A DNA stretch of 64,000 bases, taken from positions 1 through 64,000 of the forward strand of contig JAGBEG010000007.1 in NCBI GenBank assembly GCA_017937095.1. Reading direction: 5' to 3'. Position numbers and translations under genes: made by a program. The notes under the pieces are model-generated. The model had not been told where the DNA came from and did not search any database. It was given only the letters and a program-made list of their open reading frames with translations. Numbering within the stretch: position 1 is the first letter of the stretch; the number at the start of each line of letters is the position of its first letter. Origin of the DNA: Roseburia sp. Its GTDB lineage: Bacteria; Bacillota; Clostridia; Lachnospirales; Lachnospiraceae. Shown here piece by piece: positions 1 to 64,000 of the stretch.

Positions 1-78
1 AGAGCAAAAAGCCCTGCCGGGCAGGATGCGCACCTCGCGGAATGGAAGATAGCCGTAAACGGCACCGCTCGGGCGCGG
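1..78 (+). repeat. 78-bp dispersed repeat, copy 1
   Basis: This stretch recurs at 22667-22744 with only two differences (C/T at positions 5 and 60). It contains a small GCCC-TGCC-GGGC hairpin near its left end. Its left boundary cannot be judged because the window starts here. No credible gene covers it. Near identity over 78 bp in otherwise unrelated surroundings marks it as a dispersed element of the genome rather than chance. Confidence 0.85.
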
Positions 79-138
79 CAAAGTGTGCTCCGCATGTAAG
101 TTGAAGTAAATTCGCGAGAGTGTGCGAAGCACACTTTG
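79..138. other. Long inverted repeat beside repeat copy 1
   Basis: Perfect 11-bp arms (79-89 CAAAGTGTGCT and 128-138 AGCACACTTTG) enclose 38 bases. It directly follows the 78-bp repeat and lies just beyond the 3' end of the minus-strand flippase gene, so it could act as a terminator, but the loop is long and the following T-run is weak (TTGTT on the plus strand). Confidence 0.45.
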
Positions 139-179
139 TTCACGGCAATTTTACAGGAAGGATTTGTATGTATATCCAA

Positions 180-1520
180 TCATCTTCGCAGCGGATGTAC
201 ATCTGTCTTTGCAAATAGAATCGCGACGGCGAGCAGCGCAAGCACCGCCTGGCTGAGCAGAAGACCGACAAGATAGCTGCGGATTCCGTACACCGGGACG
301 GCGAGGAGGACAAAGAGAATGCGGATGCCGCAGGCGATCAGGTTGAGAACGAAGGTTGTTCCCGGGTAGCCAAGCCCGTGCAGGATGCTGGTTAAAGTGG
401 AGCCGAGATAGAGGAAAGGGCAGATCCAGCCCAGCGTCGTGATGAAGGTCCCGGCGAGCGCGTTGCCAAAGAGCGCATTTCCCAGAAAATCCCCGGTCAC
501 AAGAAAACCGCCCGTGCAGAAAAAGCCCCAGAGCAGGCACGTTTTGATTGTCTTTGCAATCGTGCGGCGGATCAGCCGTTCGTCTCCGGCGGCCTTTGCC
601 TCGGAGATGGCGGGCAAAAGCAGGACGGAGACGGAATTGGTGATGACGGACGGAAACATGATGATGGACATTGCCATCCCGGTCAGAATGCCGTATACGC
701 CCAGCGCCTCCGAGTTCGTGTAGCCGAACAGCTTCAGGCGGTTCGGAATCATGATATTCTCAAAACTCGAAAAGAGATTCAGGACAATGCGGTTCGCAGT
801 GAGCGGCGTCGCCATATGAATCAGATTTCTTGTGCATGTGCCGATGGTAAGCGAGTGGGAGGAAGAAGCAGGCGGAAGCTTTGCAATGCTGATGGAAACG
901 AACGTGCTTGCAACTTCTCCGAGGACGATTCCCCACATCGTAATGGAGAGAGGCACGGTTCTGCCCTCGTGCAGATAAATCCGGTAGAGCACATAGACGC
1001 TGCCGACCCGTGCGAGCTGCTCGATGAGCTGGGTAAGCGCGGGAACGCCTGTTTTTTTCAAGCCATAATAATAGCCGTTGATACAGGCATGGATGCAGCT
1101 TGGAAGAAAGGAGAGCGAGAGCACGGTAAGCAAAGGCGCGCACCGCGCGTCTCCAAGCCATGCCGAAGCGATAAAACCGGCGTTTTTCCAGATGAACAGG
1201 CTGGTGACGGCAGAGAGAAACAGCGAGAGCATAAGTCCGATTATGACATAAAGCCTGACTCCGGCGGGGTTCTTCTTGGCGACCTCCATCGAGACGAAGC
1301 GTGAGATGGAGGTCTGGATGCCGGCGGCAGTGATGGCAAAGCCCAGCGACATGACGGGAGAGATGAGCTGGTAAATTCCCAAACCTTCTGCACCAATCAG
1401 ACGCGACAGGAATATTCTATAGAAGAAACCAATGATTCGTGTGAGGACGCCGGCGGCGGTAAGAAGCAGCGTACCGGTAATCAATGTATTTTTGACAGAG
1501 GAATGCTGTAGTTTCTGCAA
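180..1520 (-). CDS. SpoVB-type polysaccharide flippase (MATE/MOP superfamily)
   Basis: The product (446 residues) is a multi-pass membrane protein of the oligosaccharidyl-lipid flippase family that includes SpoVB and MurJ-like proteins, which move lipid-linked precursors across the membrane. The N-terminal segment GVLTRIIGFFYRIFLSRLIG followed by EGLGIYQL is characteristic of SpoVB relatives. I chose a TTG start at 1520 because GGAGG sits five bases upstream and the family homology begins here; an open frame continues to 1640 without a good ribosome site. It is divergent from the cysteine desulfurase gene, with about 50 bp between starts. Spore-cortex flippase or another envelope flippase are both possible; the family is certain, the substrate is not. 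Confidence 0.88.
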   Translation of the reverse strand: MQKLQHSSVKNTLITGTLLLTAAGVLTRIIGFFYRIFLSRLIGAEGLGIYQLISPVMSLGFAITAAGIQTSISRFVSMEVAKKNPAGVRLYVIIGLMLSLFLSAVTSLFIWKNAGFIASAWLGDARCAPLLTVLSLSFLPSCIHACINGYYYGLKKTGVPALTQLIEQLARVGSVYVLYRIYLHEGRTVPLSITMWGIVLGEVASTFVSISIAKLPPASSSHSLTIGTCTRNLIHMATPLTANRIVLNLFSSFENIMIPNRLKLFGYTNSEALGVYGILTGMAMSIIMFPSVITNSVSVLLLPAISEAKAAGDERLIRRTIAKTIKTCLLWGFFCTGGFLVTGDFLGNALFGNALAGTFITTLGWICPFLYLGSTLTSILHGLGYPGTTFVLNLIACGIRILFVLLAVPVYGIRSYLVGLLLSQAVLALLAVAILFAKTDVHPLRR

Positions 1521-1573
1521 GGAAACCTCCAAAGGTTCGAATCTTTTCAATATATGTGGAGTGTGAGGGAAAA

Positions 1574-2734
1574 ATGAGTAATCAGATCTATAAAAAAGAT
1601 GTTGTTTATCTGGATAATGCAGCGACGACAAGGGTGGCAAAAGAGGTTGAGGAGGCGATGAAGCCTTATCTCGGAGAAAAATTTGGAAATGCTTCTACCG
1701 CATATGGGTACGGGGAGGAGGCGAGGGAGGCAATCGAGCACGCCAGACGCGTGATTGCGGAATCGCTGGATGCAAAGCCATCGGAAATTTATTTTACATC
1801 GTGCGGCTCGGAGGCGGATAACTGGGCGGTCAAGGGAGTCGCGGAAGCGTGCAGGGAAAAGGGAAACCATATCATCACGAGCAGAATCGAGCATCACGCA
1901 ATCCTAAATTCCTGCGAATACTTAGAGCGTCTGGGTTATGAGGTGACCTATCTGGACGTAGACGAGAACGGGGTCGTGCAGATGGAGGAGCTTGTCCATG
2001 CGATTCGTCCGGACACCACGCTTATTACCATTATGTTCGGCAATAACGAAATCGGAACCATTGAGCCGGTCATGCAGATCGGACGCATTGCAAGAGAACG
2101 GCAGATCCTGTTTCACACGGATGCGGTGCAGGCATATGCGCAGGTGCCGATTTCCGTCCGCAGATACCCGGTCGATCTGCTCAGCGCGAGCGCTCATAAG
2201 TTTCACGGACCCAAAGGCGTCGGATTTCTCTATGTAAGAGAGGGCGTTGCAGTGCCGTCGTTTATCCACGGGGGCGGTCAGGAGCAGGGAAAACGTGCGG
2301 GAACGGAAAATGTACCGGGGATCGTCGGGATGGGAAAAGCCGTGGAACTCGCATTTTCCGATATGCGTATGCGGATGCGAAGGGAGAGTATGCTCCGCAA
2401 TTATCTGATGGAAAAGGCGCTGCATGAGCTCTCCGGTGTCCGCATCAACGGGCATCGTGTGAACCGGCTGCCGGGCAACGTGAGCATGAGCTTTCGCGGT
2501 GTGGACGGCGCGTCGCTTCTGATCCTGCTCGAGGAGGACGGGATCTGTGCGTCGGGCGGTTCCGCCTGCAATACCGGAGAAAGCCGTATTTCCTATGTGA
2601 TCGATGCAATCGGCGTTCCGGCGGACTATGCGCCCGGCACAGTGCGCATGACGCTTTCGGGCGATACGACAAGGGAGGATGTGGACCGGGCGGTAGCGTC
2701 GTTAAAGAGCAATTTAGAGCGGTTAAGAGACTAG
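1574..2734 (+). CDS. Cysteine desulfurase (NifS/IscS family)
   Basis: This PLP enzyme converts cysteine to alanine and passes the sulfur on for Fe-S cluster, tRNA or cofactor synthesis. The 386-residue protein has the N-terminal YLDNAATT motif (about 12-19), the PLP lysine in SAHKFHGPKG (about K209) and the catalytic cysteine in GGSACNTG (about C332), so all active-site parts are present. I chose the second ATG (1574), which has GAGGG at a proper distance; an in-frame ATG at 1556 has no ribosome site. No scaffold gene (iscU/nifU) follows, so its sulfur acceptor is not evident from context. Length and motifs are normal for the family. Confidence 0.93.
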   Translation: MSNQIYKKDVVYLDNAATTRVAKEVEEAMKPYLGEKFGNASTAYGYGEEAREAIEHARRVIAESLDAKPSEIYFTSCGSEADNWAVKGVAEACREKGNHIITSRIEHHAILNSCEYLERLGYEVTYLDVDENGVVQMEELVHAIRPDTTLITIMFGNNEIGTIEPVMQIGRIARERQILFHTDAVQAYAQVPISVRRYPVDLLSASAHKFHGPKGVGFLYVREGVAVPSFIHGGGQEQGKRAGTENVPGIVGMGKAVELAFSDMRMRMRRESMLRNYLMEKALHELSGVRINGHRVNRLPGNVSMSFRGVDGASLLILLEEDGICASGGSACNTGESRISYVIDAIGVPADYAPGTVRMTLSGDTTREDVDRAVASLKSNLERLRD

Positions 2735-3063
2735 AAAGAGCCTTGTATTTACGCTATTTTAGCGCGGATATATGTCTGATTTCCGGCGAAAAATTATGAA
2801 ATAATACCAAAATGGAAAAGAAAACCAGAGGAAAAGAATGGAAAATGCACAAGTATATTTATGCAATTTTCAGAAAATATAAAAAACGGCAGATTCGATT
2901 GGGAAATTTGACAAAAAATATTGGATAGAATTGGCAGATTGCCCGTGAAATGCGCAGGTTTACCGGTTGCCCAAAATTTGACAGGCAAAAAAAAGTGTGC
3001 AATAATTGCGCAGAAAAGAGAGGACAACATTTTATCTTTGTATTTTAGAAAGGAATGAGTTGT
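2735..3063. other. Intergenic region with promoter
   Basis: This 329-base, AT-rich gap has no convincing gene. It contains a short hairpin at 2752-2764 (CGCTA-TTT-TAGCG) soon after the cysteine desulfurase stop and a good promoter at 2978-3006 for the HPr-like gene. Confidence 0.6.
2978..3006 (+). promoter_or_regulatory. Sigma-A type promoter for HPr-like gene
   Basis: TTGACA (2978-2983), 17-bp spacer, AATAAT (3001-3006). It lies about 55 bases upstream of the chosen start codon. Confidence 0.65.
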
Positions 3064-3291
3064 ATGATGGAGAGAAAAATCAGATTGTCTGACACAGAAG
3101 AGGTAAAGGAATTTGTAAAGGCTGCCGGAAAATGTGATTTTGATATCGATGTCTGTTATAACAGAGCTGTGATTGATGCGAAGTCATTGCTTGGCATGCT
3201 GTATCTTGGCTTGAAGAAGGACCTGACTGTAAAATACGGCGGAGAGGATACCGGTTTTGAGAGAACCGTCCAGAAATACGCCGTTTGCTAA
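3064..3291 (+). CDS. HPr-like protein lacking the phospho-histidine
   Basis: This 75-residue protein has the HPr fold signature, with the sequence IDAKSLLGMLYLGL matching the Ser46 region of HPr (KSIMGVMSLG). The loop that normally carries GLHARP with the active histidine is replaced by CDFDIDVCYN, so it cannot take phosphate from enzyme I in the usual way. Proteins like this are common in Lachnospiraceae and may be regulators, comparable with Crh, which also lacks the histidine. Start 3064 is preferred because AAAGGA is nine bases upstream; the ATG at 3055 directly abuts that site. It stands alone between its own promoter and a strong terminator, with no PTS genes near it. Confidence 0.8.
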   Translation: MMERKIRLSDTEEVKEFVKAAGKCDFDIDVCYNRAVIDAKSLLGMLYLGLKKDLTVKYGGEDTGFERTVQKYAVC

Positions 3292-3303
3292 AGAGTGGAA
3301 AAG

Positions 3304-3342
3304 AAAACCCCCGTGGGAGCGTTCGCACCCACGGGGGTTTTT
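3304..3342 (+). terminator. Rho-independent terminator after HPr-like gene
   Basis: Perfect 14-bp arms (AAAACCCCCGTGGG at 3304-3317 and its complement at 3328-3341) flank a 10-base loop, and the descending arm ends in a T-run. Confidence 0.9.
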
Positions 3343-3446
3343 GATGTCTGCGGAACATTTTTTACGCCGATTTTATGCGGTGTCTCTTCTCTGAGGGGGA
3401 AGATGCTGTTATAATAGAGGAAAAGATCTGATCGGGGAATGACGCT

Positions 3447-6059
3447 ATGGGCAGGATTGTGAAGAATGAAAAGGAAATCATAAAAATATCGGTTCGTAAT
3501 CTGGTGGAATTTATCCTGCGCGAAGGCGATATTGACAACCGGCACGGCAGAGCGGCTTCCCCGGAAGCGATGTGGGAGGGCAGCCGCATCCACAAGCGGA
3601 TTCAAAAGAGCATGGGAGCCAATTATCATCCCGAGGTTCCGCTTCGCATCGACATTGAGGAAGAAGATTACACACTTGTAGTCGAAGGACGGGCGGACGG
3701 CATTCAGATCGAATATGACGACGGGCGGGAACTGACGCTTGCGGACAATTACAATCATGTGGAGCTTGACGAACATGCACAGGTAACGATCGATGAGATC
3801 AAGGGCGTCTATATGAATCTGGAGCATCTGGATGCGCCGGTCGGCGTGCACCGCGCGCAGGCAATGTGCTATGCTTACATTTACGCCAGCAGGCATTCGC
3901 TTGCGGAAATTTCCGTGCAGATGACGTACTGCAATCTTGATACCGAAGGGATGGCGAAGTCGGCGTTTCTCTCAAACCTCAAGCGCTTCCGGGAGAAGTT
4001 TTGCCTTGAGGAGCTGGAAACATGGTTTTTGCACCTGATCGGCGAATACAAAAAGTGGGCGGATTTTCAGTTCGCGTGGAGAGGGCTAAGGCAGGAGTCT
4101 ATCCAGAAGCTCACCTTTCCATATGAATACCGGAAGGGGCAGAAGGAGCTGGCGGCAGGCGTGTACCGCACGATCGCGCGCAGGAAGAATCTGTTCATTC
4201 AGGCGCCTACCGGAGTCGGCAAGACGATTTCTACGGTATTTCCGGCGGTAAAAGCGGTCGGGGAGGAACTGGGCGAGAAGATTTTCTATCTGACCGCAAA
4301 GACAATTACGGGAACGGTCGCAAGGGAGGCATTTGAGCTTTTGCGCGCGCAGGGCTATCAGGCGAAGCTGATACAGATTACGGCAAAGGAAAAGCTCTGT
4401 AAATGTGAGGAGATGGACTGCAATCCGGTGCACTGCCCGTATGCGAAGGGGCATTATGACCGGGTGAACGATGCGGTATATAATCTGCTGCAGAAAGAGG
4501 ACGTATTCACGAGAGAGGTCCTTTTGGAGCAGGCGGAGGAATACAGGGTGTGCCCGTTCGAACTGTGCCTGGATACGGCGACCTGGGTGGATGACATTAT
4601 CTGTGATTACAATTATGTGTTCGATCCCAATGTATATCTGAAGCGTTTTTTTGCGGAGGGCACGCGGGGCGATTACATTTTTCTGGTGGACGAGGCGCAC
4701 AATCTGGTCGAGCGGAGCAGGGAGATGTACAGCGCATGTATTTATAAGGAAGATTTTCTTGCGCAGAAAAAGCTTCTAAAGCAGTACAAGGGGCAGCGGG
4801 ACGTCGAGAAGCTCGCGGGAAAAGCGGTTTTAAATCTGGAAAAGTGCAATAAGCTTCTGCTTGCCTATAAGCGCGAGTGTGAGAAATACGTGATTTATGA
4901 CGATATCGGCAATCTGATATTTGCGCTGATGCGCCTTGCGTCCGATTATGATGAATTTCTCAGGAAGGCGGGCGAATTTGCAGAGCGGAAGGAAGTGAAC
5001 GAGTTCTATTTTCATCTGCGGAATTTCATGAATATCTATGAATTGGTGGACGAGCGGTATGTGATCTATTCCGAGCACGAGGAGGACGGACGTTTTAAGC
5101 TGAAGCTGTTCTGCGTCGATCCGTCTGCAAACCTGCAGGAGTGCATCGACAAGGGGAACGCTACGATTTTCTTTTCGGCAACGCTGCTTCCGATTCAGTA
5201 TTACAAGAATCTGCTCTCCACAAAGCCGGATAACTATGCGGTCTATGCCGAGACGGCGTTTTCAGAGAAACAGAGGTTATTATTGCTCGGCAGCGACGTG
5301 AGCAGCAAATATACAAGGCGCAATGCCGCGGAATTTGAGAAGATTGCAGCGTACATACGCGCGACGGCGCGCGCCAGAAAGGGCAATTACATGGTATTTT
5401 TTCCTTCCTATAAGATGATGCAGCAGGTGTATGAGATATTCTTGGCGTGCGGCGGGGAGGAACTTGCATGTTCCGAAGGGGACGCGTTGCAAAAAGGGGA
5501 TATCACAGAAAATGAGAGCGGGGCGTGCGAAGGAGACACGCCGCCAGAAGACAGGGCACAGGGACAGGAAGGCGGCAAAGTGGCGTGTATCATCCAGCGT
5601 TCCGGGATGCGTGAGGCAGAGCGTGAGGAGTTCCTCGCGGCATTTTCTGCTGAGGCGTTGGCGCAGAGAGAGACGTCTCTTGTGGCATTCTGTGTGCTCG
5701 GCGGAATTTTCGGCGAGGGAATCGACCTTAAGAATGAGCAGTTGATCGGTGCGATCATTGTTGGAACCGGATTGCCGCAGATCGGAAATGAACGGGAGAT
5801 TCTGATGAATTATTACGATGCGCGCTCGGGCAACGGCTTTGACTACGCATACCGCTATCCCGGCATGAATAAGGTGCTCCAGGCGGCAGGACGCGTGATC
5901 CGCACCGCATCTGATGTGGGGGTCATAGAGCTTTTGGACGAGCGGTTCTTGCAGAGCGATTACCGCGGGTTGTTTCCGCGGGAGTGGGAGCAGAGGACGG
6001 TGTGCAGCATAGGAACGGTGGAGGAATGTTTGCGGGAGTTTTGGGAGACGAAAGGATAG
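3447..6059 (+). CDS. XPD/DinG-family helicase with N-terminal PD-(D/E)XK-like domain
   Basis: This 870-residue protein is a superfamily 2 DNA helicase of the Rad3/XPD/DinG type. Walker A is APTGVGKT (about 253-260), the DEAH box is VDEAHN (about 413-418), motif VI is QAAGRVIRT (about 811), and cysteines in CKCEEMDC and C-P-Y/CPFELC (about 318-375) fit the 4Fe-4S cluster of XPD enzymes. The first 150 residues (EGRADGI, then TIDEIKG) look like a PD-(D/E)XK nuclease fold, comparable with Cas4/AddB-type domains. A charged insertion rich in Gly/Glu lies near 670-705. The role is probably DNA repair or replication rescue. It ends four bases before the convergent LysR gene ends, so the two share no terminator space. 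Confidence 0.87.
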   Translation: MGRIVKNEKEIIKISVRNLVEFILREGDIDNRHGRAASPEAMWEGSRIHKRIQKSMGANYHPEVPLRIDIEEEDYTLVVEGRADGIQIEYDDGRELTLADNYNHVELDEHAQVTIDEIKGVYMNLEHLDAPVGVHRAQAMCYAYIYASRHSLAEISVQMTYCNLDTEGMAKSAFLSNLKRFREKFCLEELETWFLHLIGEYKKWADFQFAWRGLRQESIQKLTFPYEYRKGQKELAAGVYRTIARRKNLFIQAPTGVGKTISTVFPAVKAVGEELGEKIFYLTAKTITGTVAREAFELLRAQGYQAKLIQITAKEKLCKCEEMDCNPVHCPYAKGHYDRVNDAVYNLLQKEDVFTREVLLEQAEEYRVCPFELCLDTATWVDDIICDYNYVFDPNVYLKRFFAEGTRGDYIFLVDEAHNLVERSREMYSACIYKEDFLAQKKLLKQYKGQRDVEKLAGKAVLNLEKCNKLLLAYKRECEKYVIYDDIGNLIFALMRLASDYDEFLRKAGEFAERKEVNEFYFHLRNFMNIYELVDERYVIYSEHEEDGRFKLKLFCVDPSANLQECIDKGNATIFFSATLLPIQYYKNLLSTKPDNYAVYAETAFSEKQRLLLLGSDVSSKYTRRNAAEFEKIAAYIRATARARKGNYMVFFPSYKMMQQVYEIFLACGGEELACSEGDALQKGDITENESGACEGDTPPEDRAQGQEGGKVACIIQRSGMREAEREEFLAAFSAEALAQRETSLVAFCVLGGIFGEGIDLKNEQLIGAIIVGTGLPQIGNEREILMNYYDARSGNGFDYAYRYPGMNKVLQAAGRVIRTASDVGVIELLDERFLQSDYRGLFPREWEQRTVCSIGTVEECLREFWETKG

Positions 6060-6062
6060 CGT

Positions 6063-6947
6063 CTACACCGTCGGCAGCAATTTCAAAAATTCCTCTGTAG
6101 ACTGCGCTACAGGCAGCGTCGGATTGATCGCGGCGACCATCTGGCGGGACGGGAGTTTTTCCTTTGTGCGTACGATAAAGAGCTCCTTCGATTCCCTGCT
6201 TAAGCAGTAGTCTGGGATAACTGCGATGCCAAGTCCGATGCGGGCGAGGTCGATTAAGAGGTCGTTGCTGCTCAGCTCGATTTCCGGGATCAGCTCCAAC
6301 TGATGCTGCAAAAAGAGATTGTGCAGAAATTCGCTGGTCGTGCTCTTGCGGTCGAGCATGAGAATCGGATACTGCTTCAATTCTTCAAGCGGAATTTCCT
6401 GTTGTTTCAGATTAAAATAGGCGGGATTCGCGATAAATACGTCCGTGAAGCTGCACACGGTCTTCTGGATGTAGGAGTGGTTCAGATTCGAGTTCGGGAA
6501 ATTGGTCACGACCAGATCGACCTTGCCCTGCTCTAACAGATCGACACAGCTCAGGGAAGTCGCGTTTGTCACCTTAATCGGTACATTTGGAAATTTCTTA
6601 TGGAACTGCTTCAAATACGGGACAAGAAAATAACGGCAGATCGTGTCGCTCGCGCCGATGTGGAGCTGCCCCAGGCCCAGGCTGCCGGAGTCCAAAAGCT
6701 GGTTTTCCCCGCGCTGGATTAAGTTCATGGCAGGCTCGATGTGCTTTAGGAGAATCTTGCCTGCGGGCGTGAGCTGTACCTTCTTTGTGCTGCGGATGAA
6801 AAGCGGCTGCTCTAATTTTTTCTCCAGCGTCTTGATGGACTGGCTGACCGCAGACTGCGAGATGTAGAGCTGCTTGCTTGCCTCCGAGAAGCTCAGCGAG
6901 GTTGCGACATAATAGAAAACCTTGTATAACTCGTAATTGATATCCAT
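6063..6947 (-). CDS. LysR-family transcriptional regulator
   Basis: A 294-residue LysR-type regulator: winged helix-turn-helix at residues 1-60 (FSEASKQLYISQSAVSQSIKTLE) followed by a type 2 periplasmic-binding-like effector domain from about 90. The gene is divergent from purL across a 308-base gap that holds clear palindromes, which fits the usual LysR habit of controlling itself and the divergent neighbour. The effector is not predictable from sequence. Whether it really regulates purL is inference from position. Confidence 0.92.
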   Translation of the reverse strand: MDINYELYKVFYYVATSLSFSEASKQLYISQSAVSQSIKTLEKKLEQPLFIRSTKKVQLTPAGKILLKHIEPAMNLIQRGENQLLDSGSLGLGQLHIGASDTICRYFLVPYLKQFHKKFPNVPIKVTNATSLSCVDLLEQGKVDLVVTNFPNSNLNHSYIQKTVCSFTDVFIANPAYFNLKQQEIPLEELKQYPILMLDRKSTTSEFLHNLFLQHQLELIPEIELSSNDLLIDLARIGLGIAVIPDYCLSRESKELFIVRTKEKLPSRQMVAAINPTLPVAQSTEEFLKLLPTV

Positions 6948-7009
6948 AATTCCTCATTTCTGCGGAAAAACCGCGGTGTGTGCATTTGCCGGATGAAATA
7001 ATCATATCC

Positions 7010-7034
7010 CAATTATAAGGTGAGCTTATAATTG
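7010..7034. promoter_or_regulatory. Perfect palindrome, likely LysR-type operator
   Basis: CAATTATAAG-GTGAG-CTTATAATTG: 10-bp perfect arms with a 5-bp spacer. It contains the ATAAG-N5-CTTAT core and T-N11-A pattern typical of LysR-type sites, and sits 63 bases upstream of the LysR start codon. Confidence 0.7.
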
Positions 7035-7051
7035 TGTCAAACAAATTTTGA

Positions 7052-7066
7052 ATTAGCTATGCTAAT
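7052..7066. promoter_or_regulatory. Second palindrome between lysR and purL
   Basis: ATTAGC-TAT-GCTAAT, 6-bp perfect arms. It lies between the first palindrome and the presumed purL -10 element (TATACT, 7112-7117), where a LysR activation site would be expected. Confidence 0.45.
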
Positions 7067-7173
7067 AAAACAGATTAAATATATTAATTATGCTTATCTA
7101 ATATCCTATGTTATACTGCACTTAGAAAAGAGCAATTAATGTCCTGTTCTGGCGGAAAGCATTTGCGAAGGCA

Positions 7174-7211
7174 GCGAAGCGTTGGTTTCTGCGGGGCAGA
7201 GATCGCTTCGC
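7174..7211 (+). other. Stem-loop in purL leader
   Basis: GCGAAGCG (7174-7181) pairs with CGCTTCGC (7204-7211), with an inner TCTGC-GGG-GCAGA stem. There is no T-run behind it, so it is not a plain terminator. Confidence 0.5.
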
Positions 7212-7255
7212 GCGAGAAGCTTGTGGCGGGGCAGAAGTAAAATGGAGGAGAGAAC

Positions 7256-10200
7256 ATGAGCAACGTAAGACGTGTCTATGTGGAGAAGAAACCGGCATTT
7301 GCAGTGCGTGCAAAGGAACTGCAGGCGGAGATTAAGAGTTATCTGGGAATCAGCGGCGTGGCGAAGGTTCGCGTGCTGATTCGTTATGATATTGAGAATA
7401 TTTCAGAAGATACCTATCAGAAAGCGTTGGTGACGGTCTTTTCCGAGCCGCCGGTAGACGATATCTATGAGGAATCATTTGAGTTAAACGGAGCAAGGGC
7501 ATTTTCCGTGGAGTTCCTTCCGGGACAGTTCGACCAGAGGGCGGATTCCGCAGAGCAGTGCGTGAAGCTGTTGAACGAGAATGAGGATCCGCTTATCCGC
7601 ACCGCTGTGACCTATGTGATCGAGGGTACGGTAAGCGACGCTGAGTTTGAGGCAATTAAGAAGCACTGCATCAATCCGGTGGATTCCAGAGAAATCGGGT
7701 TAGAAAAGCCGGACACGCTTGTGCAGACCTTCCCGGAGCCGGAGGATGTTAAGATTTTTGACGGTTTTAAGGACATGCCGGAGGAAGAGCTTAAGGCGCT
7801 CTATGACTCTCTTGGACTGGCAATGACCTTTAAGGACTTTTTGCATATCCAGAATTATTTTAAGGGCGAGGAGAAGCGCGACCCGTCCATGACGGAAATC
7901 CGCGTGCTCGACACTTACTGGTCGGACCATTGCCGTCACACGACCTTCTCCACAGAGCTTAAGGATGTGGCGTTTGACGACGGATATTACCGTGCGCCGA
8001 TGGAGGAGACCTATCAGGATTATCTGAATACACACAAGAATCTGTATGCGGGACGCTCCGACAAGTTCGTCTGCCTGATGGATATTGCGCTGATGGCGAT
8101 GAAGCGCCTGAAAAAGGAAGGGAAGCTCGCAGATCAGGAGGAGTCCGACGAGATCAACGCGTGCTCGATCGTCGTGCCGATCGAGGTGGACGGCGTGACC
8201 GAGGAGTGGCTTGTGAACTTCAAGAACGAGACGCACAATCACCCGACCGAGATTGAACCGTTCGGCGGTGCGGCGACCTGTCTTGGCGGCGCGATCCGCG
8301 ATCCGCTTTCGGGACGTACCTATGTCTATCAGGCAATGCGCGTGACAGGTGCGGCAGACCCGACTGTTTCCGTGAAGGACACGATTCCGGGCAAGCTCCC
8401 GCAGAAGAAGCTGGTACGCGAGGCGGCGCACGGCTACAGCTCCTACGGCAACCAGATCGGACTCGCAACGGGCTATGTCAAGGAAGTGTACCATCCGAAT
8501 TACGTGGCGAAGCGTATGGAAATCGGCGCGGTCTTAGGTGCGGCGCCCAGACGTGCGGTACAGAGACTGACCTCCGATCCGGGCGATATCATTATTTTAC
8601 TTGGCGGACGCACGGGGCGTGACGGTATCGGCGGTGCGACAGGATCTTCCAAGGCGCACAACACAGAGTCCACGGCTGTCTGCGGCGCAGAGGTACAGAA
8701 GGGTAATCCGCCGACAGAGCGCAAGATTCAGAGATTATTCCGCCGCGAGGAGGTCGCGCATATCATCAAGAAGTGCAATGATTTCGGTGCGGGCGGCGTA
8801 TCGGTAGCTATCGGTGAGCTTGCCGATGGACTGCGCGTGAACCTCGATAAGGTTCCGAAGAAGTATGCGGGACTGGACGGAACGGAGCTTGCAATTTCCG
8901 AGTCTCAGGAGCGTATGGCAGTTGTAGTAGCACCGGAGGACGTAGAGAAGTTCCTTGGCTTTGCAAAGGAGGAGAATCTTGAGGCGGTCGAGGTCGCAGT
9001 TGTGACCGAGGAGCCAAGACTTGTGCTGACGTGGAGAGGCAAGGAGGTCGTCAATCTTTCCCGTGCATTCCTTGATACGAACGGTGCGCATCAGGAGACA
9101 AATGTTGCGGTTGACATGCCGGACCCGGAAGAGAATTATCTGAAGAAAATCGGTCTGCCGAAAGTCGCTGCGGCGGTAGAAGCAGGCGATATGAAGGAGG
9201 CATGGCTTACAGAGCTTGCCGACTTAAATGTGTGCTCCCAGAAGGGACTGGTCGAGATGTTCGACGGTTCCATCGGCGCAGGAAGCGTATATATGCCGTT
9301 CGGCGGAAAATATCAGTTGACCGAGACACAGTCCATGGTCGCTAAGATTCCGGTTGCAAACGGCAAGTCGGATGCAGTGACGATGATGGCATACGGTTTC
9401 GATCCGTATCTGTCTTCATGGAGCCCGTACCACGGTGCGGTTTACGCTGTCCTCGAGTCGTTATCGAGAATCGTTGCGGCAGGCGGCGATTACAGCAAGG
9501 TGCGTTTCACCTTCCAGGAGTATTTCCGCAGAATGAGCGAGGAGCCGAAGCGCTGGAGCCAGCCGTTTGCGGCGTTGCTCGGCGCATACAGCGCGCAGAT
9601 CGGCTTCGGACTGCCGTCTATCGGCGGTAAGGACTCCATGTCGGGAAGCTTCAACGAGATCGATGTTCCGCCGACACTGGTTTCTTTTGCAGTCGACGTC
9701 GCGAAGGAAAAGGATATCATCACACCGGAGCTTAAGGCAGTCGGAAATCAACTGGTACTCTTCTCTGTCGAGAAGGATGCATACGATCTTCCGGTGTATG
9801 CGCAGATCATGAAGCTGTATGCAGCGCTGCATGAGCTGATTCAGAAAGGTGTGATCGTATCTGCTTACGCGCTGGACGGCAAGGGACTTGCGGCGGCGTT
9901 AAGCAAGATGGCATTCGGAAATAAGCTTGGCGTGACGGTTGAGAGCGAAGTGACGGCAGACACGTTGTTTGGACCGGGCTTTGGCAACATTGTGGCGGAG
10001 GTTCCGGCGGAGAAGACCGGAATGGTAAAAGAAGCCATCAGCGCAGCAGGTCTTACGGGCTGTGAGAAGCTGGTCGGCTGGGTCAACGAGGAGAAGAGCT
10101 TCTGCTACGGAGATATGAAGCTTCCGGTTGAGGAGGCGATCGCGGCGTGGTGCGGTACGCTTGAGAAGGTATTCCCGACGCGTTCGACCGAGGAGCGCGA

Positions 10201-11059
10201 GGAACTTTCCACAGGCATCTACAAGGCGGACAGCGTTTATGTGTGCAGGAATAAGGTGGCAAAGCCGACCGTATTCATTCCGGTATTCCCGGGCACGAAC
10301 TGTGAGTACGACAGTGCGCGCGCATTTGAGCGCGCAGGCGCAGATACCATTGTAAAGGTATTTAAGAATCTGAATGCAGAGGACATCCGCGATTCTGTCG
10401 ACGAATTTGTAAAGGCGATCGATGAGGCGCAGATTATCATGTTCCCGGGCGGATTCTCCGCAGGCGATGAGCCGGAAGGCTCTGCGAAGTTCTTCGCGAC
10501 TGCGTTCCGCAACGCGAAGATGACGGAGGCGGTCATGAAGCTTTTAAATGAGCGTGACGGACTGGCACTCGGTATCTGCAACGGTTTCCAGGCGCTGATC
10601 AAGCTCGGGCTTGTTCCGTACGGTGAGATTCGTCCGCAGACCGCAGACTCACCGACGCTTACTTACAACACGATCGGACGTCATATCAGCAAGATGGTAT
10701 ACACGAAGGTCGTAACAAATAAGTCTCCGTGGCTTGCACAGGCGAAGACGGGCGAGGTATACTGCAATCCGGCTTCCCACGGCGAGGGACGTTTTGTTGC
10801 ACCGAAAGAGTGGTTAGACAAGCTCTTTGTAAACGGTCAGGTGGCGACCCAGTATGTCAATGAGGCTGGCGTGCCGACGATGGACGAGGAGTGGAATGTC
10901 AACGGTTCTTACATGGCGATCGAGGGCATTACAAGCCCGGACGGAAGAGTGCTCGGCAAGATGGCGCATTCCGAGAGACGCGACAGAAGCGTTGCGATGA
11001 ACATTTACGGAGAGCAGGACTTAAAGCTGTTTGAGTCCGGCGTGGCGTATTTCAAATAA
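7256..11059 (+). CDS. purL: Phosphoribosylformylglycinamidine synthase, single-chain
   Basis: FGAM synthase catalyses the fourth step of purine synthesis, turning FGAR, glutamine and ATP into FGAM. The 1267-residue protein fuses the two synthetase halves with a C-terminal glutamine amidotransferase: the domain opens with PGTNCEYDSARAFE near 1010, the nucleophile is the cysteine in ALGICNGFQ (about 1107) and the catalytic His/Glu pair is in SHGEGRF (about 1175). The synthetase part shows THNHPTEIEPFGGAAT and GIGGKDS-type nucleotide-binding segments. This large form contrasts with the three-subunit PurSQL of Bacillus. The start has AGGAGAG eight bases upstream. The rest of the pathway in this window lies at 35.9-39.8 kb. 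Confidence 0.96.
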   Translation: MSNVRRVYVEKKPAFAVRAKELQAEIKSYLGISGVAKVRVLIRYDIENISEDTYQKALVTVFSEPPVDDIYEESFELNGARAFSVEFLPGQFDQRADSAEQCVKLLNENEDPLIRTAVTYVIEGTVSDAEFEAIKKHCINPVDSREIGLEKPDTLVQTFPEPEDVKIFDGFKDMPEEELKALYDSLGLAMTFKDFLHIQNYFKGEEKRDPSMTEIRVLDTYWSDHCRHTTFSTELKDVAFDDGYYRAPMEETYQDYLNTHKNLYAGRSDKFVCLMDIALMAMKRLKKEGKLADQEESDEINACSIVVPIEVDGVTEEWLVNFKNETHNHPTEIEPFGGAATCLGGAIRDPLSGRTYVYQAMRVTGAADPTVSVKDTIPGKLPQKKLVREAAHGYSSYGNQIGLATGYVKEVYHPNYVAKRMEIGAVLGAAPRRAVQRLTSDPGDIIILLGGRTGRDGIGGATGSSKAHNTESTAVCGAEVQKGNPPTERKIQRLFRREEVAHIIKKCNDFGAGGVSVAIGELADGLRVNLDKVPKKYAGLDGTELAISESQERMAVVVAPEDVEKFLGFAKEENLEAVEVAVVTEEPRLVLTWRGKEVVNLSRAFLDTNGAHQETNVAVDMPDPEENYLKKIGLPKVAAAVEAGDMKEAWLTELADLNVCSQKGLVEMFDGSIGAGSVYMPFGGKYQLTETQSMVAKIPVANGKSDAVTMMAYGFDPYLSSWSPYHGAVYAVLESLSRIVAAGGDYSKVRFTFQEYFRRMSEEPKRWSQPFAALLGAYSAQIGFGLPSIGGKDSMSGSFNEIDVPPTLVSFAVDVAKEKDIITPELKAVGNQLVLFSVEKDAYDLPVYAQIMKLYAALHELIQKGVIVSAYALDGKGLAAALSKMAFGNKLGVTVESEVTADTLFGPGFGNIVAEVPAEKTGMVKEAISAAGLTGCEKLVGWVNEEKSFCYGDMKLPVEEAIAAWCGTLEKVFPTRSTEEREELSTGIYKADSVYVCRNKVAKPTVFIPVFPGTNCEYDSARAFERAGADTIVKVFKNLNAEDIRDSVDEFVKAIDEAQIIMFPGGFSAGDEPEGSAKFFATAFRNAKMTEAVMKLLNERDGLALGICNGFQALIKLGLVPYGEIRPQTADSPTLTYNTIGRHISKMVYTKVVTNKSPWLAQAKTGEVYCNPASHGEGRFVAPKEWLDKLFVNGQVATQYVNEAGVPTMDEEWNVNGSYMAIEGITSPDGRVLGKMAHSERRDRSVAMNIYGEQDLKLFESGVAYFK

Positions 11060-11080
11060 AATTGCACAAATCGTATCAGA

Positions 11081-11118
11081 CAGACCGGAAAAGATCGCTT
11101 TGTATCGTTTCCGGTCTG
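11081..11118 (+). terminator. Stem-loop after purL
   Basis: CAGACCGGAAA (11081-11091) pairs perfectly with TTTCCGGTCTG (11108-11118). No T-run follows, so termination may be weak and the next gene may be partly co-transcribed. Confidence 0.5.
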
Positions 11119-11141
11119 TACTATGTATAGAGGAGAGAAGA

Positions 11142-11639
11142 ATGAGCAGAGCTGGAAAACGACAAATGATAACCCTGTTGATTGTATTTGCGGTGATAGC
11201 TGCAGTGTTCTGGATGTTCCGGCAGATGCGGTGGAATGCATATGAGGAAGAGCTTAACAGCGCGGAATGGTATGAGGTGACGGCAGAATACGATCATAGC
11301 GATCTATATACGGTTCGCGAAGAAACGTATAACAAAACGGGCAACTCCTATTATGAGTATGTGGATTACTATGACTGGTACTATACCTATATCGCAGAGG
11401 ATGGTTCGGTTCATACATATGTAAGTAAGAGACATTCGACTGAAACAGCCGGAGGCAGCGTCACGATTCTTGTGGATAAGGCGGATCCGTCGCATTCGCT
11501 GGAGATACGGTCGAAGGAGACGCATAGCATGTGGGAAGGGACAATGATGCATATGCTGATGGTTGGCATGCTTCCGTGCATCGCCTTCGCGGTACTGATT
11601 CCTGTTGTCGGCGGGGCGGCTCGCAGAAGACGAAGGTAA
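11142..11639 (+). CDS. Small membrane protein of unknown function
   Basis: A 165-residue protein with a membrane segment at about 10-28, an extracytoplasmic acidic, tyrosine-rich part (YYEYVDYYDWYYTYI near 75-90) and a second membrane segment near the C-terminus followed by a basic tail (RRRRR). This two-helix layout with a beta-rich middle resembles DUF3592-type proteins, but I do not claim membership. The start has AGGAGAG just upstream; an in-frame GTG/ATG extension to 11031 would run through the purL hairpin and is rejected. It sits between purL and a MATE exporter with no clear functional link. Confidence 0.7.
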   Translation: MSRAGKRQMITLLIVFAVIAAVFWMFRQMRWNAYEEELNSAEWYEVTAEYDHSDLYTVREETYNKTGNSYYEYVDYYDWYYTYIAEDGSVHTYVSKRHSTETAGGSVTILVDKADPSHSLEIRSKETHSMWEGTMMHMLMVGMLPCIAFAVLIPVVGGAARRRRR

Positions 11640-11726
11640 GTGCAGGCGGGAAGAATACGCGATGAGGAGCAGGCAGACGAAAATGGTGAGACGCGGGAGA
11701 AAAGAGAGAATGAAGGAGCAGAAGAG

Positions 11727-13112
11727 ATGTTTTTACAGAAAAGAGAAAACACCCTTGACATCGACTGGGGAGCATTTTATAAAGGGGTATTTGCGCTTGT
11801 CATCCCCATGGCGCTGCAGAATCTGATCAATGTCGGAGTGACGGCGGCGGATGTCATCATGCTGGGGCGGGTCGGGGAGAAGGTGCTCTCGGGTGCATCG
11901 CTTGCGGGACAGGTACAGTATATCATGACCCTGTTCCTTTTTGGGCTGACGTCCGGTGCGACCGTACTGACGGCACAGTACTGGGGAAAGGGCGATAAGA
12001 ATACGATCGAGAAGATTCTCGGGCTCGGACTTCGCGCAGCGATTCTTGTGACTGCAATTTTTACGGTGGCGGCGCTTGCGATACCGGGACAATTGATGCG
12101 GATTTTTACGAGTGATCCCGAGGTCATTGCAGAGGGAATCAAATATCTGCGCATCGTGGCGTTTTCCTATGTGGCAATGGGAATCACACAGACGTATCTT
12201 TATATTATGCGGAGTGTGGAGCGGGTCGTTGTCGCGACCGTCGTTTACCTTTTATCCCTGATCTGCAATGTAATATTAAATGCAGTTTTTATTTTTGGAC
12301 TGCTTGGCTGTCCTGCAATGGGAATCAGGGGAGCGGCATTTGCAACACTGATCGCCCGTTTCCTCGAAGTGGCGCTGGTATTTGGCTATGCGCGTCTGTT
12401 CAACCGGGACATCAGGTTCCGCCTGCGGTATCTGTTTGGCACGGAAAAGCTGCTGGCGCAGGATTTCTTTCGCTATGCGGTTCCGGTCATTGTAAATGAG
12501 GTGATGTGGGGACTTGGAACGGCGGCGAATACGGCGATACTCGGACATATGGGAAGCGCCGCGGTGGCGGCGAACTCGGTCGCGCAGGTCGCAAGACAGA
12601 TCGCGACGGTCGTTGCGTTCGGGCTTTCCAGCGCGACGGCGATTTATCTTGGCAAGACCATCGGTGAGCGGCGTCTGGAGGAGGCGAAGGCGTATGCGAA
12701 GCGTTTTCTGTTTCTTTCGGTCGTGATGGGAGCCATCGGCGGCGCATTGATTCTTGCGGCGATACCGATTGCATCTGCGACCCTGACCTTAACGCCGGAG
12801 GCGAAGGAATATCTTGCAGTGATGTTCGGCGTGATGTCCTATTTTGTAATCGGACAGTCGTACAATTCAACGATGGTCGTCGGAGTGTTCCGCTCCGGCG
12901 GCGATACCAGATTCGGGCTGCTTCTCGACGTATCGACGATGTGGTGCTGTTCGATTCTGATCGGATTTCTTGCGGCGTTCGTATTTCATTGCAGTGTGCC
13001 CGTCGTCTACGTGTGCCTGATGAGTGACGAGATCATCAAGCTCCCGATTACGACATGGCGGTACACGCGCTACAAGTGGTTGAAAAATGTGACAAGAGAG
13101 AATTTAGGATAG
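11727..13112 (+). CDS. MATE family efflux transporter
   Basis: A 461-residue, 12-helix MATE/NorM-type antiporter, expected to export cationic drugs or metabolites in exchange for sodium or protons. Family features include PMALQNLINVGVTAADVIMLG at the N-terminus, SGATVLTAQYWG, and the second-half repeat beginning FFRYAVPVIVNEVMWGLGT. I chose the ATG at 11727, which has AAGGAG upstream; the frame is open to a GTG at 11640 directly after the previous stop, but that segment is charged and atypical. The substrate is unknown. Confidence 0.9.
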   Translation: MFLQKRENTLDIDWGAFYKGVFALVIPMALQNLINVGVTAADVIMLGRVGEKVLSGASLAGQVQYIMTLFLFGLTSGATVLTAQYWGKGDKNTIEKILGLGLRAAILVTAIFTVAALAIPGQLMRIFTSDPEVIAEGIKYLRIVAFSYVAMGITQTYLYIMRSVERVVVATVVYLLSLICNVILNAVFIFGLLGCPAMGIRGAAFATLIARFLEVALVFGYARLFNRDIRFRLRYLFGTEKLLAQDFFRYAVPVIVNEVMWGLGTAANTAILGHMGSAAVAANSVAQVARQIATVVAFGLSSATAIYLGKTIGERRLEEAKAYAKRFLFLSVVMGAIGGALILAAIPIASATLTLTPEAKEYLAVMFGVMSYFVIGQSYNSTMVVGVFRSGGDTRFGLLLDVSTMWCCSILIGFLAAFVFHCSVPVVYVCLMSDEIIKLPITTWRYTRYKWLKNVTRENLG

Positions 13113-13165
13113 GAAGCGTGAAAAATTTTTCGCTTCCGGCAGCGAAACGGAGGAGGAAAAGCAGG

Positions 13166-14038
13166 ATGAATGTTTTGGTACTTGGAGGAACGCGTTTTTT
13201 TGGGAAACGTCTGGTTTGGGAGCTGCTTGGCAGAGGGCATGAGGTGACGATTGCGACGCGCGGGAAAACGCCCGATCCGTTTGGGGACAGGGTAAAGCGG
13301 CTGATCGTCGACCGGACGGACGCAGCGGATATGAAGCGGGTGTTCGCGTATAAATATTATGACGTGGTGTACGACGATATCGCTTACTGCGCCGGGGATG
13401 TGCAGATTGTCATGGAGGCAGTGGGATGTCGGCGGTATGTCATGGTGTCTACCATGTCTGTGTATGATGAATTGCATTTTCAGATGGTGGAATCCGATTT
13501 TAAGCCGGAGAAGGAGCAATTAATCTGGTATGAAAAAAGGGAGGGAGCGGGCTATGATGCCTTAAAGCGGAGCGCAGAGTGCGCGCTCGCGCAGCGATAT
13601 GCCGGGCATAATGCGGTCTTTGCGCGCTTCCCGTTCGTAATCGGGGCGGACGATTACACAGAGCGTCTGTATTTCTATGTGGAACACGCCGTGCGGCAAA
13701 AGCCGATGTGGATCGATAATCCGGATGCACAGATGAGCTTTATTTCTGCGGATGACGCCGGGAAGCTTTTGGCGTATCTGGGAGAGGACGAGGTGCGCGG
13801 GGCTGTAAACGGTGCGAGCCGGGGAACCATCAGTATGCGCGAGGTGCTCTCCTATGTGGAGAAAAAGACAGGATGTGCCGCGGTCATTGCCGCAGACGGT
13901 GCGTGCGCGCCTTACAACGGAGCGCCCAACTACAGCATCAACACGGAGCGGGCAGAGCGGATCGGATTTTCGTTTTCGAATCTTAAGGACTGGATTTATG
14001 AGCTGCTGGATATCTATATTGAGAGGGCAGGATATTAG
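13166..14038 (+). CDS. NAD-dependent epimerase/dehydratase (extended SDR)
   Basis: A 290-residue extended short-chain dehydrogenase with the N-terminal nucleotide-binding motif VLVLGGTRFFGKRLVWELL. This GGTRFFG form is typical of the subgroup related to the chloroplast RNA-binding (CSP41-like) reductases, in which the catalytic Tyr-x3-Lys is often changed. Start 13166 has GGAGGAAAAG directly upstream. An open frame begins earlier (13055) inside the MATE gene, and is rejected. The gene is followed by a terminator. Substrate unknown. Confidence 0.85.
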   Translation: MNVLVLGGTRFFGKRLVWELLGRGHEVTIATRGKTPDPFGDRVKRLIVDRTDAADMKRVFAYKYYDVVYDDIAYCAGDVQIVMEAVGCRRYVMVSTMSVYDELHFQMVESDFKPEKEQLIWYEKREGAGYDALKRSAECALAQRYAGHNAVFARFPFVIGADDYTERLYFYVEHAVRQKPMWIDNPDAQMSFISADDAGKLLAYLGEDEVRGAVNGASRGTISMREVLSYVEKKTGCAAVIAADGACAPYNGAPNYSINTERAERIGFSFSNLKDWIYELLDIYIERAGY

Positions 14039-14054
14039 AAGGAAAGAGAAAAAG

Positions 14055-14086
14055 AGATTGCTGCATGATCTGCGGCAGTCTTTTTT
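14055..14086 (+). terminator. Rho-independent terminator
   Basis: AGATTGCTGCA pairs with TGCGGCAGTCT (two G-U pairs) around a TGATC loop and is followed by TTTTTT. Confidence 0.8.
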
Positions 14087-14200
14087 CTTTTGTTGAGAAA
14101 AAAGATAACCTTTTTGTGTGCAGATGCGTCTAATCTATGTAAACGGAATTACCGCGGAAATACCGTTGCATCCCAAAGAAAACGGATAGGAGGAGTGACA

Positions 14201-14758
14201 GTGGATGAAATAAAACTTGCGAAACGGGCAATCCATGGAAATGTACATGCCTACGGTGAGCTGATGGAGCGGTATAAAGAGCTTTTGTACCGAACCGCAT
14301 TCGCACATGTGAAGCAGGAGGCACTTGCGCTTGATCTGGTATCGGAGACAGTTGTGCGGGGATATGAACATGTGGGAAAGCTCAGAGAACCGAAATATTT
14401 TAAGACATGGCTTATCCGGATCCTGCTGAATACGATAGCAGATGATTACCGGAAAAATAAGCGTGTTGTGAGCATGGAGACTGCGGATATGGAGTGGGCG
14501 GCGGAAGCCATTACACAGAAGGATGGCTCACATGCAAATCCGGAAAGCGCTGTGGAGGAGAAGCTTGACCTTCTTGCCGCACTGGAAAAGCTTCCTGAAA
14601 AGCAGAAATCGGTGATTGTCTTAAAATATTATGACGACTTGAAAATCAGTGAAATTGCCTCGGTGCTTGAATTGCCGGAGGGAACGGTCAAGGCATATCT
14701 GCATAAGGCGAAGGAAACGTTAAGGGGTTTGTTAAAGGAGGATTATATTTATGGATAA
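14201..14758 (+). CDS. ECF-type RNA polymerase sigma factor
   Basis: A 185-residue sigma-70 family protein with region 2 at about 20-85 (ALALDLVSETVVRGYEHVGKL, then FKTWLIRILLNTIADDYRKN) and region 4 at about 125-180 (LPEKQKSVIVLKYYDDLKISEIA, EGTVKAYLHKAKETL). It lacks region 1 and 3, as expected for ECF factors. I chose the GTG at 14201, seven bases after AGGAGG; another GTG six bases earlier is too close to that site. The last 8 bases overlap the following gene, which is its likely anti-sigma factor, so the pair is translationally coupled. Confidence 0.9.
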   Translation: MDEIKLAKRAIHGNVHAYGELMERYKELLYRTAFAHVKQEALALDLVSETVVRGYEHVGKLREPKYFKTWLIRILLNTIADDYRKNKRVVSMETADMEWAAEAITQKDGSHANPESAVEEKLDLLAALEKLPEKQKSVIVLKYYDDLKISEIASVLELPEGTVKAYLHKAKETLRGLLKEDYIYG

Positions 14759-16133
14759 TTTGAAAAAGCAGATACCAATTTCGGACGAACTGGATCGAGC
14801 GGTCGCGGATGGGATGCGGCAGGTGAAGAAGATACATGAGAGACGCGTGGTGCGAAAATCAATCGGAATGGCGGCGGGGGTCATGCTGTTTTGCGGCGGC
14901 TTTGTTGTATGGGGATGTCACAATCCGGTGCTCGCATCACAGATACCGATTATCGGGAATATTTTTAAACAGAATGAGGATAAGATGACCTATTCCGGTG
15001 ACTACAGCGAAAAGGCGCAGGTGCTCGACCCGACGGAGGTGGTAGAGAATGGTTATGTATATACTGCATCCGATCAGGATTATACCTTTACGGCAGAGGA
15101 AGTATACTGCGACGGCGAGGCGCTTTATCTTGGACTTATGCTGAAAAATGAAAACGGTCTGGGACGGATGCAGGCATATCCGGTTCATGTGGATGGCAGT
15201 GAAGCGGAGGTCAAAGAAGCGTATGAAGCTGCAGAGCGCGGGGAAGGCAACGTGATGCAGGAGGTTGCGGTGTGGGGGCTTACCGCACAGATCGGAGATA
15301 CGACAGTTATGGCGCCGGATGCGACAGTGGAAGGAACACAGACAGCGGAGGACACATTTGAAGGAGTCGTGCGCATCAGTCTTGCAGATGCCGGAATCGG
15401 TGCGGCGGATGGTGTGAGTGATGCAGACGGCAGTAATGCATCAGATTACTTTGATGTGCGGATAACGATTACAAGTCTGTCCTATGCGGATGAGGAGCTG
15501 CTTGAGAGGGCAAGGGAGAATTACGAGGCGCATGTACTGCGGGATGCAAACGGAAATGAACTTTATAATGAAGACGGAAGCGTGCAGATGGATGATTCCT
15601 ACGAGTATATTTCCGATAAACGGAGCGCAGAGGGAAAATGGGAGCTTTTCCTTCCGGTCAGCGTGAACGCGGGGGAGCATCACACTTATGAAATCAATGA
15701 TTCAGCCAACGGCTTCGGCATTGCGTCTGTGGCGGTCACAGCTACGGAAATTCGCGTGGAGAGCATTTTGCCGCCGCTATATGCAGACAGGGAGGAGCTT
15801 CTTGCCGCAAAGCGTGCATTTCTGGAGGAAGTTGGAGAGGATGATGCAGAACTGACAGATGCGTGGGTCGATGAGTATGTGTCGCTTGCAATGTTCGGTG
15901 ATTATGGCATTGCGGTATTCGACCAGAATGGAGAGAGAATCGAACTAAAACAGTCGGTGGAAACGGCGCAGGGACTCTCTACCAGCCTTCCGGTCGCCGG
16001 AAGAGAAATTACGGAACTTCATATTTATGTGGGGGAAGATGCGATTGCCTGTGCAAAAGAGACAGACGAGCAGAACATGGCAGCACGCGCGCTTTACCAT
16101 GTGGATGTGCCGCTGAATGAGCAGGAAAATTGA
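14751..16133 (+). CDS. Membrane-anchored anti-sigma factor (DUF4179-like)
   Basis: A 460-residue protein with a short cytoplasmic N-terminus, a single membrane helix (about 37-56, GMAAGVMLFCGGFVVWG) and a long outside domain, which is the layout of DUF4179-type anti-sigma proteins found beside clostridial ECF sigma genes. The segment after the helix (NPVLASQIPIIGNIF) is a recognisable DUF4179 feature. The start overlaps the sigma gene by eight bases (ATGGATAA). It is expected to hold the sigma factor until an envelope signal is sensed. The signal is unknown. Function is inferred from architecture and context. Confidence 0.8.
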   Translation: MDNLKKQIPISDELDRAVADGMRQVKKIHERRVVRKSIGMAAGVMLFCGGFVVWGCHNPVLASQIPIIGNIFKQNEDKMTYSGDYSEKAQVLDPTEVVENGYVYTASDQDYTFTAEEVYCDGEALYLGLMLKNENGLGRMQAYPVHVDGSEAEVKEAYEAAERGEGNVMQEVAVWGLTAQIGDTTVMAPDATVEGTQTAEDTFEGVVRISLADAGIGAADGVSDADGSNASDYFDVRITITSLSYADEELLERARENYEAHVLRDANGNELYNEDGSVQMDDSYEYISDKRSAEGKWELFLPVSVNAGEHHTYEINDSANGFGIASVAVTATEIRVESILPPLYADREELLAAKRAFLEEVGEDDAELTDAWVDEYVSLAMFGDYGIAVFDQNGERIELKQSVETAQGLSTSLPVAGREITELHIYVGEDAIACAKETDEQNMAARALYHVDVPLNEQEN

Positions 16134-16173
16134 GAGAAGCAGTCTGAGTATCATGAAAGGAAGGAGTGAAGAA

Positions 16174-16238
16174 GAAAGAATAAAAAAGAAAGAATAAAAA
16201 AGTAAGAATAAAAAAGTAAGAATAAAAAAAGTAAGAAT
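16174..16238 (+). repeat. A-rich tandem repeat, about 14-bp unit
   Basis: About four and a half imperfect copies of an AAGAATAAAAAAGT-like unit lie between the anti-sigma stop and the next promoter. It may simply be a slippage-prone spacer, or form a promoter UP-like A-tract region. Confidence 0.75.
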
Positions 16239-16268
16239 TGTGGAAGAAGAGAAAAGATGTGATATAAT
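16238..16268 (+). promoter_or_regulatory. Extended -10 promoter
   Basis: TGATATAAT (TGN + TATAAT at 16263-16268) with a poor -35 (TTGTGG, 16238-16243, 19-bp spacer), directly after the A-rich repeats and 33 bases before the next start codon. Confidence 0.55.
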
Positions 16269-16301
16269 TGTTTCCGAATAAAATAGAACGGAGAAAACGC
16301 T

Positions 16302-16880
16302 ATGCAGAAAAAAGAGATGCAAAAAGGAAATAAAGCAATTCTTATCACATTGTATTTAAAAATAATAACGTTCGTTCTGGTACTGTTTTTTCTGGTGGCA
16401 TATTCCGTCATCCCTGAAATCAGTAACGCGATATCGCTTCTGACGGTCATTTTATGGGGAGGCGCAAACCTTGCGTTTATTATCGTGGCGATTTTCGCGG
16501 TCATCGACTGCGTGCGGCTCTATCAAGCGGGACAGCTTGGGCTGCTGAGGAGCAACACAAGAAACATTAAATTCGGGGCAATCCCCTATTTTGTGCTGAA
16601 TTTCCTGCTGTGGATACTTATTACGTTTGTCTTGATTATGGGGTCACGCGGGTTGTTCATTTTTACGCCCATTCCGCTGCTTTTGATTCTTCCGGTGATT
16701 GACTGCTTTTTCTCTATGCTGGTCACCTCTATCTACAGCATCGGTTTTACGGCAGGGCTAAAGCATTTCGGACGGATGTCAGGAGGCGCGGCGGCAGGAC
16801 TTATCGTGATGCAGCTTCTGTTCGTGTTAGACGAGGTCGCCGCCGTCGTGCTCATTGCCTCGAAGCGTTACAAGGTGTGA
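16302..16880 (+). CDS. Integral membrane protein of unknown function
   Basis: A 192-residue very hydrophobic protein with about five membrane helices (near 14-36, 44-70, 92-112, 118-142, 160-182) and a lysine-rich start. I recognise no enzyme or transporter motif. GGAG lies nine bases before the ATG, and an extended -10 promoter lies just upstream. It is convergent with the PHP phosphatase gene across a shared terminator. Confidence 0.75.
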   Translation: MQKKEMQKGNKAILITLYLKIITFVLVLFFLVAYSVIPEISNAISLLTVILWGGANLAFIIVAIFAVIDCVRLYQAGQLGLLRSNTRNIKFGAIPYFVLNFLLWILITFVLIMGSRGLFIFTPIPLLLILPVIDCFFSMLVTSIYSIGFTAGLKHFGRMSGGAAAGLIVMQLLFVLDEVAAVVLIASKRYKV

Positions 16881-16911
16881 GAAATGCGTGGCATAGCGCC
16901 CAAGCGGGGAC

Positions 16912-16946
16912 AAAGCAGGCAGGCGTGTGAAAACGTCTGCCTGCTT
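16912..16946. terminator. Bidirectional terminator between convergent genes
   Basis: AAAGCAGGCAGGCGT pairs with ACGTCTGCCTGCTTT (one G-U pair) around a short GTGAA loop, located between the convergent stops at 16880 and 16954. The A/T ends of the arms serve both directions. Confidence 0.8.
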
Positions 16947-16953
16947 TGAAGCG

Positions 16954-17754
16954 TCAGAGCGGATAGAACTCAGGCTTTCGCTCCTTAAATACGGTAAAAT
17001 AGGAAAAGCCTGCCGCCTTTAGGATATCTGGAACCTTCCTAAAGTCAAAGGCGATATGCTCCGGTTTGTGGGCATCCGCGCCGATCGTGATGATCTCGCC
17101 GCCGAGCTCGCGGTAGCGGGCGATGATCTCCTCGGCCGGATTCGGATGTCCAAGCCCGTGTCTAAAGCCTCCGGTGTTGATCTCAATTCCCTTGCCCTTT
17201 TCGATGAGCAGCGTCAGGATGGCGTCAATCACGTCTTTGTATTTCTCATAGGTATAATGTTCATTTTTTGTCGGACCGTAGCGCACGACATAGTCGATGT
17301 GCCCGTAGACGTCAAAGCCGTCAAACGCCCGGATATTTTCCAGAATCGATTCGAAATATTCCAGATAGCATTCCTCCTCGGTGCGTCCCTCGTAAAACTT
17401 TGGATAATAAGGGTCGATGCCGTGAACTACGTGCGACGAACCAATCACAAAATCAAACGGATATTGTGCGAGAATGTCTTCGTGCAGCGCCGCAAGATGC
17501 GGCTGTAAGCCAAGCTCAATGCCAAACCGCACCGGAAGCCGGTCCTTATATTTTTCCTGCAGCGCCAGCACGGAGGAAGTGTAGTTGGGCAGATCGAGCA
17601 GAAACGCCTCGGGCTCATCGGGGTAGTCGATGTCGAGATGGTCGGTAAAGCAGATGCCGTCAAGCCCCTTTGCAATCGCGGTCTGTATCATATCCTCCTG
17701 CGGCGCGTCGCTGTCACCGGAGTACTGGCTGTGCATATGTGTGTCCCATAACAT
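16954..17754 (-). CDS. PHP-domain histidinol-phosphatase family protein (HisJ-type)
   Basis: A 266-residue PHP metallophosphatase. The metal-binding motif DTHMHSQYSGD at residues 4-14 is followed by FTDHLD, GIELG, IGSSHVVHGID, GHIDYVVRYG and GADAHKPEH, together the three-metal site of HisJ-type histidinol-phosphate phosphatases. Histidine synthesis step eight is the likely job, although no other his gene is adjacent; the closest is hisA at 61.9 kb. AAGGAG is eight bases upstream of the ATG. Some PHP proteins of this kind act on other phosphate monoesters. Confidence 0.85.
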   Translation of the reverse strand: MLWDTHMHSQYSGDSDAPQEDMIQTAIAKGLDGICFTDHLDIDYPDEPEAFLLDLPNYTSSVLALQEKYKDRLPVRFGIELGLQPHLAALHEDILAQYPFDFVIGSSHVVHGIDPYYPKFYEGRTEEECYLEYFESILENIRAFDGFDVYGHIDYVVRYGPTKNEHYTYEKYKDVIDAILTLLIEKGKGIEINTGGFRHGLGHPNPAEEIIARYRELGGEIITIGADAHKPEHIAFDFRKVPDILKAAGFSYFTVFKERKPEFYPL

Positions 17755-17834
17755 GGTAGAAACTCCTTTCCGCTCGTAAAAGCCGGCATGTATTGTTGCT
17801 TAATTAAGTAGACGTCTTACGTAGTTCTATGTAT

Positions 17835-18782
17835 TTACACGCCCAGACGGTAGAAGACAGATTCCTTTTTCTGGTTTTGCATCGTGTTTCTTACTGTCGG
17901 AACAGCGCCGAGGAGCGCGAAGGCGTATACCATGAAAAGATTCACCCAGTAGGAAGCGCTATCGATGATCTCTTCCTCTAACAGCAGGGGTACAGAACGG
18001 AACGCGGTAGCGATATCAACATCAAGTTCCATTGCAATGGACACTGCCCAGTCGAGACGGTTCCCCATGTATGTCATGACGAGCATGATGACGGTGCAGA
18101 TGATAACGCCTGTGATGGAAAGCTTTCCTCCCAACAGGTCGTAGCCTTTCATGGTGCAGACTGCCATGACTACGCCGGAAATGGCTGCTACATAGCCGAG
18201 CTGTCCGAGAACAATGATACAGGCGACGCCAAGAAGAGAGCCGATCAGTGCGCCGACGATCCCGCCGATGATGTTTTCTTTCTTCTTTTGCTTTTCCGTG
18301 CTGGCGACTGCCTGATTCTGCTGAAGATTTACAAAACAGTTGTAGCAGAGCTGCATACAGGTACCGCCCGCTACGCAGGCTTCGGTCGGATTCGTGCTGC
18401 CGCAGGTCTGACAGCAGTTCTGAAAATTGTTGGCGCGCAGAAAAGAGGTAAGCGCGTTTAAGCCTTCCGTGAGGTTTGCCGCAAGCTTTTCCTGATTTGT
18501 CATCTGTCCCAGAGTCATTTTCACCTGATATCCGTCCTGCCGCAGGGAATTTACCGGCTTATGTTCTTTGGAAAAGGCTTTGCCCTCCGCTTTGGAAATA
18601 GGATTGCCCGGACGGGTCGCTGAGACTGACACCGTCAGAATATAGGGATAATTTTCATTTTCGGGATAGACGAGCACCTTATAGCCGTTGTACAGACCGA
18701 AAATAGCTCCGCTTTGTGCCTCGAAACGCAGACCGGCACGTGATGCAAGCTGCGCATAGTTTTGCAGTACCTTTTTTTTCAT
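17835..18782 (-). CDS. Membrane protein with zinc-ribbon-like cysteine cluster
   Basis: A 315-residue protein that I do not recognise. Residues 1-125 are soluble; a cysteine cluster (CCQTCG, CVAGGTC, CYNC at about 128-160) looks like a metal-binding knuckle; then four membrane helices follow from about 180 (GGIVGALIGSLLGVACIIVL onward). The C-terminal helix ends LLGAVPTVRNTM. Start 18782 has GAGGAGAA upstream; the frame runs upstream to 18905 but that part overlaps the promoter. It is transcribed alone from the promoter at 18877-18905. The layout suggests a sensor-like or scaffold membrane protein. Confidence 0.75.
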   Translation of the reverse strand: MKKKVLQNYAQLASRAGLRFEAQSGAIFGLYNGYKVLVYPENENYPYILTVSVSATRPGNPISKAEGKAFSKEHKPVNSLRQDGYQVKMTLGQMTNQEKLAANLTEGLNALTSFLRANNFQNCCQTCGSTNPTEACVAGGTCMQLCYNCFVNLQQNQAVASTEKQKKKENIIGGIVGALIGSLLGVACIIVLGQLGYVAAISGVVMAVCTMKGYDLLGGKLSITGVIICTVIMLVMTYMGNRLDWAVSIAMELDVDIATAFRSVPLLLEEEIIDSASYWVNLFMVYAFALLGAVPTVRNTMQNQKKESVFYRLGV

Positions 18783-18876
18783 TTTCGTATTCTCCTCGAT
18801 TTTTCTTTTTGTAAGGCGAAACCGCACTGCCCGGATCGCGCCGGACGGCTGCGGCAGCCTGAAACATAACAGTATG

Positions 18877-18905
18877 ATTTTACCATATGAAAGTGTTTCT
18901 GACAA
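18877..18905 (-). promoter_or_regulatory. Promoter of zinc-ribbon membrane protein gene
   Basis: On the minus strand: TTGTCA, 17-bp spacer, TAAAAT, about 95 bases before the start codon at 18782. Confidence 0.7.
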
Positions 18906-19045
18906 TGAAATGCGGCTCTTTGAGCGGAAAAAGCCATCCGCGTCTGTGGTAATTGGTCATTTTGTACAATTTTCCGGAAATAGGAAGAAAAAAGATTCCT
19001 ATAGTGAAAATTTTAACAAAGTGGGAATAAAGTGGTGAAAAAGGC

Positions 19046-19074
19046 TTGAACTTTCAATACAAATTAGTTAAAAT
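19046..19074 (+). promoter_or_regulatory. Promoter of gap
   Basis: TTGAAC (19046-19051), 17-bp spacer, TAAAAT (19069-19074), giving an untranslated leader of roughly 85 bases. Confidence 0.75.
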
Positions 19075-19093
19075 AGAGAAAGCATGGAACTTA

Positions 19094-19127
19094 GGTGTGG
19101 AGACACCGGTTCCCGGGCATTGTGCCC
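19094..19127 (+). other. Two small hairpins in the gap leader
   Basis: GGTGT-GGAG-ACACC (19094-19107) and GGGCA-TTG-TGCCC (19115-19127). They follow the predicted transcript start closely, so they may stabilise the 5' end of this abundant mRNA. Confidence 0.55.
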
Positions 19128-19164
19128 AGCGAATTACATTTACAAATTCTAGGAGGAATTAAAA

Positions 19165-20181
19165 ATGGCAGTAAGAGTAGCAATCAATGGTTTTGGACGT
19201 ATCGGTCGTCTTGCTTTCAGACAGATGTTTGGAGCAGAAGGATATGAAGTTGTAGCAATCAACGATTTGACAAGCCCGAAGATGTTAGCACATCTGTTAA
19301 AGTATGACTCATCTCAGGGTAGATACGAGCATGCTGACGAGGTATCTGCAACAGAGGATTCCATCATCGTATGCGGCAAGGAGATCAAAATCTACGCATT
19401 CCCGGATGCAAACAACTGCCCATGGGGCGACCTGAAGGTAGACGTTGTATTAGAGTGCTCCGGCTTCTATACATCCAAAGAGAAGGCTCAGGCTCATATC
19501 AACGCAGGCGCTAGAAAAGTTGTTATCTCTGCTCCGGCTGGTAATGACCTTCCTACTATCGTATACAACACCAACCACAATACATTAAAGGCTTCTGATA
19601 CCATCATTTCTGCAGCTTCCTGTACAACAAACTGCTTAGCACCGATGGCAGACGCTCTGAACAAGTACGCTCCGATCCAGTCCGGTATCATGGTAACCAT
19701 CCATGCTTACACAGGTGATCAGATGACTCTTGACGGCCCGCAGAGAAAGGGTGACTTAAGAAGATCCCGTGCGGCTGCAGTCAACATCGTTCCGAACAGC
19801 ACAGGTGCTGCAAAGGCAATCGGTCTGGTTATTCCGGAGTTAAACGGCAAGCTGATCGGTTCTGCACAGCGTGTACCGACCCCGACAGGTTCTACCACAA
19901 TCTTAACAGCAGTTGTTAATAAGGCAGACGTTACTGTTGAGGGTATCAACGCAGCTATGAAGGCAGCAGCGAACGAGTCCTTCGGTTACAATGAGGATGA
20001 GATTGTATCTTCCGATATCGTTGGTATGAGATTTGGTTCTCTGTTCGACGCTACACAGACTATGGTAAGCAAGATCTCTGACAATCAGTACGAGGTTCAG
20101 GTTGTTTCATGGTATGACAATGAGAACTCCTATACATCTCAGATGGTACGTACAATCAAGTACTTCAGCGAATTAGCATAA
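19165..20181 (+). CDS. gap: Glyceraldehyde-3-phosphate dehydrogenase
   Basis: The enzyme oxidises glyceraldehyde 3-phosphate to 1,3-bisphosphoglycerate with NAD. The 338-residue protein starts with the Rossmann motif [16 protein letters not shown] and has the catalytic cysteine in [12 protein letters not shown] (about C152). TAGGAGGAATTAAAA precedes the ATG. Codon use is strongly biased, as in highly expressed genes, unlike the neighbouring 17-18 kb genes. It heads the gap-pgk-tpiA cluster, each gene separated by 160-200 bases of structured spacer. Confidence 0.97.
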
Positions 20182-20182
20182 T

Positions 20183-20254
20183 TCGCTTGAGCTTTGCATA
20201 AGTAGTTTACGAGTTGACGTGAAGTAGATGCAAGCTCGCTTGAGCTTTGCATAA
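20183..20254 (+). repeat. 19-bp direct repeat pair in gap-pgk spacer
   Basis: TCGCTTGAGCTTTGCATAA occurs identically at 20183-20201 and 20236-20254. Between the copies, GCAAGCTC can pair with GAGCTTTGC, so alternative hairpins can form. Confidence 0.75.
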
Positions 20255-20319
20255 TGACTGCACGGATGACTACTTTTTTAAGCGACAGGCATCCAGAGTG
20301 CAGATAAGACTCAGAAAGG

Positions 20320-20355
20320 GGTCCGGTCTTTTGAGGACCGGACCTTCTTTCGTTT
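20320..20355 (+). terminator. Terminator or attenuator between gap and pgk
   Basis: GGTCCGGTC (20320-20328) pairs with GACCGGACC (20336-20344), followed by TTCTTTCGTTT. It may end most gap transcripts and so set gap expression above pgk. Confidence 0.75.
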
Positions 20356-20380
20356 AAAAATAAAAAGGGGGACATAACGA

Positions 20381-21604
20381 ATGTCATTAAACAAGAAATC
20401 CGTTGATGATATCAACGCAAAAGGAAAAAGAGTACTCGTAAGATGCGATTTTAACGTACCGTTAAAGGACGGCGTGATCACAGACGAGACACGTATCGTA
20501 GCAGCGCTTCCGACCATCCAGAAGTTGATCAAGGATGGCGGTAAGGTAATCCTCTGCTCTCACCTCGGCAAAGTAAAGAACGGCCCGAACGAGGGTGAGT
20601 CCCTTGCTCCGGTTGCAAAGAGACTTTCCGAGAAGCTTGGCAAAGAGGTTGTATTCGTATCCGATTACAACGTAACAGGCGAGGCTGCGACAAAGGCTGT
20701 AGAGGCAATGAACGAGGGCGACGTTGTACTTCTCCAGAATACACGTTTCCGCGGCGTAGAGGAGACAAAGAACGGCGAGGAGTTCAGCAAAGAGCTTGCT
20801 GATCTTGCAGACATCTATGTATGCGATGCATTCGGTTCTTCCCACAGAGCACATGCTTCCGTAGCAGGCGTTACCAAGTTCATCACCGCAAAGGGCGGCG
20901 AGAACGTAGTAGGTTACCTGATGCAGAAGGAAATTGATTTCCTCGGCAATGCCGTTGAGAATCCGGTAAGACCGTTCGTTGCAATCCTTGGCGGTGCGAA
21001 GGTTGCTGACAAGCTGAACGTTATCTCTAACTTACTTGAGAAATGTGATACCTTGATCATCGGCGGCGGTATGGCTTACACCTTCTTAAAGGCACAGGGC
21101 TATGAGATTGGTAAGTCCTTAGTAGACGACACCAAGCTCGACTACTGCAAGGAGATGATGGAAAAGGCAGAGAAGCTCGGCAAGAAGCTTTTACTTCCGG
21201 TAGACTCTGTTACCATCGCTGATTTCCCGAACCCGATCGATGCTCCGGTAGAGGTTGAGGTATACGATGTAAGCAATATGCCGGCTGACAGAGAGGGCTG
21301 TGATATCGGACCGAAGACAGCAGAGATGTATGCAGACGCTGTGAAGTCTGCAAAGACCGTTGTATGGAACGGACCGATGGGTGTATTCGAGAACCCGACG
21401 CTTGCAGCAGGTACAATCGCAGTTGCAAAGGCATTGGCTGAGACAGATGCTACCACAATCATCGGTGGCGGTGACTCTGCAGCAGCCGTAAACCAGCTTG
21501 GATTCGGCGACAAGATGAGCCACATTTCCACAGGCGGCGGAGCTTCCTTAGAGTTCTTAGAGGGTAAGGAACTGCCGGGCGTTGTTGCCGCAGATAACAA
21601 ATAA
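20381..21604 (+). CDS. pgk: Phosphoglycerate kinase
   Basis: Transfers phosphate from 1,3-bisphosphoglycerate to ADP. The 407-residue protein has the N-terminal substrate motif [14 protein letters not shown], the middle segment [14 protein letters not shown] and the C-terminal ATP site [13 protein letters not shown], and is of ordinary length. A purine-rich AAAGGGGGACA site precedes the ATG. It lies between gap and tpiA, each with its own structured upstream spacer. Confidence 0.97.
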
Positions 21605-21623
21605 TGAAAGAAAGTTACAGCTC

Positions 21624-21723
21624 CACGGAATGACGCGATAACAGCGTCAGGCTGCGCTCGGCGTACCTAACTGCGTACGCCGTCGCTCGCCTTCCTTGTT
21701 CTAGCGCCATTCCATGAAGCGTG
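21624..21723. repeat. Long imperfect palindrome between pgk and tpiA
   Basis: The whole spacer can fold on itself: CCACG with CGTGG at the edges, GGAATG-ACGC with GCGCCATTCC next, and a GGCGTAC-CTAACTGC-GTACGCC hairpin at the tip. The tip is GC-rich compared with the flanking genes. It looks like a REP or MITE-like element. Confidence 0.6.
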
Positions 21724-21767
21724 GCTTGTTTTACAGGGAAAGTATACATAGGGAAGGAATTATAATC

Positions 21768-22517
21768 ATGTCAAGAAAGAAAATCGTAGCCGGCAACTGG
21801 AAGATGAACATGACTCCGAGCCAGGCAGTAAAGTTAGTAGAAGAGTTAAAGCCGCTTGTAGCAAGCGATGAGGTAGAGGTTGTTTACTGTGTTCCCGCAA
21901 TCGACATCGTTCCGGTTGTAGAGGCGGTAAAGGGCACAAATGTAGTAGTTGGTGCAGAGAACATGTACTACGAGGAGAAGGGCGCATATACCGGAGAGAT
22001 TTCTCCTGAGATGCTCGTAGATGCAGGCGTAAAATACGTTATCATCGGACATTCCGAGAGACGTGATTACTTCAAAGAGTGCGACTGCATGCTCAACAAG
22101 AAGGTAAAGAAGGCATTCGAGCACAATCTTATCCCGATTCTTTGCTGCGGCGAGTCCTTAGAGCAGAGAGAGATGGGCGTAACACTTGACTGGATTCGTT
22201 TCCAGATCAAGTCCGACTTAAAGGATATCACAGCAGAGCAGGTTGCTTCCATGGTAATCGCTTACGAGCCGATCTGGGCAATCGGAACAGGCAAGACCGC
22301 TACCACAGAGCAGGCACAGGAAGTCTGCAAGGCAATCCGTGACTGCATCGCTGAGGTATACGGCACAGATACCGCCGAGAAGGTTCGCATCCAGTACGGC
22401 GGCTCTGTAAACGCAGGCAATGCGGCAGAGTTATTCGCACAGCCGGATATCGACGGCGGACTTGTCGGAGGAGCTTCTTTAAAGGCGGATTTCGGCAAGA
22501 TCGTGAACTATAAGTAA
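21768..22517 (+). CDS. tpiA: Triosephosphate isomerase
   Basis: Interconverts dihydroxyacetone phosphate and glyceraldehyde 3-phosphate. The 249-residue protein has VAGNWKMN at the start, the catalytic histidine in [10 protein letters not shown] and the catalytic glutamate in [11 protein letters not shown], and ends in the phosphate-binding GGSVN and GGLVGGASL loops. The ATG at 21768 has AAGGAAT upstream; the frame is open to 21714 but that extension has no ribosome site. A strong terminator follows, closing the glycolytic cluster. Confidence 0.97.
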
Positions 22518-22567
22518 GAATTTAGAATTGTTTGTTATTAACAAATAAAACAATCTGAAACATTATA

Positions 22568-22614
22568 AAAGACTATTCGACCGGTAAAAATTACCGGATG
22601 AATAGTCTTTTTTT
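22568..22614 (+). terminator. Terminator after tpiA
   Basis: AAAGACTATTC pairs with GAATAGTCTTT, with an inner CCGGTAA-AAA-TTACCGG stem and a TTTTTTT run. Confidence 0.9.
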
Positions 22615-22672
22615 ACTCTATAGGAAATACCATGTTGCTGTGAAGCGTGAAAGTATTGATTCCTATAGAGTA
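22614..22672. repeat. 13-bp inverted repeat overlapping repeat copy 2
   Basis: TACTCTATAGGAA (22614-22626) and TTCCTATAGAGTA (22660-22672) are perfect complements around 33 bases. The right arm runs into the start of the 78-bp repeat. Confidence 0.75.
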
Positions 22673-22744
22673 AAAAGCCCTGCCGGGCAGGATGCGCACC
22701 TCGCGGAATGGAAGATAGCCGTAAATGGCACCGCTCGGGCGCGG
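22667..22744 (+). repeat. 78-bp dispersed repeat, copy 2
   Basis: Matches positions 1-78 with two substitutions. It lies between the tpiA terminator and the TetR cassette. The sequence after the 78 bases differs completely from copy 1, although in both cases a hairpin follows at once. Confidence 0.85.
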
Positions 22745-22775
22745 AGAATCCGGCAAAGCCGGATTCTATTTTCTT
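22745..22775 (+). terminator. Terminator-like hairpin after repeat copy 2
   Basis: AGAATCCGGC-AAA-GCCGGATTCT, 10-bp perfect arms, followed by ATTTTCTT. Confidence 0.7.
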
Positions 22776-22818
22776 GCAGCGCTTCATATTGACATAGAAG
22801 AATTTCAGGAATATACTA

Positions 22819-22846
22819 ATAACAGTGACCGCATGGTCACTGTTAT
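22819..22846. promoter_or_regulatory. TetR operator, site 1
   Basis: ATAACAGTGACC-GCAT-GGTCACTGTTAT, 12-bp perfect arms with a 4-bp centre. It lies upstream of the TetR gene; the AT-rich promoter (TATAAT at 22844-22849 or 22855-22860) lies beside and behind it. Confidence 0.85.
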
Positions 22847-22859
22847 AATATAAATATAA

Positions 22860-22873
22860 TGACCGCATGGTCA
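22860..22873. promoter_or_regulatory. TetR operator, site 2
   Basis: TGACC-GCAT-GGTCA repeats the core of site 1, about 36 bases downstream (centre to centre). It overlaps the expected transcription start, so binding should block transcription. Confidence 0.75.
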
Positions 22874-22891
22874 CTGCGTAGGGAGGATGTA

Positions 22892-23515
22892 ATGCCTACA
22901 AAACTGTTTTATGAACTTAAGGAAGAGAAACAAAAGAAAATTATCGGCGTAGCGGTTTCTGAATTTGCCGCATACGGTTATGTGAATAGCTCTACGAACA
23001 GAATCGTGAAAAATTCCGGTATCAGTAAGGGGAGTCTGTTCAAATATTTCGTCAATAAAGAAGACTTGTACTTTTTTATACTCGATACGGTCACGGCAGA
23101 GTTTGTCGCAAGCTTAGGAGAAAAAGCAATCGGTCTTTCACGGGAGTTATTCCAAAGAGTGCTTGAATATTCTGCATTAGAATTTTCATGGTATATCGAG
23201 AATCCCGAAAAATCAAAATTAATCATAGGTGCGTTTACAAAAAGCGATACCGAGATTTACCGAAAGACAACCGGGCGGTATGGGGTGAAAGCGTCGGATG
23301 TATATTATAAGCTGCTGGAGGATATTGATTTTAGCAGCTTTCGCTGGGAGAAGCAGAAAACGATTGATATATTAAAGTGGTTTTTAAAGGGGTTCAACGA
23401 GGATTTTCTGGAAAGTGTTCAGATTGATAACCGTTCGTTCGAACAACTCCGGGATGCGTATGTGAGGCGTTTGACAGGCTATCTCGAGATTTTAAAAAGC
23501 GGACTTTTGAAGTAA
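22892..23515 (+). CDS. TetR/AcrR-family transcriptional regulator
   Basis: A 207-residue TetR-type repressor. The N-terminal helix-turn-helix is at about 10-55 (KIIGVAVSEFAAYGYVNSST, then SGISKGSLFKYFVNKEDLYFF). The rest is the variable ligand-binding helical domain. The start at 22892 has GGGAGGATGTA upstream. Two matching palindromic operators lie directly before the gene and the next gene follows after 9 bases, so it probably represses itself and the hydrolase. The ligand is unknown. Confidence 0.9.
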   Translation: MPTKLFYELKEEKQKKIIGVAVSEFAAYGYVNSSTNRIVKNSGISKGSLFKYFVNKEDLYFFILDTVTAEFVASLGEKAIGLSRELFQRVLEYSALEFSWYIENPEKSKLIIGAFTKSDTEIYRKTTGRYGVKASDVYYKLLEDIDFSSFRWEKQKTIDILKWFLKGFNEDFLESVQIDNRSFEQLRDAYVRRLTGYLEILKSGLLK

Positions 23516-23524
23516 GGGGGAGAA

Positions 23525-24334
23525 ATGATGTTCTGGAATGCGAAAAACGGACGTGTCAGCATCGGAGATTCCGATATGGATTATATCTCTTTTGGAAAAG
23601 GGGAGGATATCCTCATCATGCTTCCCGGGCTGGGAGACGGATTGACCACGGTGAAGGGGATGGCAGTGCCGATGGCTATGACTTATCGAATGTATGCCAG
23701 GAATTATAAGGTATATATTTTCAGCAGAAAAAATCATTTAGAGGCGGGCTATTCCACAAGGGATATGGCGGCAGATCAAGCCAGAGCTATGAGAATGCTC
23801 GGTATTTCCAAGGCTAAGGTATTAGGAATTTCGCAGGGAGGAATGATTGCGCAGTACCTTGCGATAGATTATCCTGAGTTAGTGGAGAAACTGGTATTGG
23901 CAGTTACGTCGCCGCGGCAGAATGGGACGATACGCGCGGTCGCCGGAAACTGGGTGAAGCTGGCAGAGCAGGGGAATTATAAGGGATTGATGATTGATAC
24001 GGCGGAAAAGTCTTATTCAGAGAATTACCTGAAAAAATATCGCAGGCTTTATCCTCTACTTGGGAAAATAGGTAAGCCGAAGGATTTCAGCCGTTTTCAC
24101 ATACAGGCGGTTTCCTGTATGGAACATGATGCATATGCCAAATTGGAGCGTATCACATGTCCTACACTGATAATTGGCGGTGACGCTGATAAAATCGTCG
24201 GTCAGAACTCCGCTCATGAATTGGCGGATAAAATCAAAAACAGCGAATTGTTTATATATGAAGGTCTTGGACATGCGGCATATGAAGAGGCAGGGGATTT
24301 TAACGACCGGGTCTGCGGCTTTTTATCAAAATAA
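23525..24334 (+). CDS. Alpha/beta hydrolase
   Basis: A 269-residue alpha/beta hydrolase with the nucleophile elbow GISQGG (Ser about 100), the acid in GGDADKIV and the histidine in GLGHAAYEEA, so the catalytic triad is complete. The oxyanion region is PGLGDG. It has no signal peptide and is probably cytoplasmic. It is co-transcribed with the TetR gene. Esterase, lactonase or a similar role is possible; the substrate may be related to the TetR ligand. Two ATGs in tandem (23525, 23528) follow GGGGGAGAA. Confidence 0.87.
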   Translation: MMFWNAKNGRVSIGDSDMDYISFGKGEDILIMLPGLGDGLTTVKGMAVPMAMTYRMYARNYKVYIFSRKNHLEAGYSTRDMAADQARAMRMLGISKAKVLGISQGGMIAQYLAIDYPELVEKLVLAVTSPRQNGTIRAVAGNWVKLAEQGNYKGLMIDTAEKSYSENYLKKYRRLYPLLGKIGKPKDFSRFHIQAVSCMEHDAYAKLERITCPTLIIGGDADKIVGQNSAHELADKIKNSELFIYEGLGHAAYEEAGDFNDRVCGFLSK

Positions 24335-24337
24335 AGG

Positions 24338-24427
24338 GCAATTTTTATTAAGATAGATCATTATCTGTCTGCTCAGGAAGCACTCGATTTTGGCCTGATT
24401 GATAGAATTATTTCCAAAAACGGATAA
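24338..24427 (+). pseudogene. Remnant of the clpP 3' end
   Basis: After the hydrolase stop the plus strand reads KIDHYLSAQEALDFGLIDRI then ISKNG and a stop (24350-24427). This closely matches the C-terminus of ClpP proteases (pattern D-x-x-M/L-S-A-x-E-A-L-x-Y/F-G-L-I-D-x-I). No start codon or upstream protease domain exists; an in-frame stop lies at 24332-24334. It is a decayed or displaced fragment. Confidence 0.7.
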
Positions 24428-24455
24428 AAAACGGTTAAATTTCGGGTGTTTTTGA

Positions 24456-24484
24456 TTGACGATTTCCCTTTTCCAGACTATACT
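24456..24484 (+). promoter_or_regulatory. Promoter of XRE-Uma2 gene
   Basis: TTGACG (24456-24461), exact 17-bp spacer, TATACT (24479-24484), about 45 bases upstream of the start. Confidence 0.75.
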
Positions 24485-24529
24485 ATAATCAGAAACAGAG
24501 CACATAGCGTAGTGGATGGGAGGGGTTTT

Positions 24530-25303
24530 ATGACGATTGAGGAGATGAAGCGCAGGAAGCAGGAGCGCGGCTATACCTATGCGCAGATAGCTGAGTTATC
24601 AGGTGTACCGCTTGGCACGGTTCAGAAGATTTTTTCCGGGGAGACGGTAAATCCGCGCTATGACACGCTGCAGGCGTTAGAGCGGCTGTTTACAGATGTA
24701 TCTATGGTGCATGAGGGAAGCGCATATCGCGTAGATACCAGACATTATCAGGGGAGCTATACGGTCGAGGACTACCGGGCGCTGCCCAAGGAGCAGAGGG
24801 TGGAGCTGATTGACGGGTTCTTCTATGACATGGTGTCGCCGACGTTTCTGCACCAGAGAATCAGCGGTGAGATTCACCGGCAGATTGCGAATTTTATCAT
24901 GGACAGAGGCGGCGACTGCCAGCCGCTCATTGCGCCGATTGATATTCAGCTTGATTGTGATGAGAGGACGATGGTTCAGCCGGATGTGGCGGTTTTGTGC
25001 GGGAGGGATAAGGTGAAGCGCTGGGGCGTCTACGGTGCGCCGGATTTTGTGCTCGAAGTGATTTCACCGTCCACAAGGCGCAAGGATTGTACGAAGAAGC
25101 TGATGAAGTACATGAATGCGGGCGTCAGGGAGTACTGGATTTTAGACCCGTATCAGCAGAAGCTGATCGTATATTTTTTTGAGAGCGAGGTCTGTCCTGT
25201 GATTTACGGACTGGATAAGCCGGTTCCGGTCGGAATTTATCACGGAGAACTTATGATTTCGTTTTCACATATTGCGGAGTGGATCGCAGACGAGGAGGAT
25301 TAA
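24530..25303 (+). CDS. XRE helix-turn-helix fused to Uma2-family nuclease-like domain
   Basis: A 257-residue protein. Residues 5-60 form a Cro/XRE-type helix-turn-helix (YTYAQIAELSGVPLGTVQKIF), and about 85-250 form a Uma2 (DUF820) domain of the PD-(D/E)XK nuclease superfamily, with QPDVAVLC, DFVLEVISPSTRRKD and YWILDPYQQKL. Uma2 proteins are widespread, and their activity is not well established. GGGAGGGG lies five bases before the chosen ATG; the frame is open farther upstream across the promoter. It is a single-gene unit with its own promoter and terminator. Confidence 0.87.
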   Translation: MTIEEMKRRKQERGYTYAQIAELSGVPLGTVQKIFSGETVNPRYDTLQALERLFTDVSMVHEGSAYRVDTRHYQGSYTVEDYRALPKEQRVELIDGFFYDMVSPTFLHQRISGEIHRQIANFIMDRGGDCQPLIAPIDIQLDCDERTMVQPDVAVLCGRDKVKRWGVYGAPDFVLEVISPSTRRKDCTKKLMKYMNAGVREYWILDPYQQKLIVYFFESEVCPVIYGLDKPVPVGIYHGELMISFSHIAEWIADEED

Positions 25304-25308
25304 GAGAG

Positions 25309-25352
25309 ACATTCTGTATCAGAGGGAGACTTTTGGTGCAGAATGTTTTTTT
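25309..25352 (+). terminator. Terminator after XRE-Uma2 gene
   Basis: ACATTCTG (25309-25316) pairs with CAGAATGT (25339-25346), followed by seven T. Confidence 0.8.
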
Positions 25353-25434
25353 GTGCGCAAATTTTTCATTTACCAAAATTCCGCGTTGAAATCGTACCCC
25401 GTGCTAATGAGATGTAAAGGTTCCGGTGGATGAA

Positions 25435-25463
25435 TTGACTTCAAAAATTTGATTCAGTAAAAT
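25435..25463 (+). promoter_or_regulatory. Promoter of the atp operon
   Basis: TTGACT (25435-25440), 17-bp spacer, TAAAAT (25458-25463), about 115 bases before atpB. Confidence 0.75.
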
Positions 25464-25580
25464 GCATCCCGTATCATATATTAATTAGAAGCAATGCGGC
25501 GGTGAAGCGAAGCAAAAGGTGGAACTGCCGCGAAAGGACAGAAAGGAAGGGATAATACGGAGGAACTTTCAAAAAGGCTG

Positions 25581-26243
25581 ATGGAGGAGCTGGACTGTAA
25601 GACGGCGTTTACGATTCCGCTTTTTGGCGGGATTCCGGTCGCGGAATCCGTTGTAGTCACATGGATCATTATGGCGGCGCTTACGATTGCCGCGGCAGTT
25701 CTTGTCCGTGGGCTTACGGTGGAGGGCGCAGGGAAAAAGCAGCTTGCCCTGGAGCTTGTGATCGGCGGGCTGTATGATTTTTTCCGGGAGCTTCTGGGCA
25801 GGGACGGGAAGCGCTACATACCTTATCTGATTACGGTAGGGATTTACATTGCCGTTTCCAACATGATCGGACTGTTCGGTATGAAGTCGCCGACGAAGGA
25901 CGTGGGTGTGACCGGGGCGCTCGCGCTGATGAGCATTGTGCTGATCGAGTATGCGGGAATCCATAAGAAGGGACCGAAGAACTTTCTCAAAAGTTTTGCC
26001 GAGCCAATTCCGATCATGCTTCCCATGAATATCCTGGAGTTATTCATACGGCCGCTGTCGTTGTGTATGCGTCTTTTCGGCAATATTCTGGGTGCATTCG
26101 TCATCATGGAGCTGCTTAAGATCGTGGCGCCGCTTCTCGTTCCGGTTCCATTCAGTCTGTATTTTGACCTGTTTGACGGCTTTATTCAGGCGTATGTATT
26201 CGTCTTTTTAACGTCGCTGTTCATCCGGGAATCGATCGAGTGA
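25581..26243 (+). CDS. atpB: ATP synthase Fo subunit a
   Basis: Membrane subunit forming the ion half-channels against the c-ring. The 220-residue chain has about five helices and the conserved segment RPLSLCMRLFGNILGAFVIM with the essential arginine, and ends FLTSLFIRESIE. The ATG at 25581 lacks a close ribosome site; GGAGGA lies 17 bases upstream. The frame is open upstream as T-E-E-L-S-K-R-L before this Met, so translation could begin at a non-standard codon nearer that site. First gene of a complete eight-gene operon, atpBEFHAGDC. Confidence 0.93.
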   Translation: MEELDCKTAFTIPLFGGIPVAESVVVTWIIMAALTIAAAVLVRGLTVEGAGKKQLALELVIGGLYDFFRELLGRDGKRYIPYLITVGIYIAVSNMIGLFGMKSPTKDVGVTGALALMSIVLIEYAGIHKKGPKNFLKSFAEPIPIMLPMNILELFIRPLSLCMRLFGNILGAFVIMELLKIVAPLLVPVPFSLYFDLFDGFIQAYVFVFLTSLFIRESIE

Positions 26244-26452
26244 TGGAAACGAGACTGACGGAGAAGGAAACAGGCGCGCGGAAGAAAAATGCATGACAGA
26301 CAGACCGCGCGGCGCAAGCCCGGAAGAAGCCCAAGGAAGAGAACTGCATGAAGAGAGAAAAGAAAGACGGAAGAACAAGAGAGGATGTACAAAAAAACAG
26401 CACGAATGAGAGCATAAAAAGAGAGCGAAACATAAAAAAGGAGTGTTGGAAT

Positions 26453-26677
26453 ATGACATCATTGATTGCAATCGGAGCAGGACTGGCAGCATTGACAGGA
26501 ATCGGAGCAGGACTTGGCATCGGCATGGCGACATCGAAGGCGGTGGACGCAATCGCAAGACAGCCGGAGGCGGAGAGCAAGATCACGAAAGCGCTTTTGC
26601 TTGGCTGCGCGCTGGCGGAGGGAACGGCAATCTTCGGTATGGTGGTCGCGATTCTGGTAATTCTATTCCTCGGATGA
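26453..26677 (+). CDS. atpE: ATP synthase Fo subunit c
   Basis: A 74-residue hairpin of two membrane helices with the polar loop ARQPEA and the ion-binding glutamate in ALAEGTAIFG. The residues that mark sodium-type rings (Gln in helix one and Ser after the Glu) are absent: helix one has GLGIGMAT and the Glu is followed by Gly-Thr. That suggests a proton-type ring (inference). AAAGGAG precedes the start. A 209-base purine-rich spacer separates it from atpB, unlike the tight spacing in the rest of the operon. Confidence 0.94.
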   Translation: MTSLIAIGAGLAALTGIGAGLGIGMATSKAVDAIARQPEAESKITKALLLGCALAEGTAIFGMVVAILVILFLG

Positions 26678-26695
26678 GAAAGGACTTGATTGGAA

Positions 26696-27202
26696 ATGCA
26701 GTTATTGAGACTGGACTGGAATATCCTCTTTACCATCTTAAATCTCATCATCCTTTATCTGGCGATGCGCCATTTTCTGATCGGGCCGGTGATGGGAATC
26801 ATTGAAAAGCGCAGAGCGCTCATCGACGGGCAGTTAAAAGACGCAAGGGATCAGAAGGAGGAAGCAAAAAAGCTTCTGGCGCAATATGAAGAAGTACAAA
26901 AAGGTGCAGACGAGGAGGCGGCGCAGATCATAGAGAGGGCGAAATGTGATGCGGGCAAAGCTTACGAGATGCAGATTGCGGAGGGAAGAGAGCAGGCAAA
27001 GAGACTTGTCGCAGACGGACAAAAGACCGTGGAACTGGAGCGGGCTAAGATGGTGCAGGAACTGGAGGCGCAGATTGCAGAGCTTGCGCTTTGTGCAGCG
27101 GCGAAAATTCTCGCGGAGAACCACAGCAAGGAGACAGACCGGATGCTGTATGAACGATTTTTGACGAAGGCAGGTGAGCGGCATGACGCAGACGGCGCGT
27201 AA
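26696..27202 (+). CDS. atpF: ATP synthase Fo subunit b
   Basis: Peripheral stalk subunit: a single N-terminal membrane helix (about 6-28, WNILFTILNLIILYLAMRHF) and a long charged coiled coil rich in Ala, Lys and Glu. About 168 residues. The ATG at 26696 is 11 bases after AAAGGA, while a TTG at 26690 is five bases after it; either may be used and the product differs by two residues. It overlaps the next gene by about 20 bases. Confidence 0.92.
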   Translation: MQLLRLDWNILFTILNLIILYLAMRHFLIGPVMGIIEKRRALIDGQLKDARDQKEEAKKLLAQYEEVQKGADEEAAQIIERAKCDAGKAYEMQIAEGREQAKRLVADGQKTVELERAKMVQELEAQIAELALCAAAKILAENHSKETDRMLYERFLTKAGERHDADGA

Positions 27203-27686
27203 TTACGGGAGGGTCCTCTTTGAACTGGCAGTTCCCCGCGAGGAAATTGAAGAGCTCCGCCGGATGTATTTTGAAACGCCGGAACTCATGCTTGTCCTTA
27301 ACAGCCCTGTTGTTGGAGAAAAAGAAAAGCACGCGGTAATCGGGCAGATTTTTCACGGCAGGCTTTGCAATTTCATGAAGGTACTGTGTGGTTATCAAAG
27401 TGTGGATCAGATTCCCGATATTTTAAAGGCGTATGATGCGTATTTTGATGAGCAGAGCGATACACTGCGCGCCGCGTTGTATTACGTCACAGCACCGGAC
27501 GATGTGCAGCGGGAAGGACTGGAAAAATATCTTGGCAGGAAATACGGGCGGCGTGAGGTAGTGCTTGAGATGACAAGAAAACCGGAGCTGATCGGCGGCT
27601 TTGTTCTTCGCATCGGAGACATCGAGGAGGACTACAGCATCCGGGGCAGGCTTAGTGCACTGCAGCAGAAAATGACAGGGAGGTGA
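27183..27686 (+). CDS. atpH: ATP synthase F1 subunit delta
   Basis: OSCP-like subunit that connects F1 to the peripheral stalk. The 167-residue chain starts MTQTARNYGRVLFELAV and carries a C-terminal KPELIGGFVLRIGD motif typical of the family. I chose the ATG at 27183, with AGGTGAG upstream, over the GTG nine bases earlier. The gene overlaps the end of atpF. Confidence 0.9.
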   Translation: MTQTARNYGRVLFELAVPREEIEELRRMYFETPELMLVLNSPVVGEKEKHAVIGQIFHGRLCNFMKVLCGYQSVDQIPDILKAYDAYFDEQSDTLRAALYYVTAPDDVQREGLEKYLGRKYGRREVVLEMTRKPELIGGFVLRIGDIEEDYSIRGRLSALQQKMTGR

Positions 27687-27690
27687 GCGC

Positions 27691-29223
27691 GTGAGTTCCA
27701 TAAGTTCAGAGGAAATTATCTCAATTTTGCGAAATGAGATAGAGAATTTTGAGATGATAAGCGAGGAGAAGGAGGTCGGCTCCGTTGTATGGGTTGGCGA
27801 CGGCATTGCGACAATCTATGGCATCGGTCATGCAATGTACGGGGAGATCGTCATTTTTGAAAACGGCGTCCGCGGAATGGTGCAGGACATCAAAAGAGAG
27901 CAGATCGGCTGCGTAATTCTCGGAAAGGAAGACGAAATCTGTGAGGGGACGAAGGTCACAAGAACCGGAAAGCGCGCAGGAATACCGGTCGGCGACGCTT
28001 ATCTTGGGCGCGTTGTGAATGCGCTCGGCGAGGCGGTCGACGGCAAAGGAGCGATAGAGGCGGCGGAGTACCGCGCCATTGAGCAGGAGGCGCCGGGGAT
28101 TGCAGACCGGCAGTCGGTGCATGAGCCGCTTGAGACGGGAATCCTTGCAATTGACGCCATGTTTCCGATCGGGCGCGGGCAGCGTGAACTGATTATCGGC
28201 GACAGGCAGACGGGAAAGACGTCCATTGCACTGGATGCGATCTTAAACCAGCGGGGAAAGGACGTCGTCTGCATCTATGTTGCAATCGGGCAGAAATCGT
28301 CTACGATTGCGCGTCTGGTGCATACGCTGACGAAATATGACGCCATGGATTACAGCGTGGTGTTTGCGGCGACGGCGAGTGATTCCGCGTCGCTGCAGTA
28401 CATTGTTCCGTATGCGGCGACGGCGCTCGCGGAGTATTTCATGTATCAGGGCAGGGATGTATTGATCGTCTACGATGATCTGTCAAAGCATGCGGTCGCA
28501 TACCGCGCACTGTCCTTGCTGCTCGAGCGTTCTCCCGGACGCGAGGCGTATCCGGGCGACGTCTTTTATCTTCATTCAAGGCTGTTGGAGCGCGCGAGCA
28601 GGTTAAGCGATGCACTCGGCGGCGGCTCGATCACAGCGCTGCCGATCGTTGAGACGCAGGCGGGGGATGTTGCCGCCTACATTCCGACAAATGTGATTTC
28701 CATCACGGACGGGCAGATCTATCTGGAAAGCGACCTGTTCTTTTCCGGTATGCGTCCGGCGGTCAATGTCGGTCTTTCCGTTTCGCGTGTCGGCGGCGCC
28801 GCACAGACAAAAGCGATGAAGCGGGCGTCCGGTACGATTCGTATTGATCTGGCGCAGTACCGGGAAATGGAGGTGTTTGCGCAGTTCGGATCGGATCTCG
28901 ATGAGACGACGAGGGAACAGCTTCGACATGGGAGAAGTCTGATGGAACTGTTAAAGCAGCCTCTGTGCCATCCGCTCACGCTTGCGGAACAGGTCATTTT
29001 GCTGGCTGCGGCGGATGACCGGGCGTTTTCCGATATGTCGGCAGAGAGGATCGGTGAGGCAAAAGAACAGTTTCTGGAGTACTTTGCGGCACATCACGCC
29101 GCGCTTTTAGACCGTATCAATGAGAAAAAAACACTGGACGATGGACTCTGGGATGAAATCATGGGTGCCGTGAAAACGTGGAAGGACGGATATCTGCATG
29201 AAAAACAGATGTATGAAAAATAA
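27691..29223 (+). CDS. atpA: ATP synthase F1 subunit alpha
   Basis: Non-catalytic nucleotide-binding subunit of F1, 510 residues. It has the P-loop GDRQTGKTS (about 170-178) and the segments VGDGIATIYGI and DDLSKHAVAYRALSLL typical of alpha subunits. It starts at a GTG preceded by GGGAGGTGAGCGC, directly after the delta stop. Its C-terminal end overlaps none of its neighbours. Confidence 0.96.
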   Translation: MSSISSEEIISILRNEIENFEMISEEKEVGSVVWVGDGIATIYGIGHAMYGEIVIFENGVRGMVQDIKREQIGCVILGKEDEICEGTKVTRTGKRAGIPVGDAYLGRVVNALGEAVDGKGAIEAAEYRAIEQEAPGIADRQSVHEPLETGILAIDAMFPIGRGQRELIIGDRQTGKTSIALDAILNQRGKDVVCIYVAIGQKSSTIARLVHTLTKYDAMDYSVVFAATASDSASLQYIVPYAATALAEYFMYQGRDVLIVYDDLSKHAVAYRALSLLLERSPGREAYPGDVFYLHSRLLERASRLSDALGGGSITALPIVETQAGDVAAYIPTNVISITDGQIYLESDLFFSGMRPAVNVGLSVSRVGGAAQTKAMKRASGTIRIDLAQYREMEVFAQFGSDLDETTREQLRHGRSLMELLKQPLCHPLTLAEQVILLAAADDRAFSDMSAERIGEAKEQFLEYFAAHHAALLDRINEKKTLDDGLWDEIMGAVKTWKDGYLHEKQMYEK

Positions 29224-29294
29224 CGGCATTTGTCTTATGACTGTCAATGTTTTGGAACAAATTCGCAGATATGGGAAAGGATGTGATTTTTCAC

Positions 29295-30182
29295 ATGGCG
29301 AATACGAGAGACATTCAAAAGCGTATGAAGAGCATCCGCGATACCATGAAGATCACGAATGCCATGTATATGATATCGTCCTCCAAGTTAAGCGGCGCAA
29401 AGAAAAAGCTTGCGGACACGGAACCGTATTTCTACACGCTGCAGCTTGCAGTCGCGCGTTTCTTAAGACATCTTCCCGACACGAAGAGTCCCTATTTCGA
29501 ACAGAAAGAGCAGATCCCGGAGGAAGAAAAGCGGCCGGGCTACATCGTAGTCACTGCCGATAAGGGACTTGCAGGCGCATATAATCACAATGTCATTGCA
29601 ATGGCGCACACGCTGTTTGCACAGGGCGGGAAGAACCGTCTGTTCGTTGTCGGGGAACTGGGGAGACAGTATTTCGCGAAGGAGGGGCTTTCTGTAGATA
29701 CGGAATTTAAGTATACGGCGCAGAACCCCACACTGCACCGTGCCCGCGTCATCACAGACCGCATCATGGAGCTGTATGATGGCGGGGAACTGGATGAGGT
29801 GTATATTGTATACACTAAGATGGAAAATTCCTTTTCGATGAGCGCGGAGAAAATCCGTCTTCTTCCATTAAAAAGAGAAGACTTTGGGAAGCTCCCGATC
29901 GACATTTATCAGGAGGAAATCCGCGTGGAGCCGTCCATGGAGCAGATTTTAGAGCACGTGGTTCCAAACTGTGTGACGGGCATCATCTATGGCGCGCTTG
30001 TGGAATCCTTTGCGAGCGAGCAGAATGCGAGGATGCTGGCGATGCAGTCTGCGACTGACAGCGCAAAGGAGGTGCTCGGGTCGCTTGAAATTGAGTATAA
30101 CCGGGTACGGCAGGCGGCAATCACCGGACAGATTACGGAAATCGCGGGCGGTGCGCGGGCGGTGCGGCGCACAAAAAAATAA
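29295..30182 (+). CDS. atpG: ATP synthase F1 subunit gamma
   Basis: Central rotating shaft of F1, 295 residues. The N-terminus MANTRDIQKRMKSIRDTMKI and the C-terminal ASEQNARMLAMQSATDSA and EIAGGARA are diagnostic. The ATG at 29295 fits the family; AAAGGA lies somewhat far upstream (13 bases), and the frame is open to 29247. It lies between alpha and beta. Confidence 0.94.
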   Translation: MANTRDIQKRMKSIRDTMKITNAMYMISSSKLSGAKKKLADTEPYFYTLQLAVARFLRHLPDTKSPYFEQKEQIPEEEKRPGYIVVTADKGLAGAYNHNVIAMAHTLFAQGGKNRLFVVGELGRQYFAKEGLSVDTEFKYTAQNPTLHRARVITDRIMELYDGGELDEVYIVYTKMENSFSMSAEKIRLLPLKREDFGKLPIDIYQEEIRVEPSMEQILEHVVPNCVTGIIYGALVESFASEQNARMLAMQSATDSAKEVLGSLEIEYNRVRQAAITGQITEIAGGARAVRRTKK

Positions 30183-32110
<1,928 letters not shown>

Positions 32111-32152
32111 TATCAAATGAACAGGAAAGCCCGGCGGGCGTGTGCAAGTCGG

Positions 32153-32181
32153 TTGACCGCGTACAAAAAATGGGATATAAT
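32153..32181 (+). promoter_or_regulatory. Promoter of capA-like gene
   Basis: TTGACC (32153-32158), 17-bp spacer, TATAAT (32176-32181), 50 bases before the start codon. Confidence 0.8.
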
Positions 32182-32230
32182 GCTATCGGTAAGAAACCCA
32201 ATTTCTTAATGTTTACGGCGGAGAAGATTT

Positions 32231-33781
32231 ATGTCCAAAAGGTGCAAGAGGATAAAATATGCGCTTGTAGTAATGACATTTACTGTTCTCTTGTGCGCTG
32301 TGGGCTGTGATGAATGTTTCTCGGCGCCCCGCACGGGCGCCGGGCAAGGAAAGAAGGAGCAGACAGCCGCGCAGAAGGTGACGGGCAGTACGCAGACGGC
32401 AGAGCAGCCGACCAGAGAGACAGACCTGACAGACTCATTTTCTGTGATATTACAAGGTGCGACAAAGGAATTGATCGCGGGCTATGCGGTGGACGAGTCG
32501 TTTCTGATGTGGCTGGACGCCCGGTTTGGAGACGAGACGGTGACGGAGCTTGCGGACTGCGTGCGAGAGGGCAGGATGGAACCGGAGGTCTGGTATGAGA
32601 AGACAGGCAATTCAATTCATGTGCTCTGGCTGATGTACTGCAGGGACAGCGGTTTCCAGAAGTACCGGCTTGATAATGTATATTGGAAGGAGCAGGCGGA
32701 TTCCTCACAGATTGTGCTTGGGTTTGCCGGGGATTTCAATTTCGCGGACGGCTGGTGCACCACGGAGTATCTAAAGAGGCAGGCAGGCGGAATTTACGAT
32801 TGTTTTTCGGAGGAGCTTCTAAAAGAGATGCAGGAGGCGGACGTCATGGTCATGAACAATGAGTTCACCTATGCCGAGGAGGGCACGGTAGAGCCGCTGC
32901 CCGGGAAAGCGTACACGTTCCGCGCCGATCCGATGATGGTTCCGCTTCTGGAGGCGTTTGGAACAGATGCGGTGACGCTTGCAAACAACCATGTCTATGA
33001 TTATGGGGAAGAGGGACTGCTCGATACCATGCGTTATCTGAATGAAGCCGGAGTTCCCTATCTGGGAGCGGGGGAGAATATCGACGAGGCGTCGAAGATT
33101 CTCTACTATGTAGTGGGCGGCAGGAAGATCGCAATCGTCTCCGCGACGCAGATTGAGCGCGTCACGAAGTATACGAAGGAGGCGACGGAGACGGAGCCTG
33201 GCGTTCTAAAGACGCTGGACCCGGAGCGTTTTTTGCAGATGATCCGTCAGGCGGATGCAAGCAGCGATTATGTGATCGCTGTGGTGCACTGGGGAACGGA
33301 GGGAAGCCTCACGCCGGAACACTCGCAGCGTCTTCTGGCGCAGAAGTATGCAGACGCTGGCGCAGACGCGATCATTGGCGGACATCCGCACCGTCTTCAG
33401 GGCGCGGCGTATGTGGACGGCGTGCCGGTCGCATACAGTCTGGGCAATTTCTGGTTCTCGGACGGAACCTTGTATACGACGCTGGCGAAGGTCATCATAG
33501 GGGAGGACGGGAGCGTAACGCTTCGCTATGTGCCCTGCGAGCAGAGGCGGCTTGTGACCCGTATTCTTACCGGGCAGGAGGAAACAGATGGATTTTATCA
33601 TTACCTTGCAGCGATATCCACAGATGTCGGGATTGATGCGCAGGGGAATGTTTATGATAAAATGGCGGCGGATTACCCCGCAGATCGGATTGTGTACGAT
33701 TCTTCTACAAGTAAGACAAAGATTCGCGGCACAGTCGACAACGAAGGAAATGCCATCGATATCGTTGGCAACCGAAAATAA
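32231..33781 (+). CDS. CapA-family metallophosphatase-like lipoprotein
   Basis: A 516-residue exported protein. The signal peptide ends in a lipobox-like CAVGC (Cys about 26), followed by a low-complexity Gln/Thr linker and an extra region before the CapA (PGA_cap) domain from about 165. The domain shows the metal-binding segments [36 protein letters not shown] and GGHPHRLQG of the calcineurin-like family that includes CapA of poly-gamma-glutamate systems. No other capsule genes are near, so its substrate is unknown. It has its own promoter and lies 17 bases before gpmI. Confidence 0.85.
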
Positions 33782-33798
33782 GAAGAGAGGAAAGAAAA

Positions 33799-35337
33799 AT
33801 GAGCAAAAAACCTACAGTATTAATGATTTTAGATGGATTCGGACTGAACGATAAGACCGAGGGAAATGCGGTCGCACAGGCAAATACGCCGAACATTGAC
33901 GCGCTGATGAAGGATTATCCGTATGTGAAGGGCTACGCGAGCGGACTTGCCGTAGGACTTCCGGACGGACAGATGGGCAACTCTGAGGTCGGACATCTGA
34001 ACATGGGCGCAGGAAGAATCGTATATCAGGAGCTGACGAGAATCACCAAGGAGATCGAGGACGGTGATTTCTTTGCAAACGAGGCGCTTCTGGCAGGAAT
34101 TGAAAATGTCAAGAAGAACAATTCCAGCCTGCACCTTTACGGACTGCTTTCAGACGGCGGCGTGCACAGCCACATTACACATCTTTACGGTCTGCTGGAA
34201 CTTGCGAAGAGACAGGGAATCGAGAAGGTATATGTACATTGCTTTTTAGACGGACGTGACACGGCTCCGACCTCCGGCAAGGGGTTTGTCGAGGCGCTTG
34301 AGGCGAAGATGGCGGAGATCGGCGTCGGCAAGATCGCATCAATTTCCGGACGTTACTATGTGATGGATCGCGATAACCGCTGGGATCGTGTACAGAAGGC
34401 ATACGATGTGCTGACAAAGGCTGAGGGAGAACATGTAGAGGGCGCAGTGGCAGCCATGGAAGCTTCCTATGCAAAGGATGTCACGGACGAGTTCTTTGTA
34501 CCGACTGCAATCACAGAGAACGGACAGCCGGTTGCTACCATCGGTGACAACGATACCGTGATTTTCTTTAACTTCCGCCCGGATCGTGCGCGTGAGATCA
34601 CCAGAGCATTCTGCGCGGATGAGTTTGACGGCTTTGACAGAGGCGCAAGAAAGAACGTGACCTATATCTGCTTCACCGAGTACGATGTGACGATTCCGAA
34701 TAAGCAGGTCGCATTTAAGAAGGTTGAGCTTAAGAATACATTTGGCGAGTACCTTGCAGCACATGGAAAGACGCAGGCGAGAATCGCAGAGACCGAGAAG
34801 TATGCACATGTTACATTCTTCTTCAACGGCGGTGTCGAGGAGCCGAACGTAGGCGAGGACCGCATTCTTGTGAAGTCCCCGAAGGTCGCTACCTATGATC
34901 TGCAGCCGGAGATGAGCGCGCCGGAGGTATGCGATAAGCTTTGTGATGCGATCCGTTCCCAGAAGTACGACGTCATCATCATCAATTTCGCAAACCCGGA
35001 TATGGTCGGACATACAGGAATCCTTGAGGCGGCGGTGAAGGCGGTCGAGACTGTGGACACCTGTGTAGGAAAAGCGGTTGCAGCGTTAAAGGAAGTGGAC
35101 GGACAGATGTTCCTGTGCGCAGACCACGGCAACGCAGAGCAGCTTGTGGACTATGAGACGGGCGCACCGTTTACGGCACACACCACGAATCCGGTACCGT
35201 TTATCCTGATCAATGCAGACCCGGCTTACTCTTTAAGAGAGAACGGCTGTCTTGCAGACATCATTCCGACGCTGATCGAGCTGATGGGTATGGAGCAGCC
35301 GGCGGAGATGACAGGAAAATCGCTGCTTGTAAAATAA
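33799..35337 (+). CDS. gpmI: 2,3-bisphosphoglycerate-independent phosphoglycerate mutase
   Basis: Interconverts 3- and 2-phosphoglycerate with two Mn ions. The 512-residue alkaline-phosphatase-superfamily enzyme has MILDGFGLN at the start, the catalytic serine in [17 protein letters not shown] (about 62), and the metal ligands DHGNAEQ and [12 protein letters not shown] near the C-terminus. AGAGGAAAG precedes the ATG. Its codon bias resembles gap and pgk, unlike the capA-like gene before it, so expression is probably high. Confidence 0.96.
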
Positions 35338-35356
35338 GAGGTGCCAGATAAGAAAA

Positions 35357-35410
35357 GGGCTGTCGCTGTAATGCTTATGGAATAAGCGTTTGTGCGGCAG
35401 CCCGTTTGTT
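35357..35410 (+). terminator. Terminator after gpmI
   Basis: GGGCTGTCGC pairs with GTGCGGCAGCCC around an inner AATGCTTAT/ATAAGCGTT stem (35357-35403), followed by GTTTGTT. Confidence 0.75.
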
Positions 35411-35424
35411 GTCAGAACTTGATA

Positions 35425-35586
35425 AATAATAAAGCGAAAAGCAGTTCCGGGGGAGGAACTGCTTTTCTCATGTTAGGACTCAGAAAACGGGGGAAACCGT
35501 TTTCTGGGAAATCTGCCCTGTCGGCAGATAAAGAGGAGTTATATGAAATAAGATAATTGCAAAAGTAGTGCTTTTGTCCTATCTCC
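35425..35586 (-). ncRNA. Candidate small regulatory RNA with C-rich loops
   Basis: Read on the minus strand, a strong promoter (35593-35621) is followed by about 160 bases of hairpins: UAGGA(C)/(G)UCCUA closes a multiloop (35577-35581 with 35474-35478), CAAAAG-CACUA-CUUUUG (35576-35560), AUCUGCC-GACAG-GGCAGAU (35529-35511), CAGAAAACGG-UUUCCC-CCGUUUUCUG (35506-35481), and a last stem GCAGUUCC-UCCCCC-GGAACUGC followed by UUUUCGCUUUAUU, which looks like an intrinsic terminator. A single-stranded CUCCUCUUU and the two C-rich loops could bind Shine-Dalgarno sequences. No open reading frame is present. Existence is predicted from sequence; the function is inference. Confidence 0.65.
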
Positions 35587-35592
35587 GAAATT

Positions 35593-35621
35593 ATTATACA
35601 ACTGGTACTAAAGTACGTCAA
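35593..35621 (-). promoter_or_regulatory. Promoter of the candidate small RNA
   Basis: On the minus strand: TTGACG (35621-35616), exact 17-bp spacer, TATAAT (35598-35593), predicting a start at about 35586. Confidence 0.8.
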
Positions 35622-35779
35622 GACGAAAATTGTTTTTCCGGAGCAGAAATTTTGTATGAATTAGAGAACATGAACAAATTTATAAGAAAAACTAATGAGT
35701 AGATGAAAATGTACAAAAATACTAATAAAAAGACGGCTTTTTTCTATAGGGCGGAAAGCCGCGGGAAGCGGTAAAATCA

Positions 35780-35809
35780 TTGACTTTCCAAAAGGCGCTG
35801 TATTATAAT
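35780..35809 (+). promoter_or_regulatory. Promoter of purC-purF-purB
   Basis: TTGACT (35780-35785), 18-bp spacer, TATAAT (35804-35809), about 90 bases before purC. No purine riboswitch core is seen in the leader. Confidence 0.7.
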
Positions 35810-35901
35810 TTTGAGGTACAGTGCAGTTATTGTCTGCGGAAGTCAGTGGAACTGTAAAAATCAAGAAAGGTGCGCCGTGCGGCACCGGAAAAGAGGATAA
35901 A

Positions 35902-36777
35902 ATGCAGGAATATAAGCCAGTCAAAGAAGGAAAAGTGCGTGAGGTATATGATAACGGGGACAGCCTTATCATCGTCGCAACAGACAGAATTTCAGCTTTT
36001 GATCACATCTTAAAGAACAAGATTACGAAAAAGGGTGCGATTCTTACCCAGATGTCAAAGTTCTGGTTTGATTTTACCAAAGATATCGTACCAAACCATA
36101 TGATTTCCGTGGACGTTCATGATATGCCGGAATTTTTCAGAAATGAGAATTTTGACGGAAACAGCATGATGTGCAAGAAATTGGAGATGCTTCCGATCGA
36201 GTGCATCGTGCGCGGTTACATCACAGGAAGCGGCTGGGCAAGCTACAAGGAGAACGGCACCGTCTGCGGCATTAAGCTGCCGGAGGGACTGGTAGAGTCC
36301 GATAAGCTGCCGGAACCGATTTATACGCCGAGCACCAAGGCGGAGATCGGTCTGCATGATGAGAATATTTCCTTTGAGGAGAGCGTTAAGGTGCTTGAGA
36401 AGATTTACCCGGGCAAGGGCGAGGATTACGCAGCGCAGATTCGTGACAACACGATCGCTCTTTATAAGAAATGTGCGGAGTATGCACTCGGCAAGGGCAT
36501 CATCATTGCAGACACGAAGTTTGAGTTCGGTCTTGACGAGAACGGCGATGTCGTGCTCGGAGACGAGATGCTCACGCCGGACAGCTCCAGATTCTGGCCG
36601 TTAGAGGGTTACGAGGCAGGCAAATCACAGCCGTCCTTTGACAAGCAGTTCGTAAGAGACTGGCTGAAGGCAAATCCGGACAACGAGCTTTTGCTTCCGG
36701 ACGAGGTAGTAGAGAAGACCGTTGACAAGTATAAGGAAGCATTTGAGTTACTCACCGGAAAAGCATTTGAGGCTTAA
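35902..36777 (+). CDS. purC: SAICAR synthase
   Basis: Phosphoribosylaminoimidazole-succinocarboxamide synthase joins CAIR and aspartate with ATP. The 291-residue protein has KVREVYDNGDSLIIVATDRISAFD at the start, ECIVRGYITGSGW in the middle and ADTKFEFGLDENG for the metal site, and is the longer clostridial/eukaryotic-like form. The ATG at 35902 fits these motifs and is preceded by AAGAGGATAAA; the frame is open to 35821. It heads purC-purF-purB. Confidence 0.95.
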   Translation: MQEYKPVKEGKVREVYDNGDSLIIVATDRISAFDHILKNKITKKGAILTQMSKFWFDFTKDIVPNHMISVDVHDMPEFFRNENFDGNSMMCKKLEMLPIECIVRGYITGSGWASYKENGTVCGIKLPEGLVESDKLPEPIYTPSTKAEIGLHDENISFEESVKVLEKIYPGKGEDYAAQIRDNTIALYKKCAEYALGKGIIIADTKFEFGLDENGDVVLGDEMLTPDSSRFWPLEGYEAGKSQPSFDKQFVRDWLKANPDNELLLPDEVVEKTVDKYKEAFELLTGKAFEA

Positions 36778-36816
36778 ACTGACAGAACAAGCAGGTTTGC
36801 ATAGATGAGGAAATCA

Positions 36817-38265
36817 ATGAACGAGGAAAATATCACAAGAATGGAAGCGTCGGACGAGCTTCACGAGGAGTGCGGCGTCTTTGGCATGTATGATTTTGAC
36901 GGCGGAGATGTAGCTTCCACGATTTATTATGGATTGTTTGCGCTGCAGCACAGAGGGCAGGAGAGCTGCGGTATCGCAGTCAGCGAGACGAACGGACCGA
37001 AGGGTAAGGTCACATCCTATAAGGGGATGGGGCTGGTCAATGAGGTATTTGCCCAGGAGAATCTGGAAACGCTGCACGGAGACATCGGCGTGGGTCATGT
37101 CCGCTATTCGACGGCAGGCGCTTCGACCAGAGAGAATGCGCAGCCGTTGGTGTTAAATTATGTAAAGGGTACGCTGGCACTGGCGCACAACGGAAATCTG
37201 ATCAATGCGACCGAGCTTCGCAAGGATTTAGAGTACACGGGAGCAATTTTCCAGACCACGATTGATTCGGAGGTCATCGCTTACCATATTGCGCGGGAGC
37301 GTTTAAAGTCAAAGACCGTTGAGGAAGCGGTGGGACGTGCCTGCCGCAAGATCAAGGGTGCATATTCACTTGTAGTTATGAGCCCGCGCAAGCTGATCGG
37401 GGCGCGCGACCCGTACGGCTTTAAGCCGCTCTGCATCGGAAAGCGTGACAACGCGTATATTCTCGCGTCGGAGACCTGCGCCTTAGATACGATCGGCGCA
37501 GAGTATGTGCGGGATGTGCAGCCGGGCGAGACGGTTACCATTACACCGGAGAACGGTATCGTATCCGACATGTCGCGTGCCCTGCCAAAGGAGCAGGAAG
37601 CGCGGTGCATTTTCGAATATATTTATTTCGCAAGGCCGGACAGCCATATTGACGGGGTGAGCGTCTACGCTTCCAGAATCAAAGCGGGACGTTTCCTTGC
37701 GATGGATTCGCCGGTGGATGCAGACCTTGTCGTGGGCGTGCCGGAGTCGGGCAATGCGGCAGCGCTCGGCTATTCTCTGCAGTCTGGGATTCCGTACGGA
37801 ACGGCTTTTGTCAAGAACAGCTATGTGGGACGTACCTTTATCAAGCCCAAGCAGAGCAGCCGCGAGTCCAGTGTCAGGGTGAAGCTGAACGTTCTTAAGG
37901 AAGCGGTTGACGGAAAGCGCATCATCATGATCGATGATTCGATTGTCCGTGGAACGACCTCGGACCGTATTGTAAAGATGCTGCGCGATGCGGGCGCGAC
38001 AGAGGTTCATGTGCGCATCAGTTCCCCGCCTTTCTTATGGCCCTGCTATTTTGGAACGGATATTCCGGAGCGGGAGCAGTTGATCGCTTACAACCGCACG
38101 GTTGAGGAAATCCGGGACATCATCGGAGCGGATTCGCTGGGGTATCTCGGGATCGACCGCTTGAGCGAGATGGTCGAGGGACTTCCGATCTGTAAGGGGT
38201 GCTTTAACGGAACTTATCCGATGGAGCCGCCGACAGAAGATATCAGAGGAGATTATGAACGCTAA
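36817..38265 (+). CDS. purF: Amidophosphoribosyltransferase
   Basis: First enzyme of purine synthesis, making phosphoribosylamine from PRPP and glutamine. The mature enzyme should begin at the catalytic cysteine in EECGVFGMYD, after a short propeptide. Cysteines in ARCIFEYIYFARPDS, FLWPCYFG and PICKGCFNG match the 4Fe-4S ligands of Bacillus-type PurF, and IIMIDDSIVRGTTS is the PRPP loop. I preferred the ATG at 36817 with GAGGA upstream; 36805 (poor site) or 36841 (10-residue propeptide) are alternatives. About 482 residues. Confidence 0.95.
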   Translation: MNEENITRMEASDELHEECGVFGMYDFDGGDVASTIYYGLFALQHRGQESCGIAVSETNGPKGKVTSYKGMGLVNEVFAQENLETLHGDIGVGHVRYSTAGASTRENAQPLVLNYVKGTLALAHNGNLINATELRKDLEYTGAIFQTTIDSEVIAYHIARERLKSKTVEEAVGRACRKIKGAYSLVVMSPRKLIGARDPYGFKPLCIGKRDNAYILASETCALDTIGAEYVRDVQPGETVTITPENGIVSDMSRALPKEQEARCIFEYIYFARPDSHIDGVSVYASRIKAGRFLAMDSPVDADLVVGVPESGNAAALGYSLQSGIPYGTAFVKNSYVGRTFIKPKQSSRESSVRVKLNVLKEAVDGKRIIMIDDSIVRGTTSDRIVKMLRDAGATEVHVRISSPPFLWPCYFGTDIPEREQLIAYNRTVEEIRDIIGADSLGYLGIDRLSEMVEGLPICKGCFNGTYPMEPPTEDIRGDYER

Positions 38266-38305
38266 GCAGACCGCGAATGGCGAGCGGTATATAAAGGAGG
38301 AAAAA

Positions 38306-39757
38306 ATGAGTACAGACAGATATACAAGTCCGTTGTCAGAACGTTACGCGAGCAAAGAGATGCAGTACATTTTTTCACAGGATATGAAGTTTTCGACCTG
38401 GAGAAAGCTGTGGATCGCACTTGCGGAGACGGAGATGGAACTGGGACTTTCCGAGAACGGCAAGCCGGTGATCACGCAGGAACAGATCGACGAGATGAAG
38501 GCGCATGTCACGGATATTAACTACGATGTGGCAAAGGAGCGCGAGAAGCTGGTACGCCATGACGTCATGAGCCATGTCTATGCATACGGACAGCAGTGTC
38601 CGAAGGCGGCAGGCATCATTCACCTCGGCGCGACCTCCTGCTATGTCGGAGACAACACGGATATCATCATCATGAATGAGGCGCTGAAACTGGTGCACAA
38701 GAAGCTGGTCAACGTGATTGCAGAGCTGGCGAAGTTTGCAGACACCTACAAGAATCTGCCGACGCTGGCGTTTACGCATTTCCAGCCGGCACAGCCGACG
38801 ACTGTAGGAAAACGTGCGACACTCTGGACACAGGAATTTCTGATGGATTTAGAGGATCTCGAGTACGTGATGAGCACGTTAAAACTGCTTGGCTCTAAGG
38901 GAACGACCGGAACACAGGCAAGCTTTTTAGAGTTATTCAACGGAGATCAGGAGACAATCGACAAGATCGATCCGATGATTGCCGCAAAGATGGGCTTTAA
39001 GGAGTGCTATGCGGTTTCCGGACAGACCTATTCCAGAAAGGTCGACACCAGAGTGGCAAATATCCTTGCAGGCATCGCGGCAAGCGCGCACAAGATGTCC
39101 AATGATATCCGTCTGCTGCAGCACTTAAAGGAAGTGGAAGAGCCGTTCGAGAAGAATCAGATCGGGTCTTCTGCAATGGCGTACAAACGCAATCCGATGC
39201 GTTCCGAGCGCATTGCGTCTCTTTCCCGTTATGTGATGATCGACGCCTTAAATCCGGCAATCACATCTGCAACGCAGTGGTTCGAGCGCACGCTTGACGA
39301 TTCCGCAAATAAGCGCATCTCGATTGCCGAGGGCTTCCTTGCAATCGACGGAATCCTCGATCTGTGCTTGAATGTCGTGGACGGACTTGTGGTATATGAT
39401 AAGGTCATCACAAAGCATCTGATGGCAGAGCTTCCGTTCATGGCGACGGAGAACATCATGATGGATGCGGTAAAGAACGGCGGAAACCGTCAGGAGCTGC
39501 ACGAGAAGATCCGCACCCTGTCCATGCAGGCAGGAAAGACCGTGAAGGAAGAGGGCAAGGACAACAACCTGCTTGAACTGATCGCACAGGACCCGGAATT
39601 TAACCTGACCTTAGAGGAACTCGAGGCGACGATGGAGCCGTCGAAGTATGTGGGACGCGCGCCGATTCAGGTCGAGAAATTCCTTGCAGATGTGGTAAAT
39701 CCGGTGCTGGAGAAGAACAAAGCGGAGCTTGGCGTAAAAGCGGAGATCAATGTATAG
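38306..39757 (+). CDS. purB: Adenylosuccinate lyase
   Basis: Cleaves fumarate from SAICAR and from adenylosuccinate, so it acts twice in purine synthesis. The 483-residue protein has the superfamily signature GSSAMAYKRNPMRSERI and TFTHFQPAQPTTVG-type substrate segments. The ATG at 38306 follows AAAGGAGG; the open frame from 38255 overlaps purF and is rejected. A terminator lies 150 bases after the stop. Confidence 0.95.
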   Translation: MSTDRYTSPLSERYASKEMQYIFSQDMKFSTWRKLWIALAETEMELGLSENGKPVITQEQIDEMKAHVTDINYDVAKEREKLVRHDVMSHVYAYGQQCPKAAGIIHLGATSCYVGDNTDIIIMNEALKLVHKKLVNVIAELAKFADTYKNLPTLAFTHFQPAQPTTVGKRATLWTQEFLMDLEDLEYVMSTLKLLGSKGTTGTQASFLELFNGDQETIDKIDPMIAAKMGFKECYAVSGQTYSRKVDTRVANILAGIAASAHKMSNDIRLLQHLKEVEEPFEKNQIGSSAMAYKRNPMRSERIASLSRYVMIDALNPAITSATQWFERTLDDSANKRISIAEGFLAIDGILDLCLNVVDGLVVYDKVITKHLMAELPFMATENIMMDAVKNGGNRQELHEKIRTLSMQAGKTVKEEGKDNNLLELIAQDPEFNLTLEELEATMEPSKYVGRAPIQVEKFLADVVNPVLEKNKAELGVKAEINV

Positions 39758-39905
39758 AGTAAGCGGAAAAGCCGTGTGCGGACATAAAGAAATGAACGGC
39801 TGACATAAAGAAAACACGGTATAAACCAAATATGTTTCAGAAAAACATAAAAATTTTACCTTTTCTTTTTCAATGGAATTGTATATCATATTGGAAAAGA
39901 TGCAA

Positions 39906-39951
39906 AGAGGCATGAACACGTAAAAGGTGTGCATGTCTCTTTTTCTTTTTA
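39906..39951 (+). terminator. Terminator upstream of the amine cluster
   Basis: AGAGGCATGAACAC pairs with GTGTGCATGTCTCT (small bulges) and is followed by TTTTTCTTTTT. It is 150 bases after purB and 30 bases before the next start codon, so it could equally be an attenuator of the next operon. Confidence 0.75.
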
Positions 39952-39979
39952 TAGAACCTGCAAGAGAGGAGCGGTGCAT

Positions 39980-40774
39980 ATGAAGAAATTAGAAGGTAAG
40001 GTAGCAGTGATCACCGGGGCTTCCAAGGGAATCGGAGAGGGAATCGCAAAGGTATATGCCGCGTATAGCGCGAAATGTGTGCTGGCGGCAAGAGGCGCAA
40101 AGGTTCTCGAACTGGCGGAGGAGCTAAGAGGAGAAGGGTATGAGGCGATCGGCGTCCAGACGGACGTGTCGGATTATGACAGTGTAAAGGAGCTTGTCAA
40201 AACGGCGGAGGAGACCTACGGTCCGGTGGATATCCTTGTAAATAATGCGGGAATCTGTGTGTTGGAGGATTTTATGGAGGCGGAGGACTTTGAGAACAGG
40301 GATCTCCATTTTGATATCAATATTAAGGGTGTGTGGAATACCACAAAAGCAGCCTTAGAGAGTATGACAAAGACAAAGGGCGGTTCAATCGTCATCATGA
40401 GCTCCGTGACCGGAGATATGGTAGCCGATCCCGGGGAGGTGGCATATGCGACCTCAAAGGCGGCGCTGGTCGGATTTACGAAGGCGATGGCAAGGGAGGT
40501 GGCGGATAAGAATATCCGTGTGAACGCGATCTGTCCGGGCTATGTCATGACGCCTCTGGTCGAGGGGATGGCAAAGCAGTCCGACCCCGAGGACCCGTCC
40601 CGGGCGATCAAGGCGATCGCAGACGCGGTGCCGCTTGGAAGGCTCGCCGACCCGAGGGAGATCGGCGAACTGGCGGCGTTCCTCGGCAGTGCAGAATCCA
40701 GTTATATTACGGGTACCCAGATTGTCATCGACGGCGGAAGCACTTTGCCGGAAACAACGTCCATGGGGCAGTAG
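39980..40774 (+). CDS. ucpA: SDR oxidoreductase, UcpA-like
   Basis: A 264-residue classical short-chain dehydrogenase. Motifs: TGASKGIGEGIA (NAD(P) binding), NNAGIC, and the catalytic YATSK. The stretch SSVTGDMVADPGE and the C-terminal ETAFLG-type region with TGTQIVIDGGSTLPET closely resemble Escherichia coli UcpA. It heads a six-gene run with a regulator, a PLP enzyme, a kinase, a permease and P-II, so it could reduce or oxidise an aldehyde or alcohol product of that pathway (inference). The ATG at 39980 has AGAGGAG upstream. Confidence 0.85.
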   Translation: MKKLEGKVAVITGASKGIGEGIAKVYAAYSAKCVLAARGAKVLELAEELRGEGYEAIGVQTDVSDYDSVKELVKTAEETYGPVDILVNNAGICVLEDFMEAEDFENRDLHFDINIKGVWNTTKAALESMTKTKGGSIVIMSSVTGDMVADPGEVAYATSKAALVGFTKAMAREVADKNIRVNAICPGYVMTPLVEGMAKQSDPEDPSRAIKAIADAVPLGRLADPREIGELAAFLGSAESSYITGTQIVIDGGSTLPETTSMGQ

Positions 40775-40856
40775 ACAGCGGTTCTGCGGCAGGAAGCGGT
40801 GCGAAAACGGCATGACCCGCAATAGCGATGGAGCAGTCAGATAAGGCGGTGAGGAT

Positions 40857-41915
40857 ATGCAGTATGTAGGGATCTATGATAAGAACGGACATGTGGCAAA
40901 ACAGGTCAGGGAGATGGAATTTTGGTCTCTCCGCAAGGATTTTGAACTGACGGAAGTGATAGATAAGGAAGAGGAACTGTTTGCATATCTGAGCCGGGAG
41001 CGCCCGAATATCTTTCTGTTCGTCATAGAGCAGGGAGTAAGCTTTCAGGCGGAGCGGCTGAAAGAAATCACGAATCAGTTCCTTGGCATCAAGATTCTGC
41101 TGATCGGCTATGAGAAATCCTACGAGGCGGTTCGGAAGTATTTTATCAACGGCGCGTTTGATTACCTGATACAGCCTTTAGATGAAAAGCTGCTGGAGGC
41201 TTCCCTGATCCGGGTGTATGACACGATCGGGCTTGGCTATGTGGTAAATGAGCTGCAGATGAAGGTGGATGCGCTGATTGACAATATCTTTCTCGGAGGC
41301 GGACAGGAGGAACTCATTATCTGGAATATCATAGAGAAGATTTATGAGGACTGGGAACAGGATCCCATCAACTGCCAGCTTATTGCAGATAAGGCGAAGA
41401 ATCATATCTATGAAATCCTGATCGACCGGAAGCCCTGGCTTGAGAAATTCCTCTACCGGAATGATTTTACTTACAAATTTGGATTTTCGCTGATGCGTAA
41501 GGAAGAGATCGTAAAAGACTGGGCGAGGTGTTTTCGGGAGGCGAGCAGGATGGTCGTTAAATATCAGATGATTGACGACAGGCTGGTCTACCGAATCGGG
41601 AAATATGTGGTCGTCCATGTGGACGAGAAGCTTTCCTTAGAAAATGTGGCGGAGGGCGTTTACTTAAATCCCAGCTATATCAGCCACATCTTTAAGAAGG
41701 TGACGGGAATGAATTTTACCGATTTTATGATCGAGGTAAAGGTAGACCGGGCGAAGGTTCTGTTAAGGGATAGCAGAGCGAAAATCTATGATGTGGCTGC
41801 GACCATCGGATATTCCAACGCGGAATATTTTGCGAAGATTTTTAAGAAAAAAACGGGATATTCCCCGGCGGCGTATCAGAGGATGCTTGAGGAACAGTAT
41901 CAGCAAAGAAAATAA
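40857..41915 (+). CDS. AraC-family regulator with degenerate receiver domain
   Basis: A 352-residue regulator. Residues 1-120 have the shape of a response-regulator receiver (ERPNIFLFVI, KILLIGYEKSYEAVRKYFINGAFDYLIQPLDEK), but the phospho-acceptor Asp is Val, the Thr/Ser is Gly, and the Lys is Gln, so it cannot be phosphorylated in the usual way. A middle helical region follows. Residues about 255-350 form two AraC helix-turn-helix motifs (LSLENVAEGVYLNPSYISHIFKK, IYDVAATIGYSNAEYFAKIFKK). It is the probable regulator of the surrounding operon and may sense a ligand. Confidence 0.87.
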   Translation: MQYVGIYDKNGHVAKQVREMEFWSLRKDFELTEVIDKEEELFAYLSRERPNIFLFVIEQGVSFQAERLKEITNQFLGIKILLIGYEKSYEAVRKYFINGAFDYLIQPLDEKLLEASLIRVYDTIGLGYVVNELQMKVDALIDNIFLGGGQEELIIWNIIEKIYEDWEQDPINCQLIADKAKNHIYEILIDRKPWLEKFLYRNDFTYKFGFSLMRKEEIVKDWARCFREASRMVVKYQMIDDRLVYRIGKYVVVHVDEKLSLENVAEGVYLNPSYISHIFKKVTGMNFTDFMIEVKVDRAKVLLRDSRAKIYDVAATIGYSNAEYFAKIFKKKTGYSPAAYQRMLEEQYQQRK

Positions 41916-41948
41916 AGTGCCGCGCAGGCGGCGGAATGAGAGGAAATT

Positions 41949-43232
41949 ATGGGAAAATCAGTTTGCGAAGAAGCATTTCAAATGACAAAGGACGAAGTCT
42001 TTGAGAAATCCATGAAGTACTGGAACAGCGGAAAGACGAAGGAGTGGCTCGATCTGAAAATCGATCTGCTGATCGGAAAGCGGGAGGGCTATTATTTCTG
42101 GGATATGGATGGGAAGAAATTGATGGATGTCCATATCAACGGCGGAACTTACAGCTTAGGACACCGGAATCCGGAGGTCATCGAGGCGCTGATTGAGGCA
42201 ACAAAATATGTGGACATCGGAAACCATCATTTTCCGTCTCCGTTAAAGGCAACGCTTGCGGAAACGGTCATTGCGGCGTCCCCGGAAGGTATGAAGCATG
42301 TCATCTATGGTTCCAGCGGCGGCGAGATTGTGGATTTTGCCTTAAAATGCGCGAGAGCAGCCACAAAGCGGAAGAAAATCGTCTGCATCCAGAACGCCTA
42401 CCACGGTCATACCGGACTTGCGGTTGCCGCCGGAAACGACAGGTATTCCAAGATTTTCCTTGCGGACAAAGGACCGGAGGAATACATAAAAGTTCCCTTT
42501 AACGACATTGCAGCCATGGAGGAGGCGCTGAAAGGCGAAGACGTGGCTGCGGCGATCTTAGAGACGATTCCGGCGACCTACGGATTTCTGATGCCGCAGG
42601 AGGGATACCTTCCGGCGGTAAAGAAATTGTGTGAGAAATACGGAACGCTCTACATCGCGGACGAGGTACAGACCGGGCTGCTGCGCAGCGGCGAGATGTG
42701 GGCGATCACGAAATACGGCGTGACCCCGGACATCATCGTGACGTCCAAGGGATTTTCCGGCGGAATCTATCCGATCTCCGCAGCCATCTTAAATGAAAAG
42801 GCGTCCTACTGGATGACGCAGGACGGCAGCGCGCATATGGCGACCTTCGGCGGTTCGGAACTTGGCTGTGCCTGTGCACTGAAGGTTTTTGAAATCCTGA
42901 ACAGACCGGAGACAAAATTGAATGTAGATTTTATTTCTTCCTATTTAAGGGAAGGACTCGACAAAATCCGGGAGGAGAATCCGGACACCTTCACCGGAAT
43001 CCGCCAGTGCGGCACGATCTTCGGGCTCGAATTTGCCGGAGCAGAGGGAGCAATCCCGGTGATGCAGCATTTGTATGAAAACGGCGTCTGGGCGATTTAT
43101 TCCCAGCTCGATCCTTCCGTGCTTCAGTTCAAGCCGGGGATTCTTGCGACAAAGGAATATTGCGACGAGCTGTTAGAGAAGATGGCAAAGGGAATCAAAG
43201 AGGCAAAAGAGGATATTTTATCACAGGCATAG
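41949..43232 (+). CDS. Class III PLP enzyme (aminotransferase or amine-phosphate lyase)
   Basis: A 427-residue class III aminotransferase-family protein. It has YGSSGGEIVDFALKCARAATK, AYHGHTGLA, YIADEVQTGLLRSG and the PLP lysine in DIIVTSKGFSGG (about K266). Some relatives of this fold are not transaminases but phospho-lyases that act on O-phosphorylated amino alcohols or hydroxylysine, and these are encoded beside APH-type kinases, as here. Which activity this one has cannot be settled by sequence reading alone. GAGGAAATT precedes the ATG. Confidence 0.87.
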   Translation: MGKSVCEEAFQMTKDEVFEKSMKYWNSGKTKEWLDLKIDLLIGKREGYYFWDMDGKKLMDVHINGGTYSLGHRNPEVIEALIEATKYVDIGNHHFPSPLKATLAETVIAASPEGMKHVIYGSSGGEIVDFALKCARAATKRKKIVCIQNAYHGHTGLAVAAGNDRYSKIFLADKGPEEYIKVPFNDIAAMEEALKGEDVAAAILETIPATYGFLMPQEGYLPAVKKLCEKYGTLYIADEVQTGLLRSGEMWAITKYGVTPDIIVTSKGFSGGIYPISAAILNEKASYWMTQDGSAHMATFGGSELGCACALKVFEILNRPETKLNVDFISSYLREGLDKIREENPDTFTGIRQCGTIFGLEFAGAEGAIPVMQHLYENGVWAIYSQLDPSVLQFKPGILATKEYCDELLEKMAKGIKEAKEDILSQA

Positions 43233-43243
43233 GGAGGAAAACG

Positions 43244-44239
43244 ATGGCGTTTGAGAATACAGAGTTATTTGACCAGATAGCGACGGATGCCCTGGAGAAA
43301 TATGGCTGGCAGGATACCGATGAATCGAAGCTGATCGTTCTGTCGGAAAATGCGACCTATATGGTGAAAAATAAAAATACCGGAGAAAAGGACGGGGTTT
43401 TACGCATCAGCAGACCGGGCTATCATACGAAGAGCGAGTTAAATTCGGAAATGAAATGGCTGCGCCAGATCAATGAATATACGCCGCTTGTAGTAGCCAA
43501 TCCGATCAAAGGTGTGGACGGCAAGAATATCCAGGTGGTAAAGGGCAGCGACGGCGAGGATTATTTCTGCGTCGTCTGCGAGTACCTTCCGGGGGAGGCG
43601 CCGGATGAGAACAACGAGGCGAAGATGGTCAAGCAGTTCTCCTATCTGGGAGAGACGACCGCATATCTGCACCGGCAGACGGAAATCTGGAACGGCACGG
43701 CGAAATTGGACCGAACGGAGTGGAATTATGACACGATCATCGGGGAACATGCCGCGTGGGGCAGATGGCAGGATTTCCCGGAGATGACCGAGGAGGCGGA
43801 AAAACTGCTGGATCAGGTGGCGCGGATTATTAAAAAGAGGCTGGAGCGATATGGAAAGACCGAGAACAACTACGGGCTGATTCACGCGGATCTGCGCCTG
43901 GCAAATCTTTTGCTGGAGGATGATCAGATCAAGGTCATTGATTTTGACGACTGCGGGTTCGGATGGCATCTGCACGATCTGGCGTCCGCGCTCAGCTTTA
44001 TTGAGGACAAGCCGATTGTCCCCAAGCTGGTGAATGCATGGCTGGATGGCTACCGGAAGGTACTGCCTTTTACAGATACGGATTTTGAGGAGATCGATAC
44101 ATTTATTATGATGCGCCGCATGCAGCTAACCGCATGGCTGGCAAGTCATAAGGAATCGGGTCCGGTTGCTGAACTAAGCGAGGGTTGGATGGATGGCACT
44201 GTTGAATTGGCGGAACGTTATGTAAGATTGTTCGGCTAG
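43244..44239 (+). CDS. APH-fold kinase (phosphotransferase family)
   Basis: A 331-residue aminoglycoside-phosphotransferase/choline-kinase-fold enzyme. Brenner-like motif LIHADLRLANLLLEDD (about 212-227) and the metal motif KVIDFDDCGFG (about 230) are intact. Its relatives phosphorylate hydroxyl groups of small molecules such as homoserine, choline, hydroxylysine or amino alcohols. The neighbours argue against drug resistance and for a metabolic kinase. The ATG at 43244 has GGGAGGAAAAC upstream; the 12-base gap to the PLP enzyme implies co-translation. Confidence 0.85.
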   Translation: MAFENTELFDQIATDALEKYGWQDTDESKLIVLSENATYMVKNKNTGEKDGVLRISRPGYHTKSELNSEMKWLRQINEYTPLVVANPIKGVDGKNIQVVKGSDGEDYFCVVCEYLPGEAPDENNEAKMVKQFSYLGETTAYLHRQTEIWNGTAKLDRTEWNYDTIIGEHAAWGRWQDFPEMTEEAEKLLDQVARIIKKRLERYGKTENNYGLIHADLRLANLLLEDDQIKVIDFDDCGFGWHLHDLASALSFIEDKPIVPKLVNAWLDGYRKVLPFTDTDFEEIDTFIMMRRMQLTAWLASHKESGPVAELSEGWMDGTVELAERYVRLFG

Positions 44240-44261
44240 CACAAAACAAGGAGGATTCATT

Positions 44262-45683
44262 ATGGATGGTGTTGTAACGAGTGAGAAGAGGACGGGCGTA
44301 TTGTCTAAGTCCATGAAACTGGTGTATGTGTATGCCATGGCGACGGGCGCGATCTTTACATTTATGTGTTATTGGGACGGAATTTTTATGTCCTATACGG
44401 GGCCTGCGACGTTTCTGGCATTTGCCCTGATGACGCTGGCGGTTCTGCCTACGGCGTTTGTCTATGCGGAGTATTCCACAATGCTGCCCAGCACGGGTTC
44501 CTGTCTGGTATTTAATACCGTAGGACTGAACAAGCACGCGGGCTTCTGGTCGGCGTGGCTGATCATGTGCGCGTGGATTGCGGTTCCGGCGGCAGGCGTG
44601 CTTGGAATTATCGAATGGCTGAATTATCAGTTCCATTTGAACCTGACCGGGACTTCGGCAGTGATTGTCGGCGCGTTGGTGCTGTGCGCATGGTGCGCTC
44701 TGAGCATGTATAAAAACGTGGTCGCTGGAAAGGTACAGTCTTTTATGTTATTTGCGGGAATCGCGGGCGTTTTGATCTGCTCCCTGCTGTTTTTGTTCAG
44801 CGGTCATTGGAGTTTTGCAAATTTCACAGGTTTCTTTTCCAGCAGCAATATGAAGCAGTATGGCGGCAGCTTCGCATCTACCGGAATCGCATGGATTGTG
44901 GGATGTTCCTTTATGATTACCCCGTACTTTGGATTTGAGACGGTTCCGGCAATGGTGGAGGAGGGAGATTTCCCGATCAAGGATCAGAAGAAAGCAATTT
45001 TAGGCTCTGTGCTGACCTGCGGAGCAATCTATACGATTTTCTATTTCTGTATGGCAGGCGTTCTGCCATGGGGAGAGCTTACCAATAACGGCGACTGCGC
45101 TCCGTTTATTACCTTTAACGCGTTGAAGGCATGTTTCGGCGAGAATATCGCATGGTTTATTCTGATTATGGGAATCGTGGGCGTGCTGTTTCCGATTGGA
45201 ACTTCCGTACTTGGTTTCTGGTACTCCGGCGTCCGCATGATCTATGCGATGGGACGGCAGAATTTCCTCCCGAAGCAGTTCTCCTATACCAATAAATACA
45301 ATCAGCCGATTTTGCCGAATCTTCTGATTCTGGCTGTCAGCATTGGATTTATCGCGATGCAGTCGATTACCGCATTCTTTGACCTGATGGCGTTTGCCTG
45401 CGCGCTCTGCTATGTGATTACGTCTGTCTCATCCCTGGTATCGGACAAGAGACATCCGGACTGGGAAAGACCGTACAAATGTGCAAAATGGCTGAAGGTC
45501 GCGTCTCTTATCATTATGGCAGTCATTGCATTTTTCTGTACCATCGGAATCGGAAAGACGACGTGGGTGGGCTTTCTGGGCTACATCGGAGTCGGCATCC
45601 TGTTATGGCTGTACATGATTTTTGTAAAATGGCCGAAGGAAAAAGTCTGGATGAAGACGCCGGACGGCGATAAAGAATTTTAA
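44262..45683 (+). CDS. APC-superfamily amino acid/amine permease
   Basis: A 473-residue secondary transporter with about 12 membrane helices. The segment YAMATGAIFTFMCYWDGIFM, with the glycine-rich kink of helix one, and FSMITPYFGFETVPAMVEEGDF-like helix six fit the APC family. It lies directly between the kinase and P-II genes, so it probably brings in the amine or amino acid that the cluster uses. AAGGAGG precedes the ATG. Substrate unknown. Confidence 0.87.
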   Translation: MDGVVTSEKRTGVLSKSMKLVYVYAMATGAIFTFMCYWDGIFMSYTGPATFLAFALMTLAVLPTAFVYAEYSTMLPSTGSCLVFNTVGLNKHAGFWSAWLIMCAWIAVPAAGVLGIIEWLNYQFHLNLTGTSAVIVGALVLCAWCALSMYKNVVAGKVQSFMLFAGIAGVLICSLLFLFSGHWSFANFTGFFSSSNMKQYGGSFASTGIAWIVGCSFMITPYFGFETVPAMVEEGDFPIKDQKKAILGSVLTCGAIYTIFYFCMAGVLPWGELTNNGDCAPFITFNALKACFGENIAWFILIMGIVGVLFPIGTSVLGFWYSGVRMIYAMGRQNFLPKQFSYTNKYNQPILPNLLILAVSIGFIAMQSITAFFDLMAFACALCYVITSVSSLVSDKRHPDWERPYKCAKWLKVASLIIMAVIAFFCTIGIGKTTWVGFLGYIGVGILLWLYMIFVKWPKEKVWMKTPDGDKEF

Positions 45684-45703
45684 GACGAAAAGGAGCGCGT
45701 AGC

Positions 45704-46045
45704 ATGAAGGAATTAGAGATTATTATCAAGCCGGAAAAATTGGAGAATCTGAAGCGCATTTTGGACAGCGTGGGCGCGGGCGGCGTCATGATTACGAGCA
45801 TCTTCGGCTATGGAAGGCAAAAGGGCGTCAGGCAGGTGTACACGCGGGATGAAAATATCGGTGTGAATCTGCTGCCGAAGCTGAGCGTGCGCACCGTAGT
45901 GAAGGATGAGACGGTGGATGACATCATAAAGAAGGTACTCGCCGAGCTGAATACAGGCAGCTTTGGCGACGGGAAGATTTTTATCAAGGATATTGAAAAT
46001 GCGGTGAAGATCCGCACCGGGGAAATGGGAGACGAGGCGCTGTAG
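45704..46045 (+). CDS. P-II family nitrogen-regulator protein
   Basis: A 113-residue P-II-like trimer-forming protein with FGYGRQKGVRQVY before the T-loop and KIFIKDIENAVKIRTGE at the C-terminus. The T-loop reads RDENIGVNLLPK, so the Tyr51 that is uridylylated in enteric GlnB is missing, and control is probably by ATP/ADP/2-oxoglutarate binding only. It is encoded last in the amine cluster, next to the permease, much as GlnK follows AmtB; it may gate the transporter by nitrogen status (inference). AAAGGAG lies upstream. Confidence 0.9.
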   Translation: MKELEIIIKPEKLENLKRILDSVGAGGVMITSIFGYGRQKGVRQVYTRDENIGVNLLPKLSVRTVVKDETVDDIIKKVLAELNTGSFGDGKIFIKDIENAVKIRTGEMGDEAL

Positions 46046-46083
46046 AGAAGCGAGGATAAAGCTTCCATGACCTGAAAAAGTGT

Positions 46084-46123
46084 GACGCCGGAACCTGGCA
46101 GTGATGCGCGGGGTTCCGGCGTC
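46084..46123 (+). terminator. Terminator-like hairpin after P-II gene
   Basis: GACGCCGGAACC (46084-46095) pairs perfectly with GGTTCCGGCGTC (46112-46123). The T-run is weak (TGTCATG). Confidence 0.65.
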
Positions 46124-46194
46124 TGTCATGATTACCCGGATAGAACGCGGGTATAAACGCGGCGTAGCAGAATGACTTGACATGTAAATTAAAT

Positions 46195-46509
46195 CTAGTT
46201 TAAAATTTTGACGGCAGTTCCGTATGCGACGACCTCCGCAGCGCTCTGCATGAGAGAGGAAGACGCGAAGCGGATGTTTAAGACAGCATCCGCGCCAAGG
46301 GCTTCCGCTTCGTCGACCATGCGTTTTATGGCAATCTGCCTTGCTTCATTTAACATTTCGGTGTAATCTTTGATCTCACCGCCGACGAGCGTCTTCATGC
46401 CCGCCATAAAGTCTTTTCCGAAATTCTTGGACTGTACGATCGTGCCTTTTACGATACCGAGAGCCTCGATTTCTTTTCCGGGAATGTAATCAATATTTAG
46501 CAGCTTCAT
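46195..46509 (-). CDS. YbjQ/UPF0145 family protein
   Basis: A 104-residue protein of the YbjQ family of predicted heavy-metal-binding domains, starting MKLLNIDYIPGKEIEALGIVKG and with GADAVLNIRFASSSL near the C-terminus. AAGGAGGAG precedes the start. It overlaps the end of the MerR-family gene by 20 bases, so they form an operon. Function unproven; a metal-related role would suit a MerR partner, but MerR-type proteins sense many other signals. Confidence 0.85.
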   Translation of the reverse strand: MKLLNIDYIPGKEIEALGIVKGTIVQSKNFGKDFMAGMKTLVGGEIKDYTEMLNEARQIAIKRMVDEAEALGADAVLNIRFASSSLMQSAAEVVAYGTAVKILN

Positions 46510-47131
46510 TTTCTTCTCCTCCTTCTATTTCGTGGAAGCGTTCCCGCAGTGCGAAGAGTACGCCTATGATGATGGCGGCCGGAAACAACATGATCACCAG
46601 CCATAGGGCAAGTGGGATAGGGTCGGTAAGCTCTGCCCAGACCAGTATGACCATGAGTATAAACATGAGCAGAATCATGACAATCGCAGCGAAAAGCGGT
46701 CCATACTTCTTTTTTTGCTGGTCAGCTTTTCCAATATCCATAAAGCGTATACCTCCTTCCTCCAGCAGTTGCATTTTTGCCAGATAATCCGGGGCATCCA
46801 GTGTATGGAGACTTTCCTCCTTTTGGGATAACTCGTCGCACATTTCTTGAATCAGGGTTAAATTTTTCATCTCATGATTCAGATAAATCTTGTGACGCTC
46901 CATGCAGTCGCGAAGCGACAGACAGTTCGCCTGAAGCTTTCGGATTTCTTCGATGGGAACGGAAAGCTTTCGCAGAAGCTTAATCTTAAACAGAACCGCT
47001 ACATCCTCCTCGGAATATTCCCGGTATCCGTTGTCACGGTTGCGGGAGGGAGAGAGAAGTCCCTGTTCCTCGTAGAAGCGGATGTTCTTTTTGCTGATGC
47101 CGACCGCCTGCTCGACCTGATTGATTCGCAT
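46490..47131 (-). CDS. Membrane-anchored MerR-family regulator
   Basis: A 213-residue protein. Residues 1-70 are a MerR winged helix (INQVEQAVGISKKNIRFYEEQGLLSPSRN, GYREYSEEDVAVLF), followed by a coiled dimerisation helix and then two membrane helices (about 145-168 and 175-197, AAIVMILLMFILMVILVW, ALWLVIMLFPAAIIIGVLF) in place of a ligand domain. Such fusions are unusual; the sensor is likely to be in the membrane. AAAGGAT precedes the start. Its promoter has a 19-bp MerR-type spacer (47202-47232). Confidence 0.88.
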   Translation of the reverse strand: MRINQVEQAVGISKKNIRFYEEQGLLSPSRNRDNGYREYSEEDVAVLFKIKLLRKLSVPIEEIRKLQANCLSLRDCMERHKIYLNHEMKNLTLIQEMCDELSQKEESLHTLDAPDYLAKMQLLEEGGIRFMDIGKADQQKKKYGPLFAAIVMILLMFILMVILVWAELTDPIPLALWLVIMLFPAAIIIGVLFALRERFHEIEGGEENEAAKY

Positions 47132-47201
47132 GGTGTCATCCTTTCCGGCGAAAGCGCCATTTTCTGTGAACTGTCCTGTGTACCGGATGCTCTATGATTG
47201 G

Positions 47202-47232
47202 AATTTACACCTTCCAGCAGATGGAAGGTCAA
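47202..47232 (-). promoter_or_regulatory. MerR-type promoter/operator
   Basis: On the minus strand: TTGACC, 19-bp spacer, TAAATT. The spacer holds the perfect palindrome ACCTTCCA-TCTGC-TGGAAGGT (47209-47229), as in promoters that MerR-family activators untwist. Confidence 0.85.
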
Positions 47233-47249
47233 GCAAAATTGCAAAAAAA

Positions 47250-47284
47250 GTGAAAAAAGATGGGGAAATATAAAACTCCCCATC
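47250..47284 (-). terminator. Terminator of degV-family gene
   Basis: GATGGGGA (47284-47277 on the minus strand) pairs with TCCCCATC and is followed by TTTTTTCACTTTTTTT. Confidence 0.85.
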
Positions 47285-47298
47285 CGATGAAACGAAAG

Positions 47299-48171
47299 TC
47301 AGCGGTAATCGCCCATGTAGAAGAGCGCGACAACGCCGGGACCGGTATGTGCGCCGATGGTCGGTCCGACATAGTTGATTAAGAAACTGTCATAGCCGAA
47401 CTGTTCTTTGATCCGGTCGGCTACGAACTGCGCGTCCTCGATACAGTCGCCGTGGCTGATGAAAACGACATCATTTTTATCGCGCCAGCTTCCGAGCTGT
47501 TTGTCCATGGCGTCGACGAGCGCAATCAGGGATTTCTTGCGTCCGCGTACCTTGGAGAGCGGGATCAGATGCCCTTCGTTGTCAACGTGCAGGATCGGCT
47601 TTAAACTGATCATCGTTCCGACAAAGGCTGCGGTCTTAGAGACGCGTCCGCCGCGGTAGAGATGAAACAGGTCATTTACCGTAAAGTTGTGTACAAGATG
47701 GAGTTTATTCTCTTCAAGCCAGTCAGCAACCTCTAAGATGGAGCAGCCCTGCTCCTTCATGGTTACTGCCTTGTGCACGAGAAGTCCCTCGCCGAGTGAT
47801 GCGCACAGGGAGTCAATGACAATGATGCGCCGCCCGGGGTACTTTTCCTGAAACTCTAAAGCGGCGATTTTGGCGCTGTTGTAGCTTCCGCTAAGTCCGG
47901 AAGAGAAGGCGATGTGCAAGATGTCCGCGTTCTGTCCGGTGAGGATTGATTCGAACATAGCACCTGCCTCTGCCGGATTTGCCTGAGAGGTGGTGGGAAG
48001 AGAGCCTTCCCGCATACAGTCGTAAAAATCCTTTACAGGGAGAGGGTTTTCCCACGTGTAGGTCGAGCCGTTGATTGTGTATGAGAGAGAGAGCATACCG
48101 ATGTGATGCTCTTTAACATAGTCTGCCGGTAGATCTGAAGTTGTATCGGTTGTGATAATAAAATCGTTCAT
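47299..48171 (-). CDS. DegV family protein
   Basis: A 290-residue fatty-acid-binding protein of the DegV/FakB fold, found across Firmicutes. FakB proteins present fatty acids to the kinase FakA. Features: TDTTSDLP at the N-terminus, SQANPAE, FSSGLSGSYNSA, DS(L)C-type motif and GPTIGAHTGPG at the C-terminus. GGAGGTCTC precedes the start. No fakA-like gene is near. The ligand is unknown. Confidence 0.92.
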   Translation of the reverse strand: MNDFIITTDTTSDLPADYVKEHHIGMLSLSYTINGSTYTWENPLPVKDFYDCMREGSLPTTSQANPAEAGAMFESILTGQNADILHIAFSSGLSGSYNSAKIAALEFQEKYPGRRIIVIDSLCASLGEGLLVHKAVTMKEQGCSILEVADWLEENKLHLVHNFTVNDLFHLYRGGRVSKTAAFVGTMISLKPILHVDNEGHLIPLSKVRGRKKSLIALVDAMDKQLGSWRDKNDVVFISHGDCIEDAQFVADRIKEQFGYDSFLINYVGPTIGAHTGPGVVALFYMGDYR

Positions 48172-48286
48172 GAGACCTCCTGTTAAAATACATTCTATTC
48201 TGAGACCTATTATAATGGAATGAGACCAAAAAGGAAAGTTAAAGCAGGCGAATTTCTAAAAAAAGAATAAAATACCAAAAAAGATA

Positions 48287-48315
48287 TTTACAACCGTAAA
48301 AAACGGTAGTATGAT
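48287..48315 (+). promoter_or_regulatory. Promoter of the Tad-like operon
   Basis: TTTACA (48287-48292), 17-bp spacer, TATGAT (48310-48315). The spacer contains the inverted repeat ACCGT-AAAAA-ACGGT, which may be an operator. A leader of about 145 bases follows. Confidence 0.6.
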
Positions 48316-48465
48316 ATGAACATCTTTTATCAAATACGTTGGATTCAATCCACATTTCTAGTAATCATAGTTAGTATCATTATGCTTTATGGAGGCAGAA
48401 TCAATCCATATTCCCGATTTTCAGAAGGTAAGGACAGATAAGAGGGTACAAGTGAAAGGGTACGA

Positions 48466-49098
48466 ATGAATATTGTGTTTTGGGGAGAAACGCGTCAGTG
48501 CGGCACGACAGCCAATCTAATTGCAACTGTAGGTACGATGTCTGCAATTTGCCCACAGAAAACGACATGCATCGGAAAAGAGGCAAATACGACTGAGGGG
48601 AAGCCGGAATTTCATTTCTATGACGGCGGTACGGGACTTACAGAGCGCAAACGGCGGATGCTATGGCAAGCCGATCTCGTCGTTGTGAATTTAAGAGAGG
48701 ATGCGGCATGTCTGGAGCGTTATGTCTGTGCTGACTGGCATCTGGCAAGGCGGACGCTTGTTCTTCTTGGCAGCTATTGCGGGGATGCAGAAGCGAACAG
48801 AGCTTATCTGGAACGGGTATATCGCATTCCACGCGAACAGGTGATCGTGATTCCCTACAACAATGAATTTCATCATGCAATGCTGAACAAAAGCGGCAGG
48901 ACATTTGCGGAGCGCGAATCCTTAGCTCCGGCGAATCAGAAAAACGAGCGGTTCGTCGGGGCGTTCGGGGAGGCAGTGGAGTTTATCTTAAGAACGCAGA
49001 GGCAGATTGCCGCAGAGAAGGAGCGAAAGGCGTATCTGATAAGAGAGGCACAGACAACCGTTCAAAGGAAAGGGAGGAAGAAACTATGGAACAGGTAA
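48466..49098 (+). CDS. TadZ/CpaE-like protein with degenerate P-loop
   Basis: A 210-residue protein with a MinD-like opening: FWGETRQCGTTANLIATVG replaces the deviant Walker A (KGGVGKTT), and the middle (LVVVNLREDA) matches the Walker B region. The C-terminus is basic. MinD/ParA relatives such as TadZ place Tad pili in the cell, and this one begins a pilus operon, which supports the call. ATP use is doubtful, as the usual GK-T/S lysines are missing. The stop overlaps the start of the small pilin gene. Confidence 0.7.
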   Translation: MNIVFWGETRQCGTTANLIATVGTMSAICPQKTTCIGKEANTTEGKPEFHFYDGGTGLTERKRRMLWQADLVVVNLREDAACLERYVCADWHLARRTLVLLGSYCGDAEANRAYLERVYRIPREQVIVIPYNNEFHHAMLNKSGRTFAERESLAPANQKNERFVGAFGEAVEFILRTQRQIAAEKERKAYLIREAQTTVQRKGRKKLWNR

Positions 49099-49250
49099 TG
49101 AAACACTATGGAAACGCGATATTGGCAATTGTGGTACTGCTGGCTTTGGGGGCGATCGTCATCGCGGCGCTGTCTGCGGACGGGTATGTTGCAACTGCGT
49201 TTAAAGATGCGCTGACGGGCTTTTTTACCAGCATGAACGCGCTGGCGTAG
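49086..49250 (+). CDS. Small pilin-like protein 1
   Basis: A 54-residue protein starting MEQVMKHYGNAILAIVVLL, with one membrane helix (about 10-30) and a short polar end (TAFKDALTGFFTSMNALA). Its size and position before the motor gene match Flp/Tad pilins, but it has no prepilin leader before the helix. The N-terminal pattern ME-x-(V/I)(M/I)-x-x-YG is shared with two other proteins in this operon (52443, 52599). It overlaps the previous gene by 13 bases. The CDS is short but well supported by frame, codons and context. Confidence 0.75.
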   Translation: MEQVMKHYGNAILAIVVLLALGAIVIAALSADGYVATAFKDALTGFFTSMNALA

Positions 49251-49259
49251 GAGGGGCAG

Positions 49260-50324
49260 ATGGGGGAAATGCTTAACTATGAGCCGACAGAGGCACAGCT
49301 TGGCGTGTTCTGGAAGTATCTCAGAGAGCCCGGTGTGACAGATGTGGACTATAACGGGAAGGAATTGTGGATCACGGACCTGAAAAGAGGGCGTTACCGT
49401 GCAAAGGAGCAGCTATCGGAACGGTTCATCAGCACGTTTACCCACAATATTTCAAATTGCGTCAATAAGCAGTTCAATAACGCAAATAAAGTGTTAGAGG
49501 CGGATACGAGAGAACTGAGGATCAGCATTATACACGATTCTGTGGCGGCGTCGGGAATCAGTATCTGTATCCGCAAATCCCCCTGCATTGTCCGAAACAA
49601 TATCCGCCGGATGATTGCAGAGGAGTATTGTCCGGAGTGTGTGCTGCATCTGCTTATGAATTGTGTCAGGACAGGAATGAATTTTGTGTTCGGGGGAGAA
49701 CCGGGAGCAGGTAAGACGGAGAGCGCGAAGTTTTTTATGCAGTTCATTCCCAAGGAGGAGCGGGTCATCACGATCGAGGATTCGCTTGAAATCCACTATG
49801 CGGACATCAATCCGGGAGCGGACGCAGTCGAGCTTAGGGTAGGAGCAGGCTTTACCTACACAGATGCCATCAAGGCGAGCCTGAGGCAGAATCCCAAGTG
49901 GCTTGTGCTCTCAGAGGCGCGTTCCGTTGAAGTGACGTCGCTTTTAGAGCAGTGGAGTACAGGGGTAAGCGGATTTACGACGATTCATCTGGACGATGTG
50001 AGGAAGCTGCCGGACCGCATCCAGAATATGATGAGTGATGCGCGCGATGCAGAGCGGATGGAAAACCGCATTTACCGCTATGTAAACGTCGGGATTCTGA
50101 TCCGGTGCATCCGGCTGGCGGACGGAAGACTGAAGCGCTATATCGACCAGCTTTGTTTTTACAGCAGGGAGGGACGCGCGAACCGCATTCACATGATCAT
50201 CGAGGATGGGGAAATCGTATCGAAAGAGCTGCCGTCCGAAATCGCAAAGCGGTTTGTGCAGGCGGGGATTGCGGACCCGTTCTGCTGTGCGGATTGGGCG
50301 AAGTATATAAGAGAGGGGAAATAG
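49260..50324 (+). CDS. TadA/CpaF-type secretion ATPase
   Basis: The motor ATPase of the pilus, 354 residues. It has Walker A GGEPGAGKTE (about 142-151), the Asp-box ITIEDSLEIHY and the His-box region TGVSGFTTIHLDD. The protein is in the short CpaF form, without extended N-terminal subdomains. GAGGGGCAG precedes the ATG. It is directly followed by the membrane platform gene with no gap. Confidence 0.9.
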   Translation: MGEMLNYEPTEAQLGVFWKYLREPGVTDVDYNGKELWITDLKRGRYRAKEQLSERFISTFTHNISNCVNKQFNNANKVLEADTRELRISIIHDSVAASGISICIRKSPCIVRNNIRRMIAEEYCPECVLHLLMNCVRTGMNFVFGGEPGAGKTESAKFFMQFIPKEERVITIEDSLEIHYADINPGADAVELRVGAGFTYTDAIKASLRQNPKWLVLSEARSVEVTSLLEQWSTGVSGFTTIHLDDVRKLPDRIQNMMSDARDAERMENRIYRYVNVGILIRCIRLADGRLKRYIDQLCFYSREGRANRIHMIIEDGEIVSKELPSEIAKRFVQAGIADPFCCADWAKYIREGK

Positions 50325-51860
50325 ATGAGGGAGAAGAAGCTGTGGGGGAATTTGAAATTGCTGCATCCGAAGAATCTGGAAAAGGAAGTGCATGTGTACG
50401 GCTATCATTTTTCATGGAAATCAAATGTGGTGTGGATGGTCGGAGCGCTGCTTGGCATCAGCGCGGTCGGAATTTTATTTCGGCTTAAATTACTTTGCTT
50501 TTCGATTGTGGCGGCAGCGGTGCTTCTTGTGCTTCCGGTGCTGGTGCTGGACATGTACAGGAGGATGTATGAGCAGAAGCGTTTTTCGGATGTCTGCGCG
50601 TATATGGAGCAGATGCTCTATGCATTTCAGAAGACGGGAAAAGTGGTGAGCGCGCTAAAGGAGACGCGTGAAATCTTTGGCGGGGGACAGATGCGCCGCT
50701 GCATCGAGGAGGCGGTTCTTCACATGGAGCTTGGCAGGGCGAAGAGCGAGCGGGGGATATTAAAGGAGAGTTTGCAGATCATAGAAGACTGTTACCGGTG
50801 CAGAAAGCTTGAACTGGTGCATAATCTGCTGCTTGATGCGGAGGAATACGGCGGGGAGGCGGACGAATCCATTGTACTTGTGCTCGAGGACATTGAGCGC
50901 TTTCGGAAAAGAGGATATTCTTTGCAGGCGGAGAAAAAGAAATGCCATACGGACAATGTGATTTCGATTGTAGTAGCGACACTTTTGTGTGCGGTTGCAC
51001 TGTATGTGCTGGATGCAATGAAAGGAATGTTCGCGGCGGGGAGTGCATTGGATATTTTCAAACTGCCGGTCATTCAGGTCTCCTCGACGGTATTTATCCT
51101 GCTGCTTTTGCAGATTTATGTGAAGAGCGCCAGACGCCTGACGGACGACTGGCTTTCGGCGGAGGCGCTGCACGATCCTGCCTATATCCTGCGAAGCTAC
51201 GATATGGTCGTAGGCTATGACGAGGGGAAAGCGAAGAAAAAGAGCATGCTTCTGGCGGGAATGTGGATGCTCCCTGCAGTTGTATTTCTTGTTATGGGAA
51301 AACGGATTCCCGGAATGGCATGTCTGCTGGCGGCGGCGTTTTTTCTGCTGCAGCACAAGGCGGCATATTATCTGGCAAACCGAGATGTGACGGCGGAATT
51401 GTACCAGGCGCTGCCGCAGTGGCTGTTTGAAATGCTTCTGCTCCTGCAGAACAATAATGTCCAGGTCGCGTTGGCAAAGTCGGCGGGAGAAGCGCCGGCG
51501 GTACTGACAAGAGAGCTTTCCATGCTGCAGGAGAGAATCCGGGAAAGCCCGGACCGGCTGCAGTCGTACACGGATTTTTGCGGGAAATTTGATTTGCCCG
51601 AGATGACAAGCTGTATGAAGATGCTGCATGCATTTTCAGAAAACGGTACGGGAAATATCCGCGTGCAGATCAATCATCTGCTGGAACGTGTCGTGGAGAT
51701 GCAGGAGAGTGCGGATGAACTGCGAAATGGGAATATTGCGTTTCGGATGAAGCTGATTTTTTCTTATCCGGTCGCCGCGGCAACCGTCAAGCTGTTGATG
51801 GATCTTTCCGTGGGAATGATTGTCATGATGCAGATTCTGGGAAATATAGGAGGCGTGTAA
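50325..51860 (+). CDS. TadB/TadC-like membrane platform protein
   Basis: A 511-residue protein with about seven membrane helices, probably combining TadB- and TadC-like halves (GspF fold): the N-terminal helices (about 34-70), a cytoplasmic helical region with LGRAKSERGI, a second helical set near 200-250, then a second copy of the pattern with QALPQWLFEMLLLLQNNNVQVAL (about 350-372) and a final helix. No separate tadB and tadC genes follow, which agrees with a merged platform. The start lies right after the ATPase stop. Confidence 0.75.
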   Translation: MREKKLWGNLKLLHPKNLEKEVHVYGYHFSWKSNVVWMVGALLGISAVGILFRLKLLCFSIVAAAVLLVLPVLVLDMYRRMYEQKRFSDVCAYMEQMLYAFQKTGKVVSALKETREIFGGGQMRRCIEEAVLHMELGRAKSERGILKESLQIIEDCYRCRKLELVHNLLLDAEEYGGEADESIVLVLEDIERFRKRGYSLQAEKKKCHTDNVISIVVATLLCAVALYVLDAMKGMFAAGSALDIFKLPVIQVSSTVFILLLLQIYVKSARRLTDDWLSAEALHDPAYILRSYDMVVGYDEGKAKKKSMLLAGMWMLPAVVFLVMGKRIPGMACLLAAAFFLLQHKAAYYLANRDVTAELYQALPQWLFEMLLLLQNNNVQVALAKSAGEAPAVLTRELSMLQERIRESPDRLQSYTDFCGKFDLPEMTSCMKMLHAFSENGTGNIRVQINHLLERVVEMQESADELRNGNIAFRMKLIFSYPVAAATVKLLMDLSVGMIVMMQILGNIGGV

Positions 51861-52196
51861 GTGAAGTATATTGTAGAGGCATTTGGCGTGATGGTGGTAT
51901 TGGCATTTAACCTCTTTTTGTGCATTGGAATGATCGGAGTAAGTGCGGATGTCGCTGCCGCAAGGGAATACAAGGCGGATGTGATTGCGGAGATCGAGAA
52001 CAGCAATTTTAATCCGAATGTGATTGAGGCATGCAGGCGGCAGGCAGGGCAGCAGGGCTATGAGCTGACAGTCTCGTCCTACTGCTATGATGCGCAGAAT
52101 GACAGGCGGATTGCGGAGGTAGAACTGACGTATGCGTATGAGATACCGCTGCTTAAGATTTCACAGCAGAAGGTGACGCGCGGAATTGCGAGATAG
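51861..52196 (+). CDS. Minor pilin-like protein
   Basis: A 111-residue protein with an N-terminal membrane helix (about 6-29, AFGVMVVLAFNLFLCIGMIG) followed by a 80-residue extracellular domain. It starts with GTG directly after the platform gene stop. The layout of one N-terminal helix and a small domain is that of minor pilins such as TadE. Sequence similarity to named families is not obvious. Confidence 0.7.
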   Translation: MKYIVEAFGVMVVLAFNLFLCIGMIGVSADVAAAREYKADVIAEIENSNFNPNVIEACRRQAGQQGYELTVSSYCYDAQNDRRIAEVELTYAYEIPLLKISQQKVTRGIAR

Positions 52197-52210
52197 AAAG
52201 GGATGATGGG

Positions 52211-52327
52211 ATGAGCCTTGAATTTGTGATTGGAGAACTGGGAAGCACATTGCTTGTTCTGGTTGCAGGGGCGGCGGGAATTAGAATGCTCTGTGAGGTA
52301 CTGGATTATGTGTCGGTGCTGCTATAA
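52211..52327 (+). CDS. Small membrane peptide, pilin-like
   Basis: A 38-residue peptide: MSLEFVIGELGSTLLVLVAG, then AAGIRMLCEVLDYVSVLL. One membrane helix with an acidic residue in the first helix turns. GGGATGATGGG lies upstream. It fits between two pilin-like genes. Short and without known relatives, so treated as probable. Confidence 0.5.
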   Translation: MSLEFVIGELGSTLLVLVAGAAGIRMLCEVLDYVSVLL

Positions 52328-52442
52328 CCGGAGAAGAGAAAGGCGGTTGAAATTTGAATAAAGCAGCACGGCGGAGAAAATGCGTGCGTGCAGGATTGGA
52401 AGCGTGCAGCTTTATTCCGGAAAGAAGGGCAGGGGAATAGAA

Positions 52443-52589
52443 ATGGAAGATATCATAGAAGCGTATGGAAGCGGTCTGCTGCAGATTTTAGGCGGTGTAT
52501 GTGCAATGGCGCTGTTTGCAGGATTATTTGCAGATGGCGGTGAACTCTTGAACATCGTGCAGCAGTATATGGTTGGGATCTGCGGTTAG
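52443..52589 (+). CDS. Small pilin-like protein 2
   Basis: A 48-residue protein, MEDIIEAYGSGLLQILGGVC and a hydrophobic run (AMALFAGLFADGGE), sharing the ME-x-(I/V)(I/M)-x-x-YG start with the proteins at 49086 and 52599. AGGGGAATAGAA is upstream. It is probably a Flp-like subunit. Confidence 0.65.
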   Translation: MEDIIEAYGSGLLQILGGVCAMALFAGLFADGGELLNIVQQYMVGICG

Positions 52590-52598
52590 GAGAAGGAT

Positions 52599-53078
52599 AT
52601 GGAACAAATTATCAGGCAATATGGAAGATTTCTATTGGAGGCGGCGGTTCTTGGAGCGCTGATGTGGCTGCTGTTTGCGGGGCTTTCGGATACACAGGGG
52701 AACAGTGGAATCCTGGCGATTGCGGGGACGGAAATTGCAGCAGAGGAGATAAGTCCCCGGCGCGTGGATGCAGCTTGTTATGAGCGTGAGTGCGAAATCA
52801 GCGCGCCAGCCATTTCTTATGTGGCGGAGGGTATATTGTATACAGGAGAATATCAGGTGGAAGAGATTTTAAGCGCGGCGGACAGTGCGGGAAATATGGT
52901 TCCGGTCCGGATAAAATCCGTCAGAGGTCCGCACGGCGATGTGCAGACATATACTACGGATATAGGAAATGTAGTGTTTGAAGAGCGGGGGATTTATACG
53001 CTTTGCGTTTCCGCCGCCGATGCGTCAAACAGGAAAAGCGTATGCAGATTTACGATACCTGTAAATGAGCGGAGGTGA
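52599..53078 (+). CDS. Pilin-like protein 3 with extracellular domain
   Basis: A 159-residue protein. It begins MEQIIRQYGRFLLEAAVLGA, the same opening as the two small pilin-like proteins, so its helix (about 10-29) may enter the same filament, but it adds a 125-residue outside domain with an Ig-like beta pattern and conserved cysteine pairs (CYEREC, TLCVSAADASNRKSVC). This suggests a minor or tip pilin. AGGAGAAGGAT precedes the start. Confidence 0.7.
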   Translation: MEQIIRQYGRFLLEAAVLGALMWLLFAGLSDTQGNSGILAIAGTEIAAEEISPRRVDAACYERECEISAPAISYVAEGILYTGEYQVEEILSAADSAGNMVPVRIKSVRGPHGDVQTYTTDIGNVVFEERGIYTLCVSAADASNRKSVCRFTIPVNERR

Positions 53079-53082
53079 TGAC

Positions 53083-53688
53083 ATGAAGCATGCGATGATG
53101 ATTTTTGTCAGTGGGATTCTGGGTGTTCTCACACTGGCGGTGGTACTGACGATCGGAGGCGCCATGAACCGGAGAAATGAGGTTTCAGGCAATCTTTCCT
53201 ATGCAATGGAGGCGACGGTGGAGCGGCTGGCGTCAGACACGGAGCTTGCAGATAAGAATGTGCTGGCGGTGGCAGGGTGTGTGGAGTCTCTGGCGCTTGC
53301 GTCAGACACGGATTCGGATATTACGGTAGAGGTATATCAGGCGGATATGCAAAAGGGGGTATTGGCAATGAAGGTGCTGGAAGAGTTTCGGCATCCAAAC
53401 GGGAAAAGCGGCACGGCAGAGTGGGAGAGAACTGTGATTTACAATCAAAAGAAATCTGTGGAACCGGAAAAGTATGAGGTGCGCTTCTATCAGAGTCAGG
53501 AGATGATGCTTGGGGAGGGAAGCTGCTATAAGATATGTGAAGTACTTGGCGGGGAACATATTACGCCGCCTGCCGAGCCGGGCGCGGCGGGGCTGGTATT
53601 TGGCGGCTGGATGGATATCAATGGATATATGGCAGATTTTTCACAGCCGGTCGATCAGGATCTTGTCTATTATGCTGCATGGGAATAA
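53083..53688 (+). CDS. Pilus-associated membrane protein with Flg_new-like repeat
   Basis: A 201-residue protein with an N-terminal membrane helix (about 6-28) and a beta-rich outside domain that ends in FGGWMDINGYMADFSQPVDQDLVYYAAWE, split here for clarity as FGGWMD and LVYYAAWE, the end pattern of the Listeria-Bacteroides (Flg_new) repeat seen in Gram-positive adhesins. GGAGGTGATGAC precedes the start at 53083. It is the last of the compact pilin-type genes. Confidence 0.7.
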   Translation: MKHAMMIFVSGILGVLTLAVVLTIGGAMNRRNEVSGNLSYAMEATVERLASDTELADKNVLAVAGCVESLALASDTDSDITVEVYQADMQKGVLAMKVLEEFRHPNGKSGTAEWERTVIYNQKKSVEPEKYEVRFYQSQEMMLGEGSCYKICEVLGGEHITPPAEPGAAGLVFGGWMDINGYMADFSQPVDQDLVYYAAWE

Positions 53689-53874
53689 AGTCAGGTTGAA
53701 ACAAGAACAAATTATTGTTAATTATTCGGAATAACAGTAGCATTATACCTAAAAATGAAGTATACTAGTCACGTAGTAAATGCTGTGACGGTTTTCCTGT
53801 TTGACGTATGACAGGTTACCTTCTGTATTACAGATATGACGATAAAAGAAACGGTATATAAGGAGATTGGGATT

Positions 53875-55452
53875 ATGAAAAAGAAAAGCGTATTGGTATT
53901 ATTGGCAATGACAGCAGCTTTGGGTATGAGCGCCTGTGGAACAAAGAAGCTGGAGCTTATCACGAATCAGATTGAGGTGGAACTTGGCAGCGAACCGGAT
54001 GCGGCAGTGACAAGCTATGTGGCGGATGCGGATGTAGCATCTGAGGCAACGATTGATTTTTCGGCAGTGGATATCACAAGGATTGGTACATACAGTGCAA
54101 CGGTGACGTACAAGGATCAGACGGCAGGCCTTGATGTCGTTGTTGTAGATACGACTGCACCGGAGGTAACGCTTGCGGATAAAATTGTTGTGGCGGCGGG
54201 CGAGCCGCTATATGTGAAGGATGTCATTACAGGAATCACAGAACTTGGCGGAGAAGTGGAAGTGACATTTTCCGAGCCGGAGACAGGCACAGATGCGGCA
54301 GAAGCAGCACAGACCGACGGCGGGCAAAGCGGGGAAACAGAGCTGACAGAGAGCTCTGAGGCAGCAGGTGCATTCGGGCAGGAAGGCGAAGCGGCGGAGA
54401 CAGAGGATGCGGCAGAGACAGAGGATGCGGCAGAAGCAACCGAATCAGGGGAAGAGCCTAAAGCAGAGGAAGAGACCACAACAGAGGAAGAGGCAGAAAG
54501 TGCCGGGGATTCCACAGGATCCACCGAGACAGCAGAGCCGGAGGCGGAATTTGTGATCGGCGATGTCATCTGCAGCAATGCATATGTGATCTACCCGGAG
54601 ACAGGCGAATATGACAATACGCTTACCGTAACGGATGCGTCCGGCAACAGCACGGATGTGATAGTACATATTGTGGTCGGGGACGCGCCGGAGCTTTCCG
54701 GTATCGAAGACATTACCGTGACAGTCGGTACTGAGGCAGATGAGATTGATTACCTTGACGGCGTGACGGCGGCGGACAGCAATGGGAATGATATCACGGC
54801 GAATATTGTATGTGATTCTGCGGCAGTTGACCCTGAGGCGGCGGGCGAGTATGAGATCACTTATACCGTAACGGATGAGAATGGTTTTACCGCAACGAAG
54901 AAGGCAACGGTCACGGTCGAGGAGAAGAGCGGGAAGAAGTCCGACGGCAAGAAGAGCAATTCCGGCAAGACGGATGCTAAGACGGACGCTTCCAGGAAGG
55001 GCAACAGCAGTTCTTCGGGAAACAGCAATGCGGCTTCTGCCGGAACGTCTGGAAATAGTAATACGGTCAATGCGTCTGCTAACAGCGGTAATAACAGCAG
55101 CGGTGGAAGCAGTAATAACGATAATGGTAGTAACAGTAATCAGACATCCGGTGATAATGGAAACAGCGGAAATAACGGTAACAGTGGAGGCAGTAATCAG
55201 GCATCCGGCGGTAGCAGTGTATCCAGTGATTCCGGCAACTCCGGTAATTCTGGTAACACGAGTACACCGGGCACGGACACAGGAAGTACGACAACACCAA
55301 GCACGCCAAGTACGGATGCAGGAAATGGTTCAGGTGGGGAAATGGCGGTGCCGGATGATTTTGTAGATGAGTTTGGGGGAATGGATACTGGTTCTGGACC
55401 AAGAGATGATGAGTTAGGTGGAACAGGTTGGACCGGTGACGGATGGGATTAA
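53875..55452 (+). CDS. Lipoprotein with bacterial Ig-like domains and low-complexity stalk
   Basis: A 525-residue surface lipoprotein. The signal peptide ends in the lipobox MSAC (Cys about 21). It contains bacterial Ig-like (DUF5011/HYR-type) domains (DTTAPEVTLAD onward, and GDAPELSGIEDITVTVG onward), separated by an acidic Glu/Thr/Ala-rich run (about 150-230), then a C-terminal Ser/Asn/Gly-rich stalk (about 360-500). The DNA repeats in the stalk could vary in length by slippage. It is coupled in position with the next gene and probably anchors or displays the pilus fibre. Confidence 0.8.
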   Translation: MKKKSVLVLLAMTAALGMSACGTKKLELITNQIEVELGSEPDAAVTSYVADADVASEATIDFSAVDITRIGTYSATVTYKDQTAGLDVVVVDTTAPEVTLADKIVVAAGEPLYVKDVITGITELGGEVEVTFSEPETGTDAAEAAQTDGGQSGETELTESSEAAGAFGQEGEAAETEDAAETEDAAEATESGEEPKAEEETTTEEEAESAGDSTGSTETAEPEAEFVIGDVICSNAYVIYPETGEYDNTLTVTDASGNSTDVIVHIVVGDAPELSGIEDITVTVGTEADEIDYLDGVTAADSNGNDITANIVCDSAAVDPEAAGEYEITYTVTDENGFTATKKATVTVEEKSGKKSDGKKSNSGKTDAKTDASRKGNSSSSGNSNAASAGTSGNSNTVNASANSGNNSSGGSSNNDNGSNSNQTSGDNGNSGNNGNSGGSNQASGGSSVSSDSGNSGNSGNTSTPGTDTGSTTTPSTPSTDAGNGSGGEMAVPDDFVDEFGGMDTGSGPRDDELGGTGWTGDGWD

Positions 55453-55466
55453 GTGAGAGGATATGA

Positions 55467-58400
55467 ATGATTAGAAAAAAGAAATTAATTTTATATCGAC
55501 TTACAGTTATGATGCTGATTTTACTAAGTGTATTTCTTGTGGCATTTTCGGGAAGGGTAAATGCGATGACTACAGGACAGGAACGGTCATTTTCTTTGCT
55601 GGATTCCGTTGTTGGACGTTATAATCTGAATTATACAGGTAATACAAATGCATTTTCAAAAGCTATGGCAGGAATTAGACATGTTCATGCAGATGTTCCA
55701 AATTGGGGAAACAGTTCCTCGGCGACACTCACAAGGACAAATGGTGCAAGCAACATCAAGTATGCATTTTTAGTTTGGGAGGTTTTTGAGGGTGCAAGTA
55801 ACCCTACTGCTCCAGTAGTCTTTATTACCCCGAGGGGGCGAGGCTATATTGATGCTGATTATGCAATCAATGACTGGCGTTCTGCAACAGATGGCACTTG
55901 GGCATATTCAACCATGTATTGTATGGCGGCAGATGTGACTGACATTGTACAGGATGCGGGATGGGGAACATATTCGGTCTGCAACATTCCATATCAGGGA
56001 TCGTTAGGAGGGGAATCATCTGCATCGTGGCAGTTGGTGGTAGTTGAGGAAGGAGATTCTTTCCCTGTTCGTGTAGTAAGTTTGACGATGGGAGCTAATT
56101 TTAAAATGGGTACCATTCCGTCCAGTACAGGAGGGGGAAATTATACCACAGGGGTTTCTCTTAACAATGGTCTGAAATCAAAATCCTCCGGCATAGCCAC
56201 AGGTCAGATTATCTTTGGCGCATCCAATGCTGATGTAGAACGGCGCATGCCGATGACATCTTACATGACGACTTATAACGGAGGAAATGCATTGCGTACT
56301 GTATCAGCCAATACGACATATCAGGCGGCGTTGTATCGTAATGGTGCAGTCGCAAACGACAGGGATTACCTCAACGGAGGTTGCATCCGTGTGGATTTGT
56401 CGGATATCAGCGACATCGGGAATAATGCGGACAGTTTGCGTCTGGAAGTACAGCAGGATTCATGGACGACATTTTTCATGCTGGGATATTCCATGGATAT
56501 TGCATTTCCGGATTTTGTGTCCTACCAGACCACGACAGTGAACAGTTCGACGAGTGTTACGGTAAGCGGGAAGATCACAAACACGTCCCCACAGGAGAAT
56601 ACGGGTATTTATGACGGCAACCTCACGATAGACCTTGACAGTGGTCTTGTAACAGATTTGAGCAGATGTAACGTCATCGTGAATGGAGTGCCTGCTGCGG
56701 CAGCAAAGCAGCTTAATCTTATCGACAGAGATGAGAACGGAAATCTCATAGAGCCACATTATCAGATAAAATTCTACGGTGGTAGTATCGCTAATTTCAT
56801 GCGTGGCAATACAATCGAATACTCTATTGATTGCTCCGTGAATGGTTCGGGGAAAACACGGTTTGACAATAAAGATACATTTAACGGATTGCTCCGGGCG
56901 GATGGTGCAGATACGCGGTACTGGATTGACAATGCATGTACATCATCTTCCTATGCCCTGGCGAAATATAAGGTGGCGCTCAATGCAGGAAACGGAATAA
57001 AGGATGTTTCCGGGGGCGGAGAATATACCTACGGTCAGAAGGTGACAATTGATGCGGAGCTGCTTCAGGGATATCACTGGAAGGAGTGGACAGGCAGTTA
57101 TTATACCATGATTCAGAAATATACCTTCGATATGTCGGCGCAGAATATTACACTGACAGCCAATGGTGAAGCAAATGAGTATACCATCCATTTCGACCCG
57201 AACGACGGAACAGAAGTGACGCCAATACCGGATATGAAGGTTCGCTACGATGAAGAAATCAGCCTGCCGGATGCAGCGAACACATACATTAAGTATACGC
57301 TTGATGGTGTGAACGTAACACAGAACATCCTGGATGGTACGATTGTTCTGGATGAAAACGGAGTAGTCATGATGATGCTTGATGAAGAGACAGGGGCGAT
57401 GATGACCCCGGACGGCGCGACTGTCAGCGCGGATGGTATCATGACGAAGACGAATGAAGATGGCAGTACGACCGTGACTTATCCGGATGGGAACGTAGTA
57501 ACGGTCAGCCCGGAGGGAGTCAGGACAGAAATCAGGGCAGATGGAAGTAGGAAAGTCAGCTATCCGGATGGAAATGTGGTATCTATAAACCCAGATGGAA
57601 CTACCGTGCCGTCTGATGGTGCAGCACCGGGAACAACTGGGGAAACCGGAGCAGATGAATCGCCAGACGGTGCAGCACCGGGAACAACTGGCGCAACCGG
57701 AACAGCCGGAGATTGTACAGAAAGTACTAAGGCAACAGAGAGCACAGAAGCGATGGAAGGCACAGAAACGACAGAGGGCACAGAAGCAACAAAGAGCACA
57801 GAAGGCACAGAAACCGTAAAGGATACGGAAAAGACCGCATCCGTGGAGCGCAACGCGGTAAGCAGAGTGACAACGGCAGCCGATGGAGCAGACAATGGCA
57901 CAGATACCGGGACAAATGCTACCGATTTGACAGCGGCACAGGCAGATTTGGCGGACGATCCGGATGCCGACCCGCAGCCGGATAGGAAAGCTTATGCATC
58001 CGTGTTCATGGGCTGGTCGCTGGAAGAGGAAAAGGACACTTTTGTTCCGCAGTGGAAAGCAGGCGAGTCATTGAAGGTTTCTGATCTGGTGGAGCTTGCC
58101 GGTATGACCGATACGAACGGTGCAACAATAACTTTGTATGCCGTATGGGACGACTGCCCCTGGATTGCGGCGGACAATCTTTATTACACACTCACGCAGG
58201 CACAGAGCGGCTTTATCACGCAGGATGAGATATTGAGCCACGCGACGGCGTATGACCGTGAGGATGGCAGTCCGGTTGCACCGGGGGTGCATGAAGACGG
58301 AACGTCCTTTACGATACCGGATTATCTTCCGACCGATTTCACACAATTCGAACACGAGGGGAGCATTACGGAGAATTTAACGGTTATTGACAGTGTCGGA

Positions 58401-58748
58401 AATACTTACCGGAAACAGATTACGGTCTATGTTGTTGATACCGCGGCAGTGGCAGCAGAACCGAAGGGGACGACCCGTTTTATAGATGAGCATTATGCGC
58501 GTCAGCCGTATGAGAACGGCGGGCTGGAAGAGAACAGTCTGTGGAAAACAGATTCGGGATATGCGGCTGCATTGCAGACTGCATTTGAGAATTTAAGGAA
58601 TCAGACACCAATGGAAGCTTATACCTTCTCGCACGAAACCATTCTGGAGATGAAGCAATTCATCGATGCGTGCGGGACCAGCGATATGCAGAGTGAAGCG
58701 GTATTGCGGCAATTCTATCATCGGTTCTGTGAGGCAAACCGGGTGTAG
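55467..58748 (+). CDS. Large surface adhesin with low-complexity insertion in InlB/Flg_new repeat
   Basis: A 1093-residue secreted protein with signal peptide (about 1-32, ending RVNA). The first 500 residues form an unrecognised beta-rich head. From about 505 there are InlB B-repeat-like segments (YKVALNAGNG onward, and YTIHFDPNDGTEVTPIPDM). A 200-residue Gly/Thr/Glu-rich insertion (about 630-835, including a doubled DGAAPGTTG) splits the second repeat, which resumes as FMGWSLEEEKDTFVPQWKAG and ends TLYAVW. There is no LPXTG sorting motif. It is the best candidate for a tip adhesin of the pilus locus. Confidence 0.8.
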   Translation: MIRKKKLILYRLTVMMLILLSVFLVAFSGRVNAMTTGQERSFSLLDSVVGRYNLNYTGNTNAFSKAMAGIRHVHADVPNWGNSSSATLTRTNGASNIKYAFLVWEVFEGASNPTAPVVFITPRGRGYIDADYAINDWRSATDGTWAYSTMYCMAADVTDIVQDAGWGTYSVCNIPYQGSLGGESSASWQLVVVEEGDSFPVRVVSLTMGANFKMGTIPSSTGGGNYTTGVSLNNGLKSKSSGIATGQIIFGASNADVERRMPMTSYMTTYNGGNALRTVSANTTYQAALYRNGAVANDRDYLNGGCIRVDLSDISDIGNNADSLRLEVQQDSWTTFFMLGYSMDIAFPDFVSYQTTTVNSSTSVTVSGKITNTSPQENTGIYDGNLTIDLDSGLVTDLSRCNVIVNGVPAAAAKQLNLIDRDENGNLIEPHYQIKFYGGSIANFMRGNTIEYSIDCSVNGSGKTRFDNKDTFNGLLRADGADTRYWIDNACTSSSYALAKYKVALNAGNGIKDVSGGGEYTYGQKVTIDAELLQGYHWKEWTGSYYTMIQKYTFDMSAQNITLTANGEANEYTIHFDPNDGTEVTPIPDMKVRYDEEISLPDAANTYIKYTLDGVNVTQNILDGTIVLDENGVVMMMLDEETGAMMTPDGATVSADGIMTKTNEDGSTTVTYPDGNVVTVSPEGVRTEIRADGSRKVSYPDGNVVSINPDGTTVPSDGAAPGTTGETGADESPDGAAPGTTGATGTAGDCTESTKATESTEAMEGTETTEGTEATKSTEGTETVKDTEKTASVERNAVSRVTTAADGADNGTDTGTNATDLTAAQADLADDPDADPQPDRKAYASVFMGWSLEEEKDTFVPQWKAGESLKVSDLVELAGMTDTNGATITLYAVWDDCPWIAADNLYYTLTQAQSGFITQDEILSHATAYDREDGSPVAPGVHEDGTSFTIPDYLPTDFTQFEHEGSITENLTVIDSVGNTYRKQITVYVVDTAAVAAEPKGTTRFIDEHYARQPYENGGLEENSLWKTDSGYAAALQTAFENLRNQTPMEAYTFSHETILEMKQFIDACGTSDMQSEAVLRQFYHRFCEANRV

Positions 58749-58759
58749 AAATAAAATAA

Positions 58760-58801
58760 GCGTGCAGTCTGACGGGCTTTGACGCCTGTCAGGCTGCACG
58801 C
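58760..58801. terminator. Bidirectional terminator
   Basis: An 18-bp stem (58760-58777 with 58784-58801, two G-U pairs) lies between the convergent stops at 58748 and 58807. Confidence 0.85.
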
Positions 58802-58806
58802 AGCAA

Positions 58807-60093
58807 TTAGTCGTCTGCGCTCTCCTCATCACTGGCAGGCGCTTCCGGCTTCTTGATATAAATTTTCTCAATACGGTTCTTGTCCATCTGTTCGACACGG
58901 AGCAGAACATCGTCATCTGTAATGATAATCTCATTTTTCTCGGGAAGGTGATCCAGCAGACCGATCAAATAGCCCCCGATGGTATCATAATCCTCAGAAG
59001 TGAAGCTAAGTCCGATTTCTTCACACAGATCTTCCAGATTGGTAGAGCCGAGTACCATGTACTCCCGGTCATTTAACTGGACAATCGGATCTTCCTCGTC
59101 GGTATCATATTCGTCACGAATCTCACCGACGATTTCTTCGAGCAGATCTTCTAATGTAATGAGTCCGGCGGTTGCGCCATACTCATCCAATACCACAGCA
59201 AGAGAGATGGAAGATTTGCGCATTTCCATAAAAAGCTCCGCAGTATTTTTGTGTTCATAGGTAAAATACGGTTCGCGCATTACGGAGCGGACGGAAAAGT
59301 GCTCTTTGTCTTTATAGAGCAGTAAATCCTTCATATTCAAAATACCGACTACGTTGTCGGTGGTGTCTTCGTAAACCGGAAGACGTGTGAACTTGTCCTC
59401 CTGAAAAATCTGGATAAGCTCATCGTAGGAACTGTCAATCTGGGCAAACGTCATATCGATACGGGGAACCATGACTTCCTTCGCCTGCGCATCGCCGAAA
59501 TCAAAGAGATTGTTGATCATCGTATGTTCTTCGGATTCGATGACGCCGGATTCCTTGCTAACGTCTACGATGGTGCGGAGCTCTTCCTCCGTCATCTGCT
59601 GTGCTCCGGCGTTCGGATCGACACGCAACAGCATCAAAAAGCCCATCGAGAGCTTATTGATGATGAAAATCACCGGAGTCAGTATCTTCATCAGAAATGC
59701 AATGACACCGGAATAAGCAAGCGATATCTTCTCCGAATGAATCGTGGCAAGCGTTTTCGGTGAAATTTCCCCGAAAATCAAAATCAGAAACGTCAGGATA
59801 CCCGTAGCAATTCCAGCACCTACACTGCCCCAAAGCTTGATGGCAAGGGAGGTCGCGATAGAAGATGCAGACAGGTTGACGATATTGTTCCCGATCAGAA
59901 TTGCGGAAAGCATCTTGCCGGAATCGTCTGTGATGCGAAGTACGGTAGCGGCACGCTTGTCGCCGTCCTCCGCAAGCGTACGCATACGAATGCGGTTGGA
60001 GGTCGTCAAAGCAGTCTCTGCTGAAGAAAAGAATGCAGATAACAAGAGTAAGATAATTAAAAATACAATTTGAAATATGGCGCCTGAGTCCAA
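58807..60093 (-). CDS. CNNM/CorC-family hemolysin-like protein
   Basis: A 428-residue membrane protein with an N-terminal DUF21 (CNNM) domain of four helices, a pair of CBS domains (about 205-330, FTRLPVYEDTTDNVVGIL, VLDEYGATAGLITLEDLLEE) and a C-terminal CorC/HlyC domain (about 340-415). Family members take part in Mg or Co efflux or transport control. It appears to start at TTG (60093) seven bases after GAGGTGA. The name hemolysin is historical; a cytolytic role is unlikely. Confidence 0.9.
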   Translation of the reverse strand: MDSGAIFQIVFLIILLLLSAFFSSAETALTTSNRIRMRTLAEDGDKRAATVLRITDDSGKMLSAILIGNNIVNLSASSIATSLAIKLWGSVGAGIATGILTFLILIFGEISPKTLATIHSEKISLAYSGVIAFLMKILTPVIFIINKLSMGFLMLLRVDPNAGAQQMTEEELRTIVDVSKESGVIESEEHTMINNLFDFGDAQAKEVMVPRIDMTFAQIDSSYDELIQIFQEDKFTRLPVYEDTTDNVVGILNMKDLLLYKDKEHFSVRSVMREPYFTYEHKNTAELFMEMRKSSISLAVVLDEYGATAGLITLEDLLEEIVGEIRDEYDTDEEDPIVQLNDREYMVLGSTNLEDLCEEIGLSFTSEDYDTIGGYLIGLLDHLPEKNEIIITDDDVLLRVEQMDKNRIEKIYIKKPEAPASDEESADD

Positions 60094-60123
60094 AAAAGTT
60101 CACCTCAACTAATTATTAATAGT

Positions 60124-60151
60124 ATTCCGGCACCAAAAGCAGTGCCGGAAT
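60124..60151. terminator. Hairpin after guaB
   Basis: ATTCCGGCAC pairs perfectly with GTGCCGGAAT. The minus-strand T-run is weak (ACTATTAATAATT), so it is a probable but not sure terminator for guaB. Confidence 0.6.
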
Positions 60152-60192
60152 GAAAAATGTGTAATATGGTGTTCATTATATAAAGAAAATGT

Positions 60193-61668
<1,476 letters not shown>

Positions 61669-61702
61669 TTATTAAAATGTGTTAAAAGATATTAGTTTCT
61701 GT

Positions 61703-61731
61703 ATAATAGCAAAAAAAAATGGCTGTGTCAA
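61703..61731 (-). promoter_or_regulatory. Promoter of guaB
   Basis: On the minus strand: TTGACA (61731-61726), exact 17-bp spacer, TATTAT (61708-61703), 56 bases before the start codon. Confidence 0.85.
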
Positions 61732-61816
61732 TGTCGTATAAGTGTCGATTTATAAAAAATAAAGACTCATTAGAATATCTAATAAAACAAACGAAAAAAC
61801 CTTATAGAAAAGGTTA

Positions 61817-61845
61817 TTCACAAACGCGGGGATGTGTGTTATGAT
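61817..61845 (+). promoter_or_regulatory. Promoter of the hisA-type gene
   Basis: TTCACA (61817-61822), 17-bp spacer, TATGAT (61840-61845). Confidence 0.6.
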
Positions 61846-61909
61846 GGCAATAGGCGACGGGGCCACGGTATAGGGGAACGTTGTCTATTTTTATATCTGG
61901 GAGGCGGCA

Positions 61910-62722
61910 ATGGAATTTCGTCCATGCATAGACATCCACAACGGAAAAGTAAAACAAATTGTCGGCGCAAGCCTTAAGGATGTCGGAAATCAGGCGGTAG
62001 AGAATTATGTGTCGGAGCAGGACGCGGCATATTTTGCATATCTGTATAAGGATGCGGGAATTTCCGGCGGGCATATTATACTGCTGAATGCAAAGGACAG
62101 CGAATATTACGGGGCGACGAAGGAGCAGGCGAAGCAGGCGCTTGCGGCATATCCTGGAGGTCTTCAGGTCGGCGGCGGGATTACGGCGGAGAACGCGGCG
62201 GAATTTCTGGATGCCGGAGCGAGCCATGTGATCGTGACCTCTTATGTGTTTCGGGAGGGCAGGATTGATTACGAGCGTCTGAACAGACTGCGCGATACAG
62301 TCGGAAAAGAGCGGCTCGTACTCGATTTAAGCTGCAGAAGACGTGACGACGCCTATTATATTGTGACAGACCGCTGGCAGAGATTTACAGACGAAGTGGT
62401 CACGGAGGAGCTGCTGGAGGAGCTTGCCGGCTTTAGTGATGAGTTTTTAATCCATGCGGTTGACGTGGAGGGAAAGGCTGGCGGAATCGAGCGGGAACTG
62501 GCGGCAATGCTTGGCGCGTGGGGAAAGCTTCCCATTACTTATGCGGGAGGCGTCGGCAGTTTTGAAGATTTGCGGCAGCTTAAGGAGCTTGGAAGAGACC
62601 GGCTTAACGTGACGGTCGGCAGTGCGCTGGATCTATTCGGAGGCACAATGCCGTTGGCAGAGGTGTTGGAATACTGTAGAACATCGAAACAGCAGGCACG
62701 CAGGCGAGCACACGACGAATGA
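61910..62722 (+). CDS. hisA: Phosphoribosylformimino-AICAR-P isomerase, eukaryotic type
   Basis: Catalyses the HisA step of histidine synthesis, opening ProFAR to PRFAR. The 270-residue TIM barrel resembles the fungal/plant His6-BBMII form rather than usual bacterial HisA: MEFRPCIDIHNGKVKQIVG at the start, QVGGGITAENA, VTSYVFREGRID, LDLSCRRRDDAYYIVTD and ITYAGGVGSFEDL. It is not within a his operon here; the only other candidate his gene is the PHP phosphatase at 17 kb. GGGAGGCGGCA precedes the ATG. Confidence 0.85.
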   Translation: MEFRPCIDIHNGKVKQIVGASLKDVGNQAVENYVSEQDAAYFAYLYKDAGISGGHIILLNAKDSEYYGATKEQAKQALAAYPGGLQVGGGITAENAAEFLDAGASHVIVTSYVFREGRIDYERLNRLRDTVGKERLVLDLSCRRRDDAYYIVTDRWQRFTDEVVTEELLEELAGFSDEFLIHAVDVEGKAGGIERELAAMLGAWGKLPITYAGGVGSFEDLRQLKELGRDRLNVTVGSALDLFGGTMPLAEVLEYCRTSKQQARRRAHDE

Positions 62723-62791
62723 AGCGGACGCCTGCGTTTGCGGCGCGATAAATATTCCCGGATGACGGGACGGACAGATGGAGGTTATGAC

Positions 62792-64000
62792 ATGAGCAAA
62801 TACACAAAACAGGATATTATCCGGATGGTGGATGAGGAGGATGTAGAGTTCATCCGGCTTCAGTTTACGGATATGTTCGGCACATTAAAAAACGTTGCGA
62901 TCACATCGAGCCAGCTTGAGAAGGCATTGAACAATGAATGTATGTTTGACGGCTCTTCCATAGAGGGATTCGTACGGATTGAGGAGTCCGATATGTATCT
63001 GTACCCTGATCTGGATACCTTTGTGATTTTTCCTTGGCGTCCACAGCAGGGAAAGGTCGCAAGAATCATCTGCGATATCTATACTTCTGAGAAGAAGCCG
63101 TTTGAGGGCGATCCGCGCTACATATTAAAGAAAGCCATCGCGGATGCGGAGTCGTTAGGCTATCGCTTTGACGTAGGACCGGAATGTGAGTTCTTCCTTT
63201 TTAATCAGGATGAGGACGGACAGCCGACAACGATCAGCACGGAGCGCGCAGGATATTTTGATCTGGGTCCGGTCGATCTTGGTGAGAACGCAAGGAGAGA
63301 CATGGTGCTGACACTGGAGGACATGGGCTACGAGATCGAGGCGTCGCATCATGAGGTCGCGCCTGCGCAGCACGAGATCGATTTCCGCTATGACGAGGCG
63401 CTTAAGACGGCGGACAATATCATGACCTTTAAGCTTGCGGTCAAGACGATCGCGAAGCGTCACGGACTTTTTGCAAGCTTTATGCCAAAGCCGAAATACG
63501 GGGTCAACGGTTCCGGTATGCATGTGAATATGTCGCTTTCCAAGGACAGCAGAAATATTTTCGATGATCCGGATGGAGAGCACGGGTTAAGCAGGGAGGC
63601 GTACTGGTTTATCGGAGGAATTATCCGTCATATGAAGGCGATGGCTGTTATTACGAACCCGCTCGTGAACTCCTATAAGCGTCTGGTGCCGGGTTATGAG
63701 GCGCCTATCTACATCGCATGGTCGATGACGAACCGCAGTCCGCTCATCCGCATTCCGGTGTCGCGAGGGAGCAGGACGAGAGTGGAGCTGCGCTGCCCGG
63801 ATTCGGCGGCAAATCCATATCTGACGCTTGCGGTGTGCCTTGAGGCGGGACTTGACGGTATCCGCAATCAGATTGAACCTCCGGCTGCCGTGGTGGAAAA
63901 TGTCTTTGAGATGCGCCGTTCACAGAAGCATGAACTGGGAATCGAATCGCTTCCGGCAGATCTGGGCGAAGCGTTAGAGGAGTTCGAAAAGGACGAATAT
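62792..64000 (+). CDS. glnA: Glutamine synthetase, type I (3' end cut)
   Basis: Makes glutamine from glutamate, ammonia and ATP. The visible 403 residues have the type I features: [11 protein letters not shown], the Asp-50-like loop [13 protein letters not shown], the metal/glutamate site PECEFF, the ATP loop [11 protein letters not shown], the [17 protein letters not shown] segment and the RIPV then [14 protein letters not shown] part. It appears to be the shorter GSI-alpha form, since no adenylylation-type C-terminal extension can be judged. About 40 residues are missing beyond the window. GGAGG is seven bases before the ATG. Confidence 0.95.

Follow-up and report, generated by a model that had tools for sequence, protein, structure and literature searches.

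A conserved C-rich small RNA gene beside gpmI in Roseburia, with a predicted anti-Shine-Dalgarno linker and a palindrome in its promoter

Roseburia are common human gut bacteria. In one Roseburia sp. genome, the minus strand between gpmI and purC raises the question of whether it carries a gene for a small RNA (sRNA), oriented opposite to both neighbours, and on what such an RNA would act. An initial annotation had read the region as a free-standing C-rich sRNA whose loops could pair with ribosome-binding sites. We analysed the whole stretch of 64,000 nucleotides that holds the locus (the window, to which all positions refer) and compared it with related genomes. The locus consists of the following elements:

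33799 to 35337, plus strand: gpmI (phosphoglycerate mutase, iPGM; Pfam PF06415 and PF01676), conserved neighbour
35426 to 35586, minus strand: C-rich small RNA of about 155–160 nt, both ends predicted, seen in its fold, in 11 syntenic members and in covariation
35436 to 35467, minus strand: terminator hairpin of 13 bp with loop UCCCCC and a U-rich tail to about 35426
35481 to 35506, minus strand: hairpin 3 with loop UUUCCC, the stem kept via compensatory changes and the loop varying in sequence
35511 to 35529, minus strand: hairpin 2, AUCUGCC...GGCAGAU, its stem invariant in the six type-A members (see below)
35530 to 35544, minus strand: linker AUAUAACUCCUCUUU, predicted single-stranded and putatively the seed, with complementarity to a start region and its Shine-Dalgarno sequence
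35545 to 35585, minus strand: hairpin 1, the 5' stem, present in the fold and conserved in the three closest species only
35593 to 35621, minus strand: predicted promoter, with the -35 box TTGACG at 35616–35621, a 17-nt spacer and the -10 box TATAAT at 35593–35598
35902 to 36777, plus strand: purC (SAICAR synthetase; Pfam PF01259), conserved neighbour on the other side

The near-perfect promoter described in the initial annotation is present: TTGACG-17-TATAAT matches the consensus at 11 of 12 positions and reads as a sigma-A-type promoter. The predicted transcript, folded from 35588 to 35422, reaches -57.0 kcal/mol in a minimum-energy structure of four hairpins, as had been described, with free stretches after hairpin 1 and before the terminator. 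None of 200 dinucleotide shuffles folds as well (mean -29.1, z -8.0). The last hairpin is an intrinsic-terminator-like stem with a U-rich tail, also in line with the earlier reading.

Intergenic hairpins are common, and the same stems fold on the plus strand, which beats its own shuffles as well (z -6.2), so the possibility arises that we are looking at chance hairpins or gpmI terminators and not at a gene. Against this stand the fold score of the minus strand, the covariation described below and a directional promoter conserved in 11 genomes, and we regard it as scarcely credible.

The claim that the transcript holds no reading frame agrees with our results. The longest frame starting within it has 15 codons and overruns its end, and a minus-strand TTG frame of 69 codons starts in the -35 box, that is, outside the transcript. 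No reading frame common to all 11 members was found: a 7-codon frame recurs in the three closest species only, a 15-codon frame overlapping the terminator in two of the closest species, and the type-C pair has a 45-codon GTG frame that overruns the end.

One proposed element did not hold. A stem UAGGAC/GUCCUA closing the hairpins is absent from the minimum-energy structure; across the six aligned species, the window and G020 have it whole, G035 lacks one of its pairs, and it is broken in the other three. Although 71.4% of its cells pair, a level that 5 of 500 shuffles reach, its covariation is ordinary, with one double change equalled by 166 of 500 shuffles. This putative closing stem is not supported past the three closest species.

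We examined the distribution of the gene across the genus. gpmI was detected in 59 of 62 genomes, and its downstream side was inspected in 58 (55 further loci plus the window, G020 and G035; G070, where a contig end leaves just the N-terminal part of gpmI, was excluded). The RNA gene lies at the same place and in the same orientation in 11 of these 58 genomes, which fall into type A (G000, G020, G035, G072, G076, G071), type B (G028, G021, G023) and type C (G080, G006). TTGAC and TATAAT are unchanged in all 11 members, a figure to be read with the fact that part of the member set was collected with the pattern TTG[AC]...TA.AAT. The genome of the window holds one copy of the gene that we could find. 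Weaker sequence matches (L007–L030) were not counted as members, and of the loci L004, L007, L008, L012, L014, L017 and L018 that we inspected, only L004 (G006) is a member.

In the other 47 genomes the gene is absent or a remnant, which counts against an action in trans; 46 show neither gene nor remnant. G004, whose gpmI is 93% identical, retains CGTACTTTAGTACCAG and TATAAT with a broken -35 box, the RNA body being gone (locus L080, C109:49700–50900), and such a promoter remnant without an RNA body implies at least one loss of the gene. No trace was found at the locus of G019 (gpmI 94% identical), which we read directly. Absence was called from the promoter pattern and from the model R1 (see below) with default filters, with nine genomes, G004 and G019 among them, also read; in G034 and G082 absence is not proven, since the contigs stop early there.

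Synteny brings in the neighbour itself. The RNA is transcribed towards gpmI and has the same neighbour in the members, as would suit a cis-antisense RNA controlling gpmI by overlap or transcription interference. However, the sRNA terminator and a terminator-like hairpin of gpmI's own (about 35357–35405, plus strand, by eye), which lies past the sRNA 3' end, separate the two transcripts, and gpmI is found in the 46 genomes where neither gene nor remnant was seen. We consider a control of gpmI in cis very unlikely.

Four hairpins ending in an intrinsic terminator also resemble an attenuator, so that the RNA might be the cis-acting leader of a minus-strand gene. What follows it on the minus strand is, however, the antisense of gpmI, in the window as in the members, and no leader in Rfam matches at gathering level, an outcome that leaves standing the initial annotation, for which a match to a known leader was a point of possible refutation. 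A leader is about as hard to credit as chance hairpins.

For covariation we took the six type-A members and the 29 consensus pairs of hairpin 2, hairpin 3 and the terminator. The results show that 96.0% of cells are paired against 91.8 ± 1.0 in shuffles (0 of 500 as high), that 7 of the 29 pairs changed on both sides against a shuffled mean of 2.7 (1 of 500 as high), and that the covariation score is 0.216 against 0.130 ± 0.019 (reached by 0 of 500), although the sample of six relatives is small and shared descent by itself may outscore shuffles. Sliding the partners lowers pairing to 37–55%, and G020 alone carries two compensatory changes in the terminator stem; the slide control and this compensatory pattern agree with the covariation result for the predicted stems. 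Compensatory changes in relatives, whose absence would have spoken against the earlier reading, therefore exist. They are located in hairpin 3 and the terminator; hairpin 2 never varies and thus neither supports nor opposes pairing. A further measure, the number of further pair types, showed no excess over shuffles (383 of 500), and we count this against the trans-acting model.

A model trained on the six type-A members (R1) recovers, in 64 kb of gpmI flanks from 55 loci, all five members left out of training: G080 (E-value 3e-7), G006 (6e-7), G028 (8e-4), G021 (0.0025) and G023 (0.005). The next matches in these flanks score 0.09 (a member locus, opposite strand), 0.21 (L126; also L081, opposite strand) and 0.22 (the G004 locus). 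Run on the 62 genus genomes, R1 detected the type-C members, with E about 1e-5 per genome, and gave no match to type B at its gpmI site; 33 genomes had some match at E up to 10, and the eight below 1e-4 were all members. A match on contig C20 of G023 (E 0.0099) resembles the end of a coding region with a terminator, and we took it for chance. Among 299 genomes across the family, 10 foreign genomes matched at E up to 0.1, the best at 0.0015 per genome, which is chance level given that 299 genomes were searched. A model search over Lachnospiraceae, as suggested with the initial annotation, thus finds members within the genus but nothing above chance outside it.

Two C-rich look-alikes in other neighbourhoods, L187 and L188, were not counted as members. 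L188 lies in another genus (G293 C46:24633–24767, minus strand) and has CACUCCCCCUUUUUUU, a loop UUCCCC and CCCC in its terminator loop; by eye, it is flanked by membrane-protein ORFs (YjjP/YjjB-like) and a HAD-type hydrolase, and its model score is at chance level.

Promoter, terminator, synteny and covariation in relatives lend good support to the reading as a conserved, free-standing sRNA gene that is C-rich and has an anti-Shine-Dalgarno segment. The closing stem fails, and the UUUCCC loop, as shown next, has no significant preference for starts. We hold with high confidence that the locus is a real sRNA gene.

The signal-bearing part of the RNA is the linker and not the hairpin-3 loop UUUCCC. 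The longest conserved stretch in the 11-member alignment, AU(A/G)UAA(A/C)UCC (AURUAAMUCC), sits in the linker between hairpins 1 and 2, is present in all members and is invariant in 8 of its 10 columns. Its predicted mean unpaired probability over members is 0.60–0.96 for the linker and 0.75–1.00 for the UCC core, and CUCCUCUUU, described earlier as free, is so by prediction (mean for the linker, 0.93). The complement of the window linker, AAAGAGGAGUUAUAUG, reads as a Shine-Dalgarno sequence, a spacer and AUG. The anti-AUG triplet CAU occurs in 7 of 11 linkers (three of type B, four of the six of type A, neither of type C), and this limited occurrence weighs against the trans-acting model.

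We compared predicted duplex energies at 52 predicted starts in the window, taken from the longest non-overlapping frames of at least 120 codons with the start chosen among the first ATGs by best anti-Shine-Dalgarno pairing, with those at 407 internal sites. The linker has a median of -11.9 kcal/mol at starts against -7.5 at internal sites (p 2e-10). Reversed, it shows a weaker preference (-10.0 against -7.4, p 6e-7), and because the reversed linker prefers starts too, the preference is partly one of base composition. Both loops named in the initial annotation are present, and UCCCCC is exact in 8 of 11 members; the terminator loop pairs better at starts (-10.8 against -8.0, p 3e-4), but the preference of the hairpin-3 loop is not significant (-8.1 against -7.5, p 0.13). 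The 5' arm goes in the opposite direction (-9.4 at starts, -10.7 internally). These figures show capability and not targets, since the choice of starts favours Shine-Dalgarno-like sequences generally.

Extended target sites were not in excess: with up to 2 mismatches, AAGAGGAGTTATATGA has 34 matches in six genomes against 91 for the backwards control, and six of the 34 are the sRNA's own antisense. This lack of enrichment is a further point against the trans-acting model. Two leads emerged. A DUF4190-like protein, below the Pfam cut-off in the genome of the window as well as in G020, gives a duplex of -22.2 kcal/mol in each, and a DUF4446 protein of G020 gives -18.1. They are not exceptional, as the best of the 52 unselected window starts reaches -21.7.

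The same observations bear on another reading, in which the expressed sRNA binds or titrates a protein, for instance one of cold-shock or KH type that takes C/U-rich single strands, and does not pair with mRNA. The linker is the most conserved stretch and yet its anti-start triplet is not conserved; in the six type-A members hairpin 2 is invariant in sequence, beyond what pairing asks, which would suit a protein site; and targets are not enriched. On the other hand, the RNA offers one clear exposed motif and a loop rather than an array of repeated sites, and the linker keeps its anti-Shine-Dalgarno core in all three subgroups and prefers translation starts. We rate protein binding as unlikely, though ahead of the cis-acting readings, and an action of the RNA in trans on translation starts as probable.

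We then asked how the RNA relates to described families. Rfam, which includes models for LhrC and RsaE, gives no match at gathering level in the window or in seven member loci, and the curated LhrC and RsaE/RoxS covariance models likewise have no gathering-level match there. The best of the weak matches in the region is AS-pc01 (E 0.15), which scores 22.5 bits where the gathering score is 79; we read it as a terminator look-alike. As the initial annotation had held, the RNA is not 6S RNA: there is no 6S model match, and its four hairpins are separate.

The closest likeness in design is to C-rich sRNAs of other Firmicutes, which form a functional class of trans-acting anti-Shine-Dalgarno RNAs and not a homology family, and whose C/U-rich motif exposed in loops or linkers is found here too. 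The streptococcal csRNAs of the CiaRH regulon have, between their stem-loops, an unpaired stretch that can pair with the Shine-Dalgarno sequence and start codon, a strong promoter with the regulator's repeat, and a terminator hairpin (PMC3091779, PMC4507080). The Roseburia RNA is similar in its linker with a predicted anti-Shine-Dalgarno core, a palindrome in the promoter and a terminator hairpin. It has the UCC core of such a stretch, predicted unpaired, in 11 of 11 members; by contrast, its CAU in 7 of 11 compares with 53 of 61 published csRNAs, its palindrome lies inside the promoter spacer, and one copy was found in its own genome. The CiaR repeat TTTAAG-N5-TTTAAG is absent from all 11 promoters (best 6–7 of 12 positions over 69 bases, shuffled mean 7.4).

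LhrC1–5 of Listeria monocytogenes have an inducible promoter and UCCC motifs, held to bind Shine-Dalgarno sequences, that lie in loops and in single-stranded RNA between stems (PMC4132741). LhrC exists in five copies and is LisRK-dependent, with the responsive element upstream of -53. The Roseburia RNA shares the C-rich motif in a loop and in an inter-stem single strand; unlike LhrC, it has UCCC one to three times per member and no Rfam match. RsaE/RoxS of Staphylococcus and Bacillus has C-rich regions that pair with ribosome-binding sites (PMC4409812). The likeness lies in C-richness and putative pairing with ribosome-binding sites, whereas structure and seed differ and Rfam gives no match; RoxS is also ResDE-controlled. 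By the tests made, the Roseburia RNA is not assigned to csRNA, LhrC or RsaE/RoxS.

The promoter holds a feature that the initial annotation had missed:

35605 to 35616, strandless: GTACTTTAGTAC, a perfect palindrome of 12 bp within the promoter spacer and a putative operator

It is exact in 7 of 11 members and variant in three (G071, GTACGAAAGTAC; the two type-C members, TTACAATAGTAG), with TAC-N4-GTA kept. G023 has lost it and retains the RNA, a point against an operator. In the seven exact members, where the palindrome is 100% identical by definition of the group, identity is 45% over the 20 bases before the -35 box, 66% over the 6 after the palindrome and 37% over the 10 after the -10 box; over all 11 members it is 77% for the palindrome against 40% for the 20 bases upstream. 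Such constancy is not what one expects of an ordinary promoter spacer, and on balance the palindrome seems to us an operator.

The genome of the window contains three copies of GTACTNNAGTAC; the two outside the sRNA promoter fall within coding frames, of which one is PurD-like by eye. A 17-base pattern with at most 1 mismatch is found in nine of the 62 genus genomes, namely seven members plus G031 and G014, where it lies inside an RpoC-like frame (by eye); since the non-member matches lie in coding frames, the exact site came up in no second promoter. Nor did 12 genomes, searched with a 19-base promoter pattern that allowed 3 mismatches, reveal a second GTAC-N4-GTAC promoter common to genomes. 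A scan of genome contigs gave 22 loci, made up of five members already counted (L043, L048, L055, L057, L059), 16 judged chance from the downstream sequence, and L041, described below; one match in a viral contig was also judged chance, as were similar patterns in family genomes before a cobalamin-leader-like sequence (L134) and an RsmD-like gene (L135), both by eye. Among the matches listed, published texts contain only the 10-mer of the palindrome, in at least one case as a primer.

The search for a regulator among LexA and the BlaI-type genes of the genome established no match, which also counts against the operator. LexA is unlikely, the lexA upstream region having repeated CGAAC(A/G)TTTGTT boxes (by eye). 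Of four BlaI/MecI/CopY-type genes in the same genome, L067 and L068 carry GTCTA...TAGAC-like boxes (by eye), and the BlaI-family gene L066 (G000 C10:130814–134164) has TTACGTGCGTAG 43 bases before its start codon, with the TAC-N4-GTA shape of the sRNA palindrome. As 96 of 1000 shuffles of the upstream stretch hold such a site, L066 is a weak lead and not a rejection.

Related sites were seen elsewhere. In another Lachnospiraceae genome (L041, CACZBZ010000036.1), TTGACGTACTAAAGTACTAG-TATAAT precedes a GGDEF-like protein (by eye); its palindrome is the sRNA palindrome read on the other strand, either by chance or as a second use of the operator. Phd/YefM-YoeB toxin-antitoxin pairs (L207, G035 C1:906619; L208, G020 C64:53358; L211, G072 C18:17893), assigned by Pfam for L208 and by likeness for the other two, have upstream of them promoters of the form TTGACGTACG-N6-CGTACGC-TATAAT, whose spacer carries two CGTACG palindromes. 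These are likely YefM autoregulation sites and resemble the sRNA palindrome in letters, with a different spacing. The purC promoter spacer (35780–35809, plus strand) holds a CTTT-NN-AAAG-like near-palindrome, by eye recurring in relatives, which may be an operator.

Taken together, the best explanation is probably a stand-alone trans-acting sRNA that blocks initiation and is switched by a DNA-binding protein. The linker would pair with the Shine-Dalgarno sequence of target mRNAs, in many members also with the start codon, and thereby keep the 30S subunit from binding; the terminator loop UCCCCC may make a second contact. A DNA-binding protein would read GTAC-N4-GTAC between the -35 and -10 boxes and switch transcription; for a site in the spacer, the simplest candidate would be a repressor released by a signal, and the sRNA would be the dedicated output of that regulator.

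More speculatively, GTAC-N4-GTAC could be the operator of a regulator that has the sRNA as its only or main target in Roseburia, the RNA being all that the regulator puts out and damping translation initiation in general, in the manner of csRNAs, in a module quickly lost and rewired between species. We offer this wider proposal as a doubtful one; the literature matches listed hold no parallel for such a regulator-plus-sRNA module.

Among the matches listed, no Roseburia sRNA is described in a title or at the start of an abstract, and a paper on bacterial small RNAs in stool names Roseburia once, in another context. New here are a conserved C-rich sRNA gene in Roseburia without an Rfam family and a conserved palindrome in its promoter; the functional kind is already known. 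As an sRNA candidate with phylogenetic support, a promoter and seed that are predicted and an operator that is likely, the locus offers an entry to its regulator and targets. If the proposed action is true, csRNA-like anti-initiation sRNAs would exist in Lachnospiraceae too.
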